Below the pieces are notes generated by a model. It did no database searches. It saw only the letters and a program-made list of their open reading frames with translations, and was not told where the DNA came from. Positions 1 to 64,000 of a DNA stretch of 64,000 nt are shown here, in pieces; within the stretch, counting starts at the first letter, position 1; every line of letters starts with the position of its first letter. The DNA lies in the NCBI RefSeq assembly GCF_001940165.2, contig NZ_CP135162.1, forward strand, positions 485,501-549,500, given 5' to 3'. A program made the translations under genes and the position numbers. Source of the stretch: Roseburia sp. 831b (GTDB lineage: Bacteria > Bacillota > Clostridia > Lachnospirales > Lachnospiraceae).

Positions 1-384
1 ATTACGGAATTTATGAGGAAGGCAGACTACATTGTGATTAATTTCACACAGGATGCGCACAGACTGGACTCGTTTTTTGAAAAATCCTATGACACATCGA
101 AAAAGTTCTTTTACCTGATTGGCGCCTATCAGCCGCAATCTGTCTATAACCAGAAGAATATACAACGGATTTACCGGATTCCAAAGGAGAAAATGGGGGT
201 TGTTCCATACAATCCCAAGTTTCAGTTCGCCTGTGAAAAAGGGCATCTGCTACATTATGTGGGGGAACAGAAGAAAGCATTTTTACATGAGAGAGACAGT
301 TCATTTTTTCGTGAGATTGATGCGGTGTCAAATTATTTTTTAGGGGAGGTGGAGCGTGGAAAAACGAACGTTAACCTGTCTTAG
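1..384 (+). CDS. ParA/MinD-like ATPase of a Tad-type secretion locus (3' part)
   Basis: The reading frame is open from the first base, so the gene begins upstream of the window; about 127 C-terminal residues are present. The sequence looks like the end of a P-loop ParA/CpaE-type protein: a beta strand near 'ADYIVINFTQD', later 'FFYLIGAYQP' and 'KMGVVPYNPKF', which resembles the switch and C-terminal part of these ATPases. The Walker motifs lie outside the window. It overlaps the next gene, a CpaF-like ATPase, by 29 bp, so the two are translationally linked. In Tad systems a ParA-like protein (TadZ/CpaE) helps localise the secretion machine at the inner face of the membrane. The assignment rests mainly on context, because the diagnostic half is missing. 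Confidence 0.55.
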   Translation: MTEFMRKADYIVINFTQDAHRLDSFFEKSYDTSKKFFYLIGAYQPQSVYNQKNIQRIYRIPKEKMGVVPYNPKFQFACEKGHLLHYVGEQKKAFLHERDSSFFREIDAVSNYFLGEVERGKTNVNLS

Positions 385-1936
385 CAGAGAGGAACTTGTG
401 CAAAAAGTAAGGGAGCACATCAATCATATCTTAAGGGAAAATTTGTATGAGCTGAATATGAACGAGGAACAGGTTGTACGGCTGCAGCAGCAAAAGAAAG
501 AACTACGAATGTACTTGAAACGTGCGGGGTGTGGAGATGCCGTTGCAAAAGATTTCCTTGTGAACCTTATCATGGAAAGCTTAAAGAAGTTGTTTTTTCA
601 AGGGGAGGCGGATTTGGCAAAGACCTATCTTTTCTCGGATGCAGGACAGCAAAATGTGGAAAACCAATTTAAAATTCTGTTGTTTCAGTGGAAAAAGCAG
701 TATGGAAAAGAGGCGTTGGAGCGTCTGCTGATGCAGGAAGAGACAATTGCAAAAGGGGATAATCAAACGTATGAGGTGACAGAACAACAGATTCGTAGGT
801 GGTATTGCAACAGCCGTATCTCGTTTTCTTATGAGGAACAGTTAGAACTGCTTGGATTAGATGTTTATGCTTTTTATAAAGGGCTTGGAGTGATTGATGA
901 AATCCGGGATATGAATGTGGATGGGGTTTCGGGCGGCGTATCAGGCGGCAGTGGCGATTATAAGAGTGTCTGGATTTTTCTTAGAGGAAAAAGTGTGCAT
1001 CTTAGTTTTTTGGATTTTGGTTCAGAAAAAGAGATTGAGCGCATCGCCAGAAACTGTTGCAGATATCACCAGCCGGGGGAGATTTCCAAGGCAAAAGGTT
1101 ATCTGGTACATGAGATGGCAGACCATGCCAGAGTTGTGGTTGCAAGGCCGGATTTTTCGGAGAACTGGACTTTTTTTATCCGTAAACTTGATATGGTTCG
1201 AAAGCAAAAATTAGAAACGCTCTTTTTAGAGGAGGGCGCAGAAAAAATGCTGGCATTACTTCGTTTCCTGATAAGGGGATGTCAGGTGTGTGGCATTACC
1301 GGCATGCAAGGGTGTGGAAAGACGACATTGCTGTTGGCGTTGATTGAGGAGATTGCACCGGAATATACACTACGTGTGTTAGAGCTTGCATTCGAACTGC
1401 ATTTAAGGGATGTTTATCCGGGGCGCAACATTATGACATTTCGGGAGACAACCAATATTGATGGAGTAGAAGCACTTGAGGTCTCCAAAAAGACGGACGG
1501 AACCGTGACGATTATCGGGGAAATTGTGGCAGCAAAGGTGGCAGCCTGGATGATTGAGAGCGGGCAAAGCGGTTCTCTTTTTACCCTGTTTACGCATCAT
1601 GCCAAGACGACGGAAGCACTTGTGTATACACTCCGCAACAGCCTGTTAAAAGAAGGAAACTTTCATTCCGAGGAGATTGCGCTCTCCCAGGTGGTACAGG
1701 TGGTGCGTTTTGATATTCATTTACATATGGACCGGAAGGGACATCGCTATATCGAAAGAATCAGTGAAATCATTCCTGATGAGACGACAAAAAAAGGATT
1801 TGTGGTTTCGGATTTAATCTGCCGGAAGGAGAACGGATACCAGTGGGTAGGAAAAATCAGCAGGAAAACCAGGGAAGATATGGTGAAGTGGATGACAGAG
1901 GCACAAAAGGAGGAGTTTCTTGGAATGGATTTATGA
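356..1936 (+). CDS. CpaF/TadA-like secretion ATPase, diverged
   Basis: 526 residues starting at GTG, with the ribosome binding site GGGGAGGT just upstream. A helical N-terminal half is followed by a secretion-ATPase core: a Walker A loop 'GMQGCGKTT' near residues 316-324, an 'IIGE' strand corresponding to Walker B, and a 'FTHHAKTTEAL' segment in place of the usual His box. It should hydrolyse ATP to drive assembly of a Tad/Flp-like pilus at the cytoplasmic membrane. The canonical 'GEVRGxEA' is replaced by 'GEIVAAKVAA', so the usual Arg and second Glu are gone; this is a divergent branch, and activity is inferred. A Gly/Ser-rich stretch around residues 188-200 looks like a flexible linker. The gene overlaps both neighbours, consistent with one operon. 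Confidence 0.75.
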   Translation: MEKRTLTCLSREELVQKVREHINHILRENLYELNMNEEQVVRLQQQKKELRMYLKRAGCGDAVAKDFLVNLIMESLKKLFFQGEADLAKTYLFSDAGQQNVENQFKILLFQWKKQYGKEALERLLMQEETIAKGDNQTYEVTEQQIRRWYCNSRISFSYEEQLELLGLDVYAFYKGLGVIDEIRDMNVDGVSGGVSGGSGDYKSVWIFLRGKSVHLSFLDFGSEKEIERIARNCCRYHQPGEISKAKGYLVHEMADHARVVVARPDFSENWTFFIRKLDMVRKQKLETLFLEEGAEKMLALLRFLIRGCQVCGITGMQGCGKTTLLLALIEEIAPEYTLRVLELAFELHLRDVYPGRNIMTFRETTNIDGVEALEVSKKTDGTVTIIGEIVAAKVAAWMIESGQSGSLFTLFTHHAKTTEALVYTLRNSLLKEGNFHSEEIALSQVVQVVRFDIHLHMDRKGHRYIERISEIIPDETTKKGFVVSDLICRKENGYQWVGKISRKTREDMVKWMTEAQKEEFLGMDL

Positions 1937-3527
1937 AGGGATATTGTATACAATCCTTAGTTTTTTCCTGGTATGGGTTCGGGCGCAGAAGAGGGCTGTA
2001 ACAAAGAAGGAAAAAAGAGAAAGGCAGTTAGAAAAAAGGATTTCAAAACTATCGGGTGCATACCGGAGATATCACAATATGGAAGATGCCTTGTCGGAGG
2101 CAGAGTGGGAAACGTTTTTAGAGACAAAGGATAAGGGAACCAAAAGTGTGTATGAGAGACTATTACAAAAGTTGTGTGAGGAGGTATTAGAATCCGGCGA
2201 TCGGAAAAAAGATGGCACATCTGTCTTTTTACGAAATCTGATGGCAATTTTGGACGAGGTGCGGGATAATGGTCTTTTTTCACAAAAAATATATTATGCG
2301 TTTTTAGGCCTAAGGCCACTTTGTGTTGTTCCTTTTTTCGCTGTACCACTCATTCATCTGTGGGCGGTCAAAAGTTCAGAGCAGTTATCCATCTATTACC
2401 AGGGCAGCTTTGAACTGATTACCATTACAATTACGTTTATAGTTACAATAATATCGTATTTATGGGTATCCTGGCTGGAAAATCAAAATCTTCTAGAAGG
2501 CTATTCCTATCGGGTGGAAAGGTGGCTGCTTAGGAATCCTTACTTAAAAAGAAGGGTGAATTGCAGAATTTCACGCAGGTATTCGTATTATTTAAAGAAA
2601 AATGAATTCCTAAAAGGAATCCAGGGATTTGGAAACGTGAGGGAGTTTGAAGTGCGAAAAAGGCTGACAGCGCTGCTTTTCGTGGGCGGAGCCGCGTTTG
2701 TTGTGATACTCGGATGGTACAGCAGCAAACATGAGTCTGAAAAACAGATTGCATTTCCGAGGATGTACACGCTTGCACTTGAGGCGGAGGAGGTAGAATT
2801 CTTAGAGGAGGATATGCGGGAGCAATTTCGTGCGCTTAGGAAGAAGCAGACGACGCTTTCTGACGTGGAAAGACGCTATGCAGGGTATCCGGATGAAGTA
2901 AAACAGACGGTTTTGCTTTTGCTTAAGCAGGCATTGGAAAAGGAAAATGCACACGGCGGACGCTGGTATTTGTTTGGCATTTGTCCCCTCTTTGGAGTAA
3001 TGGGATATTTTTTACCGGAATTGTTGCTGCGGATGCAGGCAGGACACATGATGGAAAAGAAAATGGAGGAAGTACAGATATTATTGATTGTGCTGTTTGT
3101 ACAGACACAGGATGCGCAGGCGACGGTAGAGCAGCTTTTAGAGGCGATGGAAGAACATGCGGTAGTATTCCGACGTGCCATTGAGGAGGCGGTCGACCAC
3201 TTTTCCGTGGATTGGAAAAAAAGCATAGAAATATTGAAAGAGCAGATATCTTATGAGCCCATGGAGCAGATATGTGAGACACTTTGTCTTTGTGAAGAGG
3301 TCGGTGTGGAGGCTGCCTTTGCAGGCATTGAAAAGGAGAGGGAATACCTGATAAAAAAGAACAACCAGCAGCGTGAGGCAGGGCTTAGGGAGCGTGCTGC
3401 ACTGGCAAAGGTGGTGGCGTATGTTCCTTTTTTGACGGTACTTACTTTAAAACTGATGATTCCATTTATTGCGGAAGGATTAAGCCAACTACATTTGTAT
3501 GGGCAAGGAATTGGACAATTTTTTTAG
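1920..3527 (+). CDS. TadB/TadC-like (GspF-type) membrane platform protein
   Basis: 535 residues with a TTG start inside the end of the ATPase gene. Hydrophobic segments are visible at the N-terminus ('ILYTILSFFLVWV'), near residues 130-180 (two segments), near 250, near 350 ('FGICPLFGVMGYFLP') and at the C-terminus. Between them lie charged helical regions, as in type II secretion system F-domain proteins. The length suggests a single protein doing the work of TadB plus TadC. Such proteins form the inner-membrane platform that couples the cytoplasmic ATPase to pilin extrusion. Context strongly supports this; direct sequence similarity is weak and is judged by eye. Confidence 0.6.
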   Translation: MEWIYEGILYTILSFFLVWVRAQKRAVTKKEKRERQLEKRISKLSGAYRRYHNMEDALSEAEWETFLETKDKGTKSVYERLLQKLCEEVLESGDRKKDGTSVFLRNLMAILDEVRDNGLFSQKIYYAFLGLRPLCVVPFFAVPLIHLWAVKSSEQLSIYYQGSFELITITITFIVTIISYLWVSWLENQNLLEGYSYRVERWLLRNPYLKRRVNCRISRRYSYYLKKNEFLKGIQGFGNVREFEVRKRLTALLFVGGAAFVVILGWYSSKHESEKQIAFPRMYTLALEAEEVEFLEEDMREQFRALRKKQTTLSDVERRYAGYPDEVKQTVLLLLKQALEKENAHGGRWYLFGICPLFGVMGYFLPELLLRMQAGHMMEKKMEEVQILLIVLFVQTQDAQATVEQLLEAMEEHAVVFRRAIEEAVDHFSVDWKKSIEILKEQISYEPMEQICETLCLCEEVGVEAAFAGIEKEREYLIKKNNQQREAGLRERAALAKVVAYVPFLTVLTLKLMIPFIAEGLSQLHLYGQGIGQFF

Positions 3528-3545
3528 AAAAAGGAGAGGAAGAAA

Positions 3546-4001
3546 ATGGAAAATAGTTTAAAGGGTTTAACATTGGCAGCAGGCATTATCATTACCTGTA
3601 TTATTATCAGCCTTGGATTTTATGTGGCAAGGGAGGCGAGAGATACGGCTGCAAACGGAACGGGACAAATCAATGCGTTACAGGCGGAGTTTTCCGATAC
3701 TTCAAAAACCATGTATGATGGGACAGAGGTGTCGGGAAGTGAGGTGTTAAATGTGATTCGTAAGTTCAGCGATGAGACGTTTGGAATTCAGGTTGTGACA
3801 AGCAAAAAGAAGGAATCCTATTTTTATATTTATCGTTTCGACCCGGCAACCGGAGAGCTGGGCAAAAAATCCCAGACAGATTATAAAACTGCCCAGGATG
3901 TGACAAGTCCAAACTATATCAATCCAACCGGACGTTTTGAGGGCAGTGTGGTGAAAGATGGAAACGGAACAATCATAGGATTGATTTTTACACAGGTGTA
4001 G
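3546..4001 (+). CDS. Small single-TM pilin-like protein of the Tad-type operon
   Basis: 151 residues preceded by the site AAAAGGAGAGG. One N-terminal hydrophobic helix ('LAAGIIITCIIISLGFYV') follows a short charged leader, and the rest is a hydrophilic extracellular domain. This is the layout of a Flp pilin or pseudopilin. No classic prepilin peptidase motif (G/A followed by xxxxEY) is evident, so processing cannot be asserted. It is the first small gene after the membrane platform, where the major pilin or a minor pseudopilin is expected. I do not recognise a specific family; the major-subunit role is an inference from position. Confidence 0.5.
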   Translation: MENSLKGLTLAAGIIITCIIISLGFYVAREARDTAANGTGQINALQAEFSDTSKTMYDGTEVSGSEVLNVIRKFSDETFGIQVVTSKKKESYFYIYRFDPATGELGKKSQTDYKTAQDVTSPNYINPTGRFEGSVVKDGNGTIIGLIFTQV

Positions 4002-4004
4002 CTT

Positions 4005-4193
4005 ATGGAACAGGTTTTAGAAGGCATTGAGATGGGCGCTGCGATGCTGTTTTTCCTTGCTGCGTTGTTCTTTTGTCGTCACCTGACAAGAGAGTGCGAC
4101 AGAATGTATCAGTGTATGGAACAGGTGGAACATGACAATGCAGTCTGGAAAGAGGAAGGCACAATTTTCAATGGATGGTTAGAGGATGAATGA
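4005..4193 (+). CDS. 62-residue membrane protein of the Tad-type operon
   Basis: A very small protein with one hydrophobic helix (about residues 10-25, 'MGAAMLFFLAALFFC') and a charged, cysteine-containing remainder. The start is 3 bp after the previous stop and the end overlaps the next gene by 8 bp, so it is almost certainly translated as part of the operon. No family is recognised. Size and topology would fit a minor pseudopilin or an assembly accessory. Confidence 0.5.
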   Translation: MEQVLEGIEMGAAMLFFLAALFFCRHLTRECDRMYQCMEQVEHDNAVWKEEGTIFNGWLEDE

Positions 4194-4656
4194 TAGTCTG
4201 GGAAAGATTTTTTCCATTTTAATTGCGGCGGTTCTGATGGTGTATCTTCCGGTAACGGCAATGGAGGAACGTGCCAAAACGGCGGCACAGCTGTATTTGT
4301 TAACCGAAGAAACGGAACTGATAGACAGTGTCTGTAACGTCGGATTTTTGAGTCAGAATATGTACGAACAGTTTCAAAATAAAATTTTGCGTCTTCCAGG
4401 TATTTACGAGGTAAAGATTACGATAGAGCGTAAGGAATTGCAGTATGAGGATGAAAACGTCTCCTATGTCAGCCGGTTCTGGGATACCGATGAGATTGAG
4501 GAAATACTTCGGAATGAGGAACTGTTTGCACTGTATCGGAATGATTTTATCCGAATATGGGTGACAAGAAAAGATGCAAGACAGTCCTTTTGGCCGGGAA
4601 TGGATCAGACCGTAAACGTCTTTTATGGAGGAACAGTCAAATATGAAGCTTACTGA
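4186..4656 (+). CDS. TadE/F-like minor pseudopilin (putative)
   Basis: 156 residues with a hydrophobic N-terminal helix ('IFSILIAAVLMVYLPVTAM') and a soluble extracytoplasmic domain. The helix and the following 'EERAKTAAQLYLLTEETELIDSV' region, cited only in part here, resemble the N-terminal coiled stretch of TadE/TadF-type minor pilins. It overlaps the gene before it by 8 bp and the one after it by 14 bp. The role is inferred from operon position and topology; no catalytic residues are expected. Confidence 0.5.
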   Translation: MNDSLGKIFSILIAAVLMVYLPVTAMEERAKTAAQLYLLTEETELIDSVCNVGFLSQNMYEQFQNKILRLPGIYEVKITIERKELQYEDENVSYVSRFWDTDEIEEILRNEELFALYRNDFIRIWVTRKDARQSFWPGMDQTVNVFYGGTVKYEAY

Positions 4657-5245
4657 TTTTAGCATTGTTTTTGTTGTATTGTTTGTGGTAAGCCAGGTGC
4701 CGAAACTGTTAGAAAGTGAATGGGTAAGGCAGGAAAAATTTACAACGGTGGAATATAACCGGATTTTTGATCAGGCGGCAGAGGACTGTCTGATGGGAAG
4801 TGTAAAAGAGGAGTGCGCAGATGGTAGTATCAGAATGGATATAAAGACGGCAGAAAAGCATTTTTATGAACAGATTGCATTTGTGTTTGATGCCACGGAT
4901 GAGGCGGCAATGGAGGCGCTTTATGATGGTGTGAAGATGGTGCAGTTTGTCAATCGAAACGAGAGCCCTGGTGTCTGGAACAGCTATCAGAAAGAGGAAG
5001 GAATCTCCGTGGAGGAGAGTAACAGGCTGCGGGCGCAGATGGAAGATACTATCCTTCGGGCAAGGCGAAAAGATGCAGCGCTATTTTCCCTGTCGTTTCC
5101 GTTTGCACCATATCAGGAATGGAATCAGAACTTAAAACCGCATGCGTTTTATGCAATGTATGAGGGCAGGGAATATGGATTCCACAGGCAAAACCGCAGA
5201 TACTTTTTTAGCGGAAGCATGATAAGAAAAACGGATGAGGATTAA
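4643..5245 (+). CDS. Membrane-anchored protein, last gene of the Tad-type operon
   Basis: About 200 residues. I chose the ATG at 4643 over the in-frame ATG at 4625 because the site GGAGG at 4627-4631 lies 11 bases before 4643. One N-terminal hydrophobic helix ('FSIVFVVLFVVSQVPKLL') is followed by a soluble extracytoplasmic domain of about 175 residues, again the plan of a pseudopilin or pilus-associated protein. No known family is recognised. Its last codons, encoding 'KTDED', lie inside a perfect palindrome shared with the convergent CNNM/CorC gene. Confidence 0.5.
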   Translation: MKLTDFSIVFVVLFVVSQVPKLLESEWVRQEKFTTVEYNRIFDQAAEDCLMGSVKEECADGSIRMDIKTAEKHFYEQIAFVFDATDEAAMEALYDGVKMVQFVNRNESPGVWNSYQKEEGISVEESNRLRAQMEDTILRARRKDAALFSLSFPFAPYQEWNQNLKPHAFYAMYEGREYGFHRQNRRYFFSGSMIRKTDED

Positions 5246-5256
5246 TCCTCATCCGT
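5231..5256. terminator. Bidirectional terminator overlapping two coding ends
   Basis: A perfect 26-bp palindrome. On the plus strand it is followed by CTTTTCC, and on the minus strand by TTTTTCTTATC, so it can terminate transcripts from both sides. It spans the last codons and the overlapping stop codons (5242-5245) of the two convergent genes, and both proteins end in KTDED as a result. Confidence 0.8.
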
Positions 5257-6516
5257 CTTTTCCACTTCTGGTTTCTTAATATATATTTTTTCGACCCGGT
5301 TTTTATCCATTTTTTCAACGCGCAATAAAACGTTGTCATCTGTGATGATGATTTCATTCTTCTGTGGAAGATGATCGAGAAGACCAATCAGATAACCACC
5401 GATGGTATCATAGTCTTCGGAGGTAAAGTTTAAGTCAAGCTTTTCACAGAGGTCTTCTAAGTTTGTGGAGCCTAATACCAGGTATTCGCGGTCACTTAAC
5501 TGCACAATGGAGTCTTCTTCGTCCATATCGTATTCATCCCGGATTTCACCGACAATCTCCTCTAAGAGGTCTTCTAATGTAATCAGTCCGGCGGTTGCAC
5601 CATATTCGTCTAACACAATTGCAAGAGAGATAGAAGACTGACGCATTTCAAGGAAAAGCTCAGCGGTATTCTTATGCTCATATGTAAAGTATGGTTCACG
5701 CATGATATCACGGATGGAAAAATGCTCCTTATCCTGATAGAGTAACAGGTCTTTCATATTGATAATACCAATCACATTATCGGTGGTATCTTCGTAAACC
5801 GGAAGACGTGTGAATTTATCCTCCTGGAAGATTTCGATTAATTCCTCGTAAGTATTGTCGACATTGGCAAATGTCATATCAATTCTTGGAACCATCACTT
5901 CTTTTGCAACTGCATCGCCAAAATCAAACAGATTGTTAATCATTTCACGTTCTTCAGATTCGATGACACCGGTTTCATGGCTGACGTCTACGATAGTACG
6001 AAGTTCTTCTTCCGTCATCTGATTCTGTGTATTGTTTGGGTCAACGCGTAGTAATCGCAAAAATCCCAAAGACAGATGATTTACGATGAAGATGACAGGT
6101 GTTAAAAGCTTCATCAGATAGTAAATGATATTCGCATAGGAGAGCGAAATCTTCTCCGAGTTTATGGTGGCAAGTGTCTTTGGTGTAATTTCACCAAAAA
6201 TTAAGATTAAGAGTGTTAAAATACCGGTGGCAATACCAGCGGCGACACTGCCAAAGAGTTTGATTGCGAGTGAAGTTGAAATGGAAGAGGCGGAAAGGTT
6301 TACAATGTTATTTCCAATCAAAATTGCACTGAGCATCTTACCGGAATTGTCGGTAATTTCCAAGACGCGTGCGGCTTTTTTATTTCCTTCCTCCATAAGG
6401 GTACGCATTTTAATCCGGTTGACGGTTGTAAGCGCTGTCTCTGCGGATGAAAAAAATGCGGATAAAGATAGTAGAATTGCAATGATGACAATTTGTGATA
6501 TGTCACTTGTGTCCAA
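5242..6516 (-). CDS. CNNM/CorC (HlyC)-family membrane protein with CBS pair
   Basis: 424 residues, starting at TTG with a strong GAGGTG site 7 bases upstream. Order of parts: four hydrophobic segments of a DUF21/CNNM domain (about residues 1-190), a CBS-domain pair (about 200-330, with 'VMVPRIDM' opening the first), and a C-terminal CorC_HlyC domain (about 345-424, including 'YDTIGGYLIGLLDHLP'). Family members are linked to magnesium or cobalt homeostasis and efflux at the cytoplasmic membrane; the annotation haemolysin is historical. The gene stands alone between convergent terminators. Length and domain order are normal for the family. Confidence 0.9.
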   Translation of the reverse strand: MDTSDISQIVIIAILLSLSAFFSSAETALTTVNRIKMRTLMEEGNKKAARVLEITDNSGKMLSAILIGNNIVNLSASSISTSLAIKLFGSVAAGIATGILTLLILIFGEITPKTLATINSEKISLSYANIIYYLMKLLTPVIFIVNHLSLGFLRLLRVDPNNTQNQMTEEELRTIVDVSHETGVIESEEREMINNLFDFGDAVAKEVMVPRIDMTFANVDNTYEELIEIFQEDKFTRLPVYEDTTDNVIGIINMKDLLLYQDKEHFSIRDIMREPYFTYEHKNTAELFLEMRQSSISLAIVLDEYGATAGLITLEDLLEEIVGEIRDEYDMDEEDSIVQLSDREYLVLGSTNLEDLCEKLDLNFTSEDYDTIGGYLIGLLDHLPQKNEIIITDDNVLLRVEKMDKNRVEKIYIKKPEVEKTDED

Positions 6517-6555
6517 ATAAGTTCACCTCAGTTTTCTTAGTTTTAGTTACAAGAA

Positions 6556-6581
6556 ATGGATTATGAAAATTCATAATCCAT
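6556..6581 (-). terminator. Hairpin between guaB and the CNNM/CorC gene
   Basis: A 12-bp perfect inverted repeat (ATGGATTATGAA on both arms) with a 2-base loop. It lies downstream of guaB on the minus strand. The U-rich tail is only moderate, so read-through into the next gene is possible. Confidence 0.55.
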
Positions 6582-6617
6582 CTCTTTTGTATGATATATA
6601 CTATATTATATTGCGGT

Positions 6618-8174
<1,557 letters not shown>

Positions 8175-8232
8175 TTATTTATTAAGAAGAAACTCTAATA
8201 AATAAAATTATAAAGGGTTATAGAAAAGGTTG

Positions 8233-8311
8233 TTCACAAATGAAATAAGGTGTGTTATGATTATTCATGTCAGGCGACGAGGCCACGTTTAGGGGGTTCG
8301 TCGCCCTTTTT
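8233..8311 (+). promoter_or_regulatory. hisA leader: possible promoter and attenuator-like hairpin
   Basis: A weak -35/-10 pair (TTCACA at 8233, TATGAT at 8256, spacer 17) precedes a hairpin whose arms GGCGACGA (8273-8280) and TCGTCGCC (8298-8305) are followed by CTTTTT. A terminator-like stem just after the start of transcription and before the RBS of the HisA gene suggests attenuation, but I recognise no ligand-binding motif. Confidence 0.45.
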
Positions 8312-8345
8312 ACAATAAAAGACAAGTTTGATAAGGAGATTATCC

Positions 8346-9131
8346 ATGCAGTTTCGACCATGTATTGACATTCATAACGGAAAGGTAAAGCAGATCGTCG
8401 GAGGAAGTCTAAGAGACGAGGGCGATGTGGCAACCGAGAATTTCGTGTCAGAGCAGGATGCGGCCTATTTTGCAAAGCTGTACCAAAAAGATGGCATTAA
8501 AGGCGGTCACATCATTTTACTGAATGCCGCAGACAGCCCCTATTATAAGGAAACAAAACAGCAGGCAAAGAATGCGCTGCAAGCTTATCCGGGTGGACTC
8601 CAGGTTGGAGGAGGAATCCATGATGGGAATGCCAAAGAATTTTTAGATGCGGGCGCAAGCCATGTGATTGTGACGTCATTTGTTTTTCGGGAAGGCAGAA
8701 TCTTTTACGACAATTTAAGGAAAATTGAGCAGGCAGTTGGAAAAGAACATCTGGTGCTAGATCTTAGTTGCAGAAAAAGAGAAGATTCCTATTATATAGT
8801 GACGGACCGGTGGCAGAAATTTACAGAAGAAAAAGTGACGACAGAGTTGTTAGATGAATTGTCAGGTTACTGCGATGAATTTTTAATTCATGCAGTGGAT
8901 GTGGAAGGAAAAAGCAAAGGAATCGAGACGGAGCTTGTGAAGCTGCTTGGTGACTGGGGAAAAATACCGGTAACCTATGCAGGTGGTGTAGGAAGTTTTG
9001 ATGACTTAGAGCAGTTAAAAGAGCTTGGAAAAGGACACCTGAACGTAACGATTGGAAGCGCATTAGATTTATTTGGCGGTCCAATGGATTATCATAGCGT
9101 TTTAAAATTCATGAAAGAAGAGAGGGACTAG
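8346..9131 (+). CDS. hisA: ProFAR isomerase, eukaryotic-type HisA
   Basis: 261 residues from the ATG at 8346, which is 7 bases after AAGGAG. The enzyme is a TIM barrel that isomerises phosphoribosylformimino-AICAR phosphate to its ribulosyl form in histidine synthesis. The sequence '[18 protein letters not shown]' with '[17 protein letters not shown]' and '[16 protein letters not shown]' fits the eukaryotic (yeast HIS6/plant) HisA branch rather than the usual bacterial one; this branch also occurs in some Clostridia. It is not in a his operon: the next gene, 2 bp downstream, is glnA. Coupling to glutamine supply is plausible because the histidine pathway consumes glutamine. Confidence 0.85.
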
Positions 9132-9133
9132 GT

Positions 9134-10465
9134 ATGAGCAATTATTCGAAAGCAGATATTATCCGGATGGTTGAGGAAGAGGATGTCGAGTTTATCCGGC
9201 TTCAGTTTACGGATATGTTTGGAACATTAAAAAATGTGGCAATTACATCAAGTCAGTTAGAAAAGGCATTGAACAACGAATGTATGTTCGACGGCTCATC
9301 CATTGAAGGGTTTGTACGAATCGAGGAATCGGATATGTATCTTCACCCGGATTTGGATACGTTCACGATTTTTCCATGGAGACCACAGCAGGGAAAAGTT
9401 GCGAGAATTATCTGCGATGTCTATGGAACAGATCAGAAGCCGTTTGAAGGAGATCCCCGTTATATTTTAAAGAAGGTCATCAAAGAGGCAGCTGACATGG
9501 GATATCAGTTTGATGTCGGACCGGAATGTGAATTTTTCTTATTCCATCAGGATGACGAGGGGCAGCCAACAACCATCAGCCATGAGAGAGCAGGCTATTT
9601 TGACTTAGGACCGGTTGACCTTGGGGAAAATGCAAGACGTGATATGGTACTGACCTTAGAGGATATGGGATTTGAGATTGAGGCATCCCACCATGAGGCA
9701 GCACCGGCACAGCATGAGATTGATTTCCGTTATGATGAGGCATTAAAAACAGCCGACAATATCATGACCTTTAAGCTTGCAGTAAAGACAATTGCAAAGC
9801 GCCATGGTCTGTTTGCTAGCTTCATGCCAAAACCAAAGTACGGCATCAACGGTTCCGGCATGCATATCAATATGTCTTTATTTAAAGATGGAAAAAATAT
9901 TTTTGCAGACGAGTCAGATGAATTAGGTTTAAGCCAGGAAACGTATTATTTTATCGGCGGTATCATGAAGCACATGAAAGGAATGTCTGTGATTACCAAT
10001 CCACTTGTCAATTCCTATAAGAGATTAGTGCCAGGTTATGAAGCACCAATTTATATTGCATGGTCGGCTACCAATAGAAGTCCGTTGATTCGTATTCCGG
10101 CATCCAGAGGCGCAGGAACAAGAGTAGAACTCCGCTGCCCGGACCCGGCTGCAAACCCATATTTAGCATTGGCAGTTTGCCTTGCAGCGGGACTGGATGG
10201 AATCCGCAATCAGATGACACCACCGGAAAGTGTAACGGAGAATGTGTTTGAGATGCGTCTTTCCAAGAAAAATCAGTTAGGAATCGAGTCCCTTCCGGCA
10301 GATTTAGGAGAGGCTATTCATGAGTTTGAAGCAGATACCTATATTCAGGAAGTATTAGGAGCTCATATTACCGAGAAATACATGGAGGCCAAAAAAGCAG
10401 AGTGGGCAGATTATCGTTCTCAGGTAACCCAGTGGGAAATCGAGAATTATTTATATAAAATCTAA
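9134..10465 (+). CDS. glnA: Glutamine synthetase, type I
   Basis: 443 residues; it makes glutamine from glutamate, ammonia and ATP. GSI hallmarks are present: the latch-type N-terminus ending '[10 protein letters not shown]', the ATP-site '[11 protein letters not shown]', and '[12 protein letters not shown]'. The length and the absence of an obvious adenylylation loop match the GSI-alpha class of Firmicutes, which is controlled by feedback and by regulator proteins. It is translationally close to the upstream hisA and is followed after 29 bp by an ANTAR regulator, a common clostridial pairing. Confidence 0.97.
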
Positions 10466-10494
10466 ACGGAAGATGTAGAAATAGGGGAAAAGAA

Positions 10495-11043
10495 TTGACG
10501 AATATCATTGTTGCGTTTCCGAAAGAGGAAATCGCAGGAAATATCAAAAAAGCTCTGCTGCAAAACGGGTTTTCGGTTGAGTCAGTGTGTACAACCGGAG
10601 CCCAGGTGTTACAGAGTGCCAATAGACTTGACTCCGGCATCTTAGTCTGCGGTTATCGTTTCGTCGATATGATGTGCACAGAACTGCAGGAATATCTTCC
10701 ACCTCATTTTGAAATGCTTTTAATCGCCTCAAAGACAAACTGTGAGGAATTGGCGATTCAGAATATTGTAAGTCTTTCGACTCCGTTAAAGGTACACGAG
10801 CTGCTTCAGACGCTTGAGATGATGGAATACACCATCACAAGAAAAAGAAAGAAAGAGCGTGCAAAGCCAAAGGAGCGGAGCGAGGAGGACAGACAGTTAA
10901 TCGACCAGGCCAAAAGGCTTCTGATGGAGCGAAACAACCTGTCGGAGGATGAGGCACACCGGTATATGCAAAAGAGAAGTATGGATAATGGCACGGGTCT
11001 GGCAGAGACTGCCCAGATGATTTTAAGTTTATTGACCTTGTAA
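10495..11043 (+). CDS. ANTAR-domain RNA-binding antiterminator of the glnA operon
   Basis: 182 residues from a TTG start with AGGGGAAA upstream. The N-terminal 120 residues form a receiver-like fold, but the phospho-acceptor region is degenerate, since no canonical Asp-pair plus Lys pattern is clear. A basic linker ('RKRKKERAKPKE') leads to a C-terminal ANTAR three-helix domain (about residues 130-180, 'LLMERNNLSEDEAHRYMQ'). ANTAR proteins bind paired hexaloop RNA hairpins to prevent termination. Proteins of this type beside glnA are typical of Clostridia and are thought to couple nitrogen genes to antitermination. The RNA targets are not evident here. Confidence 0.85.
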   Translation: MTNIIVAFPKEEIAGNIKKALLQNGFSVESVCTTGAQVLQSANRLDSGILVCGYRFVDMMCTELQEYLPPHFEMLLIASKTNCEELAIQNIVSLSTPLKVHELLQTLEMMEYTITRKRKKERAKPKERSEEDRQLIDQAKRLLMERNNLSEDEAHRYMQKRSMDNGTGLAETAQMILSLLTL

Positions 11044-11107
11044 TTGCCGACAAAATAACATAACATAAGAAGTAGATTGAAATTGAAAAAGAAAAAGAGG
11101 GAAAACT

Positions 11108-12322
11108 ATGTATCAGTTAAATGACAACTATCAGAAATTACCAGGAAGCTACCTTTTTAGTACCATTGCAAAAAAAGTAGCTGCATATTCACAGGTGAAT
11201 CCAGAAAAAAATATCATCCGTCTTGGAATCGGTGATGTAACACAGCCGCTTGCACCAGCTATCATCGAGGCACTTCATAAGGCAGTAGATGAGATGGGAG
11301 ATGCAGAAACATTTCATGGATATGCACCTGACCTTGGATATGAATTTTTAAGAAGCACGATTGCAAAGAATGATTATGCGGCAAGAGGATGTGACATCAG
11401 CGCAGATGAGATTTTTATCTCCGATGGTGCAAAGAGTGATTCTGGAAATATCCAGGAAATCTTTTCAACGAATAACCGTATTGCAGTTTGCGATCCAGTC
11501 TACCCGGTTTATGTAGACTCCAATGTTATGGCAGGAAGAACCGGAACTTATGATCCAAAGACAGAGATGTGGAGCAATGTCATTTACATGCCTTGTACCA
11601 AAGAAAATAATTTTGTACCTGAGTTCCCGAAGGAGACACCGGATATGATTTATCTTTGCCTTCCAAACAACCCGACCGGTACGACCATCACAAAAGCACA
11701 GTTACAGGAATGGGTAGATTATGCCAATAAAGTAAGTGCCGTGATTATTTACGATGCAGCTTATGAAGCTTATATTTCAGAGGATGATGTGGCACATTCC
11801 ATCTATGAGTGTGAAGGTGCAAAGACCTGTGCCATCGAGCTTAGAAGTTTTTCCAAAAATGCAGGATTTACCGGAGTTCGTCTTGGATTTACGGTTGTTC
11901 CAAAAGAACTTACCTGCAACGGAATTTCGTTACATGATATGTGGGCAAGACGTCATGGAACAAAGTTCAACGGTGCACCATACATTGTACAGCGCGCCGG
12001 TGAAGCCGTTTACTCTGACGCAGGAAAAGCACAGTTAAAAGAGCAGATTGCTTATTATATGAGAAACGCAAAGACCATCAAAGAAGGATTAAAAGACGCA
12101 GGTTATACGGTATTTGGTGGTGTGAATGCACCTTACATCTGGTTAAAGACACCAGATCAGATGACATCCTGGGAATTCTTTGATTACTTACTTGAAAAAG
12201 CAAATGTAGTTGGAACACCAGGTTCTGGATTTGGACCAAGTGGAGAAGGTTACTTCAGACTGACCGCATTCGGAAGTTACGAAAATACGGTTGCAGCCTT
12301 AGAGCGCATTAAAAACCTTTAG
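11108..12322 (+). CDS. dapL: LL-diaminopimelate aminotransferase
   Basis: 404 residues of a fold-type I PLP aminotransferase. It converts tetrahydrodipicolinate directly to LL-diaminopimelate, bypassing the succinylase or acetylase steps. Diagnostic segments are '[12 protein letters not shown]' and '[13 protein letters not shown]' near the N-terminus, 'LPNNPTGT' in the cofactor site, and '[18 protein letters not shown]' containing the Schiff-base lysine. Together with dapA and dapB at 24-25.7 kb it supplies lysine and peptidoglycan meso-DAP. The gene following it makes the PLP precursor kinase, a sensible partner for a PLP enzyme. Confidence 0.95.
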
Positions 12323-12352
12323 AGAATAAGAAGTAAGATGGGAGAAATGTGA

Positions 12353-13207
12353 ATGGAATCACATAATAATCAAAAGAAAATAGCATTGATCAACGACCTG
12401 TCTGGATTTGGAAAATGTTCCATTACCGTAGAACTTCCGATTATTTCTGCGATGGGCGTGCAATGCTGTCCCATGCCAACTTCCATTTTTTCAAACCATA
12501 CCGGATATGAAAGCTTCTTTTTTGAAGATTATACGGACAAAATGGAACCATATTTTAAAGAATGGAAGAAACTTGATTTACAGTTTGAAGGAATCTGCAC
12601 CGGTTTCTTAGCGTCCGCGCGTCAGATTGAGATTGTGGAAGCTTTTTTGAAGCAGTTTAAAACGGAAAAGACTATTGTTGTTGTAGACCCTGTGATGGGA
12701 GATTACGGTGAAATTTATCCAAGCTATGACAAAAAGACCTGCGAGAAAATGAAGCGTTTGATTCCGTATGCAGACATTATGACGCCAAACCTGACGGAGG
12801 CCTGTATTTTAACGGATACGCCTTATCAGGAAAAATGGACCAAGAAGGAGATTTTAAGTCTGGCTGAAAAGCTTTCAAATCTTGGACCGGACAAAATTGT
12901 CATTACCGGAATTGTCCAGGGAAAATACATTGCAAACCTCTGTTATGAAAAAGGAAAAGAGGCAAAACTGCTACGGTGCGAAAAAGTAGGAACGCAGCGC
13001 GCCGGAACAGGCGATATTTTCTGTTCGATTGTGGCAGCGGATGCCGTGAACGGTGTGTCGTTTGAAGAATCTGTAAAGAAAGCGTCCACTTTTTTAAAAA
13101 AATGTATTGCAAGAACAACAGAACTTTTGATACCGGAACAAGATGGCGTATGTTTTGAAGAATTTTTATATCAGCTTCGACCAAAAGAACGAAAGGGGAA
13201 TTCGTGA
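12353..13207 (+). CDS. pdxY: Pyridoxal/pyridoxamine kinase
   Basis: 284 residues of the ribokinase fold. The C-terminal nucleotide/phosphate motif 'QRAGTGDIF' holds the catalytic Asp, and the N-terminus 'ALINDLSGFGKCSITVELP' resembles the pyridoxal kinase branch. It phosphorylates B6 vitamers to PLP or its precursors in the cytosol. It lies 30 bp after dapL and overlaps the next gene at TGATG, so the three are probably one unit. The exact vitamer preference (PdxY versus a PdxK-type enzyme) cannot be read from sequence alone. Confidence 0.85.
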   Translation: MESHNNQKKIALINDLSGFGKCSITVELPIISAMGVQCCPMPTSIFSNHTGYESFFFEDYTDKMEPYFKEWKKLDLQFEGICTGFLASARQIEIVEAFLKQFKTEKTIVVVDPVMGDYGEIYPSYDKKTCEKMKRLIPYADIMTPNLTEACILTDTPYQEKWTKKEILSLAEKLSNLGPDKIVITGIVQGKYIANLCYEKGKEAKLLRCEKVGTQRAGTGDIFCSIVAADAVNGVSFEESVKKASTFLKKCIARTTELLIPEQDGVCFEEFLYQLRPKERKGNS

Positions 13208-14832
13208 TGAAAGGAATGACGAAAGTCAAACTGGTGATTGCATTGTTGGTGGTAATCGCCGTTGCAATTTTTTATTATGTTTCACTTCCGGCAATTAATA
13301 TTCATTCAACAGAAACTTGGAAATTTATTTTCCTGATTTTTGCGGTGCTTTTAGTGCTTTATATTGTAAGGAAAGCAAAGAAAGCAGGACAAAGCAAGAT
13401 TGAACTGTCCTTTATTAAGGAATATACAGGTTTAAAGATTGGAGTGATTGTCTTTTTACTGTTTTTGGTGGTTTATGTGGCAGGATCCATTTTATCCTCA
13501 CCGATTGTCAATGCAGCAAAATATCAAAGACTTTTAAAAGTGGAAGAGGGAGAATTTACCGAGGATATCAAACAGATTTCCTATGACCAGATTCCACTGT
13601 TAGACCGTGACTCCGCATCCATTCTGGGAAATCGTAAGATGGGTAGTCTTGTCGATATGGCGTCGCAGTTTGAAGTCAGCGATCTTTACTCACAGATTAA
13701 CTACAAAGGGGAACCGGTTCGTGTGACACCGCTTCGTTATGCGGATACCATCAAGTGGCTGACGAACCAGAAGGAAGGAATTCCAGCCTATATCAAGATT
13801 GATATGGCAACGCAGGATACGGAGCTGGTTCGTTTGTCGGAAGGCATGAAATACACGCCATATGACCATTTCCATAGAAACTTAAATCGTCATTTAAGAT
13901 TTCGCTATCCGACCTATATTTTCGATGATATCAGTTTTGAGATTGACGAGGAGGGTACGCCTTACTGGATTTGCAGTGTTGCAGATTATAAGATTGGCCT
14001 GTTTGGCGGTAAGACTATCGGCAGAGTTGTGCTTTGTAATGCTGTGACAGGTGAGTGCACCGATTATGCGGTAAAAGATGTGCCAAGCTGGGTAGACCGT
14101 GTTTATTCTGCAGATCTTTTGGTACAGCTTTATGATTATTATGGATCTTTAAAACATGGATTTATCAACAGTGTGTTAGGACAGAAGGATTGTCTGACCA
14201 CCACGAACGGTTATAATTACCTTGCAATGAATGATGATGTCTGGGTTTATACCGGAGTAACCTCCATCACAAGTGACCAGTCTAACGTCGGATTTGTCCT
14301 GATGAATGAGAGAACGATGGAGACAAAATATTATCAGGTGGAAGGCGCGATTGAAGATTCTGCGATGTCCTCTGCGGAAGGTAAGGTGCAAAACCTTGGC
14401 TATACGGCAACCTTCCCACTGTTATTGAACATTGCAAATGAGCCGACCTATTTCATTGCATTAAAGGATGACTCCGGTCTGGTAAAAATGTATGCAATGG
14501 TAAATGTGCAGAAATACCAGATTGTAGCAACTGGCGATTCTGTCAGCGAATGTGAAAAGAATTACATGGAATTGATGAAGCAAAATGGCGTCAATGCGGA
14601 AACGAAAGAGAGCGACAGTGTTAAGAAAGCAACCGGTACGATTGCAAAAATCACCGATGCTGTGGTAGAGGGAAATACGCATCAATACATTTTACTCGAA
14701 AATGATTCCAATATTTACGATGTATCAGTAGCAGATTATCTTGATATCGTGCGCTATAGTGTAGGAGACACCATCACATTTGAATATATGGAAGGTGATC
14801 AGGCCAATACCGTGCTTGGAATTGAAAAATAG
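13207..14832 (+). CDS. Conserved membrane protein of unknown function
   Basis: About 541 residues from the ATG at 13207, which overlaps the stop of the kinase gene (TGATG); an in-frame GTG at 13204 is less likely. Three hydrophobic helices occur in the first 100 residues ('VIALLVVIAVAIFYYV', 'FIFLIFAVLLVLYIV', 'VIVFLLFLVVYVAG'), and the remaining 440 residues are soluble and rich in beta structure. No catalytic motif or named family is recognised. An OB-like C-terminal segment (about 470-540, 'KATGTIAKITDAVVEG' onward) may bind a ligand or nucleic acid, but this is only a shape impression. Confidence 0.6.
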   Translation: MKGMTKVKLVIALLVVIAVAIFYYVSLPAINIHSTETWKFIFLIFAVLLVLYIVRKAKKAGQSKIELSFIKEYTGLKIGVIVFLLFLVVYVAGSILSSPIVNAAKYQRLLKVEEGEFTEDIKQISYDQIPLLDRDSASILGNRKMGSLVDMASQFEVSDLYSQINYKGEPVRVTPLRYADTIKWLTNQKEGIPAYIKIDMATQDTELVRLSEGMKYTPYDHFHRNLNRHLRFRYPTYIFDDISFEIDEEGTPYWICSVADYKIGLFGGKTIGRVVLCNAVTGECTDYAVKDVPSWVDRVYSADLLVQLYDYYGSLKHGFINSVLGQKDCLTTTNGYNYLAMNDDVWVYTGVTSITSDQSNVGFVLMNERTMETKYYQVEGAIEDSAMSSAEGKVQNLGYTATFPLLLNIANEPTYFIALKDDSGLVKMYAMVNVQKYQIVATGDSVSECEKNYMELMKQNGVNAETKESDSVKKATGTIAKITDAVVEGNTHQYILLENDSNIYDVSVADYLDIVRYSVGDTITFEYMEGDQANTVLGIEK

Positions 14833-14850
14833 AACTATAATTGTAGTTGA

Positions 14851-14876
14851 AGAAAGGAACCGAAAGGTTCCTTTCT
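14851..14876 (+). terminator. Strong hairpin after the dapL-kinase-membrane protein operon
   Basis: A perfect 11-bp stem (AGAAAGGAACC paired with its complement) closed by a GAAA tetraloop. No long T-tract follows, only the T-rich distal arm itself, so it may act as an end stabiliser as much as a terminator. Confidence 0.6.
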
Positions 14877-14905
14877 GGCTATATAGGGATGCCGGAATAG
14901 AGCAT

Positions 14906-15165
14906 TACTGTACGGATAAAGGTTTTAGCATTTCAAGCAGTAAATTATGAGGAGTTTTAGAAAATTTGAAGGTGAAATACTGTACAGATAAAGTTTTTTT
15001 GATTTCAAGCAGTAAATTATGAGGAGTTCTAGAGAATTTGAAGGTGAAATACTGTACAGATAAAGTTTTTTTGATTTCAAGCAGTAAATTATGAGGAGTT
15101 CTAGAGAATTTGAAAGTGAAATACTGTACGGATAAAGTTTTTTTGATTCTAAACAGTATTGTATG
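14906..15165. repeat. 72-bp direct tandem repeat, about 3.5 copies
   Basis: Units start at 14906, 14978, 15050 and 15122, each exactly 72 bp, with the last copy partial. Each opens with TACTGTAC and contains the near-palindromic TTCTAGAGAA, a T7-8 run and a CAGTA that can pair with the opening TACTG. The two middle units are nearly identical and the outer ones have diverged. Because 72 is a multiple of three, the minus strand stays open through the array, but there is no sign of a real protein. Confidence 0.9.
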
Positions 15166-15218
15166 AGAGTGAGGAGAAAAGTAGACAACTTCTAAGTTGA
15201 ACGGAGGATGAATCAATT

Positions 15219-15992
15219 ATGAATGACCTACATGTACACACGAAATTTTCATGTGATTCCGACGCAGAGATGAAAGAATACATCGAGAGTGCTATCCATA
15301 AAGGTATGAACTCGATTGGTTTTACAGAACATGTTGATATGAACCAAAATGACTACGGTTATAATTACTACAATTCTTCGGATTTTTTCGAAGAGTTTCA
15401 CAGGTTGAAGAGTTTATATCAAGAAAAAATTACCATACTTGCAGGTATCGAATTTGGGGAACCACATCTATATCCAGATGAGCTAGATAAACTTGTTAGT
15501 CTGCCGTATGATTATGTGATTGGAAGTATTCATTGGATTGGTAATATGTTCCCTTGTCAAAAAGTTAGAGAACAGTATTCTGCTAAGGAATTTTATTCAC
15601 TATATTGGAAAGAGGTTCTAAAAACAGTAAAGCATGGTGGCTTTCAGGTATTAGGACATATGGATTTTCCAAAAAGATATTATGGAGAAATCTATTATGA
15701 AGAAGCTGTAATGAATGAAATATTTAAAAGATTATTGGAACAGGATATCGTGCCGGAGATAAATAGTTCCTCTATTCGAAAAGGACATCATCAGACGATG
15801 CCAGGAAAAGAACTTCTTCAAATTTATGAAGATTGTGGTGGCAACTATATTACGATTGGTTCCGACGCACATGAGGTAAAAGATTTGGCTGCTGATAATG
15901 AAGCTGCAAAAGAATTAAGCAAATCTTTAGGATTGCAGGAAGTGATTTTTATAAATAGAAAGCGGGTATTGGTAAATGAAATCTTATCTTGA
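15219..15992 (+). CDS. PHP-domain phosphatase, histidinol-phosphatase (HisK)-like
   Basis: 257 residues. The N-terminal metal-binding motif 'LHVHTKFSCDS' and the later 'GFTEHVD', 'GIEFGEPH', 'GSIHWIG', 'VLGHMDFPKR' and 'ITIGSDAHEV' supply the His/Asp/Glu ligands of a PHP trinuclear metal site. In Firmicutes this family includes the histidinol-phosphatase of histidine synthesis. Whether this copy is that enzyme or acts on another phosphomonoester is open, since no other his gene is adjacent. It leads a cluster with an SGNH-GNAT fusion, a small metalloprotease-like protein and a GNAT. Confidence 0.8.
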   Translation: MNDLHVHTKFSCDSDAEMKEYIESAIHKGMNSIGFTEHVDMNQNDYGYNYYNSSDFFEEFHRLKSLYQEKITILAGIEFGEPHLYPDELDKLVSLPYDYVIGSIHWIGNMFPCQKVREQYSAKEFYSLYWKEVLKTVKHGGFQVLGHMDFPKRYYGEIYYEEAVMNEIFKRLLEQDIVPEINSSSIRKGHHQTMPGKELLQIYEDCGGNYITIGSDAHEVKDLAADNEAAKELSKSLGLQEVIFINRKRVLVNEILS

Positions 15993-16048
15993 AAAAAGAC
16001 CTTGATAAAGTCAATTTGACCGTATAAATATAGAAAGGGGCAGTTATA

Positions 16049-17143
16049 ATGAATCATGACCAGATGATGAAAATAAAAAATTTTAAGTATTTAAACCAGA
16101 ATGCATTAAAAGGAAAAATCCTTTTTACAGGGTCATCTCTGATGGAGATGTTTCCTGTCTGTGAAATTGCAAAGAGTCAGGGAATTAATCAGGTGATATA
16201 CAATCGTGGTGTTGGTGGACTGAACACGGACGAGTTCCTAGAGAACATTGATATACTGCTTTTAGACCTTGCACCATCGAAGATATTCATCAACATTGGC
16301 ACAAATGATATTACAAAAGAGCGGTTTGGAGATCAATGGATGACTCATTTGATGGATAATTTTGGTAAAATTATTAAGATGACAAAAGATAGTCTCCCGG
16401 ATGCCAAAATCTATATAATGGCATTCTATCCGGCAAATCTTCATCTGCCTTGGCAGACAGAAGAGTCCATTCAATGGATGAAACTTCGTACGCCGGAAAA
16501 TCTGGCACAGTGTAATGAACAGCTGAAAGAAATTGCAGAAAAATATGGTTGCCATTATCTTGACTGTAATGCAGAGCTTGTAGATGCAAACGGGGAGCAG
16601 AAAGAAGAGTATGCCATTGATGGCGTGCATATGTATGCAAACGGGTATCTGAATGTTTTTAAGGTGATAAAACCTTATTTGCAGCAGGAAATGAATTTTA
16701 GAAAAATAGATGAATCAAATTACTGGGATTGTATGGAATTAGAAGTTGATAAAAGCCAGGAGCATTTTGTTGCAGATAATAAGCGCTCTTTAGTGGAGGC
16801 TGCCTTTGAAGAAGGCTTGTATACACTGGGAATTTATCAGGGTGAAACAATGGTAGGGTTTATTCTATATGATTATGATGAAACTTTTCCAGGATGGTCG
16901 CTGAGCCGTTTTATGATAGGAAAACAGTATCAAGGCAAAGGATACGGCAAAAAAGCAGTGTTAGAATTTCTTGATTATTTTAAGAAAAAACATAATGCGG
17001 ATAAAATATACATCAGTGTGTCGTTGGATAATGCGATAGCGCGGAAAATGTATTCCGACATCGGATTTCAAGAAATCAAGGAGATTGCATATACATTTTC
17101 AGGTATGAACTTTCAAGAAATGCAAATGGTAAAAGAATTATAA
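16049..17143 (+). CDS. SGNH/GDSL hydrolase fused to GNAT N-acetyltransferase
   Basis: 364 residues with AAAGGGG upstream. Residues 1 to about 212 form an SGNH esterase: block I 'ILFTGSSLMEMF' with the nucleophile Ser, block II 'NRGVGG', block III 'NIGTNDI' and block V 'IDGVHMY' with the catalytic Asp-His pair. Residues about 213-364 form a GNAT acetyltransferase: 'YQGKGYGKKAVLEFL' is the acetyl-CoA loop and 'DNAIARKMYSDIGFQE' the terminal block, resembling spermidine or BltD-type enzymes. All motifs are intact, so one chain carries deacylase and acyltransferase activities. The substrate is unknown. Confidence 0.85.
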   Translation: MNHDQMMKIKNFKYLNQNALKGKILFTGSSLMEMFPVCEIAKSQGINQVIYNRGVGGLNTDEFLENIDILLLDLAPSKIFINIGTNDITKERFGDQWMTHLMDNFGKIIKMTKDSLPDAKIYIMAFYPANLHLPWQTEESIQWMKLRTPENLAQCNEQLKEIAEKYGCHYLDCNAELVDANGEQKEEYAIDGVHMYANGYLNVFKVIKPYLQQEMNFRKIDESNYWDCMELEVDKSQEHFVADNKRSLVEAAFEEGLYTLGIYQGETMVGFILYDYDETFPGWSLSRFMIGKQYQGKGYGKKAVLEFLDYFKKKHNADKIYISVSLDNAIARKMYSDIGFQEIKEIAYTFSGMNFQEMQMVKEL

Positions 17144-17185
17144 GGAGGAGAACGTAGCAGTTATCATTACTACGAAAAATAAGTT

Positions 17186-17638
17186 ATGGATATCAAGGAA
17201 AGATTTGAATATTGGTGTAAAAAGTTAAGAATCAGCCCTCAATGGGATATTAAATTAGAAATGCTCGAGGATTCAGAGTGGAATAAGACAGGAGATTTTA
17301 AAATTGACCCAACAGACCGAAAAGCGGTGCTGATGCTCAATGCCAAGAGCCCGAAGCAGGAAAATATGGAGGAGGTTATTGTCCATGAATTGATGCATAT
17401 AAAAATGTATCCGTTAGACCAGGTTTGCGAGTCGTTGATTACCTCAAATTTTGAAGAAGGTACGCCGGCCTGGGACTTTGCGTACCGCGAATTTTTTGAA
17501 AATCTGGAAATCACGGTGGAAGAATTAGCAAAGTGTTTTCTGCTTGAGTTTGGGGAGAACAAAAACTTTTCTTTTGGAAGATGTAAATCAGGAAAGAGCT
17601 TTGATGAATTATATCAGGGTTTGCAGAAAATAGAGTAG
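17186..17638 (+). CDS. Small HExxH metalloprotease-like protein
   Basis: 150 residues. A single zinc-peptidase signature 'VHELMHIKMYP' (HELMH) sits in the middle, followed by an acidic region that could supply the third ligand. The size resembles SprT/ImmA-like minimal metallopeptidases, but I cannot place it in a named family. The good SD-like AAGGAGGAG is about 35 bases upstream; a 5-bp hairpin (CGTAG/CTACG, 17153-17174) between it and the ATG could bring it closer. It is co-oriented with the neighbouring GNAT genes. Confidence 0.65.
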   Translation: MDIKERFEYWCKKLRISPQWDIKLEMLEDSEWNKTGDFKIDPTDRKAVLMLNAKSPKQENMEEVIVHELMHIKMYPLDQVCESLITSNFEEGTPAWDFAYREFFENLEITVEELAKCFLLEFGENKNFSFGRCKSGKSFDELYQGLQKIE

Positions 17639-17653
17639 AAAGGAAAAGTAAGA

Positions 17654-18121
17654 ATGGAAGTTCAGTACATACGATGTGACAGCAGCAATGAAGATTTTAT
17701 TGAAAACTGTAGACTGCTTGACCAGGATTTAGACCGAAGAGTCGGAAAAGAAATTCAAAGAGACAAATACAAGACATACAACCAGATAGATAAAATCAAA
17801 GAATGTATGCTGGTTCTAGTCGATGGAAAAATAGCAGGAGGAGGTGCCATTCGTGCCTACAACAAGGAACAGGTTGAATTAAAGCGTGTTTTTGTCCGAA
17901 ATGCTTTTCAGGGAAGAGGATTAGGAACCGGACTTGTAAAAGCACTCATAAGCTGGGCAACGGAATTAGGGTATCAAAGCATGATTTTAGAGACAGGAGA
18001 GCGATTAAAAGAAGCCCAGCATGTCTATGAAAAATTAGGCTTTGAGCGAATCAAAAATTATGGACCGTATGTTGACATGAAAGAATCCCTATGTATGGAG
18101 AAAAAGCTTGGTTCCGATTAA
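17654..18121 (+). CDS. GNAT-family N-acetyltransferase
   Basis: 155 residues with an AAAGGAAAAG site. The acetyl-CoA binding motif A is clear: 'RVFVRNAFQGRGLGTGLVKA' (V-x-x-x-x-R/Q-x-x-G-x-G/A type), followed by 'LETGERLKEAQHVYEKLGF'. This resembles stand-alone amino-acid or small-molecule acetyltransferases. The substrate is unknown. It is the last gene of the 15.2-18.1 kb cluster and is followed by a strong terminator. Confidence 0.85.
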   Translation: MEVQYIRCDSSNEDFIENCRLLDQDLDRRVGKEIQRDKYKTYNQIDKIKECMLVLVDGKIAGGGAIRAYNKEQVELKRVFVRNAFQGRGLGTGLVKALISWATELGYQSMILETGERLKEAQHVYEKLGFERIKNYGPYVDMKESLCMEKKLGSD

Positions 18122-18130
18122 GTTTGGCTG

Positions 18131-18172
18131 TCAAAAGCTGCTTCATCTACTAAGTTAGGAAGCAGCTTTTGA
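18131..18172 (+). terminator. Terminator after the PHP-SGNH-GNAT cluster
   Basis: A perfect 14-bp inverted repeat (TCAAAAGCTGCTTC at 18131-18144 with its complement at 18159-18172) and a 14-base loop; the distal arm carries a TTTT run. Confidence 0.75.
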
Positions 18173-18193
18173 TATCAAAACTTAAGATACCCC

Positions 18194-18277
18194 TTGACAA
18201 CGTCCGATTTTCTTGTATAATCAAATTTGCAACTTGTTTGCAAATGCATTTAACTTGCAAAAGCAAATGATTTGCAA
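18194..18277 (+). promoter_or_regulatory. Promoter with TTGCAA operator array for permease-fur operon
   Basis: Consensus TTGACA (18194-18199) and TATAAT (18216-18221) are spaced by 16 bp. From the expected start of transcription onward there are four self-complementary TTGCAA hexamers (18227, 18238, 18255, 18272); the last three are spaced 17 bp. GCAAATGATTTGC at 18263-18275 is a perfect 6-1-6 inverted repeat, the geometry bound by Fur-family dimers. The operon encodes a Fur-type regulator, so autorepression is the simple reading. Confidence 0.7.
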
Positions 18278-18333
18278 AAATCAACTGTTTGTGAAGTAGA
18301 ATATTTGAAAAGAGATTATAGTAGGAGAATCAG

Positions 18334-19188
18334 ATGTTAGATATTATTTTAGATACCTGTATCGACAGTGTAAAATTACTTCCGTTTCTATTTCTCACCT
18401 ATCTGGTGATGGAAGCATTGGAACATAGCACTGGAAAGAAATTAAGTAAAAGGATTCAGAATGCGGGAAAAGTCGGGCCGCTTTGGGGAGGACTTTTAGG
18501 AGTCATTCCACAGTGTGGATTTTCGGTAGCGGCATCTAGCCTTTATGCGGGACGTGTCATTACGGTCGGAACATTGCTGGCTGTTTTCTTATCGACCTCA
18601 GATGAGATGCTTCCGATTTTTATTTCGGAATCGGTTCCGGCAGCAACTATTTTTAAAATTCTTGCGGTAAAAGTAATCATTGCAATTCTATCCGGCTTTT
18701 TGGTGGAATTTGTCTATGTAAAGCTGTTGAAAAAGAAGGAAGAAGAGATGGACATCCATGTCGTGTGTGAAGAGGAACATTGCAGTTGTGAGGACGGCGT
18801 CCTAAAGTCAGCATTCAAGCACACCATAAAGATTTTTGTCTATATCCTATTGATTTCATTTGCATTAAATCTTTTGATTGGCGCAATCGGAGAAGAACAT
18901 CTTGCAACACTTTTTTCTTCCGTTCCGGTAGTAGGAGAATTGGTTGCAGCATTGATTGGACTGATTCCAAACTGTGCATCCTCGGTGGTTATCACAGAAC
19001 TTTATTTAGGTGGAATCATTCAGGCCGGAGCGATGATGTCCGGATTATTGGTAAATGCCGGCGTCGGAATGTTGATTTTAATCCGGTTAAACCGTAACTG
19101 GAAGGAAAATGCAGCGATTGTGGCAACCTTATATGGACTTGGTGTTTTCTGGGGAATTGTGATAGAATGCATAGGAATCGTATTTTAG
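18334..19188 (+). CDS. Putative heavy-metal exporter (ArsP_2-type permease)
   Basis: 284 residues with about 8-10 hydrophobic segments in two homologous halves; each half carries a signature turn, 'GVIPQCGFSVAAS' and 'GLIPNCASSVVITE'. The two halves are joined by a charged loop (residues about 135-165) rich in His, Cys and Glu ('HVVCEEEHCSC'), a likely metal-binding sensor or relay. The family (putative 10-TM heavy-metal exporter, arsenic or manganese in annotations) acts in the cytoplasmic membrane. The metal here is not known; the Fur-type partner gene suggests a divalent cation. Confidence 0.8.
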   Translation: MLDIILDTCIDSVKLLPFLFLTYLVMEALEHSTGKKLSKRIQNAGKVGPLWGGLLGVIPQCGFSVAASSLYAGRVITVGTLLAVFLSTSDEMLPIFISESVPAATIFKILAVKVIIAILSGFLVEFVYVKLLKKKEEEMDIHVVCEEEHCSCEDGVLKSAFKHTIKIFVYILLISFALNLLIGAIGEEHLATLFSSVPVVGELVAALIGLIPNCASSVVITELYLGGIIQAGAMMSGLLVNAGVGMLILIRLNRNWKENAAIVATLYGLGVFWGIVIECIGIVF

Positions 19189-19234
19189 AGAAAATCAGCC
19201 TGGAATCGCTGGTAAGAAAGGCAGAGGGATAAAA

Positions 19235-19648
19235 ATGGCAGGAAACAGCTATACGACAGCAAGCAGAACAAAAATTTTAGAATATTTGAAAAAAAATGGC
19301 GACCGCACGGTAAATGTAAATGACATTTCCAATTATTTAAAGGAAAACAAAAGCGAGGTTAACATAACAACTATTTACCGATACTTAGATAAACTTGCCA
19401 AAGAAGGAACGGTAATCAAATATGTAGCAGAAAAAGGAAATCAGGCGGTTTACCAGTATGTGGAGCAGGGGCATCACTGTGACGAACACCTTCATTTGAA
19501 ATGTGTAAAATGCGGCTGTATCATCCATCTGGAATGTGATTTCATGAGAGAAATTGCAGAGCATATCAAAAAAGACCATGGATTTGAACTTCAGTGTAAG
19601 AACTCCATTATTTATGGCATGTGCAGTAAATGCCAGGAAAATGAATAG
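19235..19648 (+). CDS. Fur-family metalloregulator
   Basis: 137 residues. An N-terminal winged helix (about 1-80) is followed by the dimerisation/metal domain with 'GHHCDEHLHLKCVKCG' and a C-terminal 'CSKCQ', giving the two CxxC pairs of the structural zinc site and the His-rich regulatory site. Zur, PerR and Mn-type Fur proteins share these features, so the sensed metal is uncertain. It is 46 bp after the permease gene and should bind the TTGCAA array upstream of the operon. Confidence 0.9.
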   Translation: MAGNSYTTASRTKILEYLKKNGDRTVNVNDISNYLKENKSEVNITTIYRYLDKLAKEGTVIKYVAEKGNQAVYQYVEQGHHCDEHLHLKCVKCGCIIHLECDFMREIAEHIKKDHGFELQCKNSIIYGMCSKCQENE

Positions 19649-19755
19649 CAGCTTATGAGAAAGTATGACGATAAAGGTGTATAGGAAAAAGAGCAGCATA
19701 GCATAAAAAAGAAGAAAAAAGCATAGTATGTTCTAAAAGTAGTTAGGTTTTTCGC

Positions 19756-20793
19756 ATGAAAAAAAGGAACGTACTTCAGATAGGAATTCTGTTCGAGATG
19801 ATACTATTGGTTATCATTGTGGTGGTTAAGAACGGAATTCCTTTTTTGCATTCAGAGGCGGTAGCAGTAAACGGAGATGGCTTTATCAAATGGGTAGACT
19901 TTAATGTATCCTATGAGGCATTAGAACGGGCATATGAGCTTGATTTGGAGTCGCATGATACAAATACACCACTCAACTGGATAGAGCTTCTAGCGTACGC
20001 AGGAGCAAAAGGAGGAGGGGAGTTTACCAAAGACAGCATTGCTGCAATCGAGGAGGTGGCAGAGAAGATTAGAAAAGGGGAGAGTACGATGGAGGAACTT
20101 TCTGCCGGAATGAAATATTATCCTTATTATAAAGAGGCATATTCTGCTGTCTTGGACGGCTATGTTGGAACCTATGAGATTGAGGAAAAGCAGAAAGATG
20201 GGACGGTATCTTATGTGGAAAAATATGGATTGAAGGCATTTTCTCCGATTGCAAAAGGATTTGAGTATCAGGATTACGATGATTTCGGGGTCTCGCGGTC
20301 GTATGGATATAAAAGGGAGCATTTAGGGCATGACATGATGGGGCAGATAGGTACACCCATAATCGCGGTGGAGTCCGGTGTGGTGGAGGCGCTAGGCTGG
20401 AACCAGTATGGAGGCTGGCGGATTGGAATCCGAAGTTATGATACGAAACGTTATTATTACTATGCGCATTTAAGGCAGAACTATCCTTATGTAAAAGAGT
20501 TAAAAGAAGGCAGTAAGGTGACGGCGGGAGACGTCATTGGGTATATGGGACATACCGGTTACAGCACAACCGAAAATGTGAATAATATTGAGATTACACA
20601 CCTTCATTTTGGAGTGCAGCTTATTTTTGATGAATCACAAAAAGATGGCAACGGCGAAATCTGGATTAATGTATATCCGCTGGCACAGTTTTTACATCAG
20701 AATCAGAGTGAGGTAGAAAAGGTAACAGACAGTAAGGAGTGGAAACGCGTTTACCAGATGCGGGAAGAAGCAAAAAGCACTGAGCACGAATAA
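19756..20793 (+). CDS. M23-family metallopeptidase (LytM domain), membrane-anchored
   Basis: 345 residues. An uncleaved signal-anchor helix ('IGILFEMILLVIIVVV') is followed by a region of about 150 residues of unknown fold and an M23 domain (about residues 180-310) with zinc motifs 'HLGHDMMG' and 'HLHFGV' intact. M23 enzymes cut peptidoglycan cross-links outside the membrane. Catalytic residues are present, so this should be active rather than a structural LytM protein such as SpoIIQ. It is single, and its stop codon lies inside a compound terminator hairpin shared with the convergent typA. Confidence 0.88.
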   Translation: MKKRNVLQIGILFEMILLVIIVVVKNGIPFLHSEAVAVNGDGFIKWVDFNVSYEALERAYELDLESHDTNTPLNWIELLAYAGAKGGGEFTKDSIAAIEEVAEKIRKGESTMEELSAGMKYYPYYKEAYSAVLDGYVGTYEIEEKQKDGTVSYVEKYGLKAFSPIAKGFEYQDYDDFGVSRSYGYKREHLGHDMMGQIGTPIIAVESGVVEALGWNQYGGWRIGIRSYDTKRYYYYAHLRQNYPYVKELKEGSKVTAGDVIGYMGHTGYSTTENVNNIEITHLHFGVQLIFDESQKDGNGEIWINVYPLAQFLHQNQSEVEKVTDSKEWKRVYQMREEAKSTEHE

Positions 20794-20818
20794 TCGTGCA
20801 ACAGTGCTTTTGTTTTTT
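20773..20818. terminator. Compound hairpin between M23 gene and typA
   Basis: Outer arms AAAAGCACTG (20773-20782) and CAGTGCTTTT (20802-20811) enclose an inner hairpin GCACGA/TCGTGC; a T6 run follows on the plus strand. It overlaps the last codons of the M23 gene. For typA, ending at 20845 on the other strand, the same stem can also serve. Confidence 0.8.
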
Positions 20819-20844
20819 CAACACCACGTAGTGGAATGAAAAAT

Positions 20845-22674
20845 TTATTTTCTGAAGTTTGCTCTTTTACGCAAGGTTGGGTCAAGGATTCTTTTACGAA
20901 TACGAAGACTCTCTGGTGTAATCTCAAGAAGCTCGTCAACATCGATGTAATCGATTGCCTGCTCTAAGCTTAAGATTTTAGGTGGAACAAGAGTTAAAGC
21001 TTCGTCAGCGGAAGAAGAACGTGTGTTTGTAAGATGTTTTTTCTTACATACGTTAATCTCGATATCTTCGGCTCTTGAACTCTGTCCGATAATCATACCG
21101 GCATATACTTTTTCACCAGGTCCGATGAATAATGTACCACGATCCTGTGCTGCAAATAATCCGTATGCAACAGATTCGCCGGATTCGAATGCAATGAGGG
21201 AACCGGTAGAACGGTAGTTGATATCGCCACAGTAAGCATCATAGCCATCGAAGATCGTGTTGATGATACCGTTACCCTTGGTATCTGTCATGAATTCTCC
21301 ACGGTAACCGATAAGTCCACGGGAAGGAATTCGAAACTCGATACGGGTATATCCGCCTGAGATAGATCCCATGTTGCGGAGTTCGCCTTTACGCTGCTGT
21401 AATTTTGAGATAACAGCCCCGGTAAATTCATCTGGAACATCGACATAAGCGATTTCCATTGGCTCTAATGTCTTGCCGTTTTCATCTTTTTTGTATAAGA
21501 CTTCTGCTTTACTTACTGCAAATTCGAAACCTTCACGACGCATGTTTTCAATCAATACGGATAAGTGAAGCTCACCACGGCCGGAAACTTTTAAGCTGTC
21601 AGGGCTGTCTGTTTCTTCGACACGCAAGGAAACGTCGGTATTTAATTCTTTAAACAAACGGTCACGGATGTGACGGGATGTGACATATTTTCCTTCTAAT
21701 CCGGCAAGAGGACTGTCGTTTACGATAAAGTTCATAGAGATAGTAGGCTCTGAAATCTTCTGGAATGGGATTGCAACCGGATTCTCAGGAGCACAGATAG
21801 TATCTCCGATGTGGATGTCTGCAATACCGGAAATCGCAACGATGGAACCGATTTTTGCTTCTGTGACATCTACTTTATTTAAACCGTCGAACTCGTATAA
21901 TTTGCTGATACGGACGCGTTCTTTTTTGTCAGGGTCATGATGGTTTACCACAACAGCTTCCTGGTTTACTTTTAACACACCGTTATCGACTTTACCGATA
22001 CCGATACGTCCTACATATTCGTTGTAATCGATGGTGGAGATTAAGACCTGGGTATTGGCATCCGGATCTCCTTCTGGAGCTGGAATGTAGTTTACGATGG
22101 TTTCAAATAACGGAACCATGTCTTTTCTTTCATCGTCAAGGTCTAACATTGCATATCCATCTCTTGCAGATGCAAAGACGAATGGACAGTCAAGCTGCTC
22201 GTCGGAAGCATCTAAGTCCATGAAAAGCTCTAAGACTTCGTCGATTACTTCGTTTGGTCTTGCTTCAGGACGGTCAATTTTGTTGATACATACAATAACC
22301 GGAAGGTTTAAGGCAAGAGCTTTCATCAAAACGAATTTGGTCTGAGGCATCGCACCTTCGTAAGCGTCTACGACAAGAACAACACCGTTTACCATTTTCA
22401 GAACACGTTCTACCTCGCCACCGAAGTCTGCATGGCCTGGTGTATCGATAATGTTGATTTTAATATCTTTGTACTGAACTGCTGTATTTTTGGAAAGAAT
22501 GGTGATACCACGTTCTCTTTCGATATCGTTTGAATCCATGACACGTTCCTGTACTTCCTGATTGGCACGGAACACACCACTCTGTTTTAAAAGCTGGTCG
22601 ACCAAAGTTGTTTTACCGTGGTCAACGTGTGCAATAATTGCTATATTACGGACATCTTCACGTTTCATTTTCAT
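20845..22674 (-). CDS. typA: Ribosome-associated GTPase TypA/BipA
   Basis: 609 residues from the ATG at 22674, which follows AAGAGAGAT; the frame is open to 22749 but the extra leader has no site and is not conserved. An EF-G-like translational GTPase with G1 'AHVDHGKTTL', G2 region 'ERERGITI', G3 'DTPGHADF' and G4 'NKID' is followed by domains III, V and a C-terminal domain. It binds the ribosome and aids 50S assembly and stress growth. Length is typical. It is monocistronic and convergent with the M23 gene. Confidence 0.97.
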   Translation of the reverse strand: MKMKREDVRNIAIIAHVDHGKTTLVDQLLKQSGVFRANQEVQERVMDSNDIERERGITILSKNTAVQYKDIKINIIDTPGHADFGGEVERVLKMVNGVVLVVDAYEGAMPQTKFVLMKALALNLPVIVCINKIDRPEARPNEVIDEVLELFMDLDASDEQLDCPFVFASARDGYAMLDLDDERKDMVPLFETIVNYIPAPEGDPDANTQVLISTIDYNEYVGRIGIGKVDNGVLKVNQEAVVVNHHDPDKKERVRISKLYEFDGLNKVDVTEAKIGSIVAISGIADIHIGDTICAPENPVAIPFQKISEPTISMNFIVNDSPLAGLEGKYVTSRHIRDRLFKELNTDVSLRVEETDSPDSLKVSGRGELHLSVLIENMRREGFEFAVSKAEVLYKKDENGKTLEPMEIAYVDVPDEFTGAVISKLQQRKGELRNMGSISGGYTRIEFRIPSRGLIGYRGEFMTDTKGNGIINTIFDGYDAYCGDINYRSTGSLIAFESGESVAYGLFAAQDRGTLFIGPGEKVYAGMIIGQSSRAEDIEINVCKKKHLTNTRSSSADEALTLVPPKILSLEQAIDYIDVDELLEITPESLRIRKRILDPTLRKRANFRK

Positions 22675-23046
22675 AAAAATTATCTCTCTTTCTTTTCCTG
22701 TGGTAAGTTTTGCTATATCGCTTTTTGCTTTTGCAAAAGGTTTCCACAAATCATTTCCTACATGTAACCGAACTTTTTTATTTTATCACATATAAATAAG
22801 AACGCAAGCGTTTCTTCCATTTTAGGGAGTTTTCACGGATTTTGCCACGACGAAAAAGGTCGAATTGTACAATATTTATTATGATTTCTTATCGACACGT
22901 TATTCGAATATTTTGCAGAGGAAAAATGGTAAAAAATAGTATATCGTCGTGTTACCCGTACCAGAAAAATAAAAAAGCAGAAATTGCAGTACGAAAAAAA
23001 GAAAACATAAGACTGCGCGGGTTACAAAAGGAAGGGAGAAGAATTC
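22675..23046. other. Divergent intergenic region between typA and the SSB gene
   Basis: No gene supported. A minor open frame at 22842-23057 has no conserved look and no good start. The stretch must carry the typA promoter (minus strand) and the SSB promoter; a possible plus-strand pair is TTGCAG...TAGTAT around 22913-22942 with an 18-bp spacer. Confidence 0.4.
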
Positions 23047-23676
23047 ATGGCAGATAAAATTTTTGAAAACAACCAGGTATCAATTGTAGGAGAAATCGTT
23101 TCGGATTTCCGGTTTAGCCACGAGGTTTATGGGGAAGGGTTTTATGTGGTGGATGTCTCGGTAAACAGATTAAGCAACATTATGGATTACATACCGGTTA
23201 TGATATCGGAACGTCTGATTGACGTCGAGGGAGATTACATGGGGCAGTATTTAGCTGTTTCCGGTCAGTTCCGCTCGTTCAACCGGCATGAGGAAAAAAA
23301 GAACCGTCTGGTGCTGTCGGTTTTTGCAAGAGAAGTCGAATTTGTGGACGGACCGGAAGAAAATGTAAAGAGCAACCAGATTTTTCTGGATGGATTTATC
23401 TGTAAAGAGCCAATCTATCGTAAGACACCGTTAGGACGTGAGATTGCAGACCTGCTGATTGCAGTAAATCGTTCCTATGGAAAATCAGACTACATTCCAT
23501 GCATCTGCTGGGGCAGAAACGCCAGATTCGCATCTAATTTTGATGTGGGTGGTCATGTGCAGGTATGGGGACGAATCCAAAGCCGTGAGTATGTGAAAAA
23601 ATTATCAGAGGAAGAGACGGAAAAACGAGTTGCCTATGAGGTTTCTGTCAGCAAGGTAGAGTTTTTAGAGGAGTAG
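23047..23676 (+). CDS. Single-stranded DNA-binding-like protein with two OB folds
   Basis: 209 residues preceded by GGAAGGGAGAAG. Two OB-fold halves are visible: about 8-98 ('VSIVGEIVSDFRFSHE' to 'FAREVEFV') and about 105-209 ('NQIFLDGFICKEPIYRKTPL' to 'VSKVEFLEE'). Only the second retains the typical SSB pattern 'TPLGREIADLLIAVNR' and 'CICWGRNA'. Housekeeping SSB has one OB fold and a C-terminal acidic tip, and that tip is absent here. It is probably an accessory SSB; the tandem fold would let one chain supply two sites. Confidence 0.75.
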   Translation: MADKIFENNQVSIVGEIVSDFRFSHEVYGEGFYVVDVSVNRLSNIMDYIPVMISERLIDVEGDYMGQYLAVSGQFRSFNRHEEKKNRLVLSVFAREVEFVDGPEENVKSNQIFLDGFICKEPIYRKTPLGREIADLLIAVNRSYGKSDYIPCICWGRNARFASNFDVGGHVQVWGRIQSREYVKKLSEEETEKRVAYEVSVSKVEFLEE

Positions 23677-23734
23677 TTGCATTTTTAAAAAGACTGTGCT
23701 ATATTTACACCATACATGAAAACAGAATTAAGTT

Positions 23735-23927
23735 GGATAGAGGTTGCGTGATTTAAGAGTACCGATTTGGATGTGCCAGACACAGACGAAGATGAGGAAA
23801 AGGAAAGAACGCCGAAAGCAGACGGGAACTGGTAACCGGAGGCTTGGGCATAAGGTTAAGAGCTTTATGACTGTCATCGATGAATCTGTTCATTTTGGAA
23901 TGAATGGAACAGGATGGGGCGCTATCG
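23735..23927 (+). promoter_or_regulatory. Lysine riboswitch (L box)
   Basis: The conserved L-box blocks are in order: GATAGAGGTTGCG at the 5' end, AAGAGTA, then AGAACGCCGAAAGCAG, GGCATAAGGTTAAG, TTATGACTGTC, and GGGGCGCTATC at the 3' end, whose CTATC pairs with GGATAG to close helix P1. Lysine binding should stabilise the aptamer and favour the terminator at 23974. It controls dapA-dapB and probably nfo. Confidence 0.92.
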
Positions 23928-23973
23928 AATTCTTTGGGATGATGAAATTCGTCCGTAAGATATTAGAAAAAGG

Positions 23974-24000
23974 AAGCTGGCTCATCGAGTCAGCTTTTAT
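23974..24000 (+). terminator. Expression-platform terminator of the lysine riboswitch
   Basis: AAGCTGGCTC / GAGTCAGCTT stem with a 3-base loop followed by TTTATTT, 47 bp after the aptamer and 60 bp before dapA. One G-T pair interrupts an otherwise clean stem. Confidence 0.85.
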
Positions 24001-24057
24001 TTATGAAGTACTTCAAAAGGAATCCGGTTTAGTTCGCAAAGAAAAAGGAGAGAAAAA

Positions 24058-24948
24058 ATGGCAATTTTTAAAGGAGCCGGTGTTGCAATCGTAACGCCAA
24101 TGAAGAACAATGAGGATGTAAATTATGAGAAGTTAGAGGAACTGATTGAGTATCAGATTTCAGAGGGAACCGATTGCATCGTAATTGCAGGTACCACAGG
24201 AGAGGGTTCTACTCTTACCATGGAAGAGCACAGAGACGTCATCAAAGCGGCAGTTGAGTTCACCAGACACCGTATTCCAGTTGTGGCAGGAACCGGATCA
24301 AACTGTACCAGAACAGCAATCCAGTTATCCAAAGAAGCACAAGAGGCAGGAGTAGACGGACTTTTAGTTGTAACTCCATATTATAATAAAGCAACACAGG
24401 GAGGACTTGTCTCTCATTACACACAGATTGCAAACGAGACAAAGCTTCCAATTATTATGTATAATGTTCCGGGAAGAACCGGATGTAATATGCTGCCGGA
24501 GACAGCAGCGCAGTTATACCGCAACGTAGAAAATATTGTCGGATTAAAAGAAGCAACCGGCAATCTGGCACAGGCATCTAAGACCATGTACTTAACCGAT
24601 GGAAAACTTGACTTATACTCCGGTGAGGACGGACTTGTGGTTCCACTTATGTCTATCGGTGCCGTTGGTGTTATTTCCGTCTGGTCGAATGTTGCGCCGA
24701 AAAAGGTACATGATATGTGTGCAAGCTATTTCGCAGGAGATGTGAAAAAAGCAATGGAATTACAGCGTGAGGCATTGCCACTGGTAGATGCTTTGTTTAG
24801 TGAAGTAAATCCTATCCCAGTAAAGAAAGCGTTGAATCTGATGGGATTAGAGGCAGGACCGGTACGTTCTCCACTTACTGAGATGACACCGGAAAATGCT
24901 GCTAAGATGGCAACAATCATGAGAGAGTATGGCATTCAGTTAAAATAG
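24058..24948 (+). CDS. dapA: 4-hydroxy-tetrahydrodipicolinate synthase
   Basis: 296 residues with an AAAGGAGAG site. It condenses pyruvate and aspartate semialdehyde, the first committed step of lysine and DAP synthesis. The TIM-barrel signatures are 'GTTGEGSTL' (oxyanion and pyruvate site), 'MYNVPGRTG' with the catalytic Tyr, and 'GLKEATGN' with the Schiff-base Lys. It is controlled by the lysine riboswitch upstream and followed after 27 bp by dapB. Length is normal for the family. Confidence 0.97.
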   Translation: MAIFKGAGVAIVTPMKNNEDVNYEKLEELIEYQISEGTDCIVIAGTTGEGSTLTMEEHRDVIKAAVEFTRHRIPVVAGTGSNCTRTAIQLSKEAQEAGVDGLLVVTPYYNKATQGGLVSHYTQIANETKLPIIMYNVPGRTGCNMLPETAAQLYRNVENIVGLKEATGNLAQASKTMYLTDGKLDLYSGEDGLVVPLMSIGAVGVISVWSNVAPKKVHDMCASYFAGDVKKAMELQREALPLVDALFSEVNPIPVKKALNLMGLEAGPVRSPLTEMTPENAAKMATIMREYGIQLK

Positions 24949-24975
24949 TTTCGCAGAAGAAAAGAGGAAATAAAA

Positions 24976-25740
24976 ATGACAAAAGTAATTATGAGCGGTT
25001 GTAACGGAAAAATGGGACAGGTCATTACCGGAATCTGCAAAGAGGATGCAGACATTGAAATCGTAGCCGGAATTGATCCATACGATGGCATCAAGAATGA
25101 TTACCCGGTATTTTCAAACATCTCACTTTGTGATGTAGATGCAGATGTTATCATCGATTTTTCCAATGCAAAAGCAGTGGATGATGTGTTGGTATACAGT
25201 GTAGAAAAACAGGTTCCGGTTGTCCTTTGTACCACAGGACTTTCCGAGGAACAGTTAAAGAAAGTGGAAGATGCGAGCAAGAAGGTTGCAATCTTAAAAT
25301 CTGCAAACATGTCACTCGGTATCAATACCTTGATGGAACTTTTGAAAACGGCAGCAACTATTTTTGCACCGGCAGGATTTGATATGGAAATCGTAGAAAA
25401 ACACCACAATCAGAAACTCGATGCACCAAGCGGTACCGCGCTTGCATTAGCAGATGCCATGAACGATGCGCTAGACCAGAAATATGAATACAAGTACGAT
25501 CGTAGTCAGGAACGCAAGAAGAGAGACAAGTACGAAATCGGAATCTCTGCAGTCCGTGGTGGCAATATTGTCGGAGAGCATGAAGTCATTTTTGCGGGAA
25601 TGGATGAAGTAATTGAATTCAAACACACAGCATATTCAAAGGGTGTTTTTGCAAAAGGTGCGGTTGAAGCTGCAAAATTCTTGAAAGGAAAGGCAGCCGG
25701 ACATTACGAAATGAGTGATGTCATAAAGGCAACCATGTAA
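24976..25740 (+). CDS. dapB: 4-hydroxy-tetrahydrodipicolinate reductase
   Basis: 254 residues. An N-terminal NAD(P)-binding Rossmann motif 'GCNGKMGQ' and the catalytic block '[16 protein letters not shown]' (His and Lys) identify the enzyme. It reduces the DapA product to tetrahydrodipicolinate, which DapL (11.1 kb) then converts to LL-DAP. It follows dapA with a standard ribosome binding site, GAGGAAATAAAA. Confidence 0.97.
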
Positions 25741-25744
25741 GAAA

Positions 25745-26572
25745 ATGTTAGTAGGAAATCATTTGTCAGCGTCGAAAGGTTATGAGGCAATGGGAAAAAT
25801 GGCATTGAAATTAAATGCCAACACCTTTGCATTTTTTACCAGAAATCCAAGAGGTGGAAAGGCAAAAGAAATCAACCAGGCGGACGTTGACCGTTATCTT
25901 GCTCTTGCAAAAGAGCATCAGTTTGGAAAGCTTGTGGCACATGCACCGTACACGATGAACCTTTGTGCCGCAAAGGAAGACATTCGTGCATTTTCCAAAG
26001 AGATGATTGCGGATGACCTGAAACGAATGGAATATACGCCGGGAAATTATTATAATTTTCATCCGGGTTCCCATGTCGGACAGGGCGCTGAGGCTGGTAT
26101 CGAGCTGATTGCAGATGCATTAAATGATGTTTTAACAAAAGACCAGAATACGATTGTTCTCTTAGAGACCATGGCTGGAAAAGGAACCGAGGTTGGACGT
26201 AACTTCGAGGAGCTTCGGGAAATTTTAGACCGCGTCAAGTTAAAAGAAAAGATGGGAGTCTGCTTTGATACCTGTCATGTCTGGGACGGCGGATATGATA
26301 TCGTAAATCATTTCGATGAGGTGCTGTCAGAGTTTGACCGTGTGATTGGGCTAGACCGCCTGTACGCAGTTCATTTTAACGATAGCATGAATGAATGTGG
26401 AGCACACAAGGACCGTCATGAGAAGATTGGAGATGGAAAGATTGGGCTAGAGGCGATGAAGCGTATCGCAACGCACCCTGCACTTTCCGGGAGACCGTTT
26501 ATTTTAGAGACACCAAACGATGATGCAGGCTATGCAAGAGAGATTGCATGGATTCGCGAATGGACAGAATAA
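25745..26572 (+). CDS. nfo: Endonuclease IV (AP endonuclease, family 2)
   Basis: 275 residues starting 4 bp after the dapB stop, with only a weak ribosome binding site, so translational coupling is likely. The TIM-barrel zinc ligands are in 'NFHPGSHVG', 'LLETMAGKG', '[14 protein letters not shown]' and '[17 protein letters not shown]'. It cleaves DNA at abasic sites in base-excision repair. Co-transcription with lysine genes looks accidental; a terminator follows directly. Confidence 0.95.
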
Positions 26573-26594
26573 AAGAAGAGGATTGACAGATGAT

Positions 26595-26630
26595 ACTACC
26601 GCCTGGGCTTTCGGCTCAGGCGGTAGTTTT
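26595..26630 (+). terminator. Terminator after dapA-dapB-nfo
   Basis: ACTACCGCCTG (26595-26605) pairs perfectly with CAGGCGGTAGT (26617-26627) around a short loop, followed by TTTTC. The following T-rich bases lead straight into a dispersed repeat. Confidence 0.85.
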
Positions 26631-26631
26631 C

Positions 26632-26710
26632 TTTATGTAATAGGAAATTTCGTTCCTATTACATAAAAAAATGCTCCGCAGGGATCGCACTGCGGCGGAG
26701 TTGAACAATG
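26632..26710 (+). repeat. Dispersed two-hairpin element, copy 1
   Basis: A perfect 14-bp hairpin (arms starting TTATGTAATAGGAA, loop ATTTCG) is followed by a second GC-rich hairpin (CTCCGC / GCGGAG) and the end TTGAACAATG. A diverged copy lies at 29906-29983. Both begin in the T-tract of an intrinsic terminator. It looks like a small non-autonomous repeat or a structured RNA module. Confidence 0.8.
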
Positions 26711-26737
26711 TCGCAAATGCGACCCGCCGCAGGCGGA

Positions 26738-26763
26738 GAATCCTGCAAGCAGGATTCTTTTTT
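26738..26763 (+). terminator. Terminator-like hairpin beyond repeat copy 1
   Basis: GAATCCTGC/GCAGGATTC stem with an AA loop followed by six T's or more. With no gene immediately upstream, it may be part of the larger copy 1 element or end an unannotated small RNA. Confidence 0.6.
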
Positions 26764-26825
26764 ATTGCAGGCCCAGATGCCTTGCATGCAGGGCTTATTT
26801 TATAAATAGACAATAATGCATAGCT

Positions 26826-27006
26826 ATTGTCCAAATTCATGTGTGTTATGTAAACTAATAGATGCACATTGGACAAATAGAGGTAGAAAATACGAAACCT
26901 ATATAATTATTGGCTCAAATCCGCGAAATTTTGGCTAATATAAAATGAATTTATGACTATTATCCAAACAGGCATTTTTATGTAAACTAAATCCTGTAAA
27001 ATGCCT
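26826..27006 (+). other. Two related hairpins sharing a TTATGTAAACTAA loop
   Basis: First: arms TTGTCCAA (26827-26834) and TTGGACAA (26869-26876). Second: AGGCATTTT (26970-26978) and AAAATGCCT (26998-27006). Both stems present the same 13-base loop, TTATGTAAACTAA (26846-26858 and 26978-26990), although the arms differ. Conserved loop with changed arms suggests a structural signal. No open frame is supported anywhere in 26640-27264. Confidence 0.5.
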
Positions 27007-27135
27007 TGAAATTAGACAAGAAATGAAGAAATGTGCCTTTATTATCCATTTGGAATCTGGTATCTGCTGATTAATCCACTTTTGACATATATAGTATTGA
27101 AAACTACATAACAAAGTAAATAATACAATAAAACA

Positions 27136-27196
27136 TTGACATCAATACTGAAAAGTTCTATACTTAACCATAAATAGTTTGATTATCAAACTATTT
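27136..27196 (+). promoter_or_regulatory. Promoter with FabT-type operator
   Basis: TTGACA (27136-27141) and TATACT (27159-27164) have the ideal 17-bp spacing. Directly at the start of transcription is a perfect 12-1-12 palindrome (27172-27196) whose core TTTGATTATCAAA matches the FabT (MarR-family) box known from Firmicute fatty-acid genes. A repressor there would block transcription of the FabK-like gene. Confidence 0.8.
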
Positions 27197-27264
27197 GACG
27201 GCATGAGAGACCTATGAAGTGTGTTTCGCATGTGAAAAAGGATTAATTTGGAGGTTTTATTAAG

Positions 27265-28341
27265 ATGAATACGGAAAAGAACGGATTTCAGGAGCTTCGA
27301 ATCAGGGAAAAGGTTGCGAAACTTCCAATCGTGCAGGGAGGAATGGGGGTCGGTGTAAGCCGAAGCCACCTGGCAGGTGCAGTAGCAAAAGAGGGAGGTA
27401 TTGGCATCATTTCAACAGCTCAAATCGGTTATGATGAGGAAGGATTTGAGTACGACCAGGCGGGATGTAACCTTCTTGCAATTCGAAAACATATCAAGAG
27501 GGCAAAGGAGATTGCCTGTGGAAATGGGCTTGTGGGCGTCAACATCATGGTTGCACTTAAGCATTATAAAGAGCACGTAAAAGAAGCGGTTTTGGCAGGA
27601 GCAGACGTCATTATCAGTGGTGCGGGGCTTCCAATGAGTCTGCCGGAGTTAATTGGAAAAGAGTGCAAAACCAAGATTGCACCGATTGTTTCTTCCAGGC
27701 GGGCAGCGCAGTTAATCTTAAAAATGTGGTCACATAAATATGACCGGACAGCAGATTTCCTTGTGGTAGAAGGACCAAAAGCGGGTGGTCATCTTGGATT
27801 TTCCAAAGAACAGTTAGCAGAGACGACGGATGCTGTCTTTGACGAAGAGATTCAACGTATCATCGAGTGTAAAAAAGAGTATGAAGAAAAATACGAAAAA
27901 GAGATACCGGTCATTGTAGCAGGCGGTATTTTTGATGCAAAGGATGTCCGCCATGCATTTTCACTTGGTGCAGATGGGGTGCAGGTTGCGAGCCGTTTTG
28001 TTGCGACGGAAGAATGTGATGCGTCGGATGCCTACAAACAGGCATATATCCAGGCGGATGAGGAGGATATCCAGATTATCCAAAGCCCGGTCGGCATGCC
28101 GGGGCGGGCGGTTCGAAACAAGTTTATCGAGCATTTGGAAAAGGCAAGAATCCCAATCTCAAAATGTTACAACTGCCTGGAAAAATGCAATCCGTCTAAG
28201 GTTCCATACTGTATTACAAAAGCTCTGATTGACGCAGTCAAGGGGGATGTAGAGAACGGACTTGTGTTCTGTGGTGCAAATGTTGGAAGAATTCATGAAA
28301 TGACGACGGTTCACAAGCTGATGCAGGAACTTTTGGCATAG
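27265..28341 (+). CDS. FabK-like enoyl-ACP reductase / nitronate monooxygenase family
   Basis: 358 residues with GGAGG upstream. An FMN-binding TIM barrel of the 2-nitropropane dioxygenase/FabK family: 'PIVQGGMGVGVS', 'GVNIMVAL', 'VVEGPKAGGHLG' and 'VIVAGGIFDAKDV' line the flavin pocket. The C-terminus adds a cysteine cluster ('KCYNCLEKCNPSKVPYC') typical of the longer clostridial form. FabK reduces enoyl-ACP in the last step of fatty-acid elongation. Sequence alone leaves FabK versus nitronate monooxygenase open, but the FabT-type operator in front of the gene supports the lipid role. Confidence 0.8.
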   Translation: MNTEKNGFQELRIREKVAKLPIVQGGMGVGVSRSHLAGAVAKEGGIGIISTAQIGYDEEGFEYDQAGCNLLAIRKHIKRAKEIACGNGLVGVNIMVALKHYKEHVKEAVLAGADVIISGAGLPMSLPELIGKECKTKIAPIVSSRRAAQLILKMWSHKYDRTADFLVVEGPKAGGHLGFSKEQLAETTDAVFDEEIQRIIECKKEYEEKYEKEIPVIVAGGIFDAKDVRHAFSLGADGVQVASRFVATEECDASDAYKQAYIQADEEDIQIIQSPVGMPGRAVRNKFIEHLEKARIPISKCYNCLEKCNPSKVPYCITKALIDAVKGDVENGLVFCGANVGRIHEMTTVHKLMQELLA

Positions 28342-28365
28342 GGAACGAAGTAGATAAACAGAAGG

Positions 28366-28439
28366 AAAAAGTTCAACCCGGTTTTGACGAGAATCCAGCG
28401 CTTTGGATTCCCATTCATAACCGGGTCGAACTTTTTTTA
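28366..28439 (+). terminator. Long compound terminator after the FabK-like gene
   Basis: Outer arms AAAGTTC-ACCCGGTT and AACCGGGT-GAACTTT enclose an inner hairpin (GAATCC/GGATTC) and are followed by T7. It can also end the convergent asnA transcript. Confidence 0.8.
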
Positions 28440-28499
28440 GTGGAACTTTTCTATTAAAGTTCGCATTTATTAAAATTTGAATTGCAACTCATTAAAAAA

Positions 28500-29510
28500 T
28501 TATAACAACTGAATTCCGTTTTCTTCACATTTTTTTGCAATCTCTTCTGGCCAGATAGAAGACTGAACTTCACCAATGTGAGCTTTTCTTAAGAAGAACA
28601 TACAGATACGGGACTGTCCGATACCACCGCCGATGGTATATGGAAGTTCTTCGTTTAAGATTGCTTTCTGGAAAGGAAGTTCTGCACGTTCCGGGCAGCC
28701 TGCTTTTTTCAACTGGCTAAGAAGCGCTTTCTTGTCAACACGGATACCCATTGAGGATAATTCCAGTGCAATATCAAGAACCGGATAGTAAACTAAAATA
28801 TCAGCGTTCAATTCCCAGTCATCGTAGTCAGGAGCACGGCCGTCATGTTTTTCTCCGGATTCCATGGTATCACCAATCTTCATGATGCAGACAGCACCCT
28901 TGGTCTTTGTAATATAGAATTCACGCTCCTTTGGTGTGTAATCCGGGAACATATCTTCCAATTCCTGTGTGGTGATGAAGAAAATATCATGTGGAAGAAT
29001 TTCCTCTATGTAGTCATACTGGATTGCCATGTATTTTTCTGTCTTACGAAGACATTTGTAAACAGTGCGTACAGTTTCTTTTAAAGTCTCAATATTGCGT
29101 TCTTCCTTCTTGATGACTTTTTCCCAATCCCACTGATCCACAAAGATAGAGTGGATGTTATCCGTATCTTCGTCACGACGGATGGCGTTCATATCGGTGT
29201 AGATACCTTCACCATAAGAAAAATCATATTTTTTCAAGGCGTAACGTTTCCATTTTGCAAGGGAATGTACGATTTCAGCCTGTTTTTCATTCTGTTCTTT
29301 GATGCCAAAAGACACAGGTCTTTCCACACCGTTTAAGTTATCATTCAATCCGGATTCCGGGTCTACGAAAAGCGGTGCGGAAACACGGGTTAAATTCAAG
29401 CGTAAGGCAAGCAGATTTTGAAAGAAATCTTTTACCGTTTTGATTGCAATCTGTGTATCATGTAAATTTAATTCTGACTTATAGCCAGATGGGATAATTA
29501 AGTTGTCCAT
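28500..29510 (-). CDS. asnA: Aspartate-ammonia ligase (ammonia-dependent asparagine synthetase)
   Basis: 336 residues. A class II tRNA-synthetase-like enzyme that makes asparagine from aspartate, ammonia and ATP. Diagnostic pieces are 'VSAPLFVDPESGLND' near the N-terminus, 'FSYGEGIYTDMNAIRRDED' and the ATP loop 'GGGIGQSRICMFF'. Length matches the family (about 330). It has its own promoter at 29574-29601 and is divergent from the rib locus. No T-box leader is visible. Confidence 0.96.
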   Translation of the reverse strand: MDNLIIPSGYKSELNLHDTQIAIKTVKDFFQNLLALRLNLTRVSAPLFVDPESGLNDNLNGVERPVSFGIKEQNEKQAEIVHSLAKWKRYALKKYDFSYGEGIYTDMNAIRRDEDTDNIHSIFVDQWDWEKVIKKEERNIETLKETVRTVYKCLRKTEKYMAIQYDYIEEILPHDIFFITTQELEDMFPDYTPKEREFYITKTKGAVCIMKIGDTMESGEKHDGRAPDYDDWELNADILVYYPVLDIALELSSMGIRVDKKALLSQLKKAGCPERAELPFQKAILNEELPYTIGGGIGQSRICMFFLRKAHIGEVQSSIWPEEIAKKCEENGIQLL

Positions 29511-29573
29511 TGAAAGGCTCTCCTTTTATTTCCTGGTTTGGATAAAAATGGTGCTTAAGCACCGACCTTAATC

Positions 29574-29601
29574 ATTATAGCACAAGGCAACTCAATTTCA
29601 A
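29574..29601 (-). promoter_or_regulatory. asnA promoter
   Basis: On the minus strand TTGAAA (29601-29596) and TATAAT (29579-29574), spacer 16. Just downstream, GGTGCTTAAGCACC (29550-29563) is a perfect 14-bp palindrome in the leader, a possible operator site. Confidence 0.75.
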
Positions 29602-29659
29602 GAAAAGAAGAAGTATTTTGAAAAAAATACATGTATACCGGATACAAGGAAAAACGTAG

Positions 29660-29687
29660 TTGACAACCACAAAAATTTGCGTATAAT
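29660..29687 (+). promoter_or_regulatory. Promoter of the FMN riboswitch transcript
   Basis: TTGACA (29660-29665) and TATAAT (29682-29687), both consensus, with a 16-bp spacer, about 25 bp before the riboswitch. Confidence 0.85.
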
Positions 29688-29712
29688 GAAACTCAAGTTA
29701 GAAAATAAAATA

Positions 29713-29823
29713 AAGTCTTCAGGGCAGGGTGCAATTCCCTACCGGTGGTAAAGCCCACGAGCCGCAAGGCATGATTCGGTGAAACTCCGAAGCCGACAGT
29801 AAAGTCTGGATGAAAGAAGAATG
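29713..29823 (+). promoter_or_regulatory. FMN riboswitch (RFN element)
   Basis: All conserved RFN blocks are present in order: AGGGCAGGGTGCAATTCCC, ACCGGTGGTAAAGCCC, GATTCGGTGAAACTCCG, AAGCCGACAGTAAAGTCTGG and ATGAAAGAAGA. FMN binding is expected to favour the terminator at 29875 and so to repress the ribD-ribE-ribBA-ribH operon. Confidence 0.95.
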
Positions 29824-29874
29824 AATGAAAATTGTAGTTGTATTTGGGAAAGAATACATGTGATTTTGGATTTA

Positions 29875-29908
29875 TGCTCTGGAATGGGATTCATTTCAGA
29901 GCTTTTTT
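29875..29908 (+). terminator. Expression-platform terminator of the FMN riboswitch
   Basis: GCTCTGGAATG / CATTTCAGAGC stem with a 6-base loop and a T6 tract (29903-29908). The T tract runs directly into repeat copy 2. Confidence 0.85.
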
Positions 29909-29983
29909 ATGTAATTGGAAATTTCGTTTCGATTATATAAAAAAGGCTCCGCGAGGATAGCATTGCGGCGGAGTTGAACAATG
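29906..29983 (+). repeat. Dispersed two-hairpin element, copy 2
   Basis: Matches copy 1 (26632-26710) over about 78 bp, from TTATGTAATTGGAAATTTCG to TTGAACAATG. Its first stem has decayed by three mismatches, while the second (CTCCGC/GCGGAG) is intact. It lies between the FMN riboswitch terminator and ribD. Confidence 0.8.
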
Positions 29984-30056
29984 ACTTTTGGAAAAACAAG
30001 ATTACAAGATATTCTTTAAACTTAAGCAATATCAAATCAACTACAAAGATAGTCAA

Positions 30057-30088
30057 AACCCCTGAACATACCGCTCAGGGGTTTTTCA
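30057..30088 (+). terminator. Second terminator in the rib leader
   Basis: AACCCCTGA (30057-30065) and TCAGGGGTT pair perfectly, followed by TTTTC. It is not part of the RFN expression platform and would block riboswitch-driven read-through to ribD unless bypassed. Confidence 0.75.
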
Positions 30089-30134
30089 CTTTTTACTAAC
30101 AATTCGCTATCAAAAATATTCCATAATGTAGTAA

Positions 30135-30253
30135 TTGACAACTGACGCAAAGGCAGGAACAGTATGTGCCTATGGGAGAAGATTAGAAAATCTTAGATTT
30201 CCTTATCTTCGCACATTAAAACATACTATTCCTGCCGTTACGTCAGTTGTCAA
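30135..30253. mobile_element. 119-bp MITE-like inverted repeat
   Basis: The ends TTGACAACTGACG and CGTCAGTTGTCAA are perfect 13-bp inverted repeats, and the arms go on matching inward (GGCAGGAA/TTCCTGCC, AGTATGT/ACATACT), so nearly the whole element folds into one hairpin. It has no coding capacity. TAGTAA flanks it on the left (30129-30134) and, one base off, on the right (30255-30260), a possible target duplication. Confidence 0.7.
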
Positions 30254-30312
30254 ATAGTAAGCTATGAAATATTTTTTGATACCGGAATCTATACAGGAAA
30301 AAGGAGAAACAC

Positions 30313-31440
30313 ATGGAACCAAAACAGCAAACAGAAGATGAAACATACATGAGGCTCGCAACCAAGCTTGCAAAAAAAGGCGTTGGCTGGGTTAATCCGA
30401 ATCCAATGGTCGGTGCGGTCATCGTCAAAGATGGCAGAATCATCGGGCAAGGTTATCACCAAAAATGTGGGGAATTACATGCGGAGCGAAATGCTTTTGC
30501 AGATTGTAAAGAGGATGCATGCGGGGCGACACTTTATGTGACGCTTGAGCCTTGCTGTCATACCGGCCGGACAGCGCCTTGTACACAGGCAATCCTAGAA
30601 CATAAGATTGCGCGTGTGGTGATTGGTTCGAATGACCCGAATCCGCTTGTTGCGGGTGGCGGAATCCGGATTTTAAAAGAACATGGAATTGAAGTGAAAA
30701 CCGGTGTCTTAAAAGAAGAATGCGATGCGATAAATCCCGTCTTTTTTCACTATATCAAGAATAAGACACCCTATGTGACGATGAAGTATGCCATGACAAT
30801 GGATGGAAAAATAGCTACAAAAACCGGAGCGTCGAAGTGGATTACCGGAGAGGCTGCAAGAAAAAGAGTGCACGAGGAGCGCCATAAAAATATGGCAATC
30901 ATGGTGGGAATCGGAACGGTTCGCCTGGATAATCCAAGCCTTACGACGAGGCTTGAAAATTACAATGCCAAGAATCCCATCCGCATTATCTGCGATACCA
31001 ATCTTGCCACACCGCTTGCGGCAACGGTGGTTACGACCGCAAAGGAGCAGCGCACGATTCTGGCAACCTGCTGCAAGGGGCAGGAAAAGTGGAAACCATA
31101 CGAGGATGCCAGCTGTGAGATTCTTCTGGTAAAAGAAGAAAATGGAAGGATTAACCTTAAGGATTTGATGATACAGCTTGGGAAAATGGGAATTGACAGC
31201 ATTTTGCTAGAAGGCGGAGGAACCTTAAACGAGGCAGCACTCCGAGCCGGAATTGTAAAAAAAGTGCAGACCTACATTGCACCGAAAATTTTTGGCGGAG
31301 ATACAGCGAAAAGCCCGGTTGCGGGAATTGGTGTAAATGTTCCAAATGATGCATTTTTCCTGAAAAATACAACAATTGAGAAAATTGGAGATGATTTTTT
31401 ATTGGAAAGTGAGGTGGTGACATGTTCACCGGAATTGTAG
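30313..31440 (+). CDS. ribD: Bifunctional diaminohydroxyphosphoribosyl-aminopyrimidine deaminase / reductase
   Basis: 375 residues with an AAAAGGAG site. The N-terminal deaminase (about 1-145) has the zinc motif 'HAERNAF' and 'PCCHTGRTAPC', and the C-terminal reductase (about 147-365) has 'TMKYAMTMDGKIAT' and 'LLEGGGTLNEA'. It carries out two successive steps of riboflavin synthesis from the GTP cyclohydrolase product. It is the first gene of the operon. The FMN riboswitch leader is about 490 bp upstream, with repeats between. Confidence 0.96.
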   Translation: MEPKQQTEDETYMRLATKLAKKGVGWVNPNPMVGAVIVKDGRIIGQGYHQKCGELHAERNAFADCKEDACGATLYVTLEPCCHTGRTAPCTQAILEHKIARVVIGSNDPNPLVAGGGIRILKEHGIEVKTGVLKEECDAINPVFFHYIKNKTPYVTMKYAMTMDGKIATKTGASKWITGEAARKRVHEERHKNMAIMVGIGTVRLDNPSLTTRLENYNAKNPIRIICDTNLATPLAATVVTTAKEQRTILATCCKGQEKWKPYEDASCEILLVKEENGRINLKDLMIQLGKMGIDSILLEGGGTLNEAALRAGIVKKVQTYIAPKIFGGDTAKSPVAGIGVNVPNDAFFLKNTTIEKIGDDFLLESEVVTCSPEL

Positions 31441-32069
31441 AGGAAATCGGAACCGTTGAGGCAGTCAGAAAAGGTGCCAGCTCTGCCGCAATGCGAATCG
31501 GCGCAAAAGAGATTCTATCGGATATCAAGGTAGGAGACAGTATTGCAGTCAATGGAATCTGTCTGACCGTAACTTCTTTTGACGGGAAGGGATTCTGGGT
31601 AGATGTTATGCCAGAGACGTTAAGCCGTTCTTCCATTGGAAAAGCGGCAAGAGGAAGTGCCGTGAATCTTGAGAGAGCGATGCTTTGTGGTGGCAGATTC
31701 GGCGGTCACATCGTCTCCGGCCACATCGATGGAACGGGAACGATTTTAGAGGTACAGGCAGATGACAATGCGGTCTGGTATACCATCGCCGCGGAGAAAG
31801 GGGTTATGCGCTATATCGTGGAAAAAGGATCGGTTGCAATCGATGGAATCAGTCTTACCGTCGCAAAAGTGCAGGAGGAGCGTTTTTCCGTGTCGGTGAT
31901 TCCGCACACCAGGGAAAAAACTATACTTTCCAGAAAAAAAGCAGGCGACATTGTCAATTTAGAGAATGATGTCATTGGAAAATATGTGGAAAAACTTTTA
32001 CAGACGCCAGATACGGAAAAGAAACCGTCCAATATTTCGAAAGAGTTTTTACTAAAAAATGGATTTTAG
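31422..32069 (+). CDS. ribE: Riboflavin synthase, alpha subunit
   Basis: 215 residues, starting 19 bp inside ribD. Two homologous lumazine-binding barrels are visible, the first beginning '[15 protein letters not shown]' and the second with '[14 protein letters not shown]'. The N-terminal MFTGIVEE block is diagnostic. The enzyme dismutates two 6,7-dimethyl-8-ribityllumazines to riboflavin and the aminopyrimidine. The overlap with ribD implies coupled translation. Confidence 0.96.
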
Positions 32070-32080
32070 GAGGAGAAAAG

Positions 32081-33289
32081 ATGTACGAATTTCAGACAGT
32101 AGAAGAAGCGTTAGAAGATTTACGAAATGGAAAAATCATTTTGGTAACGGATGATGAAGACCGGGAAAATGAGGGTGATTTTATCTGTGCAGCAGAGTTT
32201 GCAACAACAGAAAATGTCAACTTTATGGCAACCTATGGAAAGGGGTTAATCTGTATGCCTATGAGCGAAGCAATTGCCAAAAAGCTGATGTTTCCACAGA
32301 TGGTGACGGACAATACGGACAATCACGAGACCGCATTTACGGTGTCTGTCGACCACGTTGCGACCACAACAGGAATTTCCGCAAAAGAGAGAGGACTTAC
32401 CGCAAGAATGTGTGTCAGTGACGATGCAAAACCGCAGGATTTCCGAAGACCGGGACACATGTTCCCGCTTCAGGCGAAGAAAAACGGGGTGCTTGAGCGA
32501 AACGGTCATACGGAGGCAACCGTGGATTTGATGCGTCTGGCGGGTTTAAAAGAATGTGGTCTTTGCTGTGAAATCATGCGCGAGGATGGCACGATGATGC
32601 GCACCAAAGAATTGATGGAGCTTGCAAAAGAACATAAACTCTCATTCATCACCATTAAGGCAATCCAGGAATATCGAAAAAAACATGAAAAACTCGTCGA
32701 GCGCGTTACGGTAGCAAAGATGCCGACCAAATACGGAGAATTCATGGCATATGGTTATCGGAATCTTTTAAATGGAGAACATCATGTAGCACTGGTAAAA
32801 GGGGAGATTCGCGATGGCGAAAACCTGTTATGCCGTGTTCATTCGGAGTGCCTGACCGGTGACGCCTTTGGCTCCCTTCGCTGTGACTGTGGGCAGCAGT
32901 TTGCAGCTGCCATGACCCAGATTGAAAAAGAAGGCAGAGGAATCCTTCTTTACATGCGCCAGGAAGGGCGTGGCATCGGACTTTTAAATAAGCTTCGCGC
33001 CTATGAACTTCAGGATGGCGGAATGGATACGCTAGACGCCAACTTAGCACTCGGTTTTCCGGGAGACATGAGAGAATACTATATCGGCGCTCAAATTTTA
33101 AAAGACCTTGGCGTTAAGACCATGCGCCTTTTGACAAACAATCCAGACAAAGTATATCAGCTTTCCGATTTTGGAATGGAGATTACAAAGCGTGTGCCAA
33201 TTCAGATGGAAGCAACGCCGTTTGATCGTTTTTATTTAAAGACAAAGCAGCAGCGCATGGGGCACATTCTGGATGTGACCGGTATGTAA
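32081..33289 (+). CDS. ribBA: Bifunctional DHBP synthase / GTP cyclohydrolase II
   Basis: 402 residues. The N-terminal half (about 1-200) is 3,4-dihydroxy-2-butanone-4-phosphate synthase with '[12 protein letters not shown]' at the metal site; the C-terminal half is GTP cyclohydrolase II with the zinc cysteines in '[18 protein letters not shown]' and the '[12 protein letters not shown]' loop. It supplies both substrates of the riboflavin pathway. It is 11 bp after ribE. Confidence 0.97.
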
Positions 33290-33376
33290 TAAGAAAGGTT
33301 ACAAAAAGAAATGTTGTACCATAAAAAAATTATGTAAACCAATTAAAAAGATGATAAGAAAGAAGAGGAAAAGAAC

Positions 33377-33844
33377 ATGCAGATTTTAGAAGGAAAAGTA
33401 GTAGCAGAAAACGTAAAAATTGGAATCGTGGTAGCAAGATTCAACGAGTTCATCACAGGAAAATTATTAGCAGGTGCAGTAGACGGATTAAAACGTCACA
33501 ATGTAGAAGAAGACAACATCGACGTGGCGTGGGTGCCGGGAGCCTTTGAAATTCCGCTGATTGCGTCAAAGATGGCAAAAAGCAAAAAGTACGATGCGGT
33601 GATCTGTTTAGGAGCAGTCATCCGTGGTGCCACCAGTCATTATGACTACGTTTGTAGTGAGGTTTCAAAAGGAATTGCAACCGTATCTTTAAACAGTGAT
33701 ATTCCAGTGATGTTCGGTGTCCTCACCACCGACAACATCGAGCAGGCAATCGAGCGTGCCGGTTCTAAAGCAGGAAACAAAGGATTCGAGTGTGCAACCG
33801 GAGCGATTGAGATGATTAACCTGATTCATGAATTGGAAGCATAA
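33377..33844 (+). CDS. ribH: 6,7-dimethyl-8-ribityllumazine synthase
   Basis: 155 residues. Hallmarks are '[17 protein letters not shown]', '[10 protein letters not shown]', '[20 protein letters not shown]' and '[17 protein letters not shown]' (active-site His in the third). It joins the RibA- and RibB-derived substrates, and the enzyme assembles as a pentamer or 60-mer shell. Its own GAAGAGG site lies 87 bp after ribBA, and it closes the operon. Confidence 0.97.
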
Positions 33845-33854
33845 AGGAAAGTAG

Positions 33855-33891
33855 AAAAATGATGTTGCCGTTTGGGGTGACATCATTTTTT
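33855..33891 (+). terminator. Terminator after ribH
   Basis: AAAAATGATGT (33855-33865) pairs with ACATCATTTTT (33880-33890), with the T-tract in the distal arm. Confidence 0.8.
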
Positions 33892-33930
33892 GATAGGAAT
33901 ATGTAAGAAAATCTATTGTCAAAAAATATT

Positions 33931-33958
33931 TTGCTTTGCCAGGGTAATGTGATAAACT
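33931..33958 (+). promoter_or_regulatory. Possible promoter of the toxin cassette
   Basis: TTGCTT (33931-33936) and TAAACT (33953-33958), spacer 16, about 45 bp before the first gene. Weak match, placed by position. Confidence 0.4.
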
Positions 33959-34003
33959 ATTAATAATTGTAAAAAAGGAGGATATAGGAAGAAAGGGTAA
34001 GAA

Positions 34004-34360
34004 ATGGAGTTAGATGAGATTGCGGATCAGATGCGCCTGTTGTCACAAGTGATGGAAGAATCAGACTACGATATGAGACAAATGCGCAGGCAGACCGGAT
34101 TGTTAAGAGAAAGAGCGGGAGTAAATCAAAGGATGCAGGAATTGATTAACAGAAGAGATTCTATTTTATCATCTTTCCAACGGGAAAAGGAATCCTGGCA
34201 TGATGAAATCAAAGTGCATCTTGGTAAAGAAAAAGGCAGACAAGAGGAAAAGGAAGAGCAGAAAAAGCAAGAGGAGACTGAAAATGGCACAGATACAAGT
34301 GAATATGGAGGCAGTGGAGCAGAACGCAGAACAGAGCTTTACAATAGCGAGAGATCTTGA
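34004..34360 (+). CDS. Small coiled-coil partner of the LXG-like toxin (T7SS-type)
   Basis: 118 residues, highly charged and almost all helical, with long heptad-like stretches ('MRQMRRQTGLLRERAG' onward) and a Glu/Lys-rich tail. In Firmicute type VII secretion cassettes the toxin is preceded by two such small proteins (YwqH/DUF5082-like or Lap1-like), which bind the toxin N-terminus and serve in targeting. Its 3' end overlaps the next gene by 77 bp. The family is assigned by size, order and coiled-coil look only. Confidence 0.6.
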   Translation: MELDEIADQMRLLSQVMEESDYDMRQMRRQTGLLRERAGVNQRMQELINRRDSILSSFQREKESWHDEIKVHLGKEKGRQEEKEEQKKQEETENGTDTSEYGGSGAERRTELYNSERS

Positions 34361-34595
34361 ACCGAGATACTTATCACATTCTGATACGGAAAGCACGATT
34401 CAAGGCGCAGGATATTCAAAAACAGCGTTTGATGTATCGCAAAATCTGATTGATTTACTAGGAGATGCAGTGGAGGCGGAGGATAGAACAATTAAAAATC
34501 TGGGGTTACGCTTCAAGGAGCTGGATGAAATGCAGGCTGAACTGTTGGAGGAGAACATGGACAGCAGACCAACATTACGTCCTCTCAACAATTAA
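34284..34595 (+). CDS. WXG100-like small partner of the LXG-like toxin
   Basis: 103 residues from the ATG at 34284 with GAGGAG 8 bases before; the open frame is longer upstream but the site favours this start. The helical protein, with 'DTESTIQGAGYSKTAFDV' in the turn region, resembles the T7SS small-effector families (TIGR04197/DUF5344 type, YwqI-like). No WxG motif is present. With the preceding gene it forms the expected pair ahead of a toxin, and it ends 13 bp before that toxin. Confidence 0.6.
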   Translation: MAQIQVNMEAVEQNAEQSFTIARDLEPRYLSHSDTESTIQGAGYSKTAFDVSQNLIDLLGDAVEAEDRTIKNLGLRFKELDEMQAELLEENMDSRPTLRPLNN

Positions 34596-34607
34596 AAGGA
34601 GCGTGAC

Positions 34608-36125
34608 ATGAATTATAATTCAGTAATAAAACCGGATGCAATGATAAGCCAGTGTAATGAAATGCTGCTGATGTTTGAACAGGATAATGACAGTATCCAA
34701 ACAGTCTGGAATGCATTTCATCAGTTTATCGAGGATTCCGAAATAGAAAGCGAAGCATTCCATGCACTAAAACAGCGTGTGAGCGATTACCTTACCGTTT
34801 TACAATCCATGAAAATTGCAAATGAGATGGATATGGAGGACTGCAGGAACTTTTCAAGGCTGATGGAAGCCGTAGGCGGAAATATCATAGGAAGTGATGT
34901 TCTGGATGGAAAAGAGGCTGCAAAGCAGGATATGCTAGACCATGATGCATTAGCAGATAAGAATGCGTCAAAGGCGAAGCATACCAGCAAACCTTTAAAA
35001 TGGTATTACGAATGCCAGAAGAAATATTATGAAATGCTTGCCGAAAATGATGAGGACATTTACAATGAATGGAGACGTATGGAAGAAACTTATGATGAAA
35101 TAGATGCGGCGTCAGCCAATTATTTCATCAGAGGAAATCAGGTTCGGACAATGGCGGCATCGGCGTTGCAGGAACTGAAACAATTGTCCATTGATAACAG
35201 CAGCACACCGATGAGCAGTGTATACAGAAATACCTTACAAGGTATCTGCACCACATATGAAGATACTTTTGACAAGGGAAACATATCCGAAAAGGAAAAA
35301 TACCAGATTAAGAGCTGGATTGAGACAGATTATAAATTGTCGGACGAAGAGCTTGAAGTTGCAAAAGAATACATAGACAAGTATTTTAAAGAAAATAAAC
35401 AGGCAAATCAACTATTGAACAGTAAAAAGGCGACAGCAGCGGCAGCTATAAGAAATCAGATGTCTGTGGAAGAATTCAAGGAATACCAGATGATGGCAGC
35501 CTTGTATAATAAGACAAGCAAGTGGAATGGCTTCTGGCTTGGTGTAATAGATGCAATTCCGTTTCTGACAGAGGTGATAGATTGGAGTGACAGCATGGTC
35601 TGTGAAATGGAAGAAAAACAGATCGTGAAAAATGCAACATTAAGCAGTATCATGGAAAATGTAAGGTGTCAAAATCCGTTTGCATATGGAGGTGAGTATG
35701 CGGCATCGTTAGCCGCACAGACAGCAGCAATAAAGGGATTGCTTGAATCTGGAGAAGGGGCTGAGATAGCTAAGTCAGCTGAGGGGCTAGAAAGAGCCGA
35801 AACAGCTGAAACGGTAAAAGGATTGGCTGTAGAGAGTGGTAGAATATCTAATTTAGATGATGGTTTAAACTTTTCTAGCAGTGCTTTAGGGCACATGGGA
35901 GAAGGTGAAAGACAAGTTCCGATGCAAACACTGCAAGATGCAATTAGATATGGGGAAGCCATGCCAGATCCAAGAGGTTCTAATGCAACGATGTACTATA
36001 CCACTATGTATAAAAACGGGAAAATGTATAATTTGGAAGTGTTGTATGATGAAATTTCTAATACAGTGTATCATTTTGAGTATGCAAGGAAACCAATGGG
36101 AAATTTGCCGGCAATACCCAAGTAA
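34608..36125 (+). CDS. LXG-like polymorphic toxin, T7SS substrate (putative)
   Basis: 505 residues, no signal peptide. The first 230 residues are helical, as in LXG/ESX secretion domains. There is a hydrophobic pre-toxin segment near 310-330 ('NGFWLGVIDAIPFLTEV') and an Ala/Glu-rich linker near 365-400. A C-terminal tip of about 85 residues follows ('GHMGEGERQVPMQTLQDAI', 'NATMYYTTMY', 'VLYDEISNTVYHFEY'). The small beta-rich tip with conserved His, Arg and Tyr looks like a nuclease or RNase of the BECR kind, but I cannot name it. No ESX/T7SS core genes are in the window, so export by that route is inferred. A small acidic gene follows, as expected of immunity. Confidence 0.7.
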   Translation: MNYNSVIKPDAMISQCNEMLLMFEQDNDSIQTVWNAFHQFIEDSEIESEAFHALKQRVSDYLTVLQSMKIANEMDMEDCRNFSRLMEAVGGNIIGSDVLDGKEAAKQDMLDHDALADKNASKAKHTSKPLKWYYECQKKYYEMLAENDEDIYNEWRRMEETYDEIDAASANYFIRGNQVRTMAASALQELKQLSIDNSSTPMSSVYRNTLQGICTTYEDTFDKGNISEKEKYQIKSWIETDYKLSDEELEVAKEYIDKYFKENKQANQLLNSKKATAAAAIRNQMSVEEFKEYQMMAALYNKTSKWNGFWLGVIDAIPFLTEVIDWSDSMVCEMEEKQIVKNATLSSIMENVRCQNPFAYGGEYAASLAAQTAAIKGLLESGEGAEIAKSAEGLERAETAETVKGLAVESGRISNLDDGLNFSSSALGHMGEGERQVPMQTLQDAIRYGEAMPDPRGSNATMYYTTMYKNGKMYNLEVLYDEISNTVYHFEYARKPMGNLPAIPK

Positions 36126-36148
36126 GGAAGAAGGAGTGATGAAGAAGC

Positions 36149-36421
36149 ATGACAGAAAAAGAGCAGTTATATTATCTGATTAATGGAGTTTTAGATGGCT
36201 CATATCAGGTTAAGGCATTTTGTTCAGAATTTACAAGAGTATATGATTTAGAGGTTGACTATGAGCAGTTGTCTGAATTAGAAAATAAGGAGTTCGGAGA
36301 TTTGTGTGAAATGGCAGGTAGATTTTCTGATGACGAAGAAGAGTTAAAAATTCCAAATATGTTTTTCTCAGAGGAAAGTATTTTGAATAAAGTAAAACAT
36401 GTAAAGCAACTATTAGAGTAA
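36149..36421 (+). CDS. Putative immunity protein of the LXG-like toxin
   Basis: 90 residues, acidic (about 24 Asp or Glu residues), all helical, 24 bp after the toxin gene with AAGGAGTGATG upstream. The size, acidity and position are those of immunity proteins that bind and block a cognate toxin tip in the producing cell. Helical folds of this kind are used against colicin D-like and other RNases. No family is recognised, so the role is contextual. Confidence 0.6.
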   Translation: MTEKEQLYYLINGVLDGSYQVKAFCSEFTRVYDLEVDYEQLSELENKEFGDLCEMAGRFSDDEEELKIPNMFFSEESILNKVKHVKQLLE

Positions 36422-36616
36422 GGGTATAGTAAAAGTCAGCAAGAGATTTGATAGTGTTTATGAATGGTGGAATTTTTTGGCAGATATATCTTCAAAGGCA
36501 AAAAGTGAAGAGATATCATTAAGAAAATTGTAATTGCAAAACAAGTTGACACAGACAAAATACCGTGATATGTTCATAACACAGTACATTGTGTAACAGA
36601 AAAGGAATCATTTGAG
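36422..36616 (+). other. Short intergenic region with a possible gene remnant
   Basis: A 35-codon frame without a start (about 36426-36533, reading '...RFDSVYEWWNFLADISSK...') ends in TAA and looks like the tail of a lost gene, perhaps an old immunity gene. Low certainty. Confidence 0.25.
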
Positions 36617-37048
36617 ATGAAAAAAGAAGAAATGACGGTGCTGGATTTTTTGCTTGAAGCACTAGGAATTTTAGGCTTATTATTTTATATTGGGTTTCAG
36701 ATTTATTATGGAATTTTGTATAGTGTTCCAATTGTCACGATTATCGTGAATGTTTTGATAATGGCGCTTGTTTATGCATTGCTCACCGGACTTTGCTTTT
36801 TCCCGGAAAAAGTAAACGGAATCAAAAAGGAGATGTGCAAAGGACAGGTCAGACATTATACGATTGAAATGCTTCGTACCATCAAGTTAATTTTTACCTT
36901 GTGTCTGGTGTTCACCAGTGTATGTGATGTCCTCGGAACAGAGATTCAAAAAGGTTACAGCATCATTGTTGTGATTGCGATTCTTGTGGTGGCGATCTAC
37001 TATGAGGCAAAAGTCATTCGTATTTTGAAAGAGCAGAATAAAAAGTAA
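36617..37048 (+). CDS. Four-helix membrane protein of unknown function
   Basis: 143 residues with four hydrophobic segments ('ALGILGLLFYIGFQIYYG', 'IIVNVLIMALVYALLTGL', 'IKLIFTLCLVFTSVC', 'SIIVVIAILVVAIYY') and a basic C-terminus. No family is recognised. It may be unrelated to the toxin cassette, since a strong terminator follows and its promoter region is separate. Confidence 0.55.
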   Translation: MKKEEMTVLDFLLEALGILGLLFYIGFQIYYGILYSVPIVTIIVNVLIMALVYALLTGLCFFPEKVNGIKKEMCKGQVRHYTIEMLRTIKLIFTLCLVFTSVCDVLGTEIQKGYSIIVVIAILVVAIYYEAKVIRILKEQNKK

Positions 37049-37066
37049 AAAGCGATTCGAAAGGAA

Positions 37067-37104
37067 AAAGTGTGTCAAAACAAAAGTTTGGCACACTTTT
37101 TTTT
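37067..37104 (+). terminator. Terminator after the 36.6 kb membrane protein
   Basis: AAAGTGTGTCAAA / TTTGGCACACTTT stem (one G-T pair) followed by T8. Confidence 0.85.
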
Positions 37105-37209
37105 GATGTCATGAATCTGCTGTTTTGGATATGAAAATGATATTTTGAATCTATATTATGAGATAAGATGAGGACATCAAAATGGAAACTGTATCAGATA
37201 GGAGGAAAC

Positions 37210-39912
37210 ATGAAAGGGATACATTTTATAGATGAGCATGGAACTTTCACCATGGAACAGGCGGAAAATGAGAGCTATCTTTATTTTCCAATTGCCGGAG
37301 AAAATGGAATGAAAAGTTCCGTTACTCCTAATTTTGGGGGAGACAGCAAATTAGACCAGAATACATTTTTGTTGGAACCAGTTAGTTCGGAGAATCTTCA
37401 TAACAATCGCTCTGGAAGAAATTTCTGGTGTGAGATAAAAGGAGAGGGCGTTTGGTCGGCAGTAGGACAGTCGGCTGAGGCAGAAGCAGGAAAATTCACC
37501 GAAAACCAGGATGAGAGTGTATTGACAGCCGGATTTATGTGGCAGACTGTGGAAAGAACTTCTAAGAAGTATCAGTTGAAAGCTACTGTCACAGCATTTG
37601 TACCGAGGTCTGTCAATGCAGAGGTTATGCAGGTTACCATCCAAAATATAGGAGAGAACAGCAAGGAAATCACTTCGGTGGCAGCAATTCCAATCTATGG
37701 AAGAAGTGCGGATAACCTTCGGGACCATCGGCATGTTACTTCTTTATTACATAGAATCCGCACCACAGAAAATGGAATTTATGTAAAACCAACCTTGTCC
37801 TTTGACGAGCGCGGTCATCAGAAAAATCATTTGACCTATTATGTTTGTGGATTGACAGGAGAAGGAGAAAAACCACAGTCTTTCTATCCAGATGTTGATA
37901 TTTTCTTAGGAGAAGGTGGTACTTTTACGCATCCAAGGGCTGTGTTAGAACATAGGGATGGTGAGCCTGCCGGAAAAACCTTTGAAGGAACAGAAGCAGT
38001 AGGTGGAATCCGTTTTGCACCGGTCACTTTAGCAAAAGGTGAAAGCAAGACATTTACGATCTTCTTAGGAGTCACCGACGATGAAAAAGAAATTGCTGCA
38101 TTATCAGAAAGACTAGTAACCAAAGAAGCGGTTGAAAAAGAGTTTGCGGTTATAAAAGAAGACTGGAGAAAACAGGTGAATGTTGCATATCATACCGGGA
38201 ACAGGGAATTCGACCAGCTTTTAAAATGGGTAAGTTTTCAGCCAATTTTACGTCGTATCTACGGATGTTCTTTTTTACCACATCACGATTATGGAAAAGG
38301 TGGAAGAGGCTGGAGAGATTTATGGCAGGACTGTCTTGCACTCCTAATCATGAATCCATCCAATGTCCGTAAAATGATTTTAGATAACTTCGGTGGAGTT
38401 CGCATGGATGGAACCAATGCAACCATTATTGGCGAAAAACCAGGAGAGTTTGTTGCAGATCGTAACAATATCACACGTGTGTGGATGGATCATGGAATGT
38501 GGCCATTTTTAACAACGATGTTATACCTGGATCAGACAGGTGACTTAGATTTATTAAATCAGGAAGTATTTTATTTTAAGGACCGTCAGGTAGAGCGTGG
38601 AACAGCGCACGATTTGGATTGGAACGAAGAGGAAGGTAACTGGCAAAGAGACGAAAATGGAATGTTATACAAAGGAACTGTATTGGAACACTTACTATTA
38701 CAGCATCTTTGTTCCTTCTATGAGGTGGGTGAACACAATTACATTCGTCTTCGTGGTGCAGACTGGAATGATGCGATTGATCTTGCGAATGAAAGAGGCG
38801 AGAGTGTGGCATTTACCTGTGCATATGCTGGAAATTTAAAGAATTTAGCAGGTGTGATTCGAAAATTAGAAGAAGGAGACAAGGGACGTAAAATTACTCT
38901 GTTAGAGGAGATGCAAGAACTTATTCTTTCGAAAAAAGAAATCTGGGATGACATTGAGAAGAAGAAAGCATTGTTGGCAGACTTTACTACAAAATGCCGT
39001 CATACTGTGAGCGGAAGAAAAGTGGAAATGGATGCTCTTTTAGTTGCGGATTGTCTGGAAGAAAAAGCAGAGTGGATGATGGAGCATATCCGTAAAAACG
39101 AATGGATTGAAGATCAGGACGGAGATGGTTGGTTTAATAGTTACTATGACAATCACGGAAATGCAGTTGAGGGTATATTTGATTCCGGTGTCAGAATGAT
39201 GCTGACCGGTCAGGTGTTTGCAGTGATGAGTCAGACTGCAGATGTAAAACAGACCAGAGCAATCTGTAACAGTGCTGATCGTTATCTTTATAAAAGAGAA
39301 GTGGGTGGTTATCGCTTAAATACCAATTTCCAGGAAGAAAAATATGACATGGGACGTATGTTTGGTTTTGCATATGGAGAAAAAGAAAATGGTGCAGTAT
39401 TTTCACATATGACGGTAATGTACGCAAATGCGCTTTACCAGAATGGATTTGTGGAAGAGGGTTACAAAGCACTTCAGACTTTAGCGGACACAGCGCTTGA
39501 TTTTGAAACGAGCCATATTTATCCAGGAATACCAGAGTATTTTAATGCAAAAGGCAGAGGACTTTATCATTATCTGACCGGTGCAGCAAGCTGGTATATG
39601 TTAACCATGGTAACACAGGTATTTGGTGTGCGTGGTGAATATGGAGATCTTGTGTTAGAACCAAAACTGACCAAAGAACAGTTTGATGCAGATGGAAAAG
39701 CACAGATTCATCTTGAATTTGCAGGAGCAAAACTTCAGGTAACTTATGAGAATCCAAAACATCTTGGCTATGGCGCATACAAAGCAGCCAAAGCAGCCTT
39801 AGACGATAAGACAGAGATTGCTGCAAAAGATGGAAAACTCGTAATCAAACGTGCCATGATTGAGAAACTTGGTTCTGGTGAACATCAGATTCAGGTTTCA
39901 CTTCTTGGATAA
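37210..39912 (+). CDS. GH94 disaccharide/oligosaccharide phosphorylase (I)
   Basis: 900 residues from the ATG at 37210, 5 bases after AGGAGG. A large N-terminal beta-sandwich (about 1-310) is followed by an (alpha/alpha)6 barrel with 'RGADWNDAIDLANERG', where the Asp of ADWND is the presumed general acid, and a C-terminal beta domain. GH94 enzymes cleave beta-glucosidic bonds with phosphate to give a sugar-1-phosphate, saving ATP. Length and the long linker resemble laminaribiose or cellodextrin-type members more than cellobiose phosphorylase, but the substrate cannot be fixed by eye. A second GH94 gene follows after 64 bp. Confidence 0.85.
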   Translation: MKGIHFIDEHGTFTMEQAENESYLYFPIAGENGMKSSVTPNFGGDSKLDQNTFLLEPVSSENLHNNRSGRNFWCEIKGEGVWSAVGQSAEAEAGKFTENQDESVLTAGFMWQTVERTSKKYQLKATVTAFVPRSVNAEVMQVTIQNIGENSKEITSVAAIPIYGRSADNLRDHRHVTSLLHRIRTTENGIYVKPTLSFDERGHQKNHLTYYVCGLTGEGEKPQSFYPDVDIFLGEGGTFTHPRAVLEHRDGEPAGKTFEGTEAVGGIRFAPVTLAKGESKTFTIFLGVTDDEKEIAALSERLVTKEAVEKEFAVIKEDWRKQVNVAYHTGNREFDQLLKWVSFQPILRRIYGCSFLPHHDYGKGGRGWRDLWQDCLALLIMNPSNVRKMILDNFGGVRMDGTNATIIGEKPGEFVADRNNITRVWMDHGMWPFLTTMLYLDQTGDLDLLNQEVFYFKDRQVERGTAHDLDWNEEEGNWQRDENGMLYKGTVLEHLLLQHLCSFYEVGEHNYIRLRGADWNDAIDLANERGESVAFTCAYAGNLKNLAGVIRKLEEGDKGRKITLLEEMQELILSKKEIWDDIEKKKALLADFTTKCRHTVSGRKVEMDALLVADCLEEKAEWMMEHIRKNEWIEDQDGDGWFNSYYDNHGNAVEGIFDSGVRMMLTGQVFAVMSQTADVKQTRAICNSADRYLYKREVGGYRLNTNFQEEKYDMGRMFGFAYGEKENGAVFSHMTVMYANALYQNGFVEEGYKALQTLADTALDFETSHIYPGIPEYFNAKGRGLYHYLTGAASWYMLTMVTQVFGVRGEYGDLVLEPKLTKEQFDADGKAQIHLEFAGAKLQVTYENPKHLGYGAYKAAKAALDDKTEIAAKDGKLVIKRAMIEKLGSGEHQIQVSLLG

Positions 39913-39976
39913 AAACGGAAAAAATGTTCCGTTGTGAATAATTTAAATAAATGTGACATTATAAAGGAGAAAGAAA

Positions 39977-42391
39977 ATGAAATATGGTTATTTTAATCAA
40001 AAAGAAAGAGAATACGTGATTACACGTCCGGACACACCGGCACCTTGGGTCAACTACTTAGGTTCTCCAGAATATGGTGCAATCATTTCCAACAATGCAG
40101 GTGGATATAGTTTTGCAAAATCTGGTGCAAACGGAAGAATTCTAAGATATGTTTTTAATGATTTTGATCAGCCAGGCCGTTATATTTATGTTAGAGATGA
40201 TGAAAGTAAAGATTTCTGGTCCGCTTCCTGGCAGCCGGTTGGAAAAGATTTAGATAGTTACAAGAGTGAATGTCATCACGGACTTGCATACACAAGAATG
40301 CTTGCAGATTACAGTGAGATTCACACGGAGGCACTTTACTATGTCCCATCTGGAGAATCTTATGAAGTATGGAATTTAAAAGTAACCAATACTTCCGACA
40401 CTGTTAGAAATTTAACAATTACAGGATATGCTGAATTTACAAATAACAGCAACTACGAACAGGATCAGGTCAATTTACAGTATTCCCAGTTCATCACAAG
40501 AACATTCTTTGAGGGAAACCGTATCCGTCAGGCAATCCATAGCAACCTAGATGGAATCGAAGATGGAAAAGAGGTAGACAACAAGATTGTAGAAAGCCGT
40601 ATCTTTGGATTGGCAGGAGCATCCGTTTCTTCTTACTGTGGTGAAAAAGAGAAATTCTTAGGTCGTTATCACGGGTATGGGAATCCGATTGGTGTTGCAA
40701 ATGGAGAATTGGATGGAAGCTTAACCTACAATGGAAATGGTTGTGGCGCACTTTCTACAAAGATGACCTTACAGCCAGGTGAGACAAAAGAAATTGCATT
40801 TGTAGTTGGAATGAAAGAAAAAGAAGAGACAGATGCCATTTTGACTCGCTATGAAAAACCAGAAAATGTTTGTGAAAAAGAAGTTGACGAACTGAAAAAA
40901 TATTGGGATGAAAAATTATCACACTTCCAGGTTAAGACACCGAGCGAAGAGTTTGATACCATGATTAATACCTGGAATGCATACAATTGCTTTATGACCT
41001 TTATCTGGTCAAGAGCGGCATCCTTTATTTACTGTGGACTTCGTAATGGATATGGATATCGTGACACTGTTCAGGATATCCAGGGTGTGATTCATCTTGC
41101 CCCAGAGATGGCAGTAGAGAAAATCCGTTTCATGTTATCCGCTCAGGTACATCATGGCGGCGGACTTCCACTTGTAAAATTTACACACAACCCTGGACAT
41201 GAGGATACACCAGAGGATGCTTCTTATGTAAAAGAAACAGGTCACCCAGCTTACCGGGCAGATGACGCACTTTGGTTATTCCCGACCGTTTACAAATACG
41301 TTGCAGAAACTGGAAATATTGCATTCTTAGACGAGGTGATTCCATTTGCAGACAAAGAGGAAGCAAGTGTTTATGAACATTTAAAACGTGCCATTGACTT
41401 CTCTATGAATCATCTTGGAATTCATGGAATGCCAGCAGGACTTTATGCAGACTGGAATGACTGCTTAAGACTTGGAAAAGATGGAGAGTCTACATTTGTA
41501 GCATTGCAGTTTTATTATGCAATGACCATTTTAAAGAAATTTGCAGAGGAAAAACAGGATACCGCTTACATTCAGTATCTAGAAGAGAGCCAGAAAAAGT
41601 TAGGCGATATCATCGAAGAAAACTGCTGGAACGAAGACCGTTTTATCCGTGGATTTACAGAAAAAGGTGAGGTAATCGGGAAGAGAACCGACAACGAGGC
41701 AAATATGTGGTTAAATCCTCAGAGTTGGAGTGTCATCAGTGGTTATGCAAGTGAAAAACAGGCAAAGCTTGCCATGGATAATGTATATGAAAAATTAAAT
41801 ACAAAATATGGTGCAATCCTGATGGACCCACCGTATCACAAAGAAGCATTCGACGGTGCACTTGCCGTTATTTACAATGCAGGAAGTAAAGAAAATGCCG
41901 GTATTTTCTCACAGTCACAGGGATGGGTTATTCTTGCAGAAGCGTTGCTTGGACATGGAGAAAGAGCATTCACCTATTTTATGGAAAATGCTCCCGCAGC
42001 ACAGAACAATCAGGCTGAGGTGCGTGTGTTAGAGCCTTATTGCTATGGTCAGTTCACAGAAGGAAAGGCAAGTCCAAAATTCGGGCGCTCCCATGTGCAT
42101 TGGTTAACAGGAACCGCATCTACGATGATGGTAGGATGCGTAGAAGGTATTCTTGGTATTCGCCCGGATGTGAAAGGTTTAAAACTTTCTCCATCTGTTC
42201 CAAAAGAGTGGAAAACATTTGAAATCAATAAGATATTCCGTGGAAAACAGCTTCACATTGTTGTAAACAATCCAAACGGCGTAGAATCTGGATGTAAGAA
42301 GTTAATGGTAAATGGTGCTGAGTTAGAAGGAAACTATATTCCAGAAGACATAATGACAGCACAGACTGAAATCGAACTTTTCATGTCATAA
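39977..42391 (+). CDS. GH94 phosphorylase (II), cellobiose/chitobiose phosphorylase-type
   Basis: 804 residues, AAGGAG upstream. The N-terminus 'KYGYFNQKEREYVITRPDTP' (length here cut to the start of the domain) is the classical start of cellobiose and N,N'-diacetylchitobiose phosphorylases. Later come 'GYGYRDTVQDIQG' and 'GLYADWNDCLRLGKDG', carrying the general-acid Asp. The size (about 800) is that of cellobiose phosphorylase. It would split an imported beta-disaccharide into glucose (or GlcNAc) and sugar-1-phosphate. With the other GH94 gene and the ABC importer it makes a cytoplasmic phosphorolysis module. Confidence 0.88.
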   Translation: MKYGYFNQKEREYVITRPDTPAPWVNYLGSPEYGAIISNNAGGYSFAKSGANGRILRYVFNDFDQPGRYIYVRDDESKDFWSASWQPVGKDLDSYKSECHHGLAYTRMLADYSEIHTEALYYVPSGESYEVWNLKVTNTSDTVRNLTITGYAEFTNNSNYEQDQVNLQYSQFITRTFFEGNRIRQAIHSNLDGIEDGKEVDNKIVESRIFGLAGASVSSYCGEKEKFLGRYHGYGNPIGVANGELDGSLTYNGNGCGALSTKMTLQPGETKEIAFVVGMKEKEETDAILTRYEKPENVCEKEVDELKKYWDEKLSHFQVKTPSEEFDTMINTWNAYNCFMTFIWSRAASFIYCGLRNGYGYRDTVQDIQGVIHLAPEMAVEKIRFMLSAQVHHGGGLPLVKFTHNPGHEDTPEDASYVKETGHPAYRADDALWLFPTVYKYVAETGNIAFLDEVIPFADKEEASVYEHLKRAIDFSMNHLGIHGMPAGLYADWNDCLRLGKDGESTFVALQFYYAMTILKKFAEEKQDTAYIQYLEESQKKLGDIIEENCWNEDRFIRGFTEKGEVIGKRTDNEANMWLNPQSWSVISGYASEKQAKLAMDNVYEKLNTKYGAILMDPPYHKEAFDGALAVIYNAGSKENAGIFSQSQGWVILAEALLGHGERAFTYFMENAPAAQNNQAEVRVLEPYCYGQFTEGKASPKFGRSHVHWLTGTASTMMVGCVEGILGIRPDVKGLKLSPSVPKEWKTFEINKIFRGKQLHIVVNNPNGVESGCKKLMVNGAELEGNYIPEDIMTAQTEIELFMS

Positions 42392-42425
42392 AGTTTCGAT
42401 TCGTTTTTTTAGAAAATAAACAAAG

Positions 42426-42485
42426 AAAAGGTCAAAAATGGTATCGCTTTAAACGCATAGACAGATACTGTTTTTGACCTTTTTC
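42426..42485. terminator. Long terminator hairpin after the GH94 pair
   Basis: AAAAGGTCAAAAA and TTTTTGACCTTTT form the outer stem, with GTATC/GATAC inside. T- and A-runs on both sides make it fit both the GH94 genes and the convergent AraC gene. Confidence 0.8.
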
Positions 42486-42520
42486 TGTAAAAAGAAGGAT
42501 TTGTATGAAGCAAAATAATT

Positions 42521-43288
42521 CTATTTTTGGACGGAAACCTTGTCCCACTCAGTTCGAAAGTGTTTGGTACGGTAGCGATGAGGCGTTAATCCGGTTTTCT
42601 TTTGAAAAACCTGGATAAAATGGCTTTGCGAGGAAAACGATAAGTAGTTTGCAATATCGACAATATTGTAATCGGAATACTGCAAAAGGTTTTTAGCTTT
42701 TTCAATTTTTAAATCCAGGATATACTGGCTTAACGAAATGCCCATCTCCTGATGAAAGAGCTTGGAAAGGTAACTTTCCGAAAGATTTAAGTATTCCGCA
42801 AGCTCTTTTAACGTAATGCGAAAATGAATGTGACTATAAATGTAGTCAATACAAAGTACAATCGGTTTGGAAAGTACCTGACTGCTTTTTAAGATATTCA
42901 TCTGATTACAAAAGTCAAAACACATGGTATCGTGGAGAGCTGCGATTTCTTTGACATTTTTTAAGGTATCCATTTTTAAAATATAAAAATCACTCATACC
43001 ATAGGCTTTTTCCTGTTCCATACCGGAGTGCACACAGTAACGTGTAATCATTGCGGTTGTAACCACAAAATGATACCGGATGTTTTGCAAGTAATTTTCG
43101 GATAATTTTCCCATACCGGCGGGCTTTAAAAAGGTGTTTTCCTTGATATTATTTTTGACATAATCAATATCTCCGCCCGCAATTGCGTCATAGAATGTAA
43201 ATTCGTTTTCCATGACACGATGCTCCATCAAAGACTCATGTTGAATAAATTCACTTCGATACCATTCTTTTGTTAAATCCATATCCAT
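42521..43288 (-). CDS. AraC-family transcription regulator
   Basis: 255 residues from the ATG at 43288, the only start with a good SD (AAAGG, 6 bases before); the frame extends upstream but without one. The C-terminal 100 residues are a double helix-turn-helix AraC domain ('LAEYLNLSESYLSKLFHQEM' and 'VDIANYLSFSSQSHFIQVF'). The N-terminal domain lacks the usual cupin pattern and may be a helical sensor. It is divergent from the sugar ABC operon and follows the GH94 genes on the other strand, so it very probably controls both. Confidence 0.9.
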   Translation of the reverse strand: MDMDLTKEWYRSEFIQHESLMEHRVMENEFTFYDAIAGGDIDYVKNNIKENTFLKPAGMGKLSENYLQNIRYHFVVTTAMITRYCVHSGMEQEKAYGMSDFYILKMDTLKNVKEIAALHDTMCFDFCNQMNILKSSQVLSKPIVLCIDYIYSHIHFRITLKELAEYLNLSESYLSKLFHQEMGISLSQYILDLKIEKAKNLLQYSDYNIVDIANYLSFSSQSHFIQVFQKKTGLTPHRYRTKHFRTEWDKVSVQK

Positions 43289-43329
43289 ACCGTGCCTTTC
43301 TCTCATGTTAAAAAATAGATAACATGAAA

Positions 43330-43359
43330 TTGATATTTTGTCAATGATTTTTATATAAT
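43330..43359 (+). promoter_or_regulatory. Promoter of the sugar ABC operon
   Basis: TTGATA (43330-43335) and TATAAT (43354-43359), spacer 18, in the 136-bp divergent region next to the AraC gene, where that regulator is expected to bind. Confidence 0.65.
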
Positions 43360-43424
43360 GAAACACCATTCCTCACTATAATCATAATTACAAAATACAT
43401 CAATTCTTAGGGAGGAATTCAAAG

Positions 43425-44810
43425 ATGAAAAGAAAGATTTTATCTATGGTGTTAGCTGCTTCTATGTTAGCAACACTCGTTGCAGGATGCGGAAGCAAAT
43501 CAGCATCCAACGCAGATGCTTCTTCAACAGAAGCAGGCAATGCAGGAACAGCTGTTGAAGGTACAGCATCCGATGAAGGAAAGGTGTTAAATATCTACTG
43601 TTGGAACGAAGAGTTCAAAAGCAGATTAACAGACCATTATCCAGGATATGAAGAAGTAGATGCAACGCATGGAAAAATTGGGGACGTTTCCGTTGTATGG
43701 AATATCACGCCAAGTGATGATAATGCATATCAGAACAATCTTGATCAGACATTATTAAAGCAGCAGGATGCAGCAGATGATGACAAGATTGATATCTTCT
43801 TAGTAGAAGCTGACTACGCTTTAAAATATGTTGATACAGATTATACTTTACCAATTGAACAGCTTGGTATCACAGATTCCGATTTATCAGAACAGTATCA
43901 GTATACAAAAGATGTTGTAACAGATTCTAACGGACAGTTAAAAGGTATTTCATGGCAGGCAGCCCCTGGTGTATTGTTCTACAACAGAGAAGTTGCAAAA
44001 GAAGTACTTGGTACAGACGATCCGGCAGAAGTTCAGAACTATGTATCTGATTGGGACAAATTTGTTGAGACTGCTGGAACTATGAAAGATGCTGGTTACC
44101 ATATGACATCCTCTGTTATGGATACATACCGTGTTTATTCTAACAATGTAACATCAAAATGGGTAGAAGATGGCAAAATCAACATTGATGACAATATTAT
44201 GAAATGGGTAGAAGATTCTAAGAAAATGTACGATGCAGGTGAGACAGGAGCTCATGCAATGTGGAGTGATGACTGGAGCAAAGGTTTCTACCCAGAAGGA
44301 AAAGTATTTTGCTACTTTGGACCAGCATGGTTAATTAACTTCTGTATGGCTGCTGATGTAGATGGAAGTATTGCAAACCAGGGTGGCTGGGCTGCAACAA
44401 CAGGTCCTCAGGGATTCTACTGGGGTGGTACGTGGATTTGTGCTGCTAACGGAACAGATAATGCAGGACTTATCAAGGATATCATGTTAAAACTTGCAAC
44501 AGACAAAGATACCATGAAAGAAATCGTTGAAAAAGATGATGACTTTGCAAATAACAAGACCGTTATGGATGAAATGGCAAAAGACCCTAATTACAGCAGT
44601 AAAGTATTAGGTGGACAGAATCCACTTGATATGTATTGTGAAGGTGTGGAATCCATCAGCCTTGATAACATCTCTAACTACGATTCAGGTTGTAACTCTG
44701 AATTCCAGAGTGCATTAACCAATTACTTTGAAGGAAATGCAACATTAGACGAAGCACTTGATATTTTCTATACAGCTGTAGAAGAAAAATATCCAGAATT
44801 AACACACTAA
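43425..44810 (+). CDS. Sugar ABC transporter substrate-binding lipoprotein
   Basis: 461 residues with AGGGAGG upstream. A signal peptide ends in the lipobox 'LVAGCGSK', followed by a Ser/Ala linker and a family 1 solute-binding fold. It is anchored to the outer face of the membrane and captures sugars for the permeases downstream. The linkage to two GH94 phosphorylases points to a beta-glucooligosaccharide or similar; the sugar cannot be read from the sequence. No ATPase subunit is in the cluster, so an MsiK-type shared ATPase is likely. Confidence 0.92.
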   Translation: MKRKILSMVLAASMLATLVAGCGSKSASNADASSTEAGNAGTAVEGTASDEGKVLNIYCWNEEFKSRLTDHYPGYEEVDATHGKIGDVSVVWNITPSDDNAYQNNLDQTLLKQQDAADDDKIDIFLVEADYALKYVDTDYTLPIEQLGITDSDLSEQYQYTKDVVTDSNGQLKGISWQAAPGVLFYNREVAKEVLGTDDPAEVQNYVSDWDKFVETAGTMKDAGYHMTSSVMDTYRVYSNNVTSKWVEDGKINIDDNIMKWVEDSKKMYDAGETGAHAMWSDDWSKGFYPEGKVFCYFGPAWLINFCMAADVDGSIANQGGWAATTGPQGFYWGGTWICAANGTDNAGLIKDIMLKLATDKDTMKEIVEKDDDFANNKTVMDEMAKDPNYSSKVLGGQNPLDMYCEGVESISLDNISNYDSGCNSEFQSALTNYFEGNATLDEALDIFYTAVEEKYPELTH

Positions 44811-44829
44811 TCATAAAAAACAAAAATTT

Positions 44830-44856
44830 GTACCCGCCGATTTATTCGGTGGGTAC
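44830..44856 (+). terminator. Intercistronic hairpin between binding protein and permease genes
   Basis: GTACCCGCCGA pairs with TCGGTGGGTAC (one G-T pair, 5-base loop) but no T-run follows. It probably stabilises the binding-protein mRNA and lowers read-through, setting a high binding-protein to permease ratio. Confidence 0.65.
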
Positions 44857-44935
44857 GAATACCTTAATACGAGGCGCGTATAAAAACTGCAGAGTGAAAT
44901 TGTGCAGTTTAAGGGTAGGAAAGGAAAGGTCTCAT

Positions 44936-45850
44936 ATGAAAAGAAAAGAGAAAGGAAAAGTCGTAAGATACAACAAATGGGGATATATCTTCTTAATTCC
45001 TTTTGTAGTTATCTATTTGATTTTTCAATTGGTTCCATTAATCACGACCATATACAACAGTTTTTTTGAATGTTATCAGTCAGGATTAACACAGATTGGT
45101 CCTAATTTTGTCGGACTCGAAAATTACAAAAGTATTTTAATGAATCCAGAACTCTGGGAGTATGCAAAAAATACCTTTGTTATTTGGATTATCGGGTTCG
45201 TTCCACAGATTTTGATTTCCCTGCTTTTAGGAGCATGGTTCTCAGATCCAAGTCTGAAACTTAAGGGACAGAGATTTTTTAAGACCGTTATCTACTTACC
45301 AAACTTAATCATGGCATCTGCTTTTGCAATGTTATTCTTCACTCTTTTCTCAGATGGAGGACCTGTAAACGACTTACTCATTCAGTTAGGAATTTTATCA
45401 AAACCATTTAAATTCTTGTCAAATGTAGGAAGTACCAGAGGATTAATTGCATTCATGAATATGATTATGTGGTTTGGTAACACAACCATCCTTTTGATGG
45501 CTGGTATGATGGGAATTGATACTGCGCTTTTTGAGGCGGCAGAAGTAGATGGTGCAACATCTACCCAGATTTTCTTCCGTATTACACTTCCATTACTTCG
45601 TCCAATCTTAGTATACACATTGATTACATCATTAATCGGTGGTATCCAGATGTTCGATGTTCCACAGATTTTAACAAATGGAACTGGTAACCCGGTACGT
45701 TCTTCCATGACATTAATCATGTTTTTGAACAAGCATTTATATAGTAAGAACTACGGTATGGGTGGTGCGCTATCGGTAATCTTATTTATCATAACCGGTA
45801 TCCTTAGTATGATTGTATTCAAAATGACAACTCAGAAGGAGGAATATTAA
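44936..45850 (+). CDS. Sugar ABC transporter permease (MalF type)
   Basis: 304 residues from the ATG at 44936 (AGGAAAGG upstream); the longer open frame upstream is the hairpin region. Six hydrophobic segments are visible, with the EAA motif 'EAAEVDGATSTQIFFRITLP' in the cytoplasmic loop that contacts the ATPase. It pairs with the next permease to form the membrane channel for the sugar delivered by the lipoprotein. Confidence 0.92.
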   Translation: MKRKEKGKVVRYNKWGYIFLIPFVVIYLIFQLVPLITTIYNSFFECYQSGLTQIGPNFVGLENYKSILMNPELWEYAKNTFVIWIIGFVPQILISLLLGAWFSDPSLKLKGQRFFKTVIYLPNLIMASAFAMLFFTLFSDGGPVNDLLIQLGILSKPFKFLSNVGSTRGLIAFMNMIMWFGNTTILLMAGMMGIDTALFEAAEVDGATSTQIFFRITLPLLRPILVYTLITSLIGGIQMFDVPQILTNGTGNPVRSSMTLIMFLNKHLYSKNYGMGGALSVILFIITGILSMIVFKMTTQKEEY

Positions 45851-45852
45851 CG

Positions 45853-46731
45853 ATGTCTGCAGAAAATAAAAAAAAGAATACGTCAAAAACAGGCAGCTCT
45901 CTTGGAATTAAAGGGAGAAGAACAATTGCATACATTGTATTAGCAATTATTTCATTCCTTTGTCTGTTTTGGTTTGTCGTTTTATTTGTCAACGCAACAA
46001 GATCACACTCAGAATTAACAAAAGGATTTACGCTTATTCCAAGTAAGTATTTGGGAAAGAACTGGTACAATATCATGCACGGAAGCCTGCCAGTATGGAG
46101 GGGAATGTTGAACTCACTTTTTGTATCAGTATGTTCTGCGGCGCTGTGTACCTACTTTTCCGCGATGACAGCATATGCCATTCATGCATATAATTTTAAG
46201 TTGAAAAAGTTCATGTTCACATTCATTTTAATGATTATGATGATTCCAACACAGGTAAACGCGTTAGGTTTCTTAAAATTAATTGATAGATTGCACATGG
46301 ATAATACATTTGCCCCACTCATTATCCCAGCAATTGCTTCACCGGTGACATTTTTCTATATCAAGCAGTATATGGACAGTGCTTTGCCACTGTCGCTGGT
46401 GGAGGCTGCCAGAATCGATGGTTCCGGGGAGTTCAAAACTTTTAACCAGATTGTATTACCATTGTTAAAACCTGCGATTGCAGTACAGGCAATTTTCTCA
46501 TTCGTAGGAAGCTGGAACAACTACTTCGTTCCTGCCTTAGTCTTACACGACAATGAGAAAAAGACACTGCCAATTTTGATTGCACAGTTAAGAGGTGCAG
46601 ATTTCTTAAAATTCGATATGGGTCAGGTGTATATGATGATTGCATTCTCCATTTTCCCGGTTATCGTTGTTTATTTATTACTTTCTAAGCACATTGTACA
46701 AGGAGTTGCAATGGGAAGTGTGAAGGGTTGA
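45853..46731 (+). CDS. Sugar ABC transporter permease (MalG type)
   Basis: 292 residues beginning 2 bp after the first permease, with AAGGAGG upstream. Six hydrophobic segments and the EAA loop 'EAARIDGSGEFKTFNQIVLP' are seen. It is the second half of the heterodimeric permease and the last gene of the operon. Confidence 0.92.
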   Translation: MSAENKKKNTSKTGSSLGIKGRRTIAYIVLAIISFLCLFWFVVLFVNATRSHSELTKGFTLIPSKYLGKNWYNIMHGSLPVWRGMLNSLFVSVCSAALCTYFSAMTAYAIHAYNFKLKKFMFTFILMIMMIPTQVNALGFLKLIDRLHMDNTFAPLIIPAIASPVTFFYIKQYMDSALPLSLVEAARIDGSGEFKTFNQIVLPLLKPAIAVQAIFSFVGSWNNYFVPALVLHDNEKKTLPILIAQLRGADFLKFDMGQVYMMIAFSIFPVIVVYLLLSKHIVQGVAMGSVKG

Positions 46732-46754
46732 TTCTGCAACGTCACCCTTAGAAA

Positions 46755-46907
46755 AGAACCACAAAAGCTTCTGCTTGGCGGTTCTTGGAAAACATACTTG
46801 ACTTTTTCGTAAGTCATACTCCTTCTTAATTTGTAGGGCTGTCGTACCTTAGTACGGCAGCCTAGATTTATTTTTGGAAAAAAAAACGCCTGGAGAACTC
46901 TCCAGGC
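46755..46907. terminator. Three hairpins after the sugar ABC operon
   Basis: An AGAACC/GGTTCT stem near 46755-46795, GGCTGTCGTAC/GTACGGCAGCC at 46837-46862, and GCCTGGAGA/TCTCCAGGC at 46888-46907. On the plus strand the first two lie after the permease gene; the third has a T10 run on the minus strand, where no gene upstream is known. Confidence 0.55.
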
Positions 46908-47017
46908 ACACTCCATTATCTAGTATAATATATTTTGTGTTACAAGTCTATACTTTTTTTCAGATTCTGTTAGAATAAGAAGAGTCGACAGCGGGATGTG
47001 GGAAAAGGAGAATGCAA

Positions 47018-50000
47018 ATGAATGAATTACCTGGAATCACAAGAGAAGACGAAGAAAAAAGACTGGCGTATGTCATTGACATTGCGCAAAAGAATCTGGA
47101 ACGGAATCAGCAAGGGGTTGCGAAATTAAAGCAAGACTTGCACGAATTGTTGGAAACCTATGGAGCAAAGGACGTTGAGGCGTTATCCATGTGGAACAAC
47201 ACGGTGGTTTTGTTAGAGGAGACTAAGACCGACCTGGTTCGAAGCGAGAAGGCAAGGAAGAAACCGTATTTTGGAAGAATTGATTTTACCGATGAGACGT
47301 TAAAAAAGAAGGAATCCTATTACATAGGAAGAGTTGGAATCGCAAAGGATATTACGAATCTTGAGGTAATCGACTGGCGTGCACCAATCGCAACGGTTTA
47401 TTATGAAAATGCGCTCGGTCCTTGCAAGTACAGCGTGAAGAACGAGGGAACGTATCAGATTGATTTATCCAGAAAAAGAACGTATGAGATTGAACAGGAT
47501 ACGTTAAAAGATTTTTACGATTCGGATGTTGTCGCAAATGACGAACTTTTAACAAAGTATTTAGCAAAAAATAAAAAAGCGGTACTTGGTGAAATTATTG
47601 CGACCATTCAACAGGAACAAAATACCATTATCCGAAAATCCCCGAAACAAAATATTATCGTGCAAGGTGTTGCGGGTTCTGGAAAGACGACCGTTGCCAT
47701 GCACCGGATTTCCTATATTTTGTATAACTATGAAGAGGAGTACCGGCCAGAAGATTTTTATATCGTGGGCAGTAACCGCATTTTACTAAATTATATCACC
47801 AGTGTTTTGCCGGATTTAGATGTCTATGGAATCAGGCAGATGACGATGGAGCAGCTTTTTACCAGACTTTTATATGAAGACTGGGATGAGGTCTCGATGA
47901 AAATCAGGCACCTTGAAAAAGGTGATATGACGGCGGCCGAAAAAGGAAGCTTTTCCTGGTTTCATGATTTGGAAAAATTCTGTAACGAGCTGGAATGGGA
48001 AACGATTCCAAGAGAAGATATTGTCATCAACCGCGCAGAATATGGTATTCACGCGGCCGAAAATAAGAAACGGAAATTAGTCCAAAAGCAGGTCCTTTTG
48101 TCAAAAGAAGCCATTGAAACCTATCTTAAGGAAAATCCGCAGGTTTCCATGCAAAATAAGATTTTAATGCTCAATGAGCGTCTTATGGCAAAGGTGCAAA
48201 ATGAAATCATGGGAAAAGAGATTGGCTACATGCCGGAGGATAAAAAAGAAATTCAAAAACAGTTTCGCTTTTTCTTTGGACCGAAGTTGTGGAAGGGTTC
48301 TATTTTTGAATTATACGAAGACTTTTTAAATTTACAGGATGTCCGTGGAAAAGTGGTTCCCTATGTAAAAAATGAGTTTGATGTCTATGATTTAGCAGCG
48401 CTTGCTTACCTCTATAAAAGAATCAAGGAGACGGAAGAGGTCAGGGAAGCCAGCCATGTCGTCATTGATGAGGCGCAGGACTTTGGCATGATGGCGTATG
48501 CAGTTTTGAAATACTGTATGCGTGTGGGATGCACGTTTACCATCATGGGTGATGTATCCCAGAACATCAGTTTTGGCTACGGTTTAAATGACTGGGAAGA
48601 GTTAAAAGAGCATTTTTTAACCGGAACCTATGACAGTTTCAATCTGTTAAAGAAAAGCTATCGAAACACAATTGAAATATCCGATTTTGCCACGAATATT
48701 TTAAAACACGGAACCTTTCCAATTTATCCGGTTGAACCGATTTTGCGTCATGGCAACTCTGTGCGTATTGAGCAATGCGAGGATGACGCAGAATTAGAAA
48801 AAGAGGTCGCGGCCGCCATTCGAAAATGGCAGAAAAAGGGCTTGGAAACGATTGCGGTAATCTGCCGGGACGAAAAAGAGGCGACAGCGGTCGCAAAGAG
48901 ATTGAAAAAGAAAGTGAAACTGCTTGACAGCAACCTGGAAACTACGGAATTTAGCAGCGGAGTCATGGTGCTTCCGGTCACTTACACCAAGGGATTAGAG
49001 TTTGATGCGGTCATTCTTTATGACCCGGATGAAGAAAAATATCCATCGGATAACGGTCATGTAAAACTTTTGTATGTAGCGGCAACACGAGCGCTTCATG
49101 AACTCGCAATCTTCCACAAAGGAAACTTAACTGGAATCATCAGAGATCCGGTTCCAGAGGGAAGACGTGTCGAGATGCTGCCGGAGGAGACGAAGCGTCC
49201 AGAAAAGAAGGAAGACAAGAAAGCATCCAAACAAGAAAGTGCTTCTAAATTATTGGATGCAGATGGCAAAAAAGCTTTGGAAAGAGCGCAAAAACCGCGC
49301 ACCGAGGTTGGCCCACGAAAGATTGAACTTTCCGACTGCCAGAAGATACAAAAATCACAAAAGGTAGAAATGGTTCGCCCAGGAGGAGCGAAAACTTCTG
49401 CCAAAAACCAGGAACTTTTGAAAAAACGAAGAGAAGAGCAGGCAAAAAAAGCAGCTGTAAAGAACAATAGCATTACGGCAAAAACAGGAAGCCCACAGGA
49501 AGAAGAGAAAAATCTATCTCCATACAAGTTCGGTGATATTCCAGATCAGAGCAAACTTCGCCCGATGGGGCACAGCAAAGCAGATTGCGCAATTCGCTGG
49601 GGCAAAAAGGCAAAAGATTATGTGGATTTGGCAAGTGCTTATGGAACGCTTCGCATCACACCGGTTACGCCGGAAATTGTCCGTATCAGTTTTCAAAAAT
49701 CACAGTTAGCGGAGTTCTCGGATTGTAAGAGCATTGCACTTTTGCAAGGAAGTGTGAAATGGAATTTCAAAGAGTCGAAGGATGCGTTTGAGCTTGCGAC
49801 AGAGAAACTTCTTGTGCGTGTGGAAAAGAAAGTCGGAGCAGTGCAGTTTTTTACAAGAGATGGAAAGAAACTTCTGTCCGAAAATGCCAAAGAACCAAGA
49901 CTGTTAGGCCAGGGCATGAAAAATCAAAGCTATGTCTTTTTTGACTGGGAAAAGAATGAAAAGCTTTGGGCGAAAGGTCTTTTAGACGATGATTTAATCA

Positions 50001-50248
50001 AGATGAATCTTTCTGCAAAATATATTTCTTACGGGAACCGTGCGCTGCGTCTGCCATGCCTGCTATCGGAAAAAGGATATGGACTCACATTCGCTGCAAA
50101 AGATGCGGTGATGTGCTGTGATATTTCGGTATATGGAACCTATGTGATGACAGAGGAGATGCCACAGACCGATTACTATTTCATGTACGGCGGTAGTGCA
50201 GGAGCATCCAGAGAACTTTACAAGCTTTTAACGGGGAAAATAAAATGA
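47018..50248 (+). CDS. HelD-family UvrD-like helicase with GH31-like C-terminal domain
   Basis: 1076 residues from the ATG at 47018, 7 bases after AAGGAG (the ATG at 47012 is too close). A coiled-coil N-terminus is followed by a HelD block ('VIDWRAPIATVYY'), Walker A 'GVAGSGKTTVAMHR' near residue 218, the DEAQ Walker B ('VIDEAQDFGMM'), and 2A/2B domains to about residue 705. HelD removes stalled RNA polymerase. A Lys/Gln-rich linker (about 710-830) then joins a beta-rich C-terminal domain (835-1076). 'DLASAYGTLRITPVTPEIV' and the end 'YYFMYGGSAGASRELYKLL' look like the N-terminal domain of GH31 alpha-glucosidases, without the catalytic barrel. The next gene overlaps it by 4 bp. Confidence 0.8.
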   Translation: MNELPGITREDEEKRLAYVIDIAQKNLERNQQGVAKLKQDLHELLETYGAKDVEALSMWNNTVVLLEETKTDLVRSEKARKKPYFGRIDFTDETLKKKESYYIGRVGIAKDITNLEVIDWRAPIATVYYENALGPCKYSVKNEGTYQIDLSRKRTYEIEQDTLKDFYDSDVVANDELLTKYLAKNKKAVLGEIIATIQQEQNTIIRKSPKQNIIVQGVAGSGKTTVAMHRISYILYNYEEEYRPEDFYIVGSNRILLNYITSVLPDLDVYGIRQMTMEQLFTRLLYEDWDEVSMKIRHLEKGDMTAAEKGSFSWFHDLEKFCNELEWETIPREDIVINRAEYGIHAAENKKRKLVQKQVLLSKEAIETYLKENPQVSMQNKILMLNERLMAKVQNEIMGKEIGYMPEDKKEIQKQFRFFFGPKLWKGSIFELYEDFLNLQDVRGKVVPYVKNEFDVYDLAALAYLYKRIKETEEVREASHVVIDEAQDFGMMAYAVLKYCMRVGCTFTIMGDVSQNISFGYGLNDWEELKEHFLTGTYDSFNLLKKSYRNTIEISDFATNILKHGTFPIYPVEPILRHGNSVRIEQCEDDAELEKEVAAAIRKWQKKGLETIAVICRDEKEATAVAKRLKKKVKLLDSNLETTEFSSGVMVLPVTYTKGLEFDAVILYDPDEEKYPSDNGHVKLLYVAATRALHELAIFHKGNLTGIIRDPVPEGRRVEMLPEETKRPEKKEDKKASKQESASKLLDADGKKALERAQKPRTEVGPRKIELSDCQKIQKSQKVEMVRPGGAKTSAKNQELLKKRREEQAKKAAVKNNSITAKTGSPQEEEKNLSPYKFGDIPDQSKLRPMGHSKADCAIRWGKKAKDYVDLASAYGTLRITPVTPEIVRISFQKSQLAEFSDCKSIALLQGSVKWNFKESKDAFELATEKLLVRVEKKVGAVQFFTRDGKKLLSENAKEPRLLGQGMKNQSYVFFDWEKNEKLWAKGLLDDDLIKMNLSAKYISYGNRALRLPCLLSEKGYGLTFAAKDAVMCCDISVYGTYVMTEEMPQTDYYFMYGGSAGASRELYKLLTGKIK

Positions 50249-51084
50249 CAAATATAGTTAAAATAACAGATTATAATGCAGCAGAATTGGATATTTATGC
50301 AAGAAAAAAGGAAAGCCAGCTGTTGCATTACTATGAACCAAAGCAGGGAATTTTTATTGCGGAGAGCCCGATTGTAATTACAAGGGCTCTCGATGCGGGA
50401 TATGAGCCACTTTCTTTTCTTGTTGATGAGGCAGAACTAAAAACAGAGATGGCGGCGGCGCTTCTTTCGCGCTGCCCGGATACTTTGGTCTATACCGCAG
50501 AAGCATCCATTTTAAAACAGATAACCGGATTTGAACTGACAAGGGGAATGCTTTGTGCGATGCATCGAAGAGAGCTTCCTTCTGTGGAGGAGGTTTGTGC
50601 TAATGCAAAAAGGATTGCGGTGCTAGAGGATGTCGTAAATCCAACCAATATCGGTGCAATTTTCCGCTCTGCAGCAGCACTCAATATGGATGCGGTATTG
50701 TTGACACCGGCATGCAGTGACCCGCTGTATCGCCGGGCAATCCGTGTCAGTATGGGAACAATTTTTCAGGTGCCATGGACTTATTTTTCCAGGAAGGAGA
50801 CAGTCTGGCCGGCAGAGGGAATGGATGAACTGCACCGACTTGGTTTTAAGACGGTGGCGATGGCGCTCCGGGACGATTCTTATAGTATTGATGATCCAAG
50901 GCTTCATGCGGAGGATAAGCTGGCGGTTATTCTTGGAACAGAAGGAGACGGTCTTTCTAACGATACGATTGCAGACTGTGATTATACAGTAAAAATTCCG
51001 ATGACACATGGAGTAGATTCCTTAAATGTTGCAGCGGCAAGTGCGGTGGCATTCTGGGAGCTGGGTAGAAGCGGAAAAAGATAA
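50245..51084 (+). CDS. SpoU/TrmH-family RNA methyltransferase
   Basis: 279 residues overlapping the HelD-type gene by 4 bp (ATGA). The SPOUT knot is clear: 'VVNPTNIGAIFRSAAALN', then 'AVILGTEGDGLSNDTIADC' and 'IPMTHGVDSLNVAAASAV'. An N-terminal substrate-binding domain precedes it. Such enzymes methylate the 2'-O of rRNA or tRNA ribose; the target nucleotide is unknown. The translational coupling to a HelD-type helicase is suggestive of a shared RNA role, but may be accidental. Confidence 0.9.
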   Translation: MTNIVKITDYNAAELDIYARKKESQLLHYYEPKQGIFIAESPIVITRALDAGYEPLSFLVDEAELKTEMAAALLSRCPDTLVYTAEASILKQITGFELTRGMLCAMHRRELPSVEEVCANAKRIAVLEDVVNPTNIGAIFRSAAALNMDAVLLTPACSDPLYRRAIRVSMGTIFQVPWTYFSRKETVWPAEGMDELHRLGFKTVAMALRDDSYSIDDPRLHAEDKLAVILGTEGDGLSNDTIADCDYTVKIPMTHGVDSLNVAAASAVAFWELGRSGKR

Positions 51085-51197
51085 AAAAGGTCGAAAACAA
51101 AATTTATGGTATTTATGAACAAAAAAAGGACATACGAATTGGTATAATTATGCATTGACGCGAAACGCAATATTGCAAATAATAATAATTACCAGAC

Positions 51198-51217
51198 GTT
51201 TCGAAAATTTTCGAAAC
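51198..51217. promoter_or_regulatory. 20-bp perfect palindrome upstream of the amylase
   Basis: GTTTCGAAAATTTTCGAAAC is self-complementary and lies 90 bp before the amylase ATG. A LacI/MalR-type or other dimeric repressor could bind it. A possible -10 (TATAAT at 51143-51148) lies upstream. Confidence 0.55.
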
Positions 51218-51307
51218 AAATACCGAATAGAGCATGCATGACGGAAACTATTTTGGAGAAGGGGAAGGAGAAAGTCTGGAAAATAGAATGAAGGGAGTTT
51301 TTTCAAA

Positions 51308-54274
51308 ATGAAAAAACAGGAGAGAACAGCTTTACGGGCAGGAGCATGGTTGGCAGTGTTTGCACTTGGCATCGCATCAGCTCCGGTAGGTTATGCTCCA
51401 CTACAGGCAGAGGCTGCAACATTACAGCAAAAGTACGAGTTACTAGATGATGTGCAGGACTCTGCCATTTTGCATTGTTGGAACTGGTCGTATCAGACGA
51501 TTGAGGAGAACATGCAGCTGATTGCGGAATGTGGGTATTCTGCAATACAGACATCACCATGTACACAGCCGAAAGATTACACTTATGACGGTGTGGTCGG
51601 AACGGATGTCGGAACACCTGGGGTTGGTGGTTCCGGAAACTGGTGGAAACTGTACCAGCCGGTTACGTTTTCTGTCTGCGATAACGGACAGACATGGCTT
51701 GGCACAAAAGAGGAATTGGAATCCATGTGTGAAAAGGCAGAAGAGTACGGCATTAAGGTAATTGTGGATGTCGTTACCAATCACATGGGAAATATTAAGG
51801 GTTGGCAGAATTCATTGAGTGATGTTTCCCCGCAGGTTGGAACATATTGGAATGAAGATATGTTGACGGATGAGTCATACTGGCACATCAACGATTATCA
51901 GACCTGGATGAGTGACAGCAGACTTCATTTCACACAGGGAACCATGGGAATGCCGGACTTAAATACCGGGGACAGCCGTGTGCAGGCCTATGTTGCCAAT
52001 TACTTAGACGAGCTGATTGACTGTGGCGTGGACGGATTCCGTTTTGATGCGGCGAAACACATCGAGACTCCGGACGATGATCCTTCGTTTGCAAGTGATT
52101 TCTGGCCGAATGTATTAGGGGAAGCCGAGTCACATTATAAAGCAGTCACCGGGGATGATTTGTATGTATACGGAGAAGTGTTAAATACAGTTGGGGATAA
52201 TTTCAGCATTGACTCCTACACCAAATATATGACAGTGACAGACAACTCCGCCGGAAATCATTTGTTAGAAGCATTCCGAAACAATAATGTGGGAACGTTA
52301 AGCATGGATTATGCGCCGGAAGTCTCTCTTTTATGGGCAGAATCGCATGATACTTTTATGAATGAATCCTCCCGGTATGCATCCGATAAGTCGATTGTCA
52401 GAACCTGGGCGATGGTGGCAAATAAAGACAATGCATCCGCACTGTTTTTTGCAAGACCGTACGCATCCGCAGAGATTCTGGAAAATGATCAGGATGGCTG
52501 TATGAAGAGCAATCTTGCAGTGACACTGGTGCAGGCGCAGATGGGCGAATGTGAAACTTACGTGTGGGCAAGCAAGGAAATTGCGGCAATCAACCATTTC
52601 AACAACCGTATGAAAGACCAGTCGGATGAGATGGGCTCCGATGGAAATGTTGCGTACTGCAAACGTGGAAACGGAATTGTGCTGGCAAGTTTTAACGGAG
52701 CAGGAACCATCAGTATGTCGTCACACGGATTAGCAGATGGCACCTATACGGATGAGGTATCGCGCAATACATTTACCGTTTCCGGTGGAGTGCTTCGTGG
52801 AACGATAACCAGTGAGTATGGAATCGCAGTCATCTACCAGAATGTTATGGACAATCCATCCACAAACTATCCGGTTCAGATTACCTGTGACAAGGCAGGT
52901 GGCACAACATTTTACACAGATGGATTAGAGGTTACACTCTCAGAATCCTATGCTAACAGTGCTTCTTATCGTGCGTCGACAGGGGAGGCTGGAACTTTTT
53001 CCGGAACTTGCGCTGTCACCATCGGACAGGGATTAAAGGCTGGGGAGAGCGTTACGTTAACGGTTACGGCATCAAACAGCAAAGGAACACAGACGAAGAC
53101 CTATACCTTTTACAGGGATGAATATGATCTGACAGACTGCATCTTTTTTGAAAATACGAATGACTGGGATAACGTGACGGCATACTTATGGAACGATGAG
53201 GGAACGACTGTTGCCACAAATGCATCCTGGCCTGGAGAAGCGATGTATGCGTGTGATACAAAAAATTGTATTTATGCATTAAAAATAGATACATCTGCCG
53301 GTTACAATAAGGTCATTTTCAGCAACAAAGGGGCATCGCAGACAGCAGACCTTGCGTTTGGAGAAGTTGGTTATCTGTATCATCCGTCGACTGGAACCTG
53401 GACAGAATATGTGGCAGATACGGTAAAGACGCCAATGATTACGGCAAGTGAGGATTCCAAGAAATTTACAGACAGCATCACCGTAACCTATACGGTAGAA
53501 AATGCGGCATCGGCTACGATTTCTGTAAATGGCAAGGAGGAGACGTTTACCGACTCCATCACCAAGACTCTGACGGAGAGCAGTACCGTTGTAATTACAG
53601 CTGTAAATGAAAAGAAATCGGCAACAAAAGAATTTACTTACACCAAGGTAGAGCCGGTGGAGACGACAACCGTATACTTAAATATTGCAGCCTGCAGCTG
53701 GTTTACCAACGATAAGGCTGTTCCTGCAATCAAAACAGACGAGGATGAGACGTATACACAGATGTCATCGTTTGTGAATGCAGCAGGCGAGACGATTTAC
53801 ACAGCAAAAATCAGTGGAGATGCAACAAAAGCAACGGTAGTTCGAATGCTGCCAAGTGGAAACGTTTACAATGCGGTAACGTTTTCGGTAAATCAGGGAA
53901 AGGATTACTTTACCGGCGACAGTAACTGGTCACAGGTGACGGCTTCTAAGTACGAGGAACCGGAAGAAGCTGAGATGATAACGGTTTATTTTGTAAATAA
54001 CTATGAGTGGGGCAGCGTCTACGCCTACGCCTGGGGCGGCAGTGTGACAACATCGACATGGCTGGGAGATGCAATGGAATATGTAGGCACGAATGCGTCC
54101 AACCAGAAAATTTATAAGATTTCCATTGCCGGCGACAGCACAGGATTGATTTTTAACAATGGGGCAGGAAGCCAGACAGTGGATATTACAAGCGGAATTT
54201 CGGATGGAACCAGCTATATGTTAAGTGGCTCTGGAAGTAAACTTAGCGTTGTGGCAGGCACATATCAGAAGTAG
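51308..54274 (+). CDS. Secreted multi-domain GH13 alpha-amylase
   Basis: 988 residues with a signal peptide cleaved near 'LQAEA-ATLQQ'. The GH13 barrel (about 40-510) has all catalytic residues: nucleophile Asp247 in 'GFRFDAAKH', acid/base Glu290 in 'YGEVLNT', and Asp348 in 'ESHDTF'. Then come a beta-rich linker with an FN3-like module ('TVTYTVENAASATISV') and several starch-binding modules of the CBM26 type, two with 'VYFVNNYEWGSVYAYAW' or 'IFFENTNDWDNVTAYLW'. There is no LPXTG anchor, so the enzyme should be released. It would degrade starch outside the cell. Multi-CBM amylases of this kind are typical of Roseburia, Agathobacter and Butyrivibrio. Confidence 0.93.
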   Translation: MKKQERTALRAGAWLAVFALGIASAPVGYAPLQAEAATLQQKYELLDDVQDSAILHCWNWSYQTIEENMQLIAECGYSAIQTSPCTQPKDYTYDGVVGTDVGTPGVGGSGNWWKLYQPVTFSVCDNGQTWLGTKEELESMCEKAEEYGIKVIVDVVTNHMGNIKGWQNSLSDVSPQVGTYWNEDMLTDESYWHINDYQTWMSDSRLHFTQGTMGMPDLNTGDSRVQAYVANYLDELIDCGVDGFRFDAAKHIETPDDDPSFASDFWPNVLGEAESHYKAVTGDDLYVYGEVLNTVGDNFSIDSYTKYMTVTDNSAGNHLLEAFRNNNVGTLSMDYAPEVSLLWAESHDTFMNESSRYASDKSIVRTWAMVANKDNASALFFARPYASAEILENDQDGCMKSNLAVTLVQAQMGECETYVWASKEIAAINHFNNRMKDQSDEMGSDGNVAYCKRGNGIVLASFNGAGTISMSSHGLADGTYTDEVSRNTFTVSGGVLRGTITSEYGIAVIYQNVMDNPSTNYPVQITCDKAGGTTFYTDGLEVTLSESYANSASYRASTGEAGTFSGTCAVTIGQGLKAGESVTLTVTASNSKGTQTKTYTFYRDEYDLTDCIFFENTNDWDNVTAYLWNDEGTTVATNASWPGEAMYACDTKNCIYALKIDTSAGYNKVIFSNKGASQTADLAFGEVGYLYHPSTGTWTEYVADTVKTPMITASEDSKKFTDSITVTYTVENAASATISVNGKEETFTDSITKTLTESSTVVITAVNEKKSATKEFTYTKVEPVETTTVYLNIAACSWFTNDKAVPAIKTDEDETYTQMSSFVNAAGETIYTAKISGDATKATVVRMLPSGNVYNAVTFSVNQGKDYFTGDSNWSQVTASKYEEPEEAEMITVYFVNNYEWGSVYAYAWGGSVTTSTWLGDAMEYVGTNASNQKIYKISIAGDSTGLIFNNGAGSQTVDITSGISDGTSYMLSGSGSKLSVVAGTYQK

Positions 54275-54298
54275 AAAACATAATTTTTGAGTATAGGA

Positions 54299-54341
54299 AA
54301 AGGCAGTAGCTGCGGAAAGTCGTGGTTACTGTCTTTTTTTG
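54299..54341 (+). terminator. Terminator after the amylase
   Basis: Imperfect stem AAGGCAGTA / TACTGTCTT closed by a GAAA-type loop and followed by T7. Confidence 0.7.
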
Positions 54342-54518
54342 AAGGTGAGAAGCAGAAAAATTCTTCATAAAAAATTAAACTTATTTTACATTGAATTTTA
54401 ATTTTATTTATGATATGTTTAATAATGTTAAAACTAATGAGGAAGGATTGTTGATGTAAAAATAAATTTTACACAAATCTAAGCTTAAGATATGAAAAAC
54501 AATAGAAAGGAGACTGCG

Positions 54519-54824
54519 ATGGAGATTGATAAAATACCACAATGGATACTCATGTTAGAGCCGGAGGATATCGCATTTCTTAAGAACTTTGTTTTAAAAT
54601 CAGGTTCCTTAAAAGAAATTGCACGCTTGTATGAAGTTTCTTATCCGACAGTGAGGTTAAGACTCGATAAGCTCATTCAAAAGATTGAGCTGAGTGACAA
54701 AAAGGAAGAAGAGCCATTTTCAAAATTCATCAAAGGGTTAGCAGTTGACTCTGTCATTGATTTAGAAACTGCAAAACTTATCATTGAAAAATACAAACAG
54801 GAAAAGGAGAACCGTCATGATTGA
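54519..54824 (+). CDS. DUF2089-like helix-turn-helix protein
   Basis: 101 residues from the ATG at 54519 (AAAGGAG, 6 bases before). A helix-turn-helix (about 30-55, 'SLKEIARLYEVSYPTVRLRL') is preceded by an acidic helix. DUF2089 proteins are short HTH or zinc-ribbon regulators of unknown role; the metal-binding part is absent here. The stop overlaps the next gene, and together with the membrane protein and the ATPase it forms a short operon. Confidence 0.75.
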   Translation: MEIDKIPQWILMLEPEDIAFLKNFVLKSGSLKEIARLYEVSYPTVRLRLDKLIQKIELSDKKEEEPFSKFIKGLAVDSVIDLETAKLIIEKYKQEKENRHD

Positions 54825-55107
54825 ATTAATAGCCGGATTTGCAGTTGCAATTGTATTGTTAGGAGTGGAGTATTTTTTGTGTACAAAGTTAGAGAACCCG
54901 CTTTGGGGCGGAATCATTCCATTCGTTGTGCTTATCGCATCGATAGCACTTATTGTATGGAAAGATGTGCCATTGACGTCGGGAAAACTTGTTCCATTTA
55001 TTTTGTTGAATGTGATTTGCTTTTTAGAGTGGGCAAGTGGCAGGGAAAAGCATAAACAGCTGAAGCAGGCTGAGTTAGAGCGTATGAAGGCGAAGGATAT
55101 CCAGTAA
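54817..55107 (+). CDS. Small three-TM membrane protein
   Basis: 96 residues from the ATG at 54817 (AAGGAGA before it), overlapping the DUF2089-like gene by 8 bp. Three hydrophobic segments are followed by a basic tail. This DUF2089 plus small membrane protein pairing is common in Clostridia; the HTH protein may be controlled by the membrane partner. Function unknown. Confidence 0.6.
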   Translation: MIELIAGFAVAIVLLGVEYFLCTKLENPLWGGIIPFVVLIASIALIVWKDVPLTSGKLVPFILLNVICFLEWASGREKHKQLKQAELERMKAKDIQ

Positions 55108-55138
55108 AAAGCAGCTTGTCACAAGCAAAGGAGTAGTT

Positions 55139-56869
55139 ATGCAATCAGATAGAGAATTAAGAGAACAGTTACGAAATATAGATCATAAAAGTTACCCGCT
55201 TTACAAGTCATTAAAGGGAAGTTATCGTTTTCCGAAGTATGTTTTGTGCATTGATCATGTGCAGGGAGATCCATTTGCGGCACCATCGGATGTGCGCGTC
55301 GTGGTAGAGATAAAAAATGCCGGATTCCCGGAATTTACAAGAAAGGATTCCCTGACAAGAGAGACACTTGCGGATATCCTTTTACGTGAGTTTGCAAGGC
55401 AGATTCATGCATTTACGTTTAAGGCGAAAGGCTCTGGAAAAAGTGGACTGATTTCCGTTTCACAGCCAGGACAGGAAGTGCTGAAAAGAACGGCATGTGA
55501 AGTAGGAGCCAAAGAAATTACGATGCGTTTTTCGGTTGGGTTTCCGGCAAATGGTCGAACCATCAATGCAAGAGAACTGGAAAAGATAGTATTTGAATAT
55601 CTTCCGGTGTGCGTGGAAAAAGCACTTTATTACCAAAGCCTGGATGCAAAACGTGTGAAGGAAGCAATTGACCTTGCAGAGGATCAACAGGCGATTCGAG
55701 AGAAACTTAGCGATATGGGACTTGTGGCATTTGTTGCGAACGGTTCGATTCTGCCCCGCGAGAGTGGAATCTCATCGCGCCCGATGAAAGGTGCAAAAGA
55801 GTTCATTTCTCCGAAATCATTAGAAGTAACCATGGAACTTCCACACAAGGGAACCATCAAAGGTATGGGCATTCGAAAAGGAATCACTTTGATTGTAGGT
55901 GGCGGTTATCATGGTAAGTCCACAATTCTTACGGCACTAGAACTTGGTGTATACAATCACATTGCAGGCGATGGAAGGGAATATGTGATTGCCGATGACA
56001 CAGCAGTGAAACTTCGCTCAGAGGATGGACGTTTCATCAAAAATGTTGATATTTCAATGTTTATCAATGATCTTCCAAGCGGCACGGACACACACGATTT
56101 TTCCACAATGGATGCCAGTGGAAGCACGTCGCAGGCAGCAGGAATTGTAGAAAGCATCGAGGCAGGCAGCCATCTTTTCCTGTTAGATGAAGATACCTCC
56201 GCAACGAATTTCATGGTGCGTGATGCTTTTATGCAAAAGGTTGTCAGCCCGGATAAAGAGCCAATCACACCATTTCTTGCAAGAGCAAGAGATTTGTATG
56301 AAAATTTAGAAATTTCAACGATTCTTGTGGCGGGAAGCTCCGGAGCCTTTTTCCACATTGCAGATACGGTCATTCAGATGGATTGCTACGAGCCGATTGA
56401 TATCACAGAAAAAGCGAAGACGCTCTGCAAAGAATTCCCAATTTCAGAAGAAGAGACCAAACCATTCGTGAAACCAGACAGTCATCGCATCATGGAAAAA
56501 GATAAAGATGGTGCGACAAAACGCCGTGATTACCGCAGTGGAGCCGTGAAAAAAGACGCACCAGAGCGGCTGAAGGTAAAGACAATGGGAGTAGATGGTT
56601 TTGCCATCGGGAAACAGAATGTGGATTTGCGCTATCAGGAGCAGCTGATTGACAGTGAACAGACCGCGGCATTAGGTCTTTTGCTAAAATATGCAGTTGA
56701 GCATCTCGTAGATGGGAAAAGAACGATTGCTGAGGTTGTAGAATTGTTACAGAAAAAATTGGACGAAGACGGAATGAAATTTGCAGCAGAGCGTGGAGAG
56801 ATATCCGGGGGATATGCAGTTCCGCGGAAACAGGAGCTGTTTGCCTGCATTAATCGGTATCGGGTGTAG
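55139..56869 (+). CDS. Predicted ATPase of the ABC class (PF09818 type)
   Basis: 576 residues with an AAAGGAG site. Walker A is 'GGGYHGKSTILTAL' near residue 258. Walker B with a Glu-like end is 'HLFLLDEDTSATNFM', and a signature-like stretch 'TMDASGSTSQAAG' is present. An N-terminal domain of about 240 residues precedes the ATPase core. This is the stand-alone ABC-like ATPase family that includes trypanosome MRB1590, an RNA-editing factor. Bacterial function is unknown; nucleic-acid binding is plausible. No membrane segment or transporter motif is seen. Confidence 0.85.
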   Translation: MQSDRELREQLRNIDHKSYPLYKSLKGSYRFPKYVLCIDHVQGDPFAAPSDVRVVVEIKNAGFPEFTRKDSLTRETLADILLREFARQIHAFTFKAKGSGKSGLISVSQPGQEVLKRTACEVGAKEITMRFSVGFPANGRTINARELEKIVFEYLPVCVEKALYYQSLDAKRVKEAIDLAEDQQAIREKLSDMGLVAFVANGSILPRESGISSRPMKGAKEFISPKSLEVTMELPHKGTIKGMGIRKGITLIVGGGYHGKSTILTALELGVYNHIAGDGREYVIADDTAVKLRSEDGRFIKNVDISMFINDLPSGTDTHDFSTMDASGSTSQAAGIVESIEAGSHLFLLDEDTSATNFMVRDAFMQKVVSPDKEPITPFLARARDLYENLEISTILVAGSSGAFFHIADTVIQMDCYEPIDITEKAKTLCKEFPISEEETKPFVKPDSHRIMEKDKDGATKRRDYRSGAVKKDAPERLKVKTMGVDGFAIGKQNVDLRYQEQLIDSEQTAALGLLLKYAVEHLVDGKRTIAEVVELLQKKLDEDGMKFAAERGEISGGYAVPRKQELFACINRYRV

Positions 56870-56873
56870 AGGG

Positions 56874-57984
56874 ATGAGAGATTTGAGATTACCATATGAT
56901 GATAGTTTGAATATTAGCTTATTGAGTAAAGTATTTGAGCGTAAGCGTATTTCAAACTGCTATAAGTATTTTTGGTTCCAAGCTATATTGGAATTGCTTT
57001 CGGAAAAAAAAAGTGAGATTTTCTTATGATGAAATTCTGAATCAAATGATAGAAGATGCATGGTATATGGTTACAGAATATAAGCTGCGTTTAGGACCAT
57101 GTAATACGACAGACAATCTGGAAGAGGTAGTGAAATATATTTTTTCTACCACGAAAATATCGTCTACGGCAAAAAAAGGAACCGTGATTCAGTATCTGGA
57201 AACGTGTGATGACCCCGTAATTCAAAGGTATAAGAAGAACTTAATTGTGAATGTGCCATATTGTTTACAGAGTCCATTTTATACCTCGATTAAGAATCTG
57301 GGACGTTCAAAAATTAATGAAATAAACACACAGAAGCATTTGCTTTATTATTTTGTGTCGGCTGAAGGAACAAACTCACAATTAGAGATGAATGAAGAGT
57401 GGGTGAGTTATCTGATTCACAACAGGGATATATTACGAGACTGGGTAAAATATAATCTTATAGGTTATTTACAGGATAGGAATCCAAGTGTGCCGGGAAT
57501 CGTGGAAAAAATAATAAAGCCTGAGAAACGTGATTTGAGAAGAGTAAGGGAATATTGGAAGACGATAATTGAAATCGAGCCTGGCATAACGGAAATATAT
57601 GAGAAAACGGTTATGAAGGATAAGGAGATAAGCATAGATCATTTTGTGCCATGGCAGTATGTGGCACATGATGAGCTGTGGAATCTGAGTCCGACAACGA
57701 AGAACATAAACAGTCAAAAAGGCAATCAGTTACCAAATTTTAAGGATTATTTTGGAAAATTGTCATCACTGGAATATCGGGCATACAAAGCTTCCTATAA
57801 GTATGAAAATGTAAAAGAGAAATATAAAATCTGTTTAGATCATCATGTTAATAATCTGGATGTAAGAAGTAGTTTATATCAGGCAGATTTAGACCAATCA
57901 ATGTTTGAGACGCGTTTGTTTAATATAATCAAGCCGGTTTATGATTCTGCAAGGCTGAGTGGCTTTACGGAGTGGATACATTAA
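56874..57984 (+). pseudogene. HNH endonuclease-domain protein, frameshifted at an A9 tract
   Basis: The N-terminal 46 codons ('MRDLRLPYDDSLNISLLSK' and on) read in one frame up to a run of nine A's (57004-57012) and then hit a stop at 57027-57029. One base less in the run restores a continuous frame to 57984 ('KKVRFSYDEILNQMIEDAW' and on). The restored protein is about 370 residues with an HNH motif in the C-terminal half: 'IDHFVPWQYVAHDELWNL', then 'NSQKGNQLPNF'. A mutation, a phase-variable tract and a sequencing error are all possible. Start choice is weak because AGAGGG abuts the ATG. Confidence 0.75.
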
Positions 57985-58124
57985 CTAGAAATAATGGATA
58001 CAATTGTTATTCATTAGAGAATGAATGTGAAATATGTGGGTTTTATGTGTAAATGCTGTTACAAGGGGATATCTCATTTTGTTTTGTACGAATTAGATGC
58101 TAATGTTAATATGGAGGATAAAAA

Positions 58125-58898
58125 ATGATTGTGCAGTTTCAGAAAATGAGTGAATATATCAATGATGGTGGATTATGGGTATTAATACCCTATTGTCTCA
58201 TATATTTGTTAATGACGCTAAATTATAAGGTGTCAAAAAATCGCGTTAGAGCAATAGAGTATTATATTATTTTTAAGTTTAGTATTTATTTTGCCGTAGC
58301 TATATTAGCCATGAAGTTTCTATTTGTCCCTATCGAAAACACGATTTTTGTGAGTTCTGGCATTGCCACTGCATTGATTCTGGTTTTGGTAGGAACGGTT
58401 GTATACAATTTGATTGTTCCGGTGAAGGCAATGAAGTTTAGTGACAGTGAATATACTTTCATGTCGGTGTTGGCTACAATATTAGTATTACTGTTGTTCT
58501 TTCCAATTGACATTGAAGTATCACTTAATGTAGTTGGTATACTTTTAGGAAAGTTTTTATGGTTTGATAGCAGAATTGAATTGAAAAGAATACAAAAAAT
58601 GGTATCATCGATAAAAAATCGAAATGTAAGAATCTCTTTTTTGCAAAGGAACAAGGAACATATTATCGTCTCCGTAACCTGTAGTGTTATAATCCTTATT
58701 CAAGTTATTTTAATGAAAGTCGCTAGAGAATTATCAAGTGTACCAGTGCTAATAGGTATTTCCATATTGGGATTAGCAATCGGAGTAATCATTTCATCTA
58801 TACTGGAAAGACAGATTGATAAAATTGGAAAGAAAAAAATGGAAGCAATTCAAAGGTTTGAGGAAGTAACAGGGAAAAAGATAAAAATTTGTAAATAA
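58125..58898 (+). CDS. Polytopic membrane protein of unknown function
   Basis: 257 residues, clearly more AT-rich than its neighbours, with GGAGG upstream. Six hydrophobic segments are visible (about residues 15-35, 45-68, 75-95, 110-130, 180-200, 210-235) with basic linkers, and a Lys-rich C-terminus. No transporter or enzyme motif is recognised. It lies next to decayed mobile elements and may itself be accessory cargo. Confidence 0.55.
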   Translation: MIVQFQKMSEYINDGGLWVLIPYCLIYLLMTLNYKVSKNRVRAIEYYIIFKFSIYFAVAILAMKFLFVPIENTIFVSSGIATALILVLVGTVVYNLIVPVKAMKFSDSEYTFMSVLATILVLLLFFPIDIEVSLNVVGILLGKFLWFDSRIELKRIQKMVSSIKNRNVRISFLQRNKEHIIVSVTCSVIILIQVILMKVARELSSVPVLIGISILGLAIGVIISSILERQIDKIGKKKMEAIQRFEEVTGKKIKICK

Positions 58899-58920
58899 TT
58901 TTTCCTTAGTACATGTCACG

Positions 58921-59166
58921 CAAGAGGGGCAATCACAAAAATTAGATGTGAATATGCGACGCATCATAGAAACTACAAAAACGGATGCTGGAACAAGGGT
59001 GCAGATACAAAATATAGTGCCACATGTGTGCTGACGCATCTATTGCTCGAATATGGCAAAATCGGGAAGAAATCCCAAGACATTGTAGTACCTTATGGGG
59101 TATTCGGATATAGGTGTAACAATGAATGTGTATACATATATCGGATTAGACGATGCTGAGGATTAG
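58921..59166 (+). pseudogene. Degraded Tn916-type tyrosine integrase, C-terminal remnant
   Basis: One frame reads 'TTKTDAGTR', then, after an apparent deletion of about 70 codons, 'PHVC*RIYCSNMAKSG', 'PKTL*YLMGYSDIGVTMN' and 'VYTYIGLDDAED'. These match the catalytic end of tyrosine integrases of conjugative elements (Arg in PHVC-RHTYC, His or Tyr in LMG-S and the nucleophile Tyr in NVYTH). Two in-frame stops and the deletion show it is dead. It indicates that an integrative element was once inserted here. Confidence 0.8.
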
Positions 59167-59327
59167 CTTAGAATGTCTCTATTTCAATTGCATCAAAATA
59201 TTTTTAATTTACTCATTCTAATAAAAATGATGAAATGAAACTTGATTTTGACAAAGCTGAAATGTATACTTCAATTAAGTCATTATAAATAAAATGACGA
59301 AGTTGAATTCAAAATGAGGTAGTTAAA

Positions 59328-59840
59328 ATGAAACAATTTGATTACACAGAAAAATGGAAAGAATTGCTTACACCTGAGATTGTTGGGTATCTAACAACAA
59401 TTCATGAATACAAGGGTGAACAGCGTTTAATTGCGGAGCGCCATGCTGATGTATTAGAAAGTCTTGTTGAGGTGGCTAAGATTCAAAGTACAGAGAGTTC
59501 TAATAAAATTGAGGGGATTTATACTTCTGATGAACGTTTGAAGAAGATTGTTTTGGATAAGACAATGCCAAAGACAAGAAATGAGCGTGAGATTGCAGGA
59601 TACAGGGATGTGCTTAATACAATACACGAGAATTTTACTCACATTCCAATCCGTGATACATTTATATTACAAATTCATAGGGATTTGTATAAATTTGAGA
59701 AAGGGAACTTCGTGTGGCCAAGAAATGAATCCGAAGTACGAGCACTTACCAGTCAGCAATTTCGTTGGCTCATGGAAGGTCTAACAATTTTTCCAAAGAA
59801 AACGGTTCAAGAGATCCGACCGCCAGAACATATGGCATAA
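59328..59840 (+). pseudogene. Fic protein N-terminus fused in frame to the tail of an IS66 TnpB
   Basis: 170 residues with a GAGGTAG site. Residues 1 to about 120 are a Fic/DOC N-terminal region with the inhibitory motif 'SNKIEG' (SxxxEG). Then, after 'DLYKF', the frame continues into 'EKGNFVWPRNESEVRAL' and 'QQFRWLMEGL', the C-terminus of IS66 TnpB. The Fic catalytic motif HPFxxGNGR is lost. The protein retains only the inhibitory helix, so it is probably nonfunctional or at most antitoxin-like. The junction lies near 59690-59703. Confidence 0.78.
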
Positions 59841-60119
59841 TGATTGTGCAAAAGGTAGAAATTTCAGGGGCATCATTCCTGGGTTCTAATATGGTAATTA
59901 CAATCATCTGTAAGTCCAGTATTCTGCATTATTAGCGTGTTATTGCGCTTTTAGGTAATTGTAATTTATATCCATTGTTTTGAAAACTCTGCATTTACAA
60001 GGTCTACAAATCCCTTGTGGGAGCTTACAGGCATAGGCAATTTGCCGAATTTTGAAACGAACAACATTCGCAATTTAAGTCCATATCCGCTATAATAGAC
60101 CTTAGAAAAGAGGTACATT
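59841..60119 (+). other. Gap between the TnpB tail and IS66 TnpC
   Basis: No gene. A possible tnpC promoter is present (TTCGCA...TATAAT, -10 at 60092-60097, spacer 18). Sequence similarity to known IS66 internal regions was not checked. Confidence 0.4.
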
Positions 60120-61721
60120 ATGGCGATGGAATATACAGAAGAACAATTGAATAATTTTGACAAGGCTACCCTTATTCAACTGTTTTTGGCACAACAATCA
60201 CAACTCAAAGATATTGATCGGAAACTGCAACTGTTGTTGGAACAGGTCGCTGTATTGAACAATAACCGTTTTGGGAAGTCATCTGAGAAACTTGATGTAG
60301 ATAACCAGATCAGCTTCTTAGAGGTTGATGGCAATATCGTTTATTTTAATGAAGCAGAAGCTGTTGCAGCCCTTGAATGCTCAGAGGAAGAAGAAACATC
60401 GAAACCTCATAGTAAAAAGAAAAAGGGGAAACGCGCTGCTGACATCAAAGGTCTTCCAATCGTTCCGGTTGAACACAAGATGACGGAAGACGAGTTAATC
60501 GACGAATTCGGAGAAGATGGCTGGTATCAGCTTGAAGATGAAGTATACCATCGCTATCGTTTTACCCCAATGAAGATTGAAATCGAAGAACATCACGTTG
60601 GCGTGTATAAATCTAAAAAGGACAATCATTTCAAAAAGGCAGATCATCCTGCTTATTTACTAAGAAACAGTCTTGTTTCACCATCTTTGCTAGCAGGCAT
60701 TTGGAATGCCAAATATGTTAATGCAGCACCTCTTTATCGTCAGGAACAGGAATTCCAAAGAATGGGTCTTAACATCGATCGCGCGGATATGGCTCATTGG
60801 ACCATTCTATGTGCAGAGAGATATCTCTCAATCTTTTATGATTATCTGCACGAGAAAATGTATGACTATCATGTCTTACAAGCAGATGAGACTCCGGTTC
60901 TTGTTTCAAAAGAAAACAGAACTACCGGAAATAAGCATTACATGTGGGTATACCGTACAGGAAAGATGTATCTGAATAAGCAGATCATCTTGTACGAGTA
61001 CCAACCATCTCGTAATGCCAGTCATCCACGAGCTTTTCTTAAAGATTTTCAAGGAATTTGTCTGACGGATGGCTATCAGGTCTACCATACGATTGAAAAA
61101 GAACGCGAAGACCTGAAAATCGCTGGGTGCTGGGCACATGCAAGACGTCGCTTCGATGAGGCTGTTAAGGCTCTACCAAAGGCAAACCAGAAAATGTCTC
61201 TTGCATATCTGGCATTGAAGCAAATCCAAGCAATCTATCGCGAGGAGAACAAGCTTGGGGACATGAATCCGGATGAACGCCTGAAACATCGTCAGTTGAC
61301 TGTAAAGCCACTGGTGGATGCTTATTTTGCATGGGCAAAACAGAATCTCATGTCTGTTCCGCCGAAGAGTAAGACAGCAAATGGATTTACTTACTCCTTG
61401 AATCAGGAAAAGTATTTGAGAACATTCCTTGAAGATGGAGAAGTGCCAATCGATAACAATTCGGCAGAACAGGCAATTCGGCCATTCTGTGTAGGCAAGA
61501 AAAACTGGGTTATGATTGATACCATCGCAGGGGCAGAAGCAAGTGCAATCATTTACAGCATTGCAGAAACTGCAAAGGCTAACGATCTAAAACCTTATAA
61601 TTACTTTGAATATCTTCTGACAGAGATTCCAAAGCACATGGATGACCATGATGCAAGTTTTTGTGAAGATCTGCTTCCTTGGTCAGACAAGCTACCAAAG
61701 GAATGCAGAAAGCAACTTTAA
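60120..61721 (+). CDS. tnpC: IS66-family transposase TnpC
   Basis: 533 residues, apparently full length, GAGGT before the ATG. The N-terminal coiled coil ('LLLEQVAVLNNNRFGKSSEK') with the conserved FGKSSE is followed by a zinc-finger-like and a DDE domain ('VLQADETPVLV', 'GICLTDGYQVYHTIE', 'DNNSAEQAIRPFCVGKKNW'). The DDE residues D, D and E can be assigned to these. The IS66 partners are missing (TnpA absent, TnpB only a tail), so the copy is probably unable to move by itself. Confidence 0.93.
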   Translation: MAMEYTEEQLNNFDKATLIQLFLAQQSQLKDIDRKLQLLLEQVAVLNNNRFGKSSEKLDVDNQISFLEVDGNIVYFNEAEAVAALECSEEEETSKPHSKKKKGKRAADIKGLPIVPVEHKMTEDELIDEFGEDGWYQLEDEVYHRYRFTPMKIEIEEHHVGVYKSKKDNHFKKADHPAYLLRNSLVSPSLLAGIWNAKYVNAAPLYRQEQEFQRMGLNIDRADMAHWTILCAERYLSIFYDYLHEKMYDYHVLQADETPVLVSKENRTTGNKHYMWVYRTGKMYLNKQIILYEYQPSRNASHPRAFLKDFQGICLTDGYQVYHTIEKEREDLKIAGCWAHARRRFDEAVKALPKANQKMSLAYLALKQIQAIYREENKLGDMNPDERLKHRQLTVKPLVDAYFAWAKQNLMSVPPKSKTANGFTYSLNQEKYLRTFLEDGEVPIDNNSAEQAIRPFCVGKKNWVMIDTIAGAEASAIIYSIAETAKANDLKPYNYFEYLLTEIPKHMDDHDASFCEDLLPWSDKLPKECRKQL

Positions 61722-61728
61722 AACCAAC

Positions 61729-61781
61729 GCCGCTCTTTGGAGCGGCTAATCAAGTATTAGTACCGACTATGGTGCGTTTAC
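61729..61781 (+). mobile_element. Right end of the IS66 copy (terminator and putative IRR)
   Basis: GCCGCTC/GAGCGGC hairpin (61729-61746) lies after tnpC, and the sequence ends GGTGCGTTTAC at 61771-61781, whose complement GTAAACGCACC is the plausible IRL form. No matching left end was found within the truncated left side. Confidence 0.5.
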
Positions 61782-61793
61782 ATATTTTTTACA

Positions 61794-63416
61794 CTATGGT
61801 AAATTTATTTCTTTTGTCTGCTTGATGATGTTTCGCATCGTAGATTTTTTGATGAATTCATAGTCTGTCCGAAAACCAAAAGTTTTGTGTAATGAATCTG
61901 TTATTTCTGTTCGGGTGTAGGATGGAACGTAGCCATTAGCGGTATTTAACAGAGTCATTTTCATGGAGCGTAAAGTCTCGATGAGCTGCTCTGTTGTATA
62001 GTTATTTCCTATTTTCTGCTCTAACAGGCGGTAGAGAAGAAGGCTGATATAGCAGGTCATGAAATGTGCCTTAATCCGGTCATTTCTTCTGACATACACA
62101 GGTCTGGCTTCGAATTCAGTTTTCATGATTCTGAAGTTCTCCTCAATTTCCCAGCGCTGCTTGTTAATCTTTATGATTTCCTCAATATTTCCCTCCAGAT
62201 TTGTCATAACCGCATAGAAACCATCGTAAAGTTCTTCTTTTGCTATCTGTTCCTCATCAATCTCATATACGTTCTTTTCTGCAATCTCACCATCGTTTGT
62301 TACGGCAGTATTTTTCACAAAACGCATTGGATCATTTTGATTTTTGCCCTTTCGTTTTTTGCAAGGAGAGTTAATAATCATCTCTGCACGCTCGATTTGA
62401 CGTGACCGGATTCTTTGCTGATAAGCTTTATATTTCGGTGAGTATGTAACGATTAGTGTTTCATCCAAATCTCCAGTAACAACAGGAACTTCTTTGTAAT
62501 AAATGGAGTTAAAAACTTCTTCATCGGTTTCGTCCAAAGTCCTGATATCTATAAAATCTGTCGAACCAACCTTTCTGAACTGTGTTAGATTCAGGGCGAT
62601 ATCACGGTCTTCCTGCTTCATCTTCTTAAGGGAATGCGTGATGACATAAGCCCGATTCCCGATGCTGTTAAACGCTCGGTTATTTGCACTTCCAAGACCG
62701 GCATCTGAACAGAAAATAAATTCACTGCAGTTGAAATCCTGTATGATTTTTTTCTCCAAAGGTTTGAGCGTTGTCTGCTCGTTTTGATTGCCTGGAAAAA
62801 TATTAAATGCAAGTGGAATGCCATCAGCATCCATAAACAGGCCCATACCAACAATCGGATTTGGGCGGTTCTCTTTGCTTTTTCCATAGTGCTTCAAACC
62901 GCTTTCTTCCTCAATCTCAAAGTAATAATTTGTACAGTCATAGTAAAGTATCTTCTGATTTCTTGGATAGATGAAGTTTGAGTTTTTGTATAGTTCACTT
63001 TGGATGAAATCTGATTCCTCTGCGATTACAGACAAAGCTCTGTAAACATCCTGAATTTCATACTTTGGCGGCTCCAGCAGAGTTTTACAAAAGTTATAGC
63101 TGCTGAGCTTGCTTGAAGGAGAAAGGATCCTTGCGTAAACCAGATCAGTAAGAATCGCATGGAAATCATACTTAAATTTATGGCGTCCTTTAATGGCACG
63201 GCAGATGTTATCAAGACGGAGGTGTGTGCATAGCTGTTGAAGGAAGAGATAACCGGCATGAAAAGAACGTTCTTCGTTCATAGGGATGCAGGCAGCCTGA
63301 GAAAACTCAACTGTGACTTTCCCTGTGCGCTCATTGTAGAGTTCGGTTTCTTTGGCAGCTTCGCTTTTCGCCCAAGCCATAAGTTTTTCATCATCACCAT
63401 TGAACTGTTCCAGCAA
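61794..63416 (-). CDS. IS1634-like (IS4 superfamily) transposase, 5' end degraded
   Basis: 540 residues open from a TTG at 63416. The DDE-type core has 'YYDCTNYYFEIEEESGLK' with a catalytic Asp and 'CSDAGLGSANNRAFN', and a C-terminal 'RWEIEENFRIMKTEFEARPV', the YREK-like signature of IS4 relatives. The frame continues upstream in the right phase ('SRIYKKLGKYNVLLEQFNG') but meets a TGA at 63462-63464, so the natural N-terminus (about 40 residues) is missing. It lies against the IS66 end. The copy is likely inactive, and no clear terminal repeats were found. Confidence 0.85.
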   Translation of the reverse strand: MLEQFNGDDEKLMAWAKSEAAKETELYNERTGKVTVEFSQAACIPMNEERSFHAGYLFLQQLCTHLRLDNICRAIKGRHKFKYDFHAILTDLVYARILSPSSKLSSYNFCKTLLEPPKYEIQDVYRALSVIAEESDFIQSELYKNSNFIYPRNQKILYYDCTNYYFEIEEESGLKHYGKSKENRPNPIVGMGLFMDADGIPLAFNIFPGNQNEQTTLKPLEKKIIQDFNCSEFIFCSDAGLGSANNRAFNSIGNRAYVITHSLKKMKQEDRDIALNLTQFRKVGSTDFIDIRTLDETDEEVFNSIYYKEVPVVTGDLDETLIVTYSPKYKAYQQRIRSRQIERAEMIINSPCKKRKGKNQNDPMRFVKNTAVTNDGEIAEKNVYEIDEEQIAKEELYDGFYAVMTNLEGNIEEIIKINKQRWEIEENFRIMKTEFEARPVYVRRNDRIKAHFMTCYISLLLYRLLEQKIGNNYTTEQLIETLRSMKMTLLNTANGYVPSYTRTEITDSLHKTFGFRTDYEFIKKSTMRNIIKQTKEINLP

Positions 63417-63583
63417 AACGTTGTATTTTCCGAGCTTTTTATAGATACGAGAAGATGATTTTCAATCTTTTTTTCGTAGGAAGATTAATATCGCTTATTT
63501 TTATATTTTATTTGCAAAGTCATATTCTCTCAGCAAAGTTTATGGATTTGAGAGAGATAAAACGTATAAAAGGTGGATCGCTA

Positions 63584-63612
63584 TTGACGAAAATATAGTA
63601 AAAGTGTATACT
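63584..63612 (+). promoter_or_regulatory. Promoter of the chemoreceptor gene
   Basis: TTGACG (63584-63589) and TATACT (63607-63612), spacer 17, about 75 bp before the ATG. Confidence 0.6.
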
Positions 63613-63687
63613 GATTTTATAACATACTTTGTATTTTTAGATAAAATATACAAAAGTGATCAGTTTCAAGGAAGGGAGGATAAAAAT

Positions 63688-64000
63688 ATGAAGAATATGA
63701 AGGTAAGAACCAAGCTAAATCTGATACTGGTTCTGGTTATTTTTCTTGTGGCTTTTGGGAGTGTTGTTTCCATCAAGGATTTGGAAGATGTGAAAGATAA
63801 AGCATTGGAGACAATGGATGCATCATCCCGTCAGAGTTATGATGATTCAATTAAAGAGCAGGTGGGCGTGGTTATTTCCCTGTTGTCGGAGATTAATGAC
63901 GCATATAAAGCGGGAACTTATACGCTGGATGAAGCCAAGAAAATTGCGGCAGATGAGGTTCGGCAGATGCGTTACGGAGAGACAGGTTACTTTTGGATTG
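63688..64000 (+). CDS. Methyl-accepting chemotaxis protein, sCache-type (5' part)
   Basis: At least 104 residues, open to the window end. GGGAGGA lies 7 bases before the ATG at 63688. A signal-anchor helix ('LNLILVLVIFLVAFGSVVS') is followed by an extracellular region ending 'RYGETGYFWI', the hallmark of an sCache_2 ligand-binding domain. The downstream HAMP and MCP domains must lie beyond the window. It would sense a small carboxylate or amino acid. Confidence 0.85.
   Translation, partial: MKNMKVRTKLNLILVLVIFLVAFGSVVSIKDLEDVKDKALETMDASSRQSYDDSIKEQVGVVISLLSEINDAYKAGTYTLDEAKKIAADEVRQMRYGETGYFWI

Follow-up and report, generated by a model that had tools for sequence, protein, structure and literature searches.

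A HelD-family protein of gut Lachnospiraceae bears a GH31-type N-terminal β-sandwich, possibly exapted as a basic docking module

The 64,000-nucleotide stretch of Roseburia sp. 831b DNA analysed here (the window) carries on its forward strand a gene for a 1078-residue protein (47012..50248, TGA stop 50246-50248; 1076 residues if translation starts at 47018 instead of 47012). Residues 1-712 (47012..49147) comprise, by homology, the arms and the 1A and 2A motor domains of a HelD-family RNA polymerase recycling factor, and unfused relatives terminate near the position of residue 712. In the full-length model, a predicted long helical hairpin at residues 11-83 (47042..47260), with helices at 11-49 and 55-83, corresponds to the HelD secondary-channel arm, a role published for B. 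subtilis HelD (PMC7749165). The Walker A motif GVAGSGKTT occupies residues 219-227 (47666..47692). A charged linker follows (residues 713-829, 49148..49498) that is predicted to be disordered, with pLDDT below 50 at residues 719-802 and 808-830. The C-terminal tail has near its start a conserved motif, [FY]GxxPxxxxLxxxGH (residues 840-854, 49529..49573), followed by a β-sandwich of the type found at the N-terminus of GH31 glycoside hydrolases (residues 859-1078, 49586..50245, assigned by homology and fold), the first strand of which has the conserved basic pattern RxxKKxK (residues 862-868, 49595..49615). The sequence-only reading, which had described HelD joined through a charged linker to a GH31 N-domain that lacks its barrel, is thus correct in its domain assignment: the parts lie in a single frame, and both fold and homology matches support them.

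The HelD core matches the B. subtilis HelD profile (HelD_BACSU, NF041464) with 355.4 bits (E 5e-106) and the B. subtilis HelD structure 6wvk with E 2e-70. The equivalog cut-off of NF041464, 419 bits, is not reached; judged by these sequence scores, the fused protein is a member of the HelD family that stands outside the HelD_BACSU equivalog. Homology to class I HelD, of which the B. subtilis recycling motor is the reference, extends across the motor domains and the arms, and the long coiled-coil secondary-channel arm typical of class I is recognized by predicted helices only. The ATPase motifs are kept: Walker A, DExQD, GDxxQ, SYR[NS], KGLEFD and DWRxP are present in 59/59 fused proteins, and AxTRA in 58. 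With one arm in the secondary channel of RNA polymerase and the other in the main channel, HelD frees the enzyme from nucleic acid (PMC7749165, PMC7749167). B. subtilis HelD terminates with domain 2A at residue 774 (PMC7749167) and has neither linker nor sandwich, whereas the fused proteins have both. The class survey of HelD distinguishes large variants of ~740-850 residues from small ones of 680-720, a difference accounted for by the arms (PMC8655204). The window genome also encodes a second, plain HelD (L034, G000:C1:1665388-1667418) that is 32% identical to the fused one, and a plain copy accompanies the fused protein in at least five other genomes.

The tail shares the β-sandwich over nearly its whole length with the N-domains of GH31 α-xylosidase, α-glucosidase and dextranase (PF13802; 6jr6, 5jov, 7kmp), and its predicted fold is the sandwich of these domains. 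The PF13802 profile, to which the sequence-only reading had looked for confirmation together with a predicted structure, gives a divided answer: the fold agrees, whereas the score of 24.2 bits lies under the Pfam gathering score of 27 bits. Even so, the window tail is the best of 13 tails compared, seven of which match PF13802 at E ≤0.1. The GH31 barrel with its catalytic residues (PF01055) is absent from the Pfam list of the protein up to E 1, and the protein stops where the (β/α)8 barrel would begin. In GH31 enzymes, the catalytic site sits in the barrel domain (PMC9061262). None of the 29 helicase-bearing proteins found by searching with the tail has PF13802 among its precomputed domains, and annotation by Pfam cut-off conceals the tail.

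That search returned 32 proteins in all, 29 with HelD/UvrD-type helicase domains (33-97% identity) and three GH31 enzymes. One of the 29 (P0019), in which an ABC transporter runs into the middle part of a fused HelD within one contig, is probably a metagenome chimera. Across 299 Lachnospiraceae genomes, the tail profile at E 1e-15 matched 32, of which 24 are of the fused type and eight of the GH31 type; the proposed survey of HelD homologues in the family therefore found the same fusion again. HelD sequence adjoins the tail in 23 of the 24 genomes. In G048, the copy is split across two contigs and only the last 29 HelD residues adjoin the tail; in G006 the contig runs out in the linker. The matches in G118 and G250 were flagged with internal stops, yet their frames hold both HelD and tail, and the matches probably run beyond the stop. 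In the genus of the window, for which many of the 40 genomes are incomplete, the fused type occurs in 13 and an unfused relative from that subfamily in four. Among 291 Clostridia and 249 phylum-level genomes, the fused type was found only in the window's own; 12 other class-search matches at E 1e-10 scored no higher than 104 bits, whereas fused proteins score 136.8 bits or more, and HelD was seen at none of these 12 loci.

A scan of named genomes with two peptide patterns located at least 32 loci, a lower bound given the method, in organisms that include Oliverpabstia, Fusicatenibacter, Mediterraneibacter and Eubacterium plexicaudatum. At 31 of these 32 loci the HelD frame is longer than 700 residues; at the other one a frameshift breaks it. 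Intact frames occur in Oliverpabstia intestinalis (L131), Fusicatenibacter saccharivorans (L134), Mediterraneibacter glycyrrhizinilyticus (L139) and M. catenae (L145). The fusion is thus confirmed as real and as kept in dozens of gut-bacterial species. An assembly or gene-calling artefact, which could appeal to a few chimeric or broken single sequences (P0019; frameshifts in L103 and L138), is ruled out for practical purposes by the many independent genomes, named strains included, in which the gene is one intact frame. The two frameshifts differ in position: in G149 (L103) HelD and tail fall into different frames, and in Eubacterium plexicaudatum ASF492 (L138) the shift lies inside HelD. Either may reflect a sequencing error or gene decay. 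As for mobile elements, spread by plasmids was rejected because the five plasmid matches have only 23-26% identity and are annotated as TIM-barrel proteins. Spread by phages was rejected as well: one of the two matches in phage collections is an unverified faecal scaffold labelled Bacteriophage sp. (MT836747.1), which resembles bacterial DNA. A complete fused HelD gene (L163, 982-4215) lies on this scaffold next to genes that resemble ABC transporters, and the record appears to be mislabelled bacterial sequence.

In a tree of 86 HelD cores, with linker and tail removed, the 59 fused proteins lie on one side of a single branch (SH-aLRT 99) and the 27 unfused ones all fall outside it. The tree omits the duplicates L035, L039, L041, L046, L127, L130, L133 and L134 and the frameshift-split L138, and counts L103 as fused despite its two frames; its long branches (L029, L030, L032) are all unfused. 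The nearest unfused relatives (L016, L017) stop after domain 2A, and the frameshifted G149 copy is the only case of tail loss seen within the fused clade. A second tree, of sandwiches from 22 of 56 fused rows and 18 GH31 enzymes (long branches L001, L002, L107 and L011), nests the tails of the fused proteins among clostridial GH31 enzymes. Their closest GH31 relatives (L108, L109) come from another family of the class, and the joint group has an SH-aLRT of 99, which suggests the parental GH31 subfamily. Both trees are quick ones with SH-aLRT as the only support. On these trees the fusion is a single event in an ancestor within the Lachnospiraceae, with a clostridial GH31 donor. Recombination with a GH31 gene, offered earlier as the alternative to a functional fusion, therefore holds as the origin of the gene and fails as a local accident, because a single old event is shared by many species.

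The tail is under purifying selection. Its dN/dS is 0.06-0.24 in the 10 of 12 close pairs for which it could be computed, as compared with 0.04-0.21 for the core (12/12 pairs); the tail value is the higher in six of the ten pairs and the lower in four. Some of these comparisons are saturated (dS > 1.5), and that of the L009-L015 tails spans 61 codons only. The linker is looser than the tail (0.16-0.83 in 9/12 pairs). Its median length is 103 residues in 56 fused rows, and its net charge, +11 in the window protein, is positive in 51 of them and zero or negative in five. A G[PA][KR]xI motif (window residues ~767-771) recurs in 26 of the 56 otherwise variable linkers. A functionless fossil of gene fusion, carried along as a tolerated passenger, might be expected from the faster divergence of the tail than of the core between genera (32-46% tail identity to the window in 12 other proteins, ~53-67% for the core in fused rows) and from the G149 frameshift that parts the two. 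The low dN/dS of the tail, its retention throughout the fused clade outside G149 and its lineage-specific conserved residues argue against this explanation, which is very improbable.

The conserved residues were counted in 56 of the 59 fused rows (L015 and L027, whose tails are cut by the end of the stretch, and L103 were excluded) and in 16 of 29 collected GH31 entries. The latter set leaves out duplicates (L078, L079, L084, L085, L096, L097), a fragment (L083), a broken entry (L088), three entries for which charge was not computed (L091, L093, L095) and the two distant GH31 proteins of the window genome (L001, L002), which have net charges of -15 and -10. Six residues that form a GH31 signature (GxG, G, R and QxN) are all present in 15/16 GH31 rows, whereas no more than two remain in 55/56 fused rows. 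The loss is located in a remodelled region (residues 984-1013, 49961..50050) that also gained K988, K1003 and R1013 and that we take to face the active site in GH31 enzymes. Many other conserved GH31 N-domain residues are still present in the fused tails. New features include the [FY]GxxPxxxxL motif ahead of the sandwich, S1006, G1008, R1013 and C1036. Within the motif, F/Y840 is present in 56/56 fused rows, P844 and L849 in 55 each, G853 in 40 and H854 in 37; positions 840 and 844 each fall in a gap in 13/16 GH31 rows.

The tail also differs in charge from the mostly acidic GH31 N-domains. The net charge of the sandwich is +3 to +13 in 56/56 fused rows, as compared with -18 to +1 in the 16 GH31 rows, and Lys or Arg occupies positions 862, 865, 866 and 868 in 75-93% of the fused rows but in 0, 6, 38 and 0% of the GH31 rows. 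Since all fused proteins stem from one event, this contrast represents one evolutionary change rather than 56. Nevertheless, 17 fused rows that are less than 50% identical to one another retain a charge of +3 to +11, and this persistence argues for selection. In these divergent rows, 12 basic positions were gained and three lost; one gained position, 1001, is Ser in the window protein. Acidic residues were also gained, at six positions, of which 872, 927, 978 and 994 belong to the sandwich. Overall composition does not account for the basic tail, since the HelD cores of these proteins are acidic (net -36 to -10). Taken together, the lost signature and the basic charge point to a polyanion or RNA polymerase rather than a sugar as the likely ligand, even though net charge alone is no proof of nucleic-acid binding.

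In the window, the fused gene is situated between a pair of ABC permease genes and an α-amylase gene with a starch-binding module, a setting that the sequence-only reading had taken as a hint of sugar sensing. This clue does not survive comparison: among 20 loci (14 fused, six unfused), no two have an immediate neighbour in common, and the commonest neighbour cluster within five genes is found at eight. Pfam assignments for 10 upstream and nine downstream neighbours, drawn from 31 loci, are mostly of genes unrelated to sugar, such as those for a topoisomerase, an ion channel, a sigma factor, an acetyltransferase and an aminotransferase; the exceptions are a single glycoside hydrolase and two HAD hydrolases. 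As the neighbours differ across loci, the sugar setting is incidental. A converging downstream frame of 627-633 residues occurs at nine of the 31 loci (L139, L140, L145 and six more), all of the Mediterraneibacter group, and the three such frames scanned are P-type ATPases; within this one clade the setting is conserved. Downstream in the window, a SpoU/TrmH-family rRNA methylase gene (50245..51084, forward strand; PF00588 112.9 bits) overlaps the fused-gene stop by four bases, which suggests translational coupling in this genome. The methylase may be co-translated with the fused gene here; it lies outside any conserved unit, no member of its family being found among the 19 neighbours annotated in other genomes.

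HAD hydrolases, a family that includes sugar phosphatases, recur near fused HelD in some relatives. P0020, P0023 and P0024 combine a HAD hydrolase at the HelD N-terminus with the GH31 tail, and in L131 (1830-2477) and L133 (1903-2547) a separate HAD gene lies 73 or 27 bases upstream.

In B. subtilis, HelD acts together with the delta subunit, the acidic disordered tail of which competes with DNA in the main channel (PMC7749165). No member of the delta family (PF05066) was found in 15 genomes, 11 fused and four unfused, while the B. subtilis control matched; nor does the HARE-HTH domain (PF05066) appear in the Pfam list of the fused protein. Delta (RpoE) offers a possible functional parallel only, as a folded domain with a disordered charged stretch that aids HelD. 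It has no sequence match to the tail, and its own tail is acidic (PMC7749165), whereas linker and tail of the fused protein are basic; the tail is thus not a delta mimic. As no delta was found in the four unfused genomes either (G096, G115, G003, G024), its absence alone does not explain the fusion.

From these observations we infer, with a probability of roughly 0.5, that the sandwich was exapted as a tethered basic docking module on the HelD recycling motor, where it would hold nucleic acid or an acidic surface of RNA polymerase. A clostridial GH31 N-terminal sandwich was joined, by way of a flexible linker, to the C-terminal end of an ancestral HelD; it then lost the GH31 signature while acquiring the new motif ahead of it and some dozen conserved positions with basic residues. 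Computation shows the fusion, its predicted fold and single origin on the tree, the selection, the lost signature, the shift in charge and the lack of a delta-family match in 15 genomes, whereas binding to nucleic acid or polymerase and any help to recycling are inferred. Tethered by the linker, the basic domain may come into contact with nucleic acid that is on the polymerase or emerging from it, or with an acidic polymerase face. The nucleic acid held could be downstream DNA or released RNA, bound while the HelD arms open the polymerase. By aiding binding or release, the sandwich might take on a helper job in bacteria where no delta was found.

The nearest rival is pure protein docking, in which the sandwich binds RNA polymerase, a sigma factor, the ribosome or another factor and so positions or restrains HelD. 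It is possible, if doubtful. The conserved N-terminal motif would suit it, as would the acidic HelD core, onto which the basic tail could fold back, and in a GH31 hexamer the N-domain sheet touches a neighbouring protomer (PMC9061262). However, shared gene neighbours indicate no partner, and the absence of a parental-type GH31 at E 1e-15 from the 24 fused genomes makes co-assembly with the parent unlikely. Co-assembly was accordingly rejected: beyond the split copy in G048, these genomes hold no further match at that threshold, although with eight GH31-type and 24 fused genomes among 299, zero overlap is also expected by chance.

It is less likely still, and on balance improbable, that the sandwich senses a sugar or sugar phosphate and ties nutrient state to the recycling or storage of RNA polymerase. 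Its descent from a carbohydrate enzyme would fit such a role, as would the permease and amylase genes around the window gene, the HAD hydrolases fused or just upstream in some relatives and the GH120-type glycoside hydrolase gene downstream in L131. In one GH31, moreover, an N-domain tyrosine that is not strictly conserved hydrogen-bonds the sugar in the site of the neighbouring protomer (PMC9061262). The catalytic barrel is absent here, however, and the lost GH31 signature and the varying gene setting, with no immediate neighbour in common across 20 loci, make a sensor less likely than docking on nucleic acid or polymerase.

HelD has been described as arms plus motor, and a common gut Lachnospiraceae clade adds to these a third, foreign domain that is under selection. 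Searches within an open-access library found no title or abstract that describes HelD with a GH31 tail, and the class survey, which puts length variants down to the arms, uses neither "fusion" nor "fused" (PMC8655204). The protein presents a clean, testable case of enzyme-domain exaptation, with one event on the tree and the nearest GH31 subfamily identified. It also prompts one to ask which factor helps HelD in genomes that yield no delta match. That a sugar-enzyme domain was converted to a nucleic-acid-binding subdomain, and made HelD self-sufficient in gut bacteria without delta, is a tentative answer that we would sooner doubt than adopt. If docking on nucleic acid or polymerase is correct, a carbohydrate-enzyme fold would have been turned into a part of the transcription machine.
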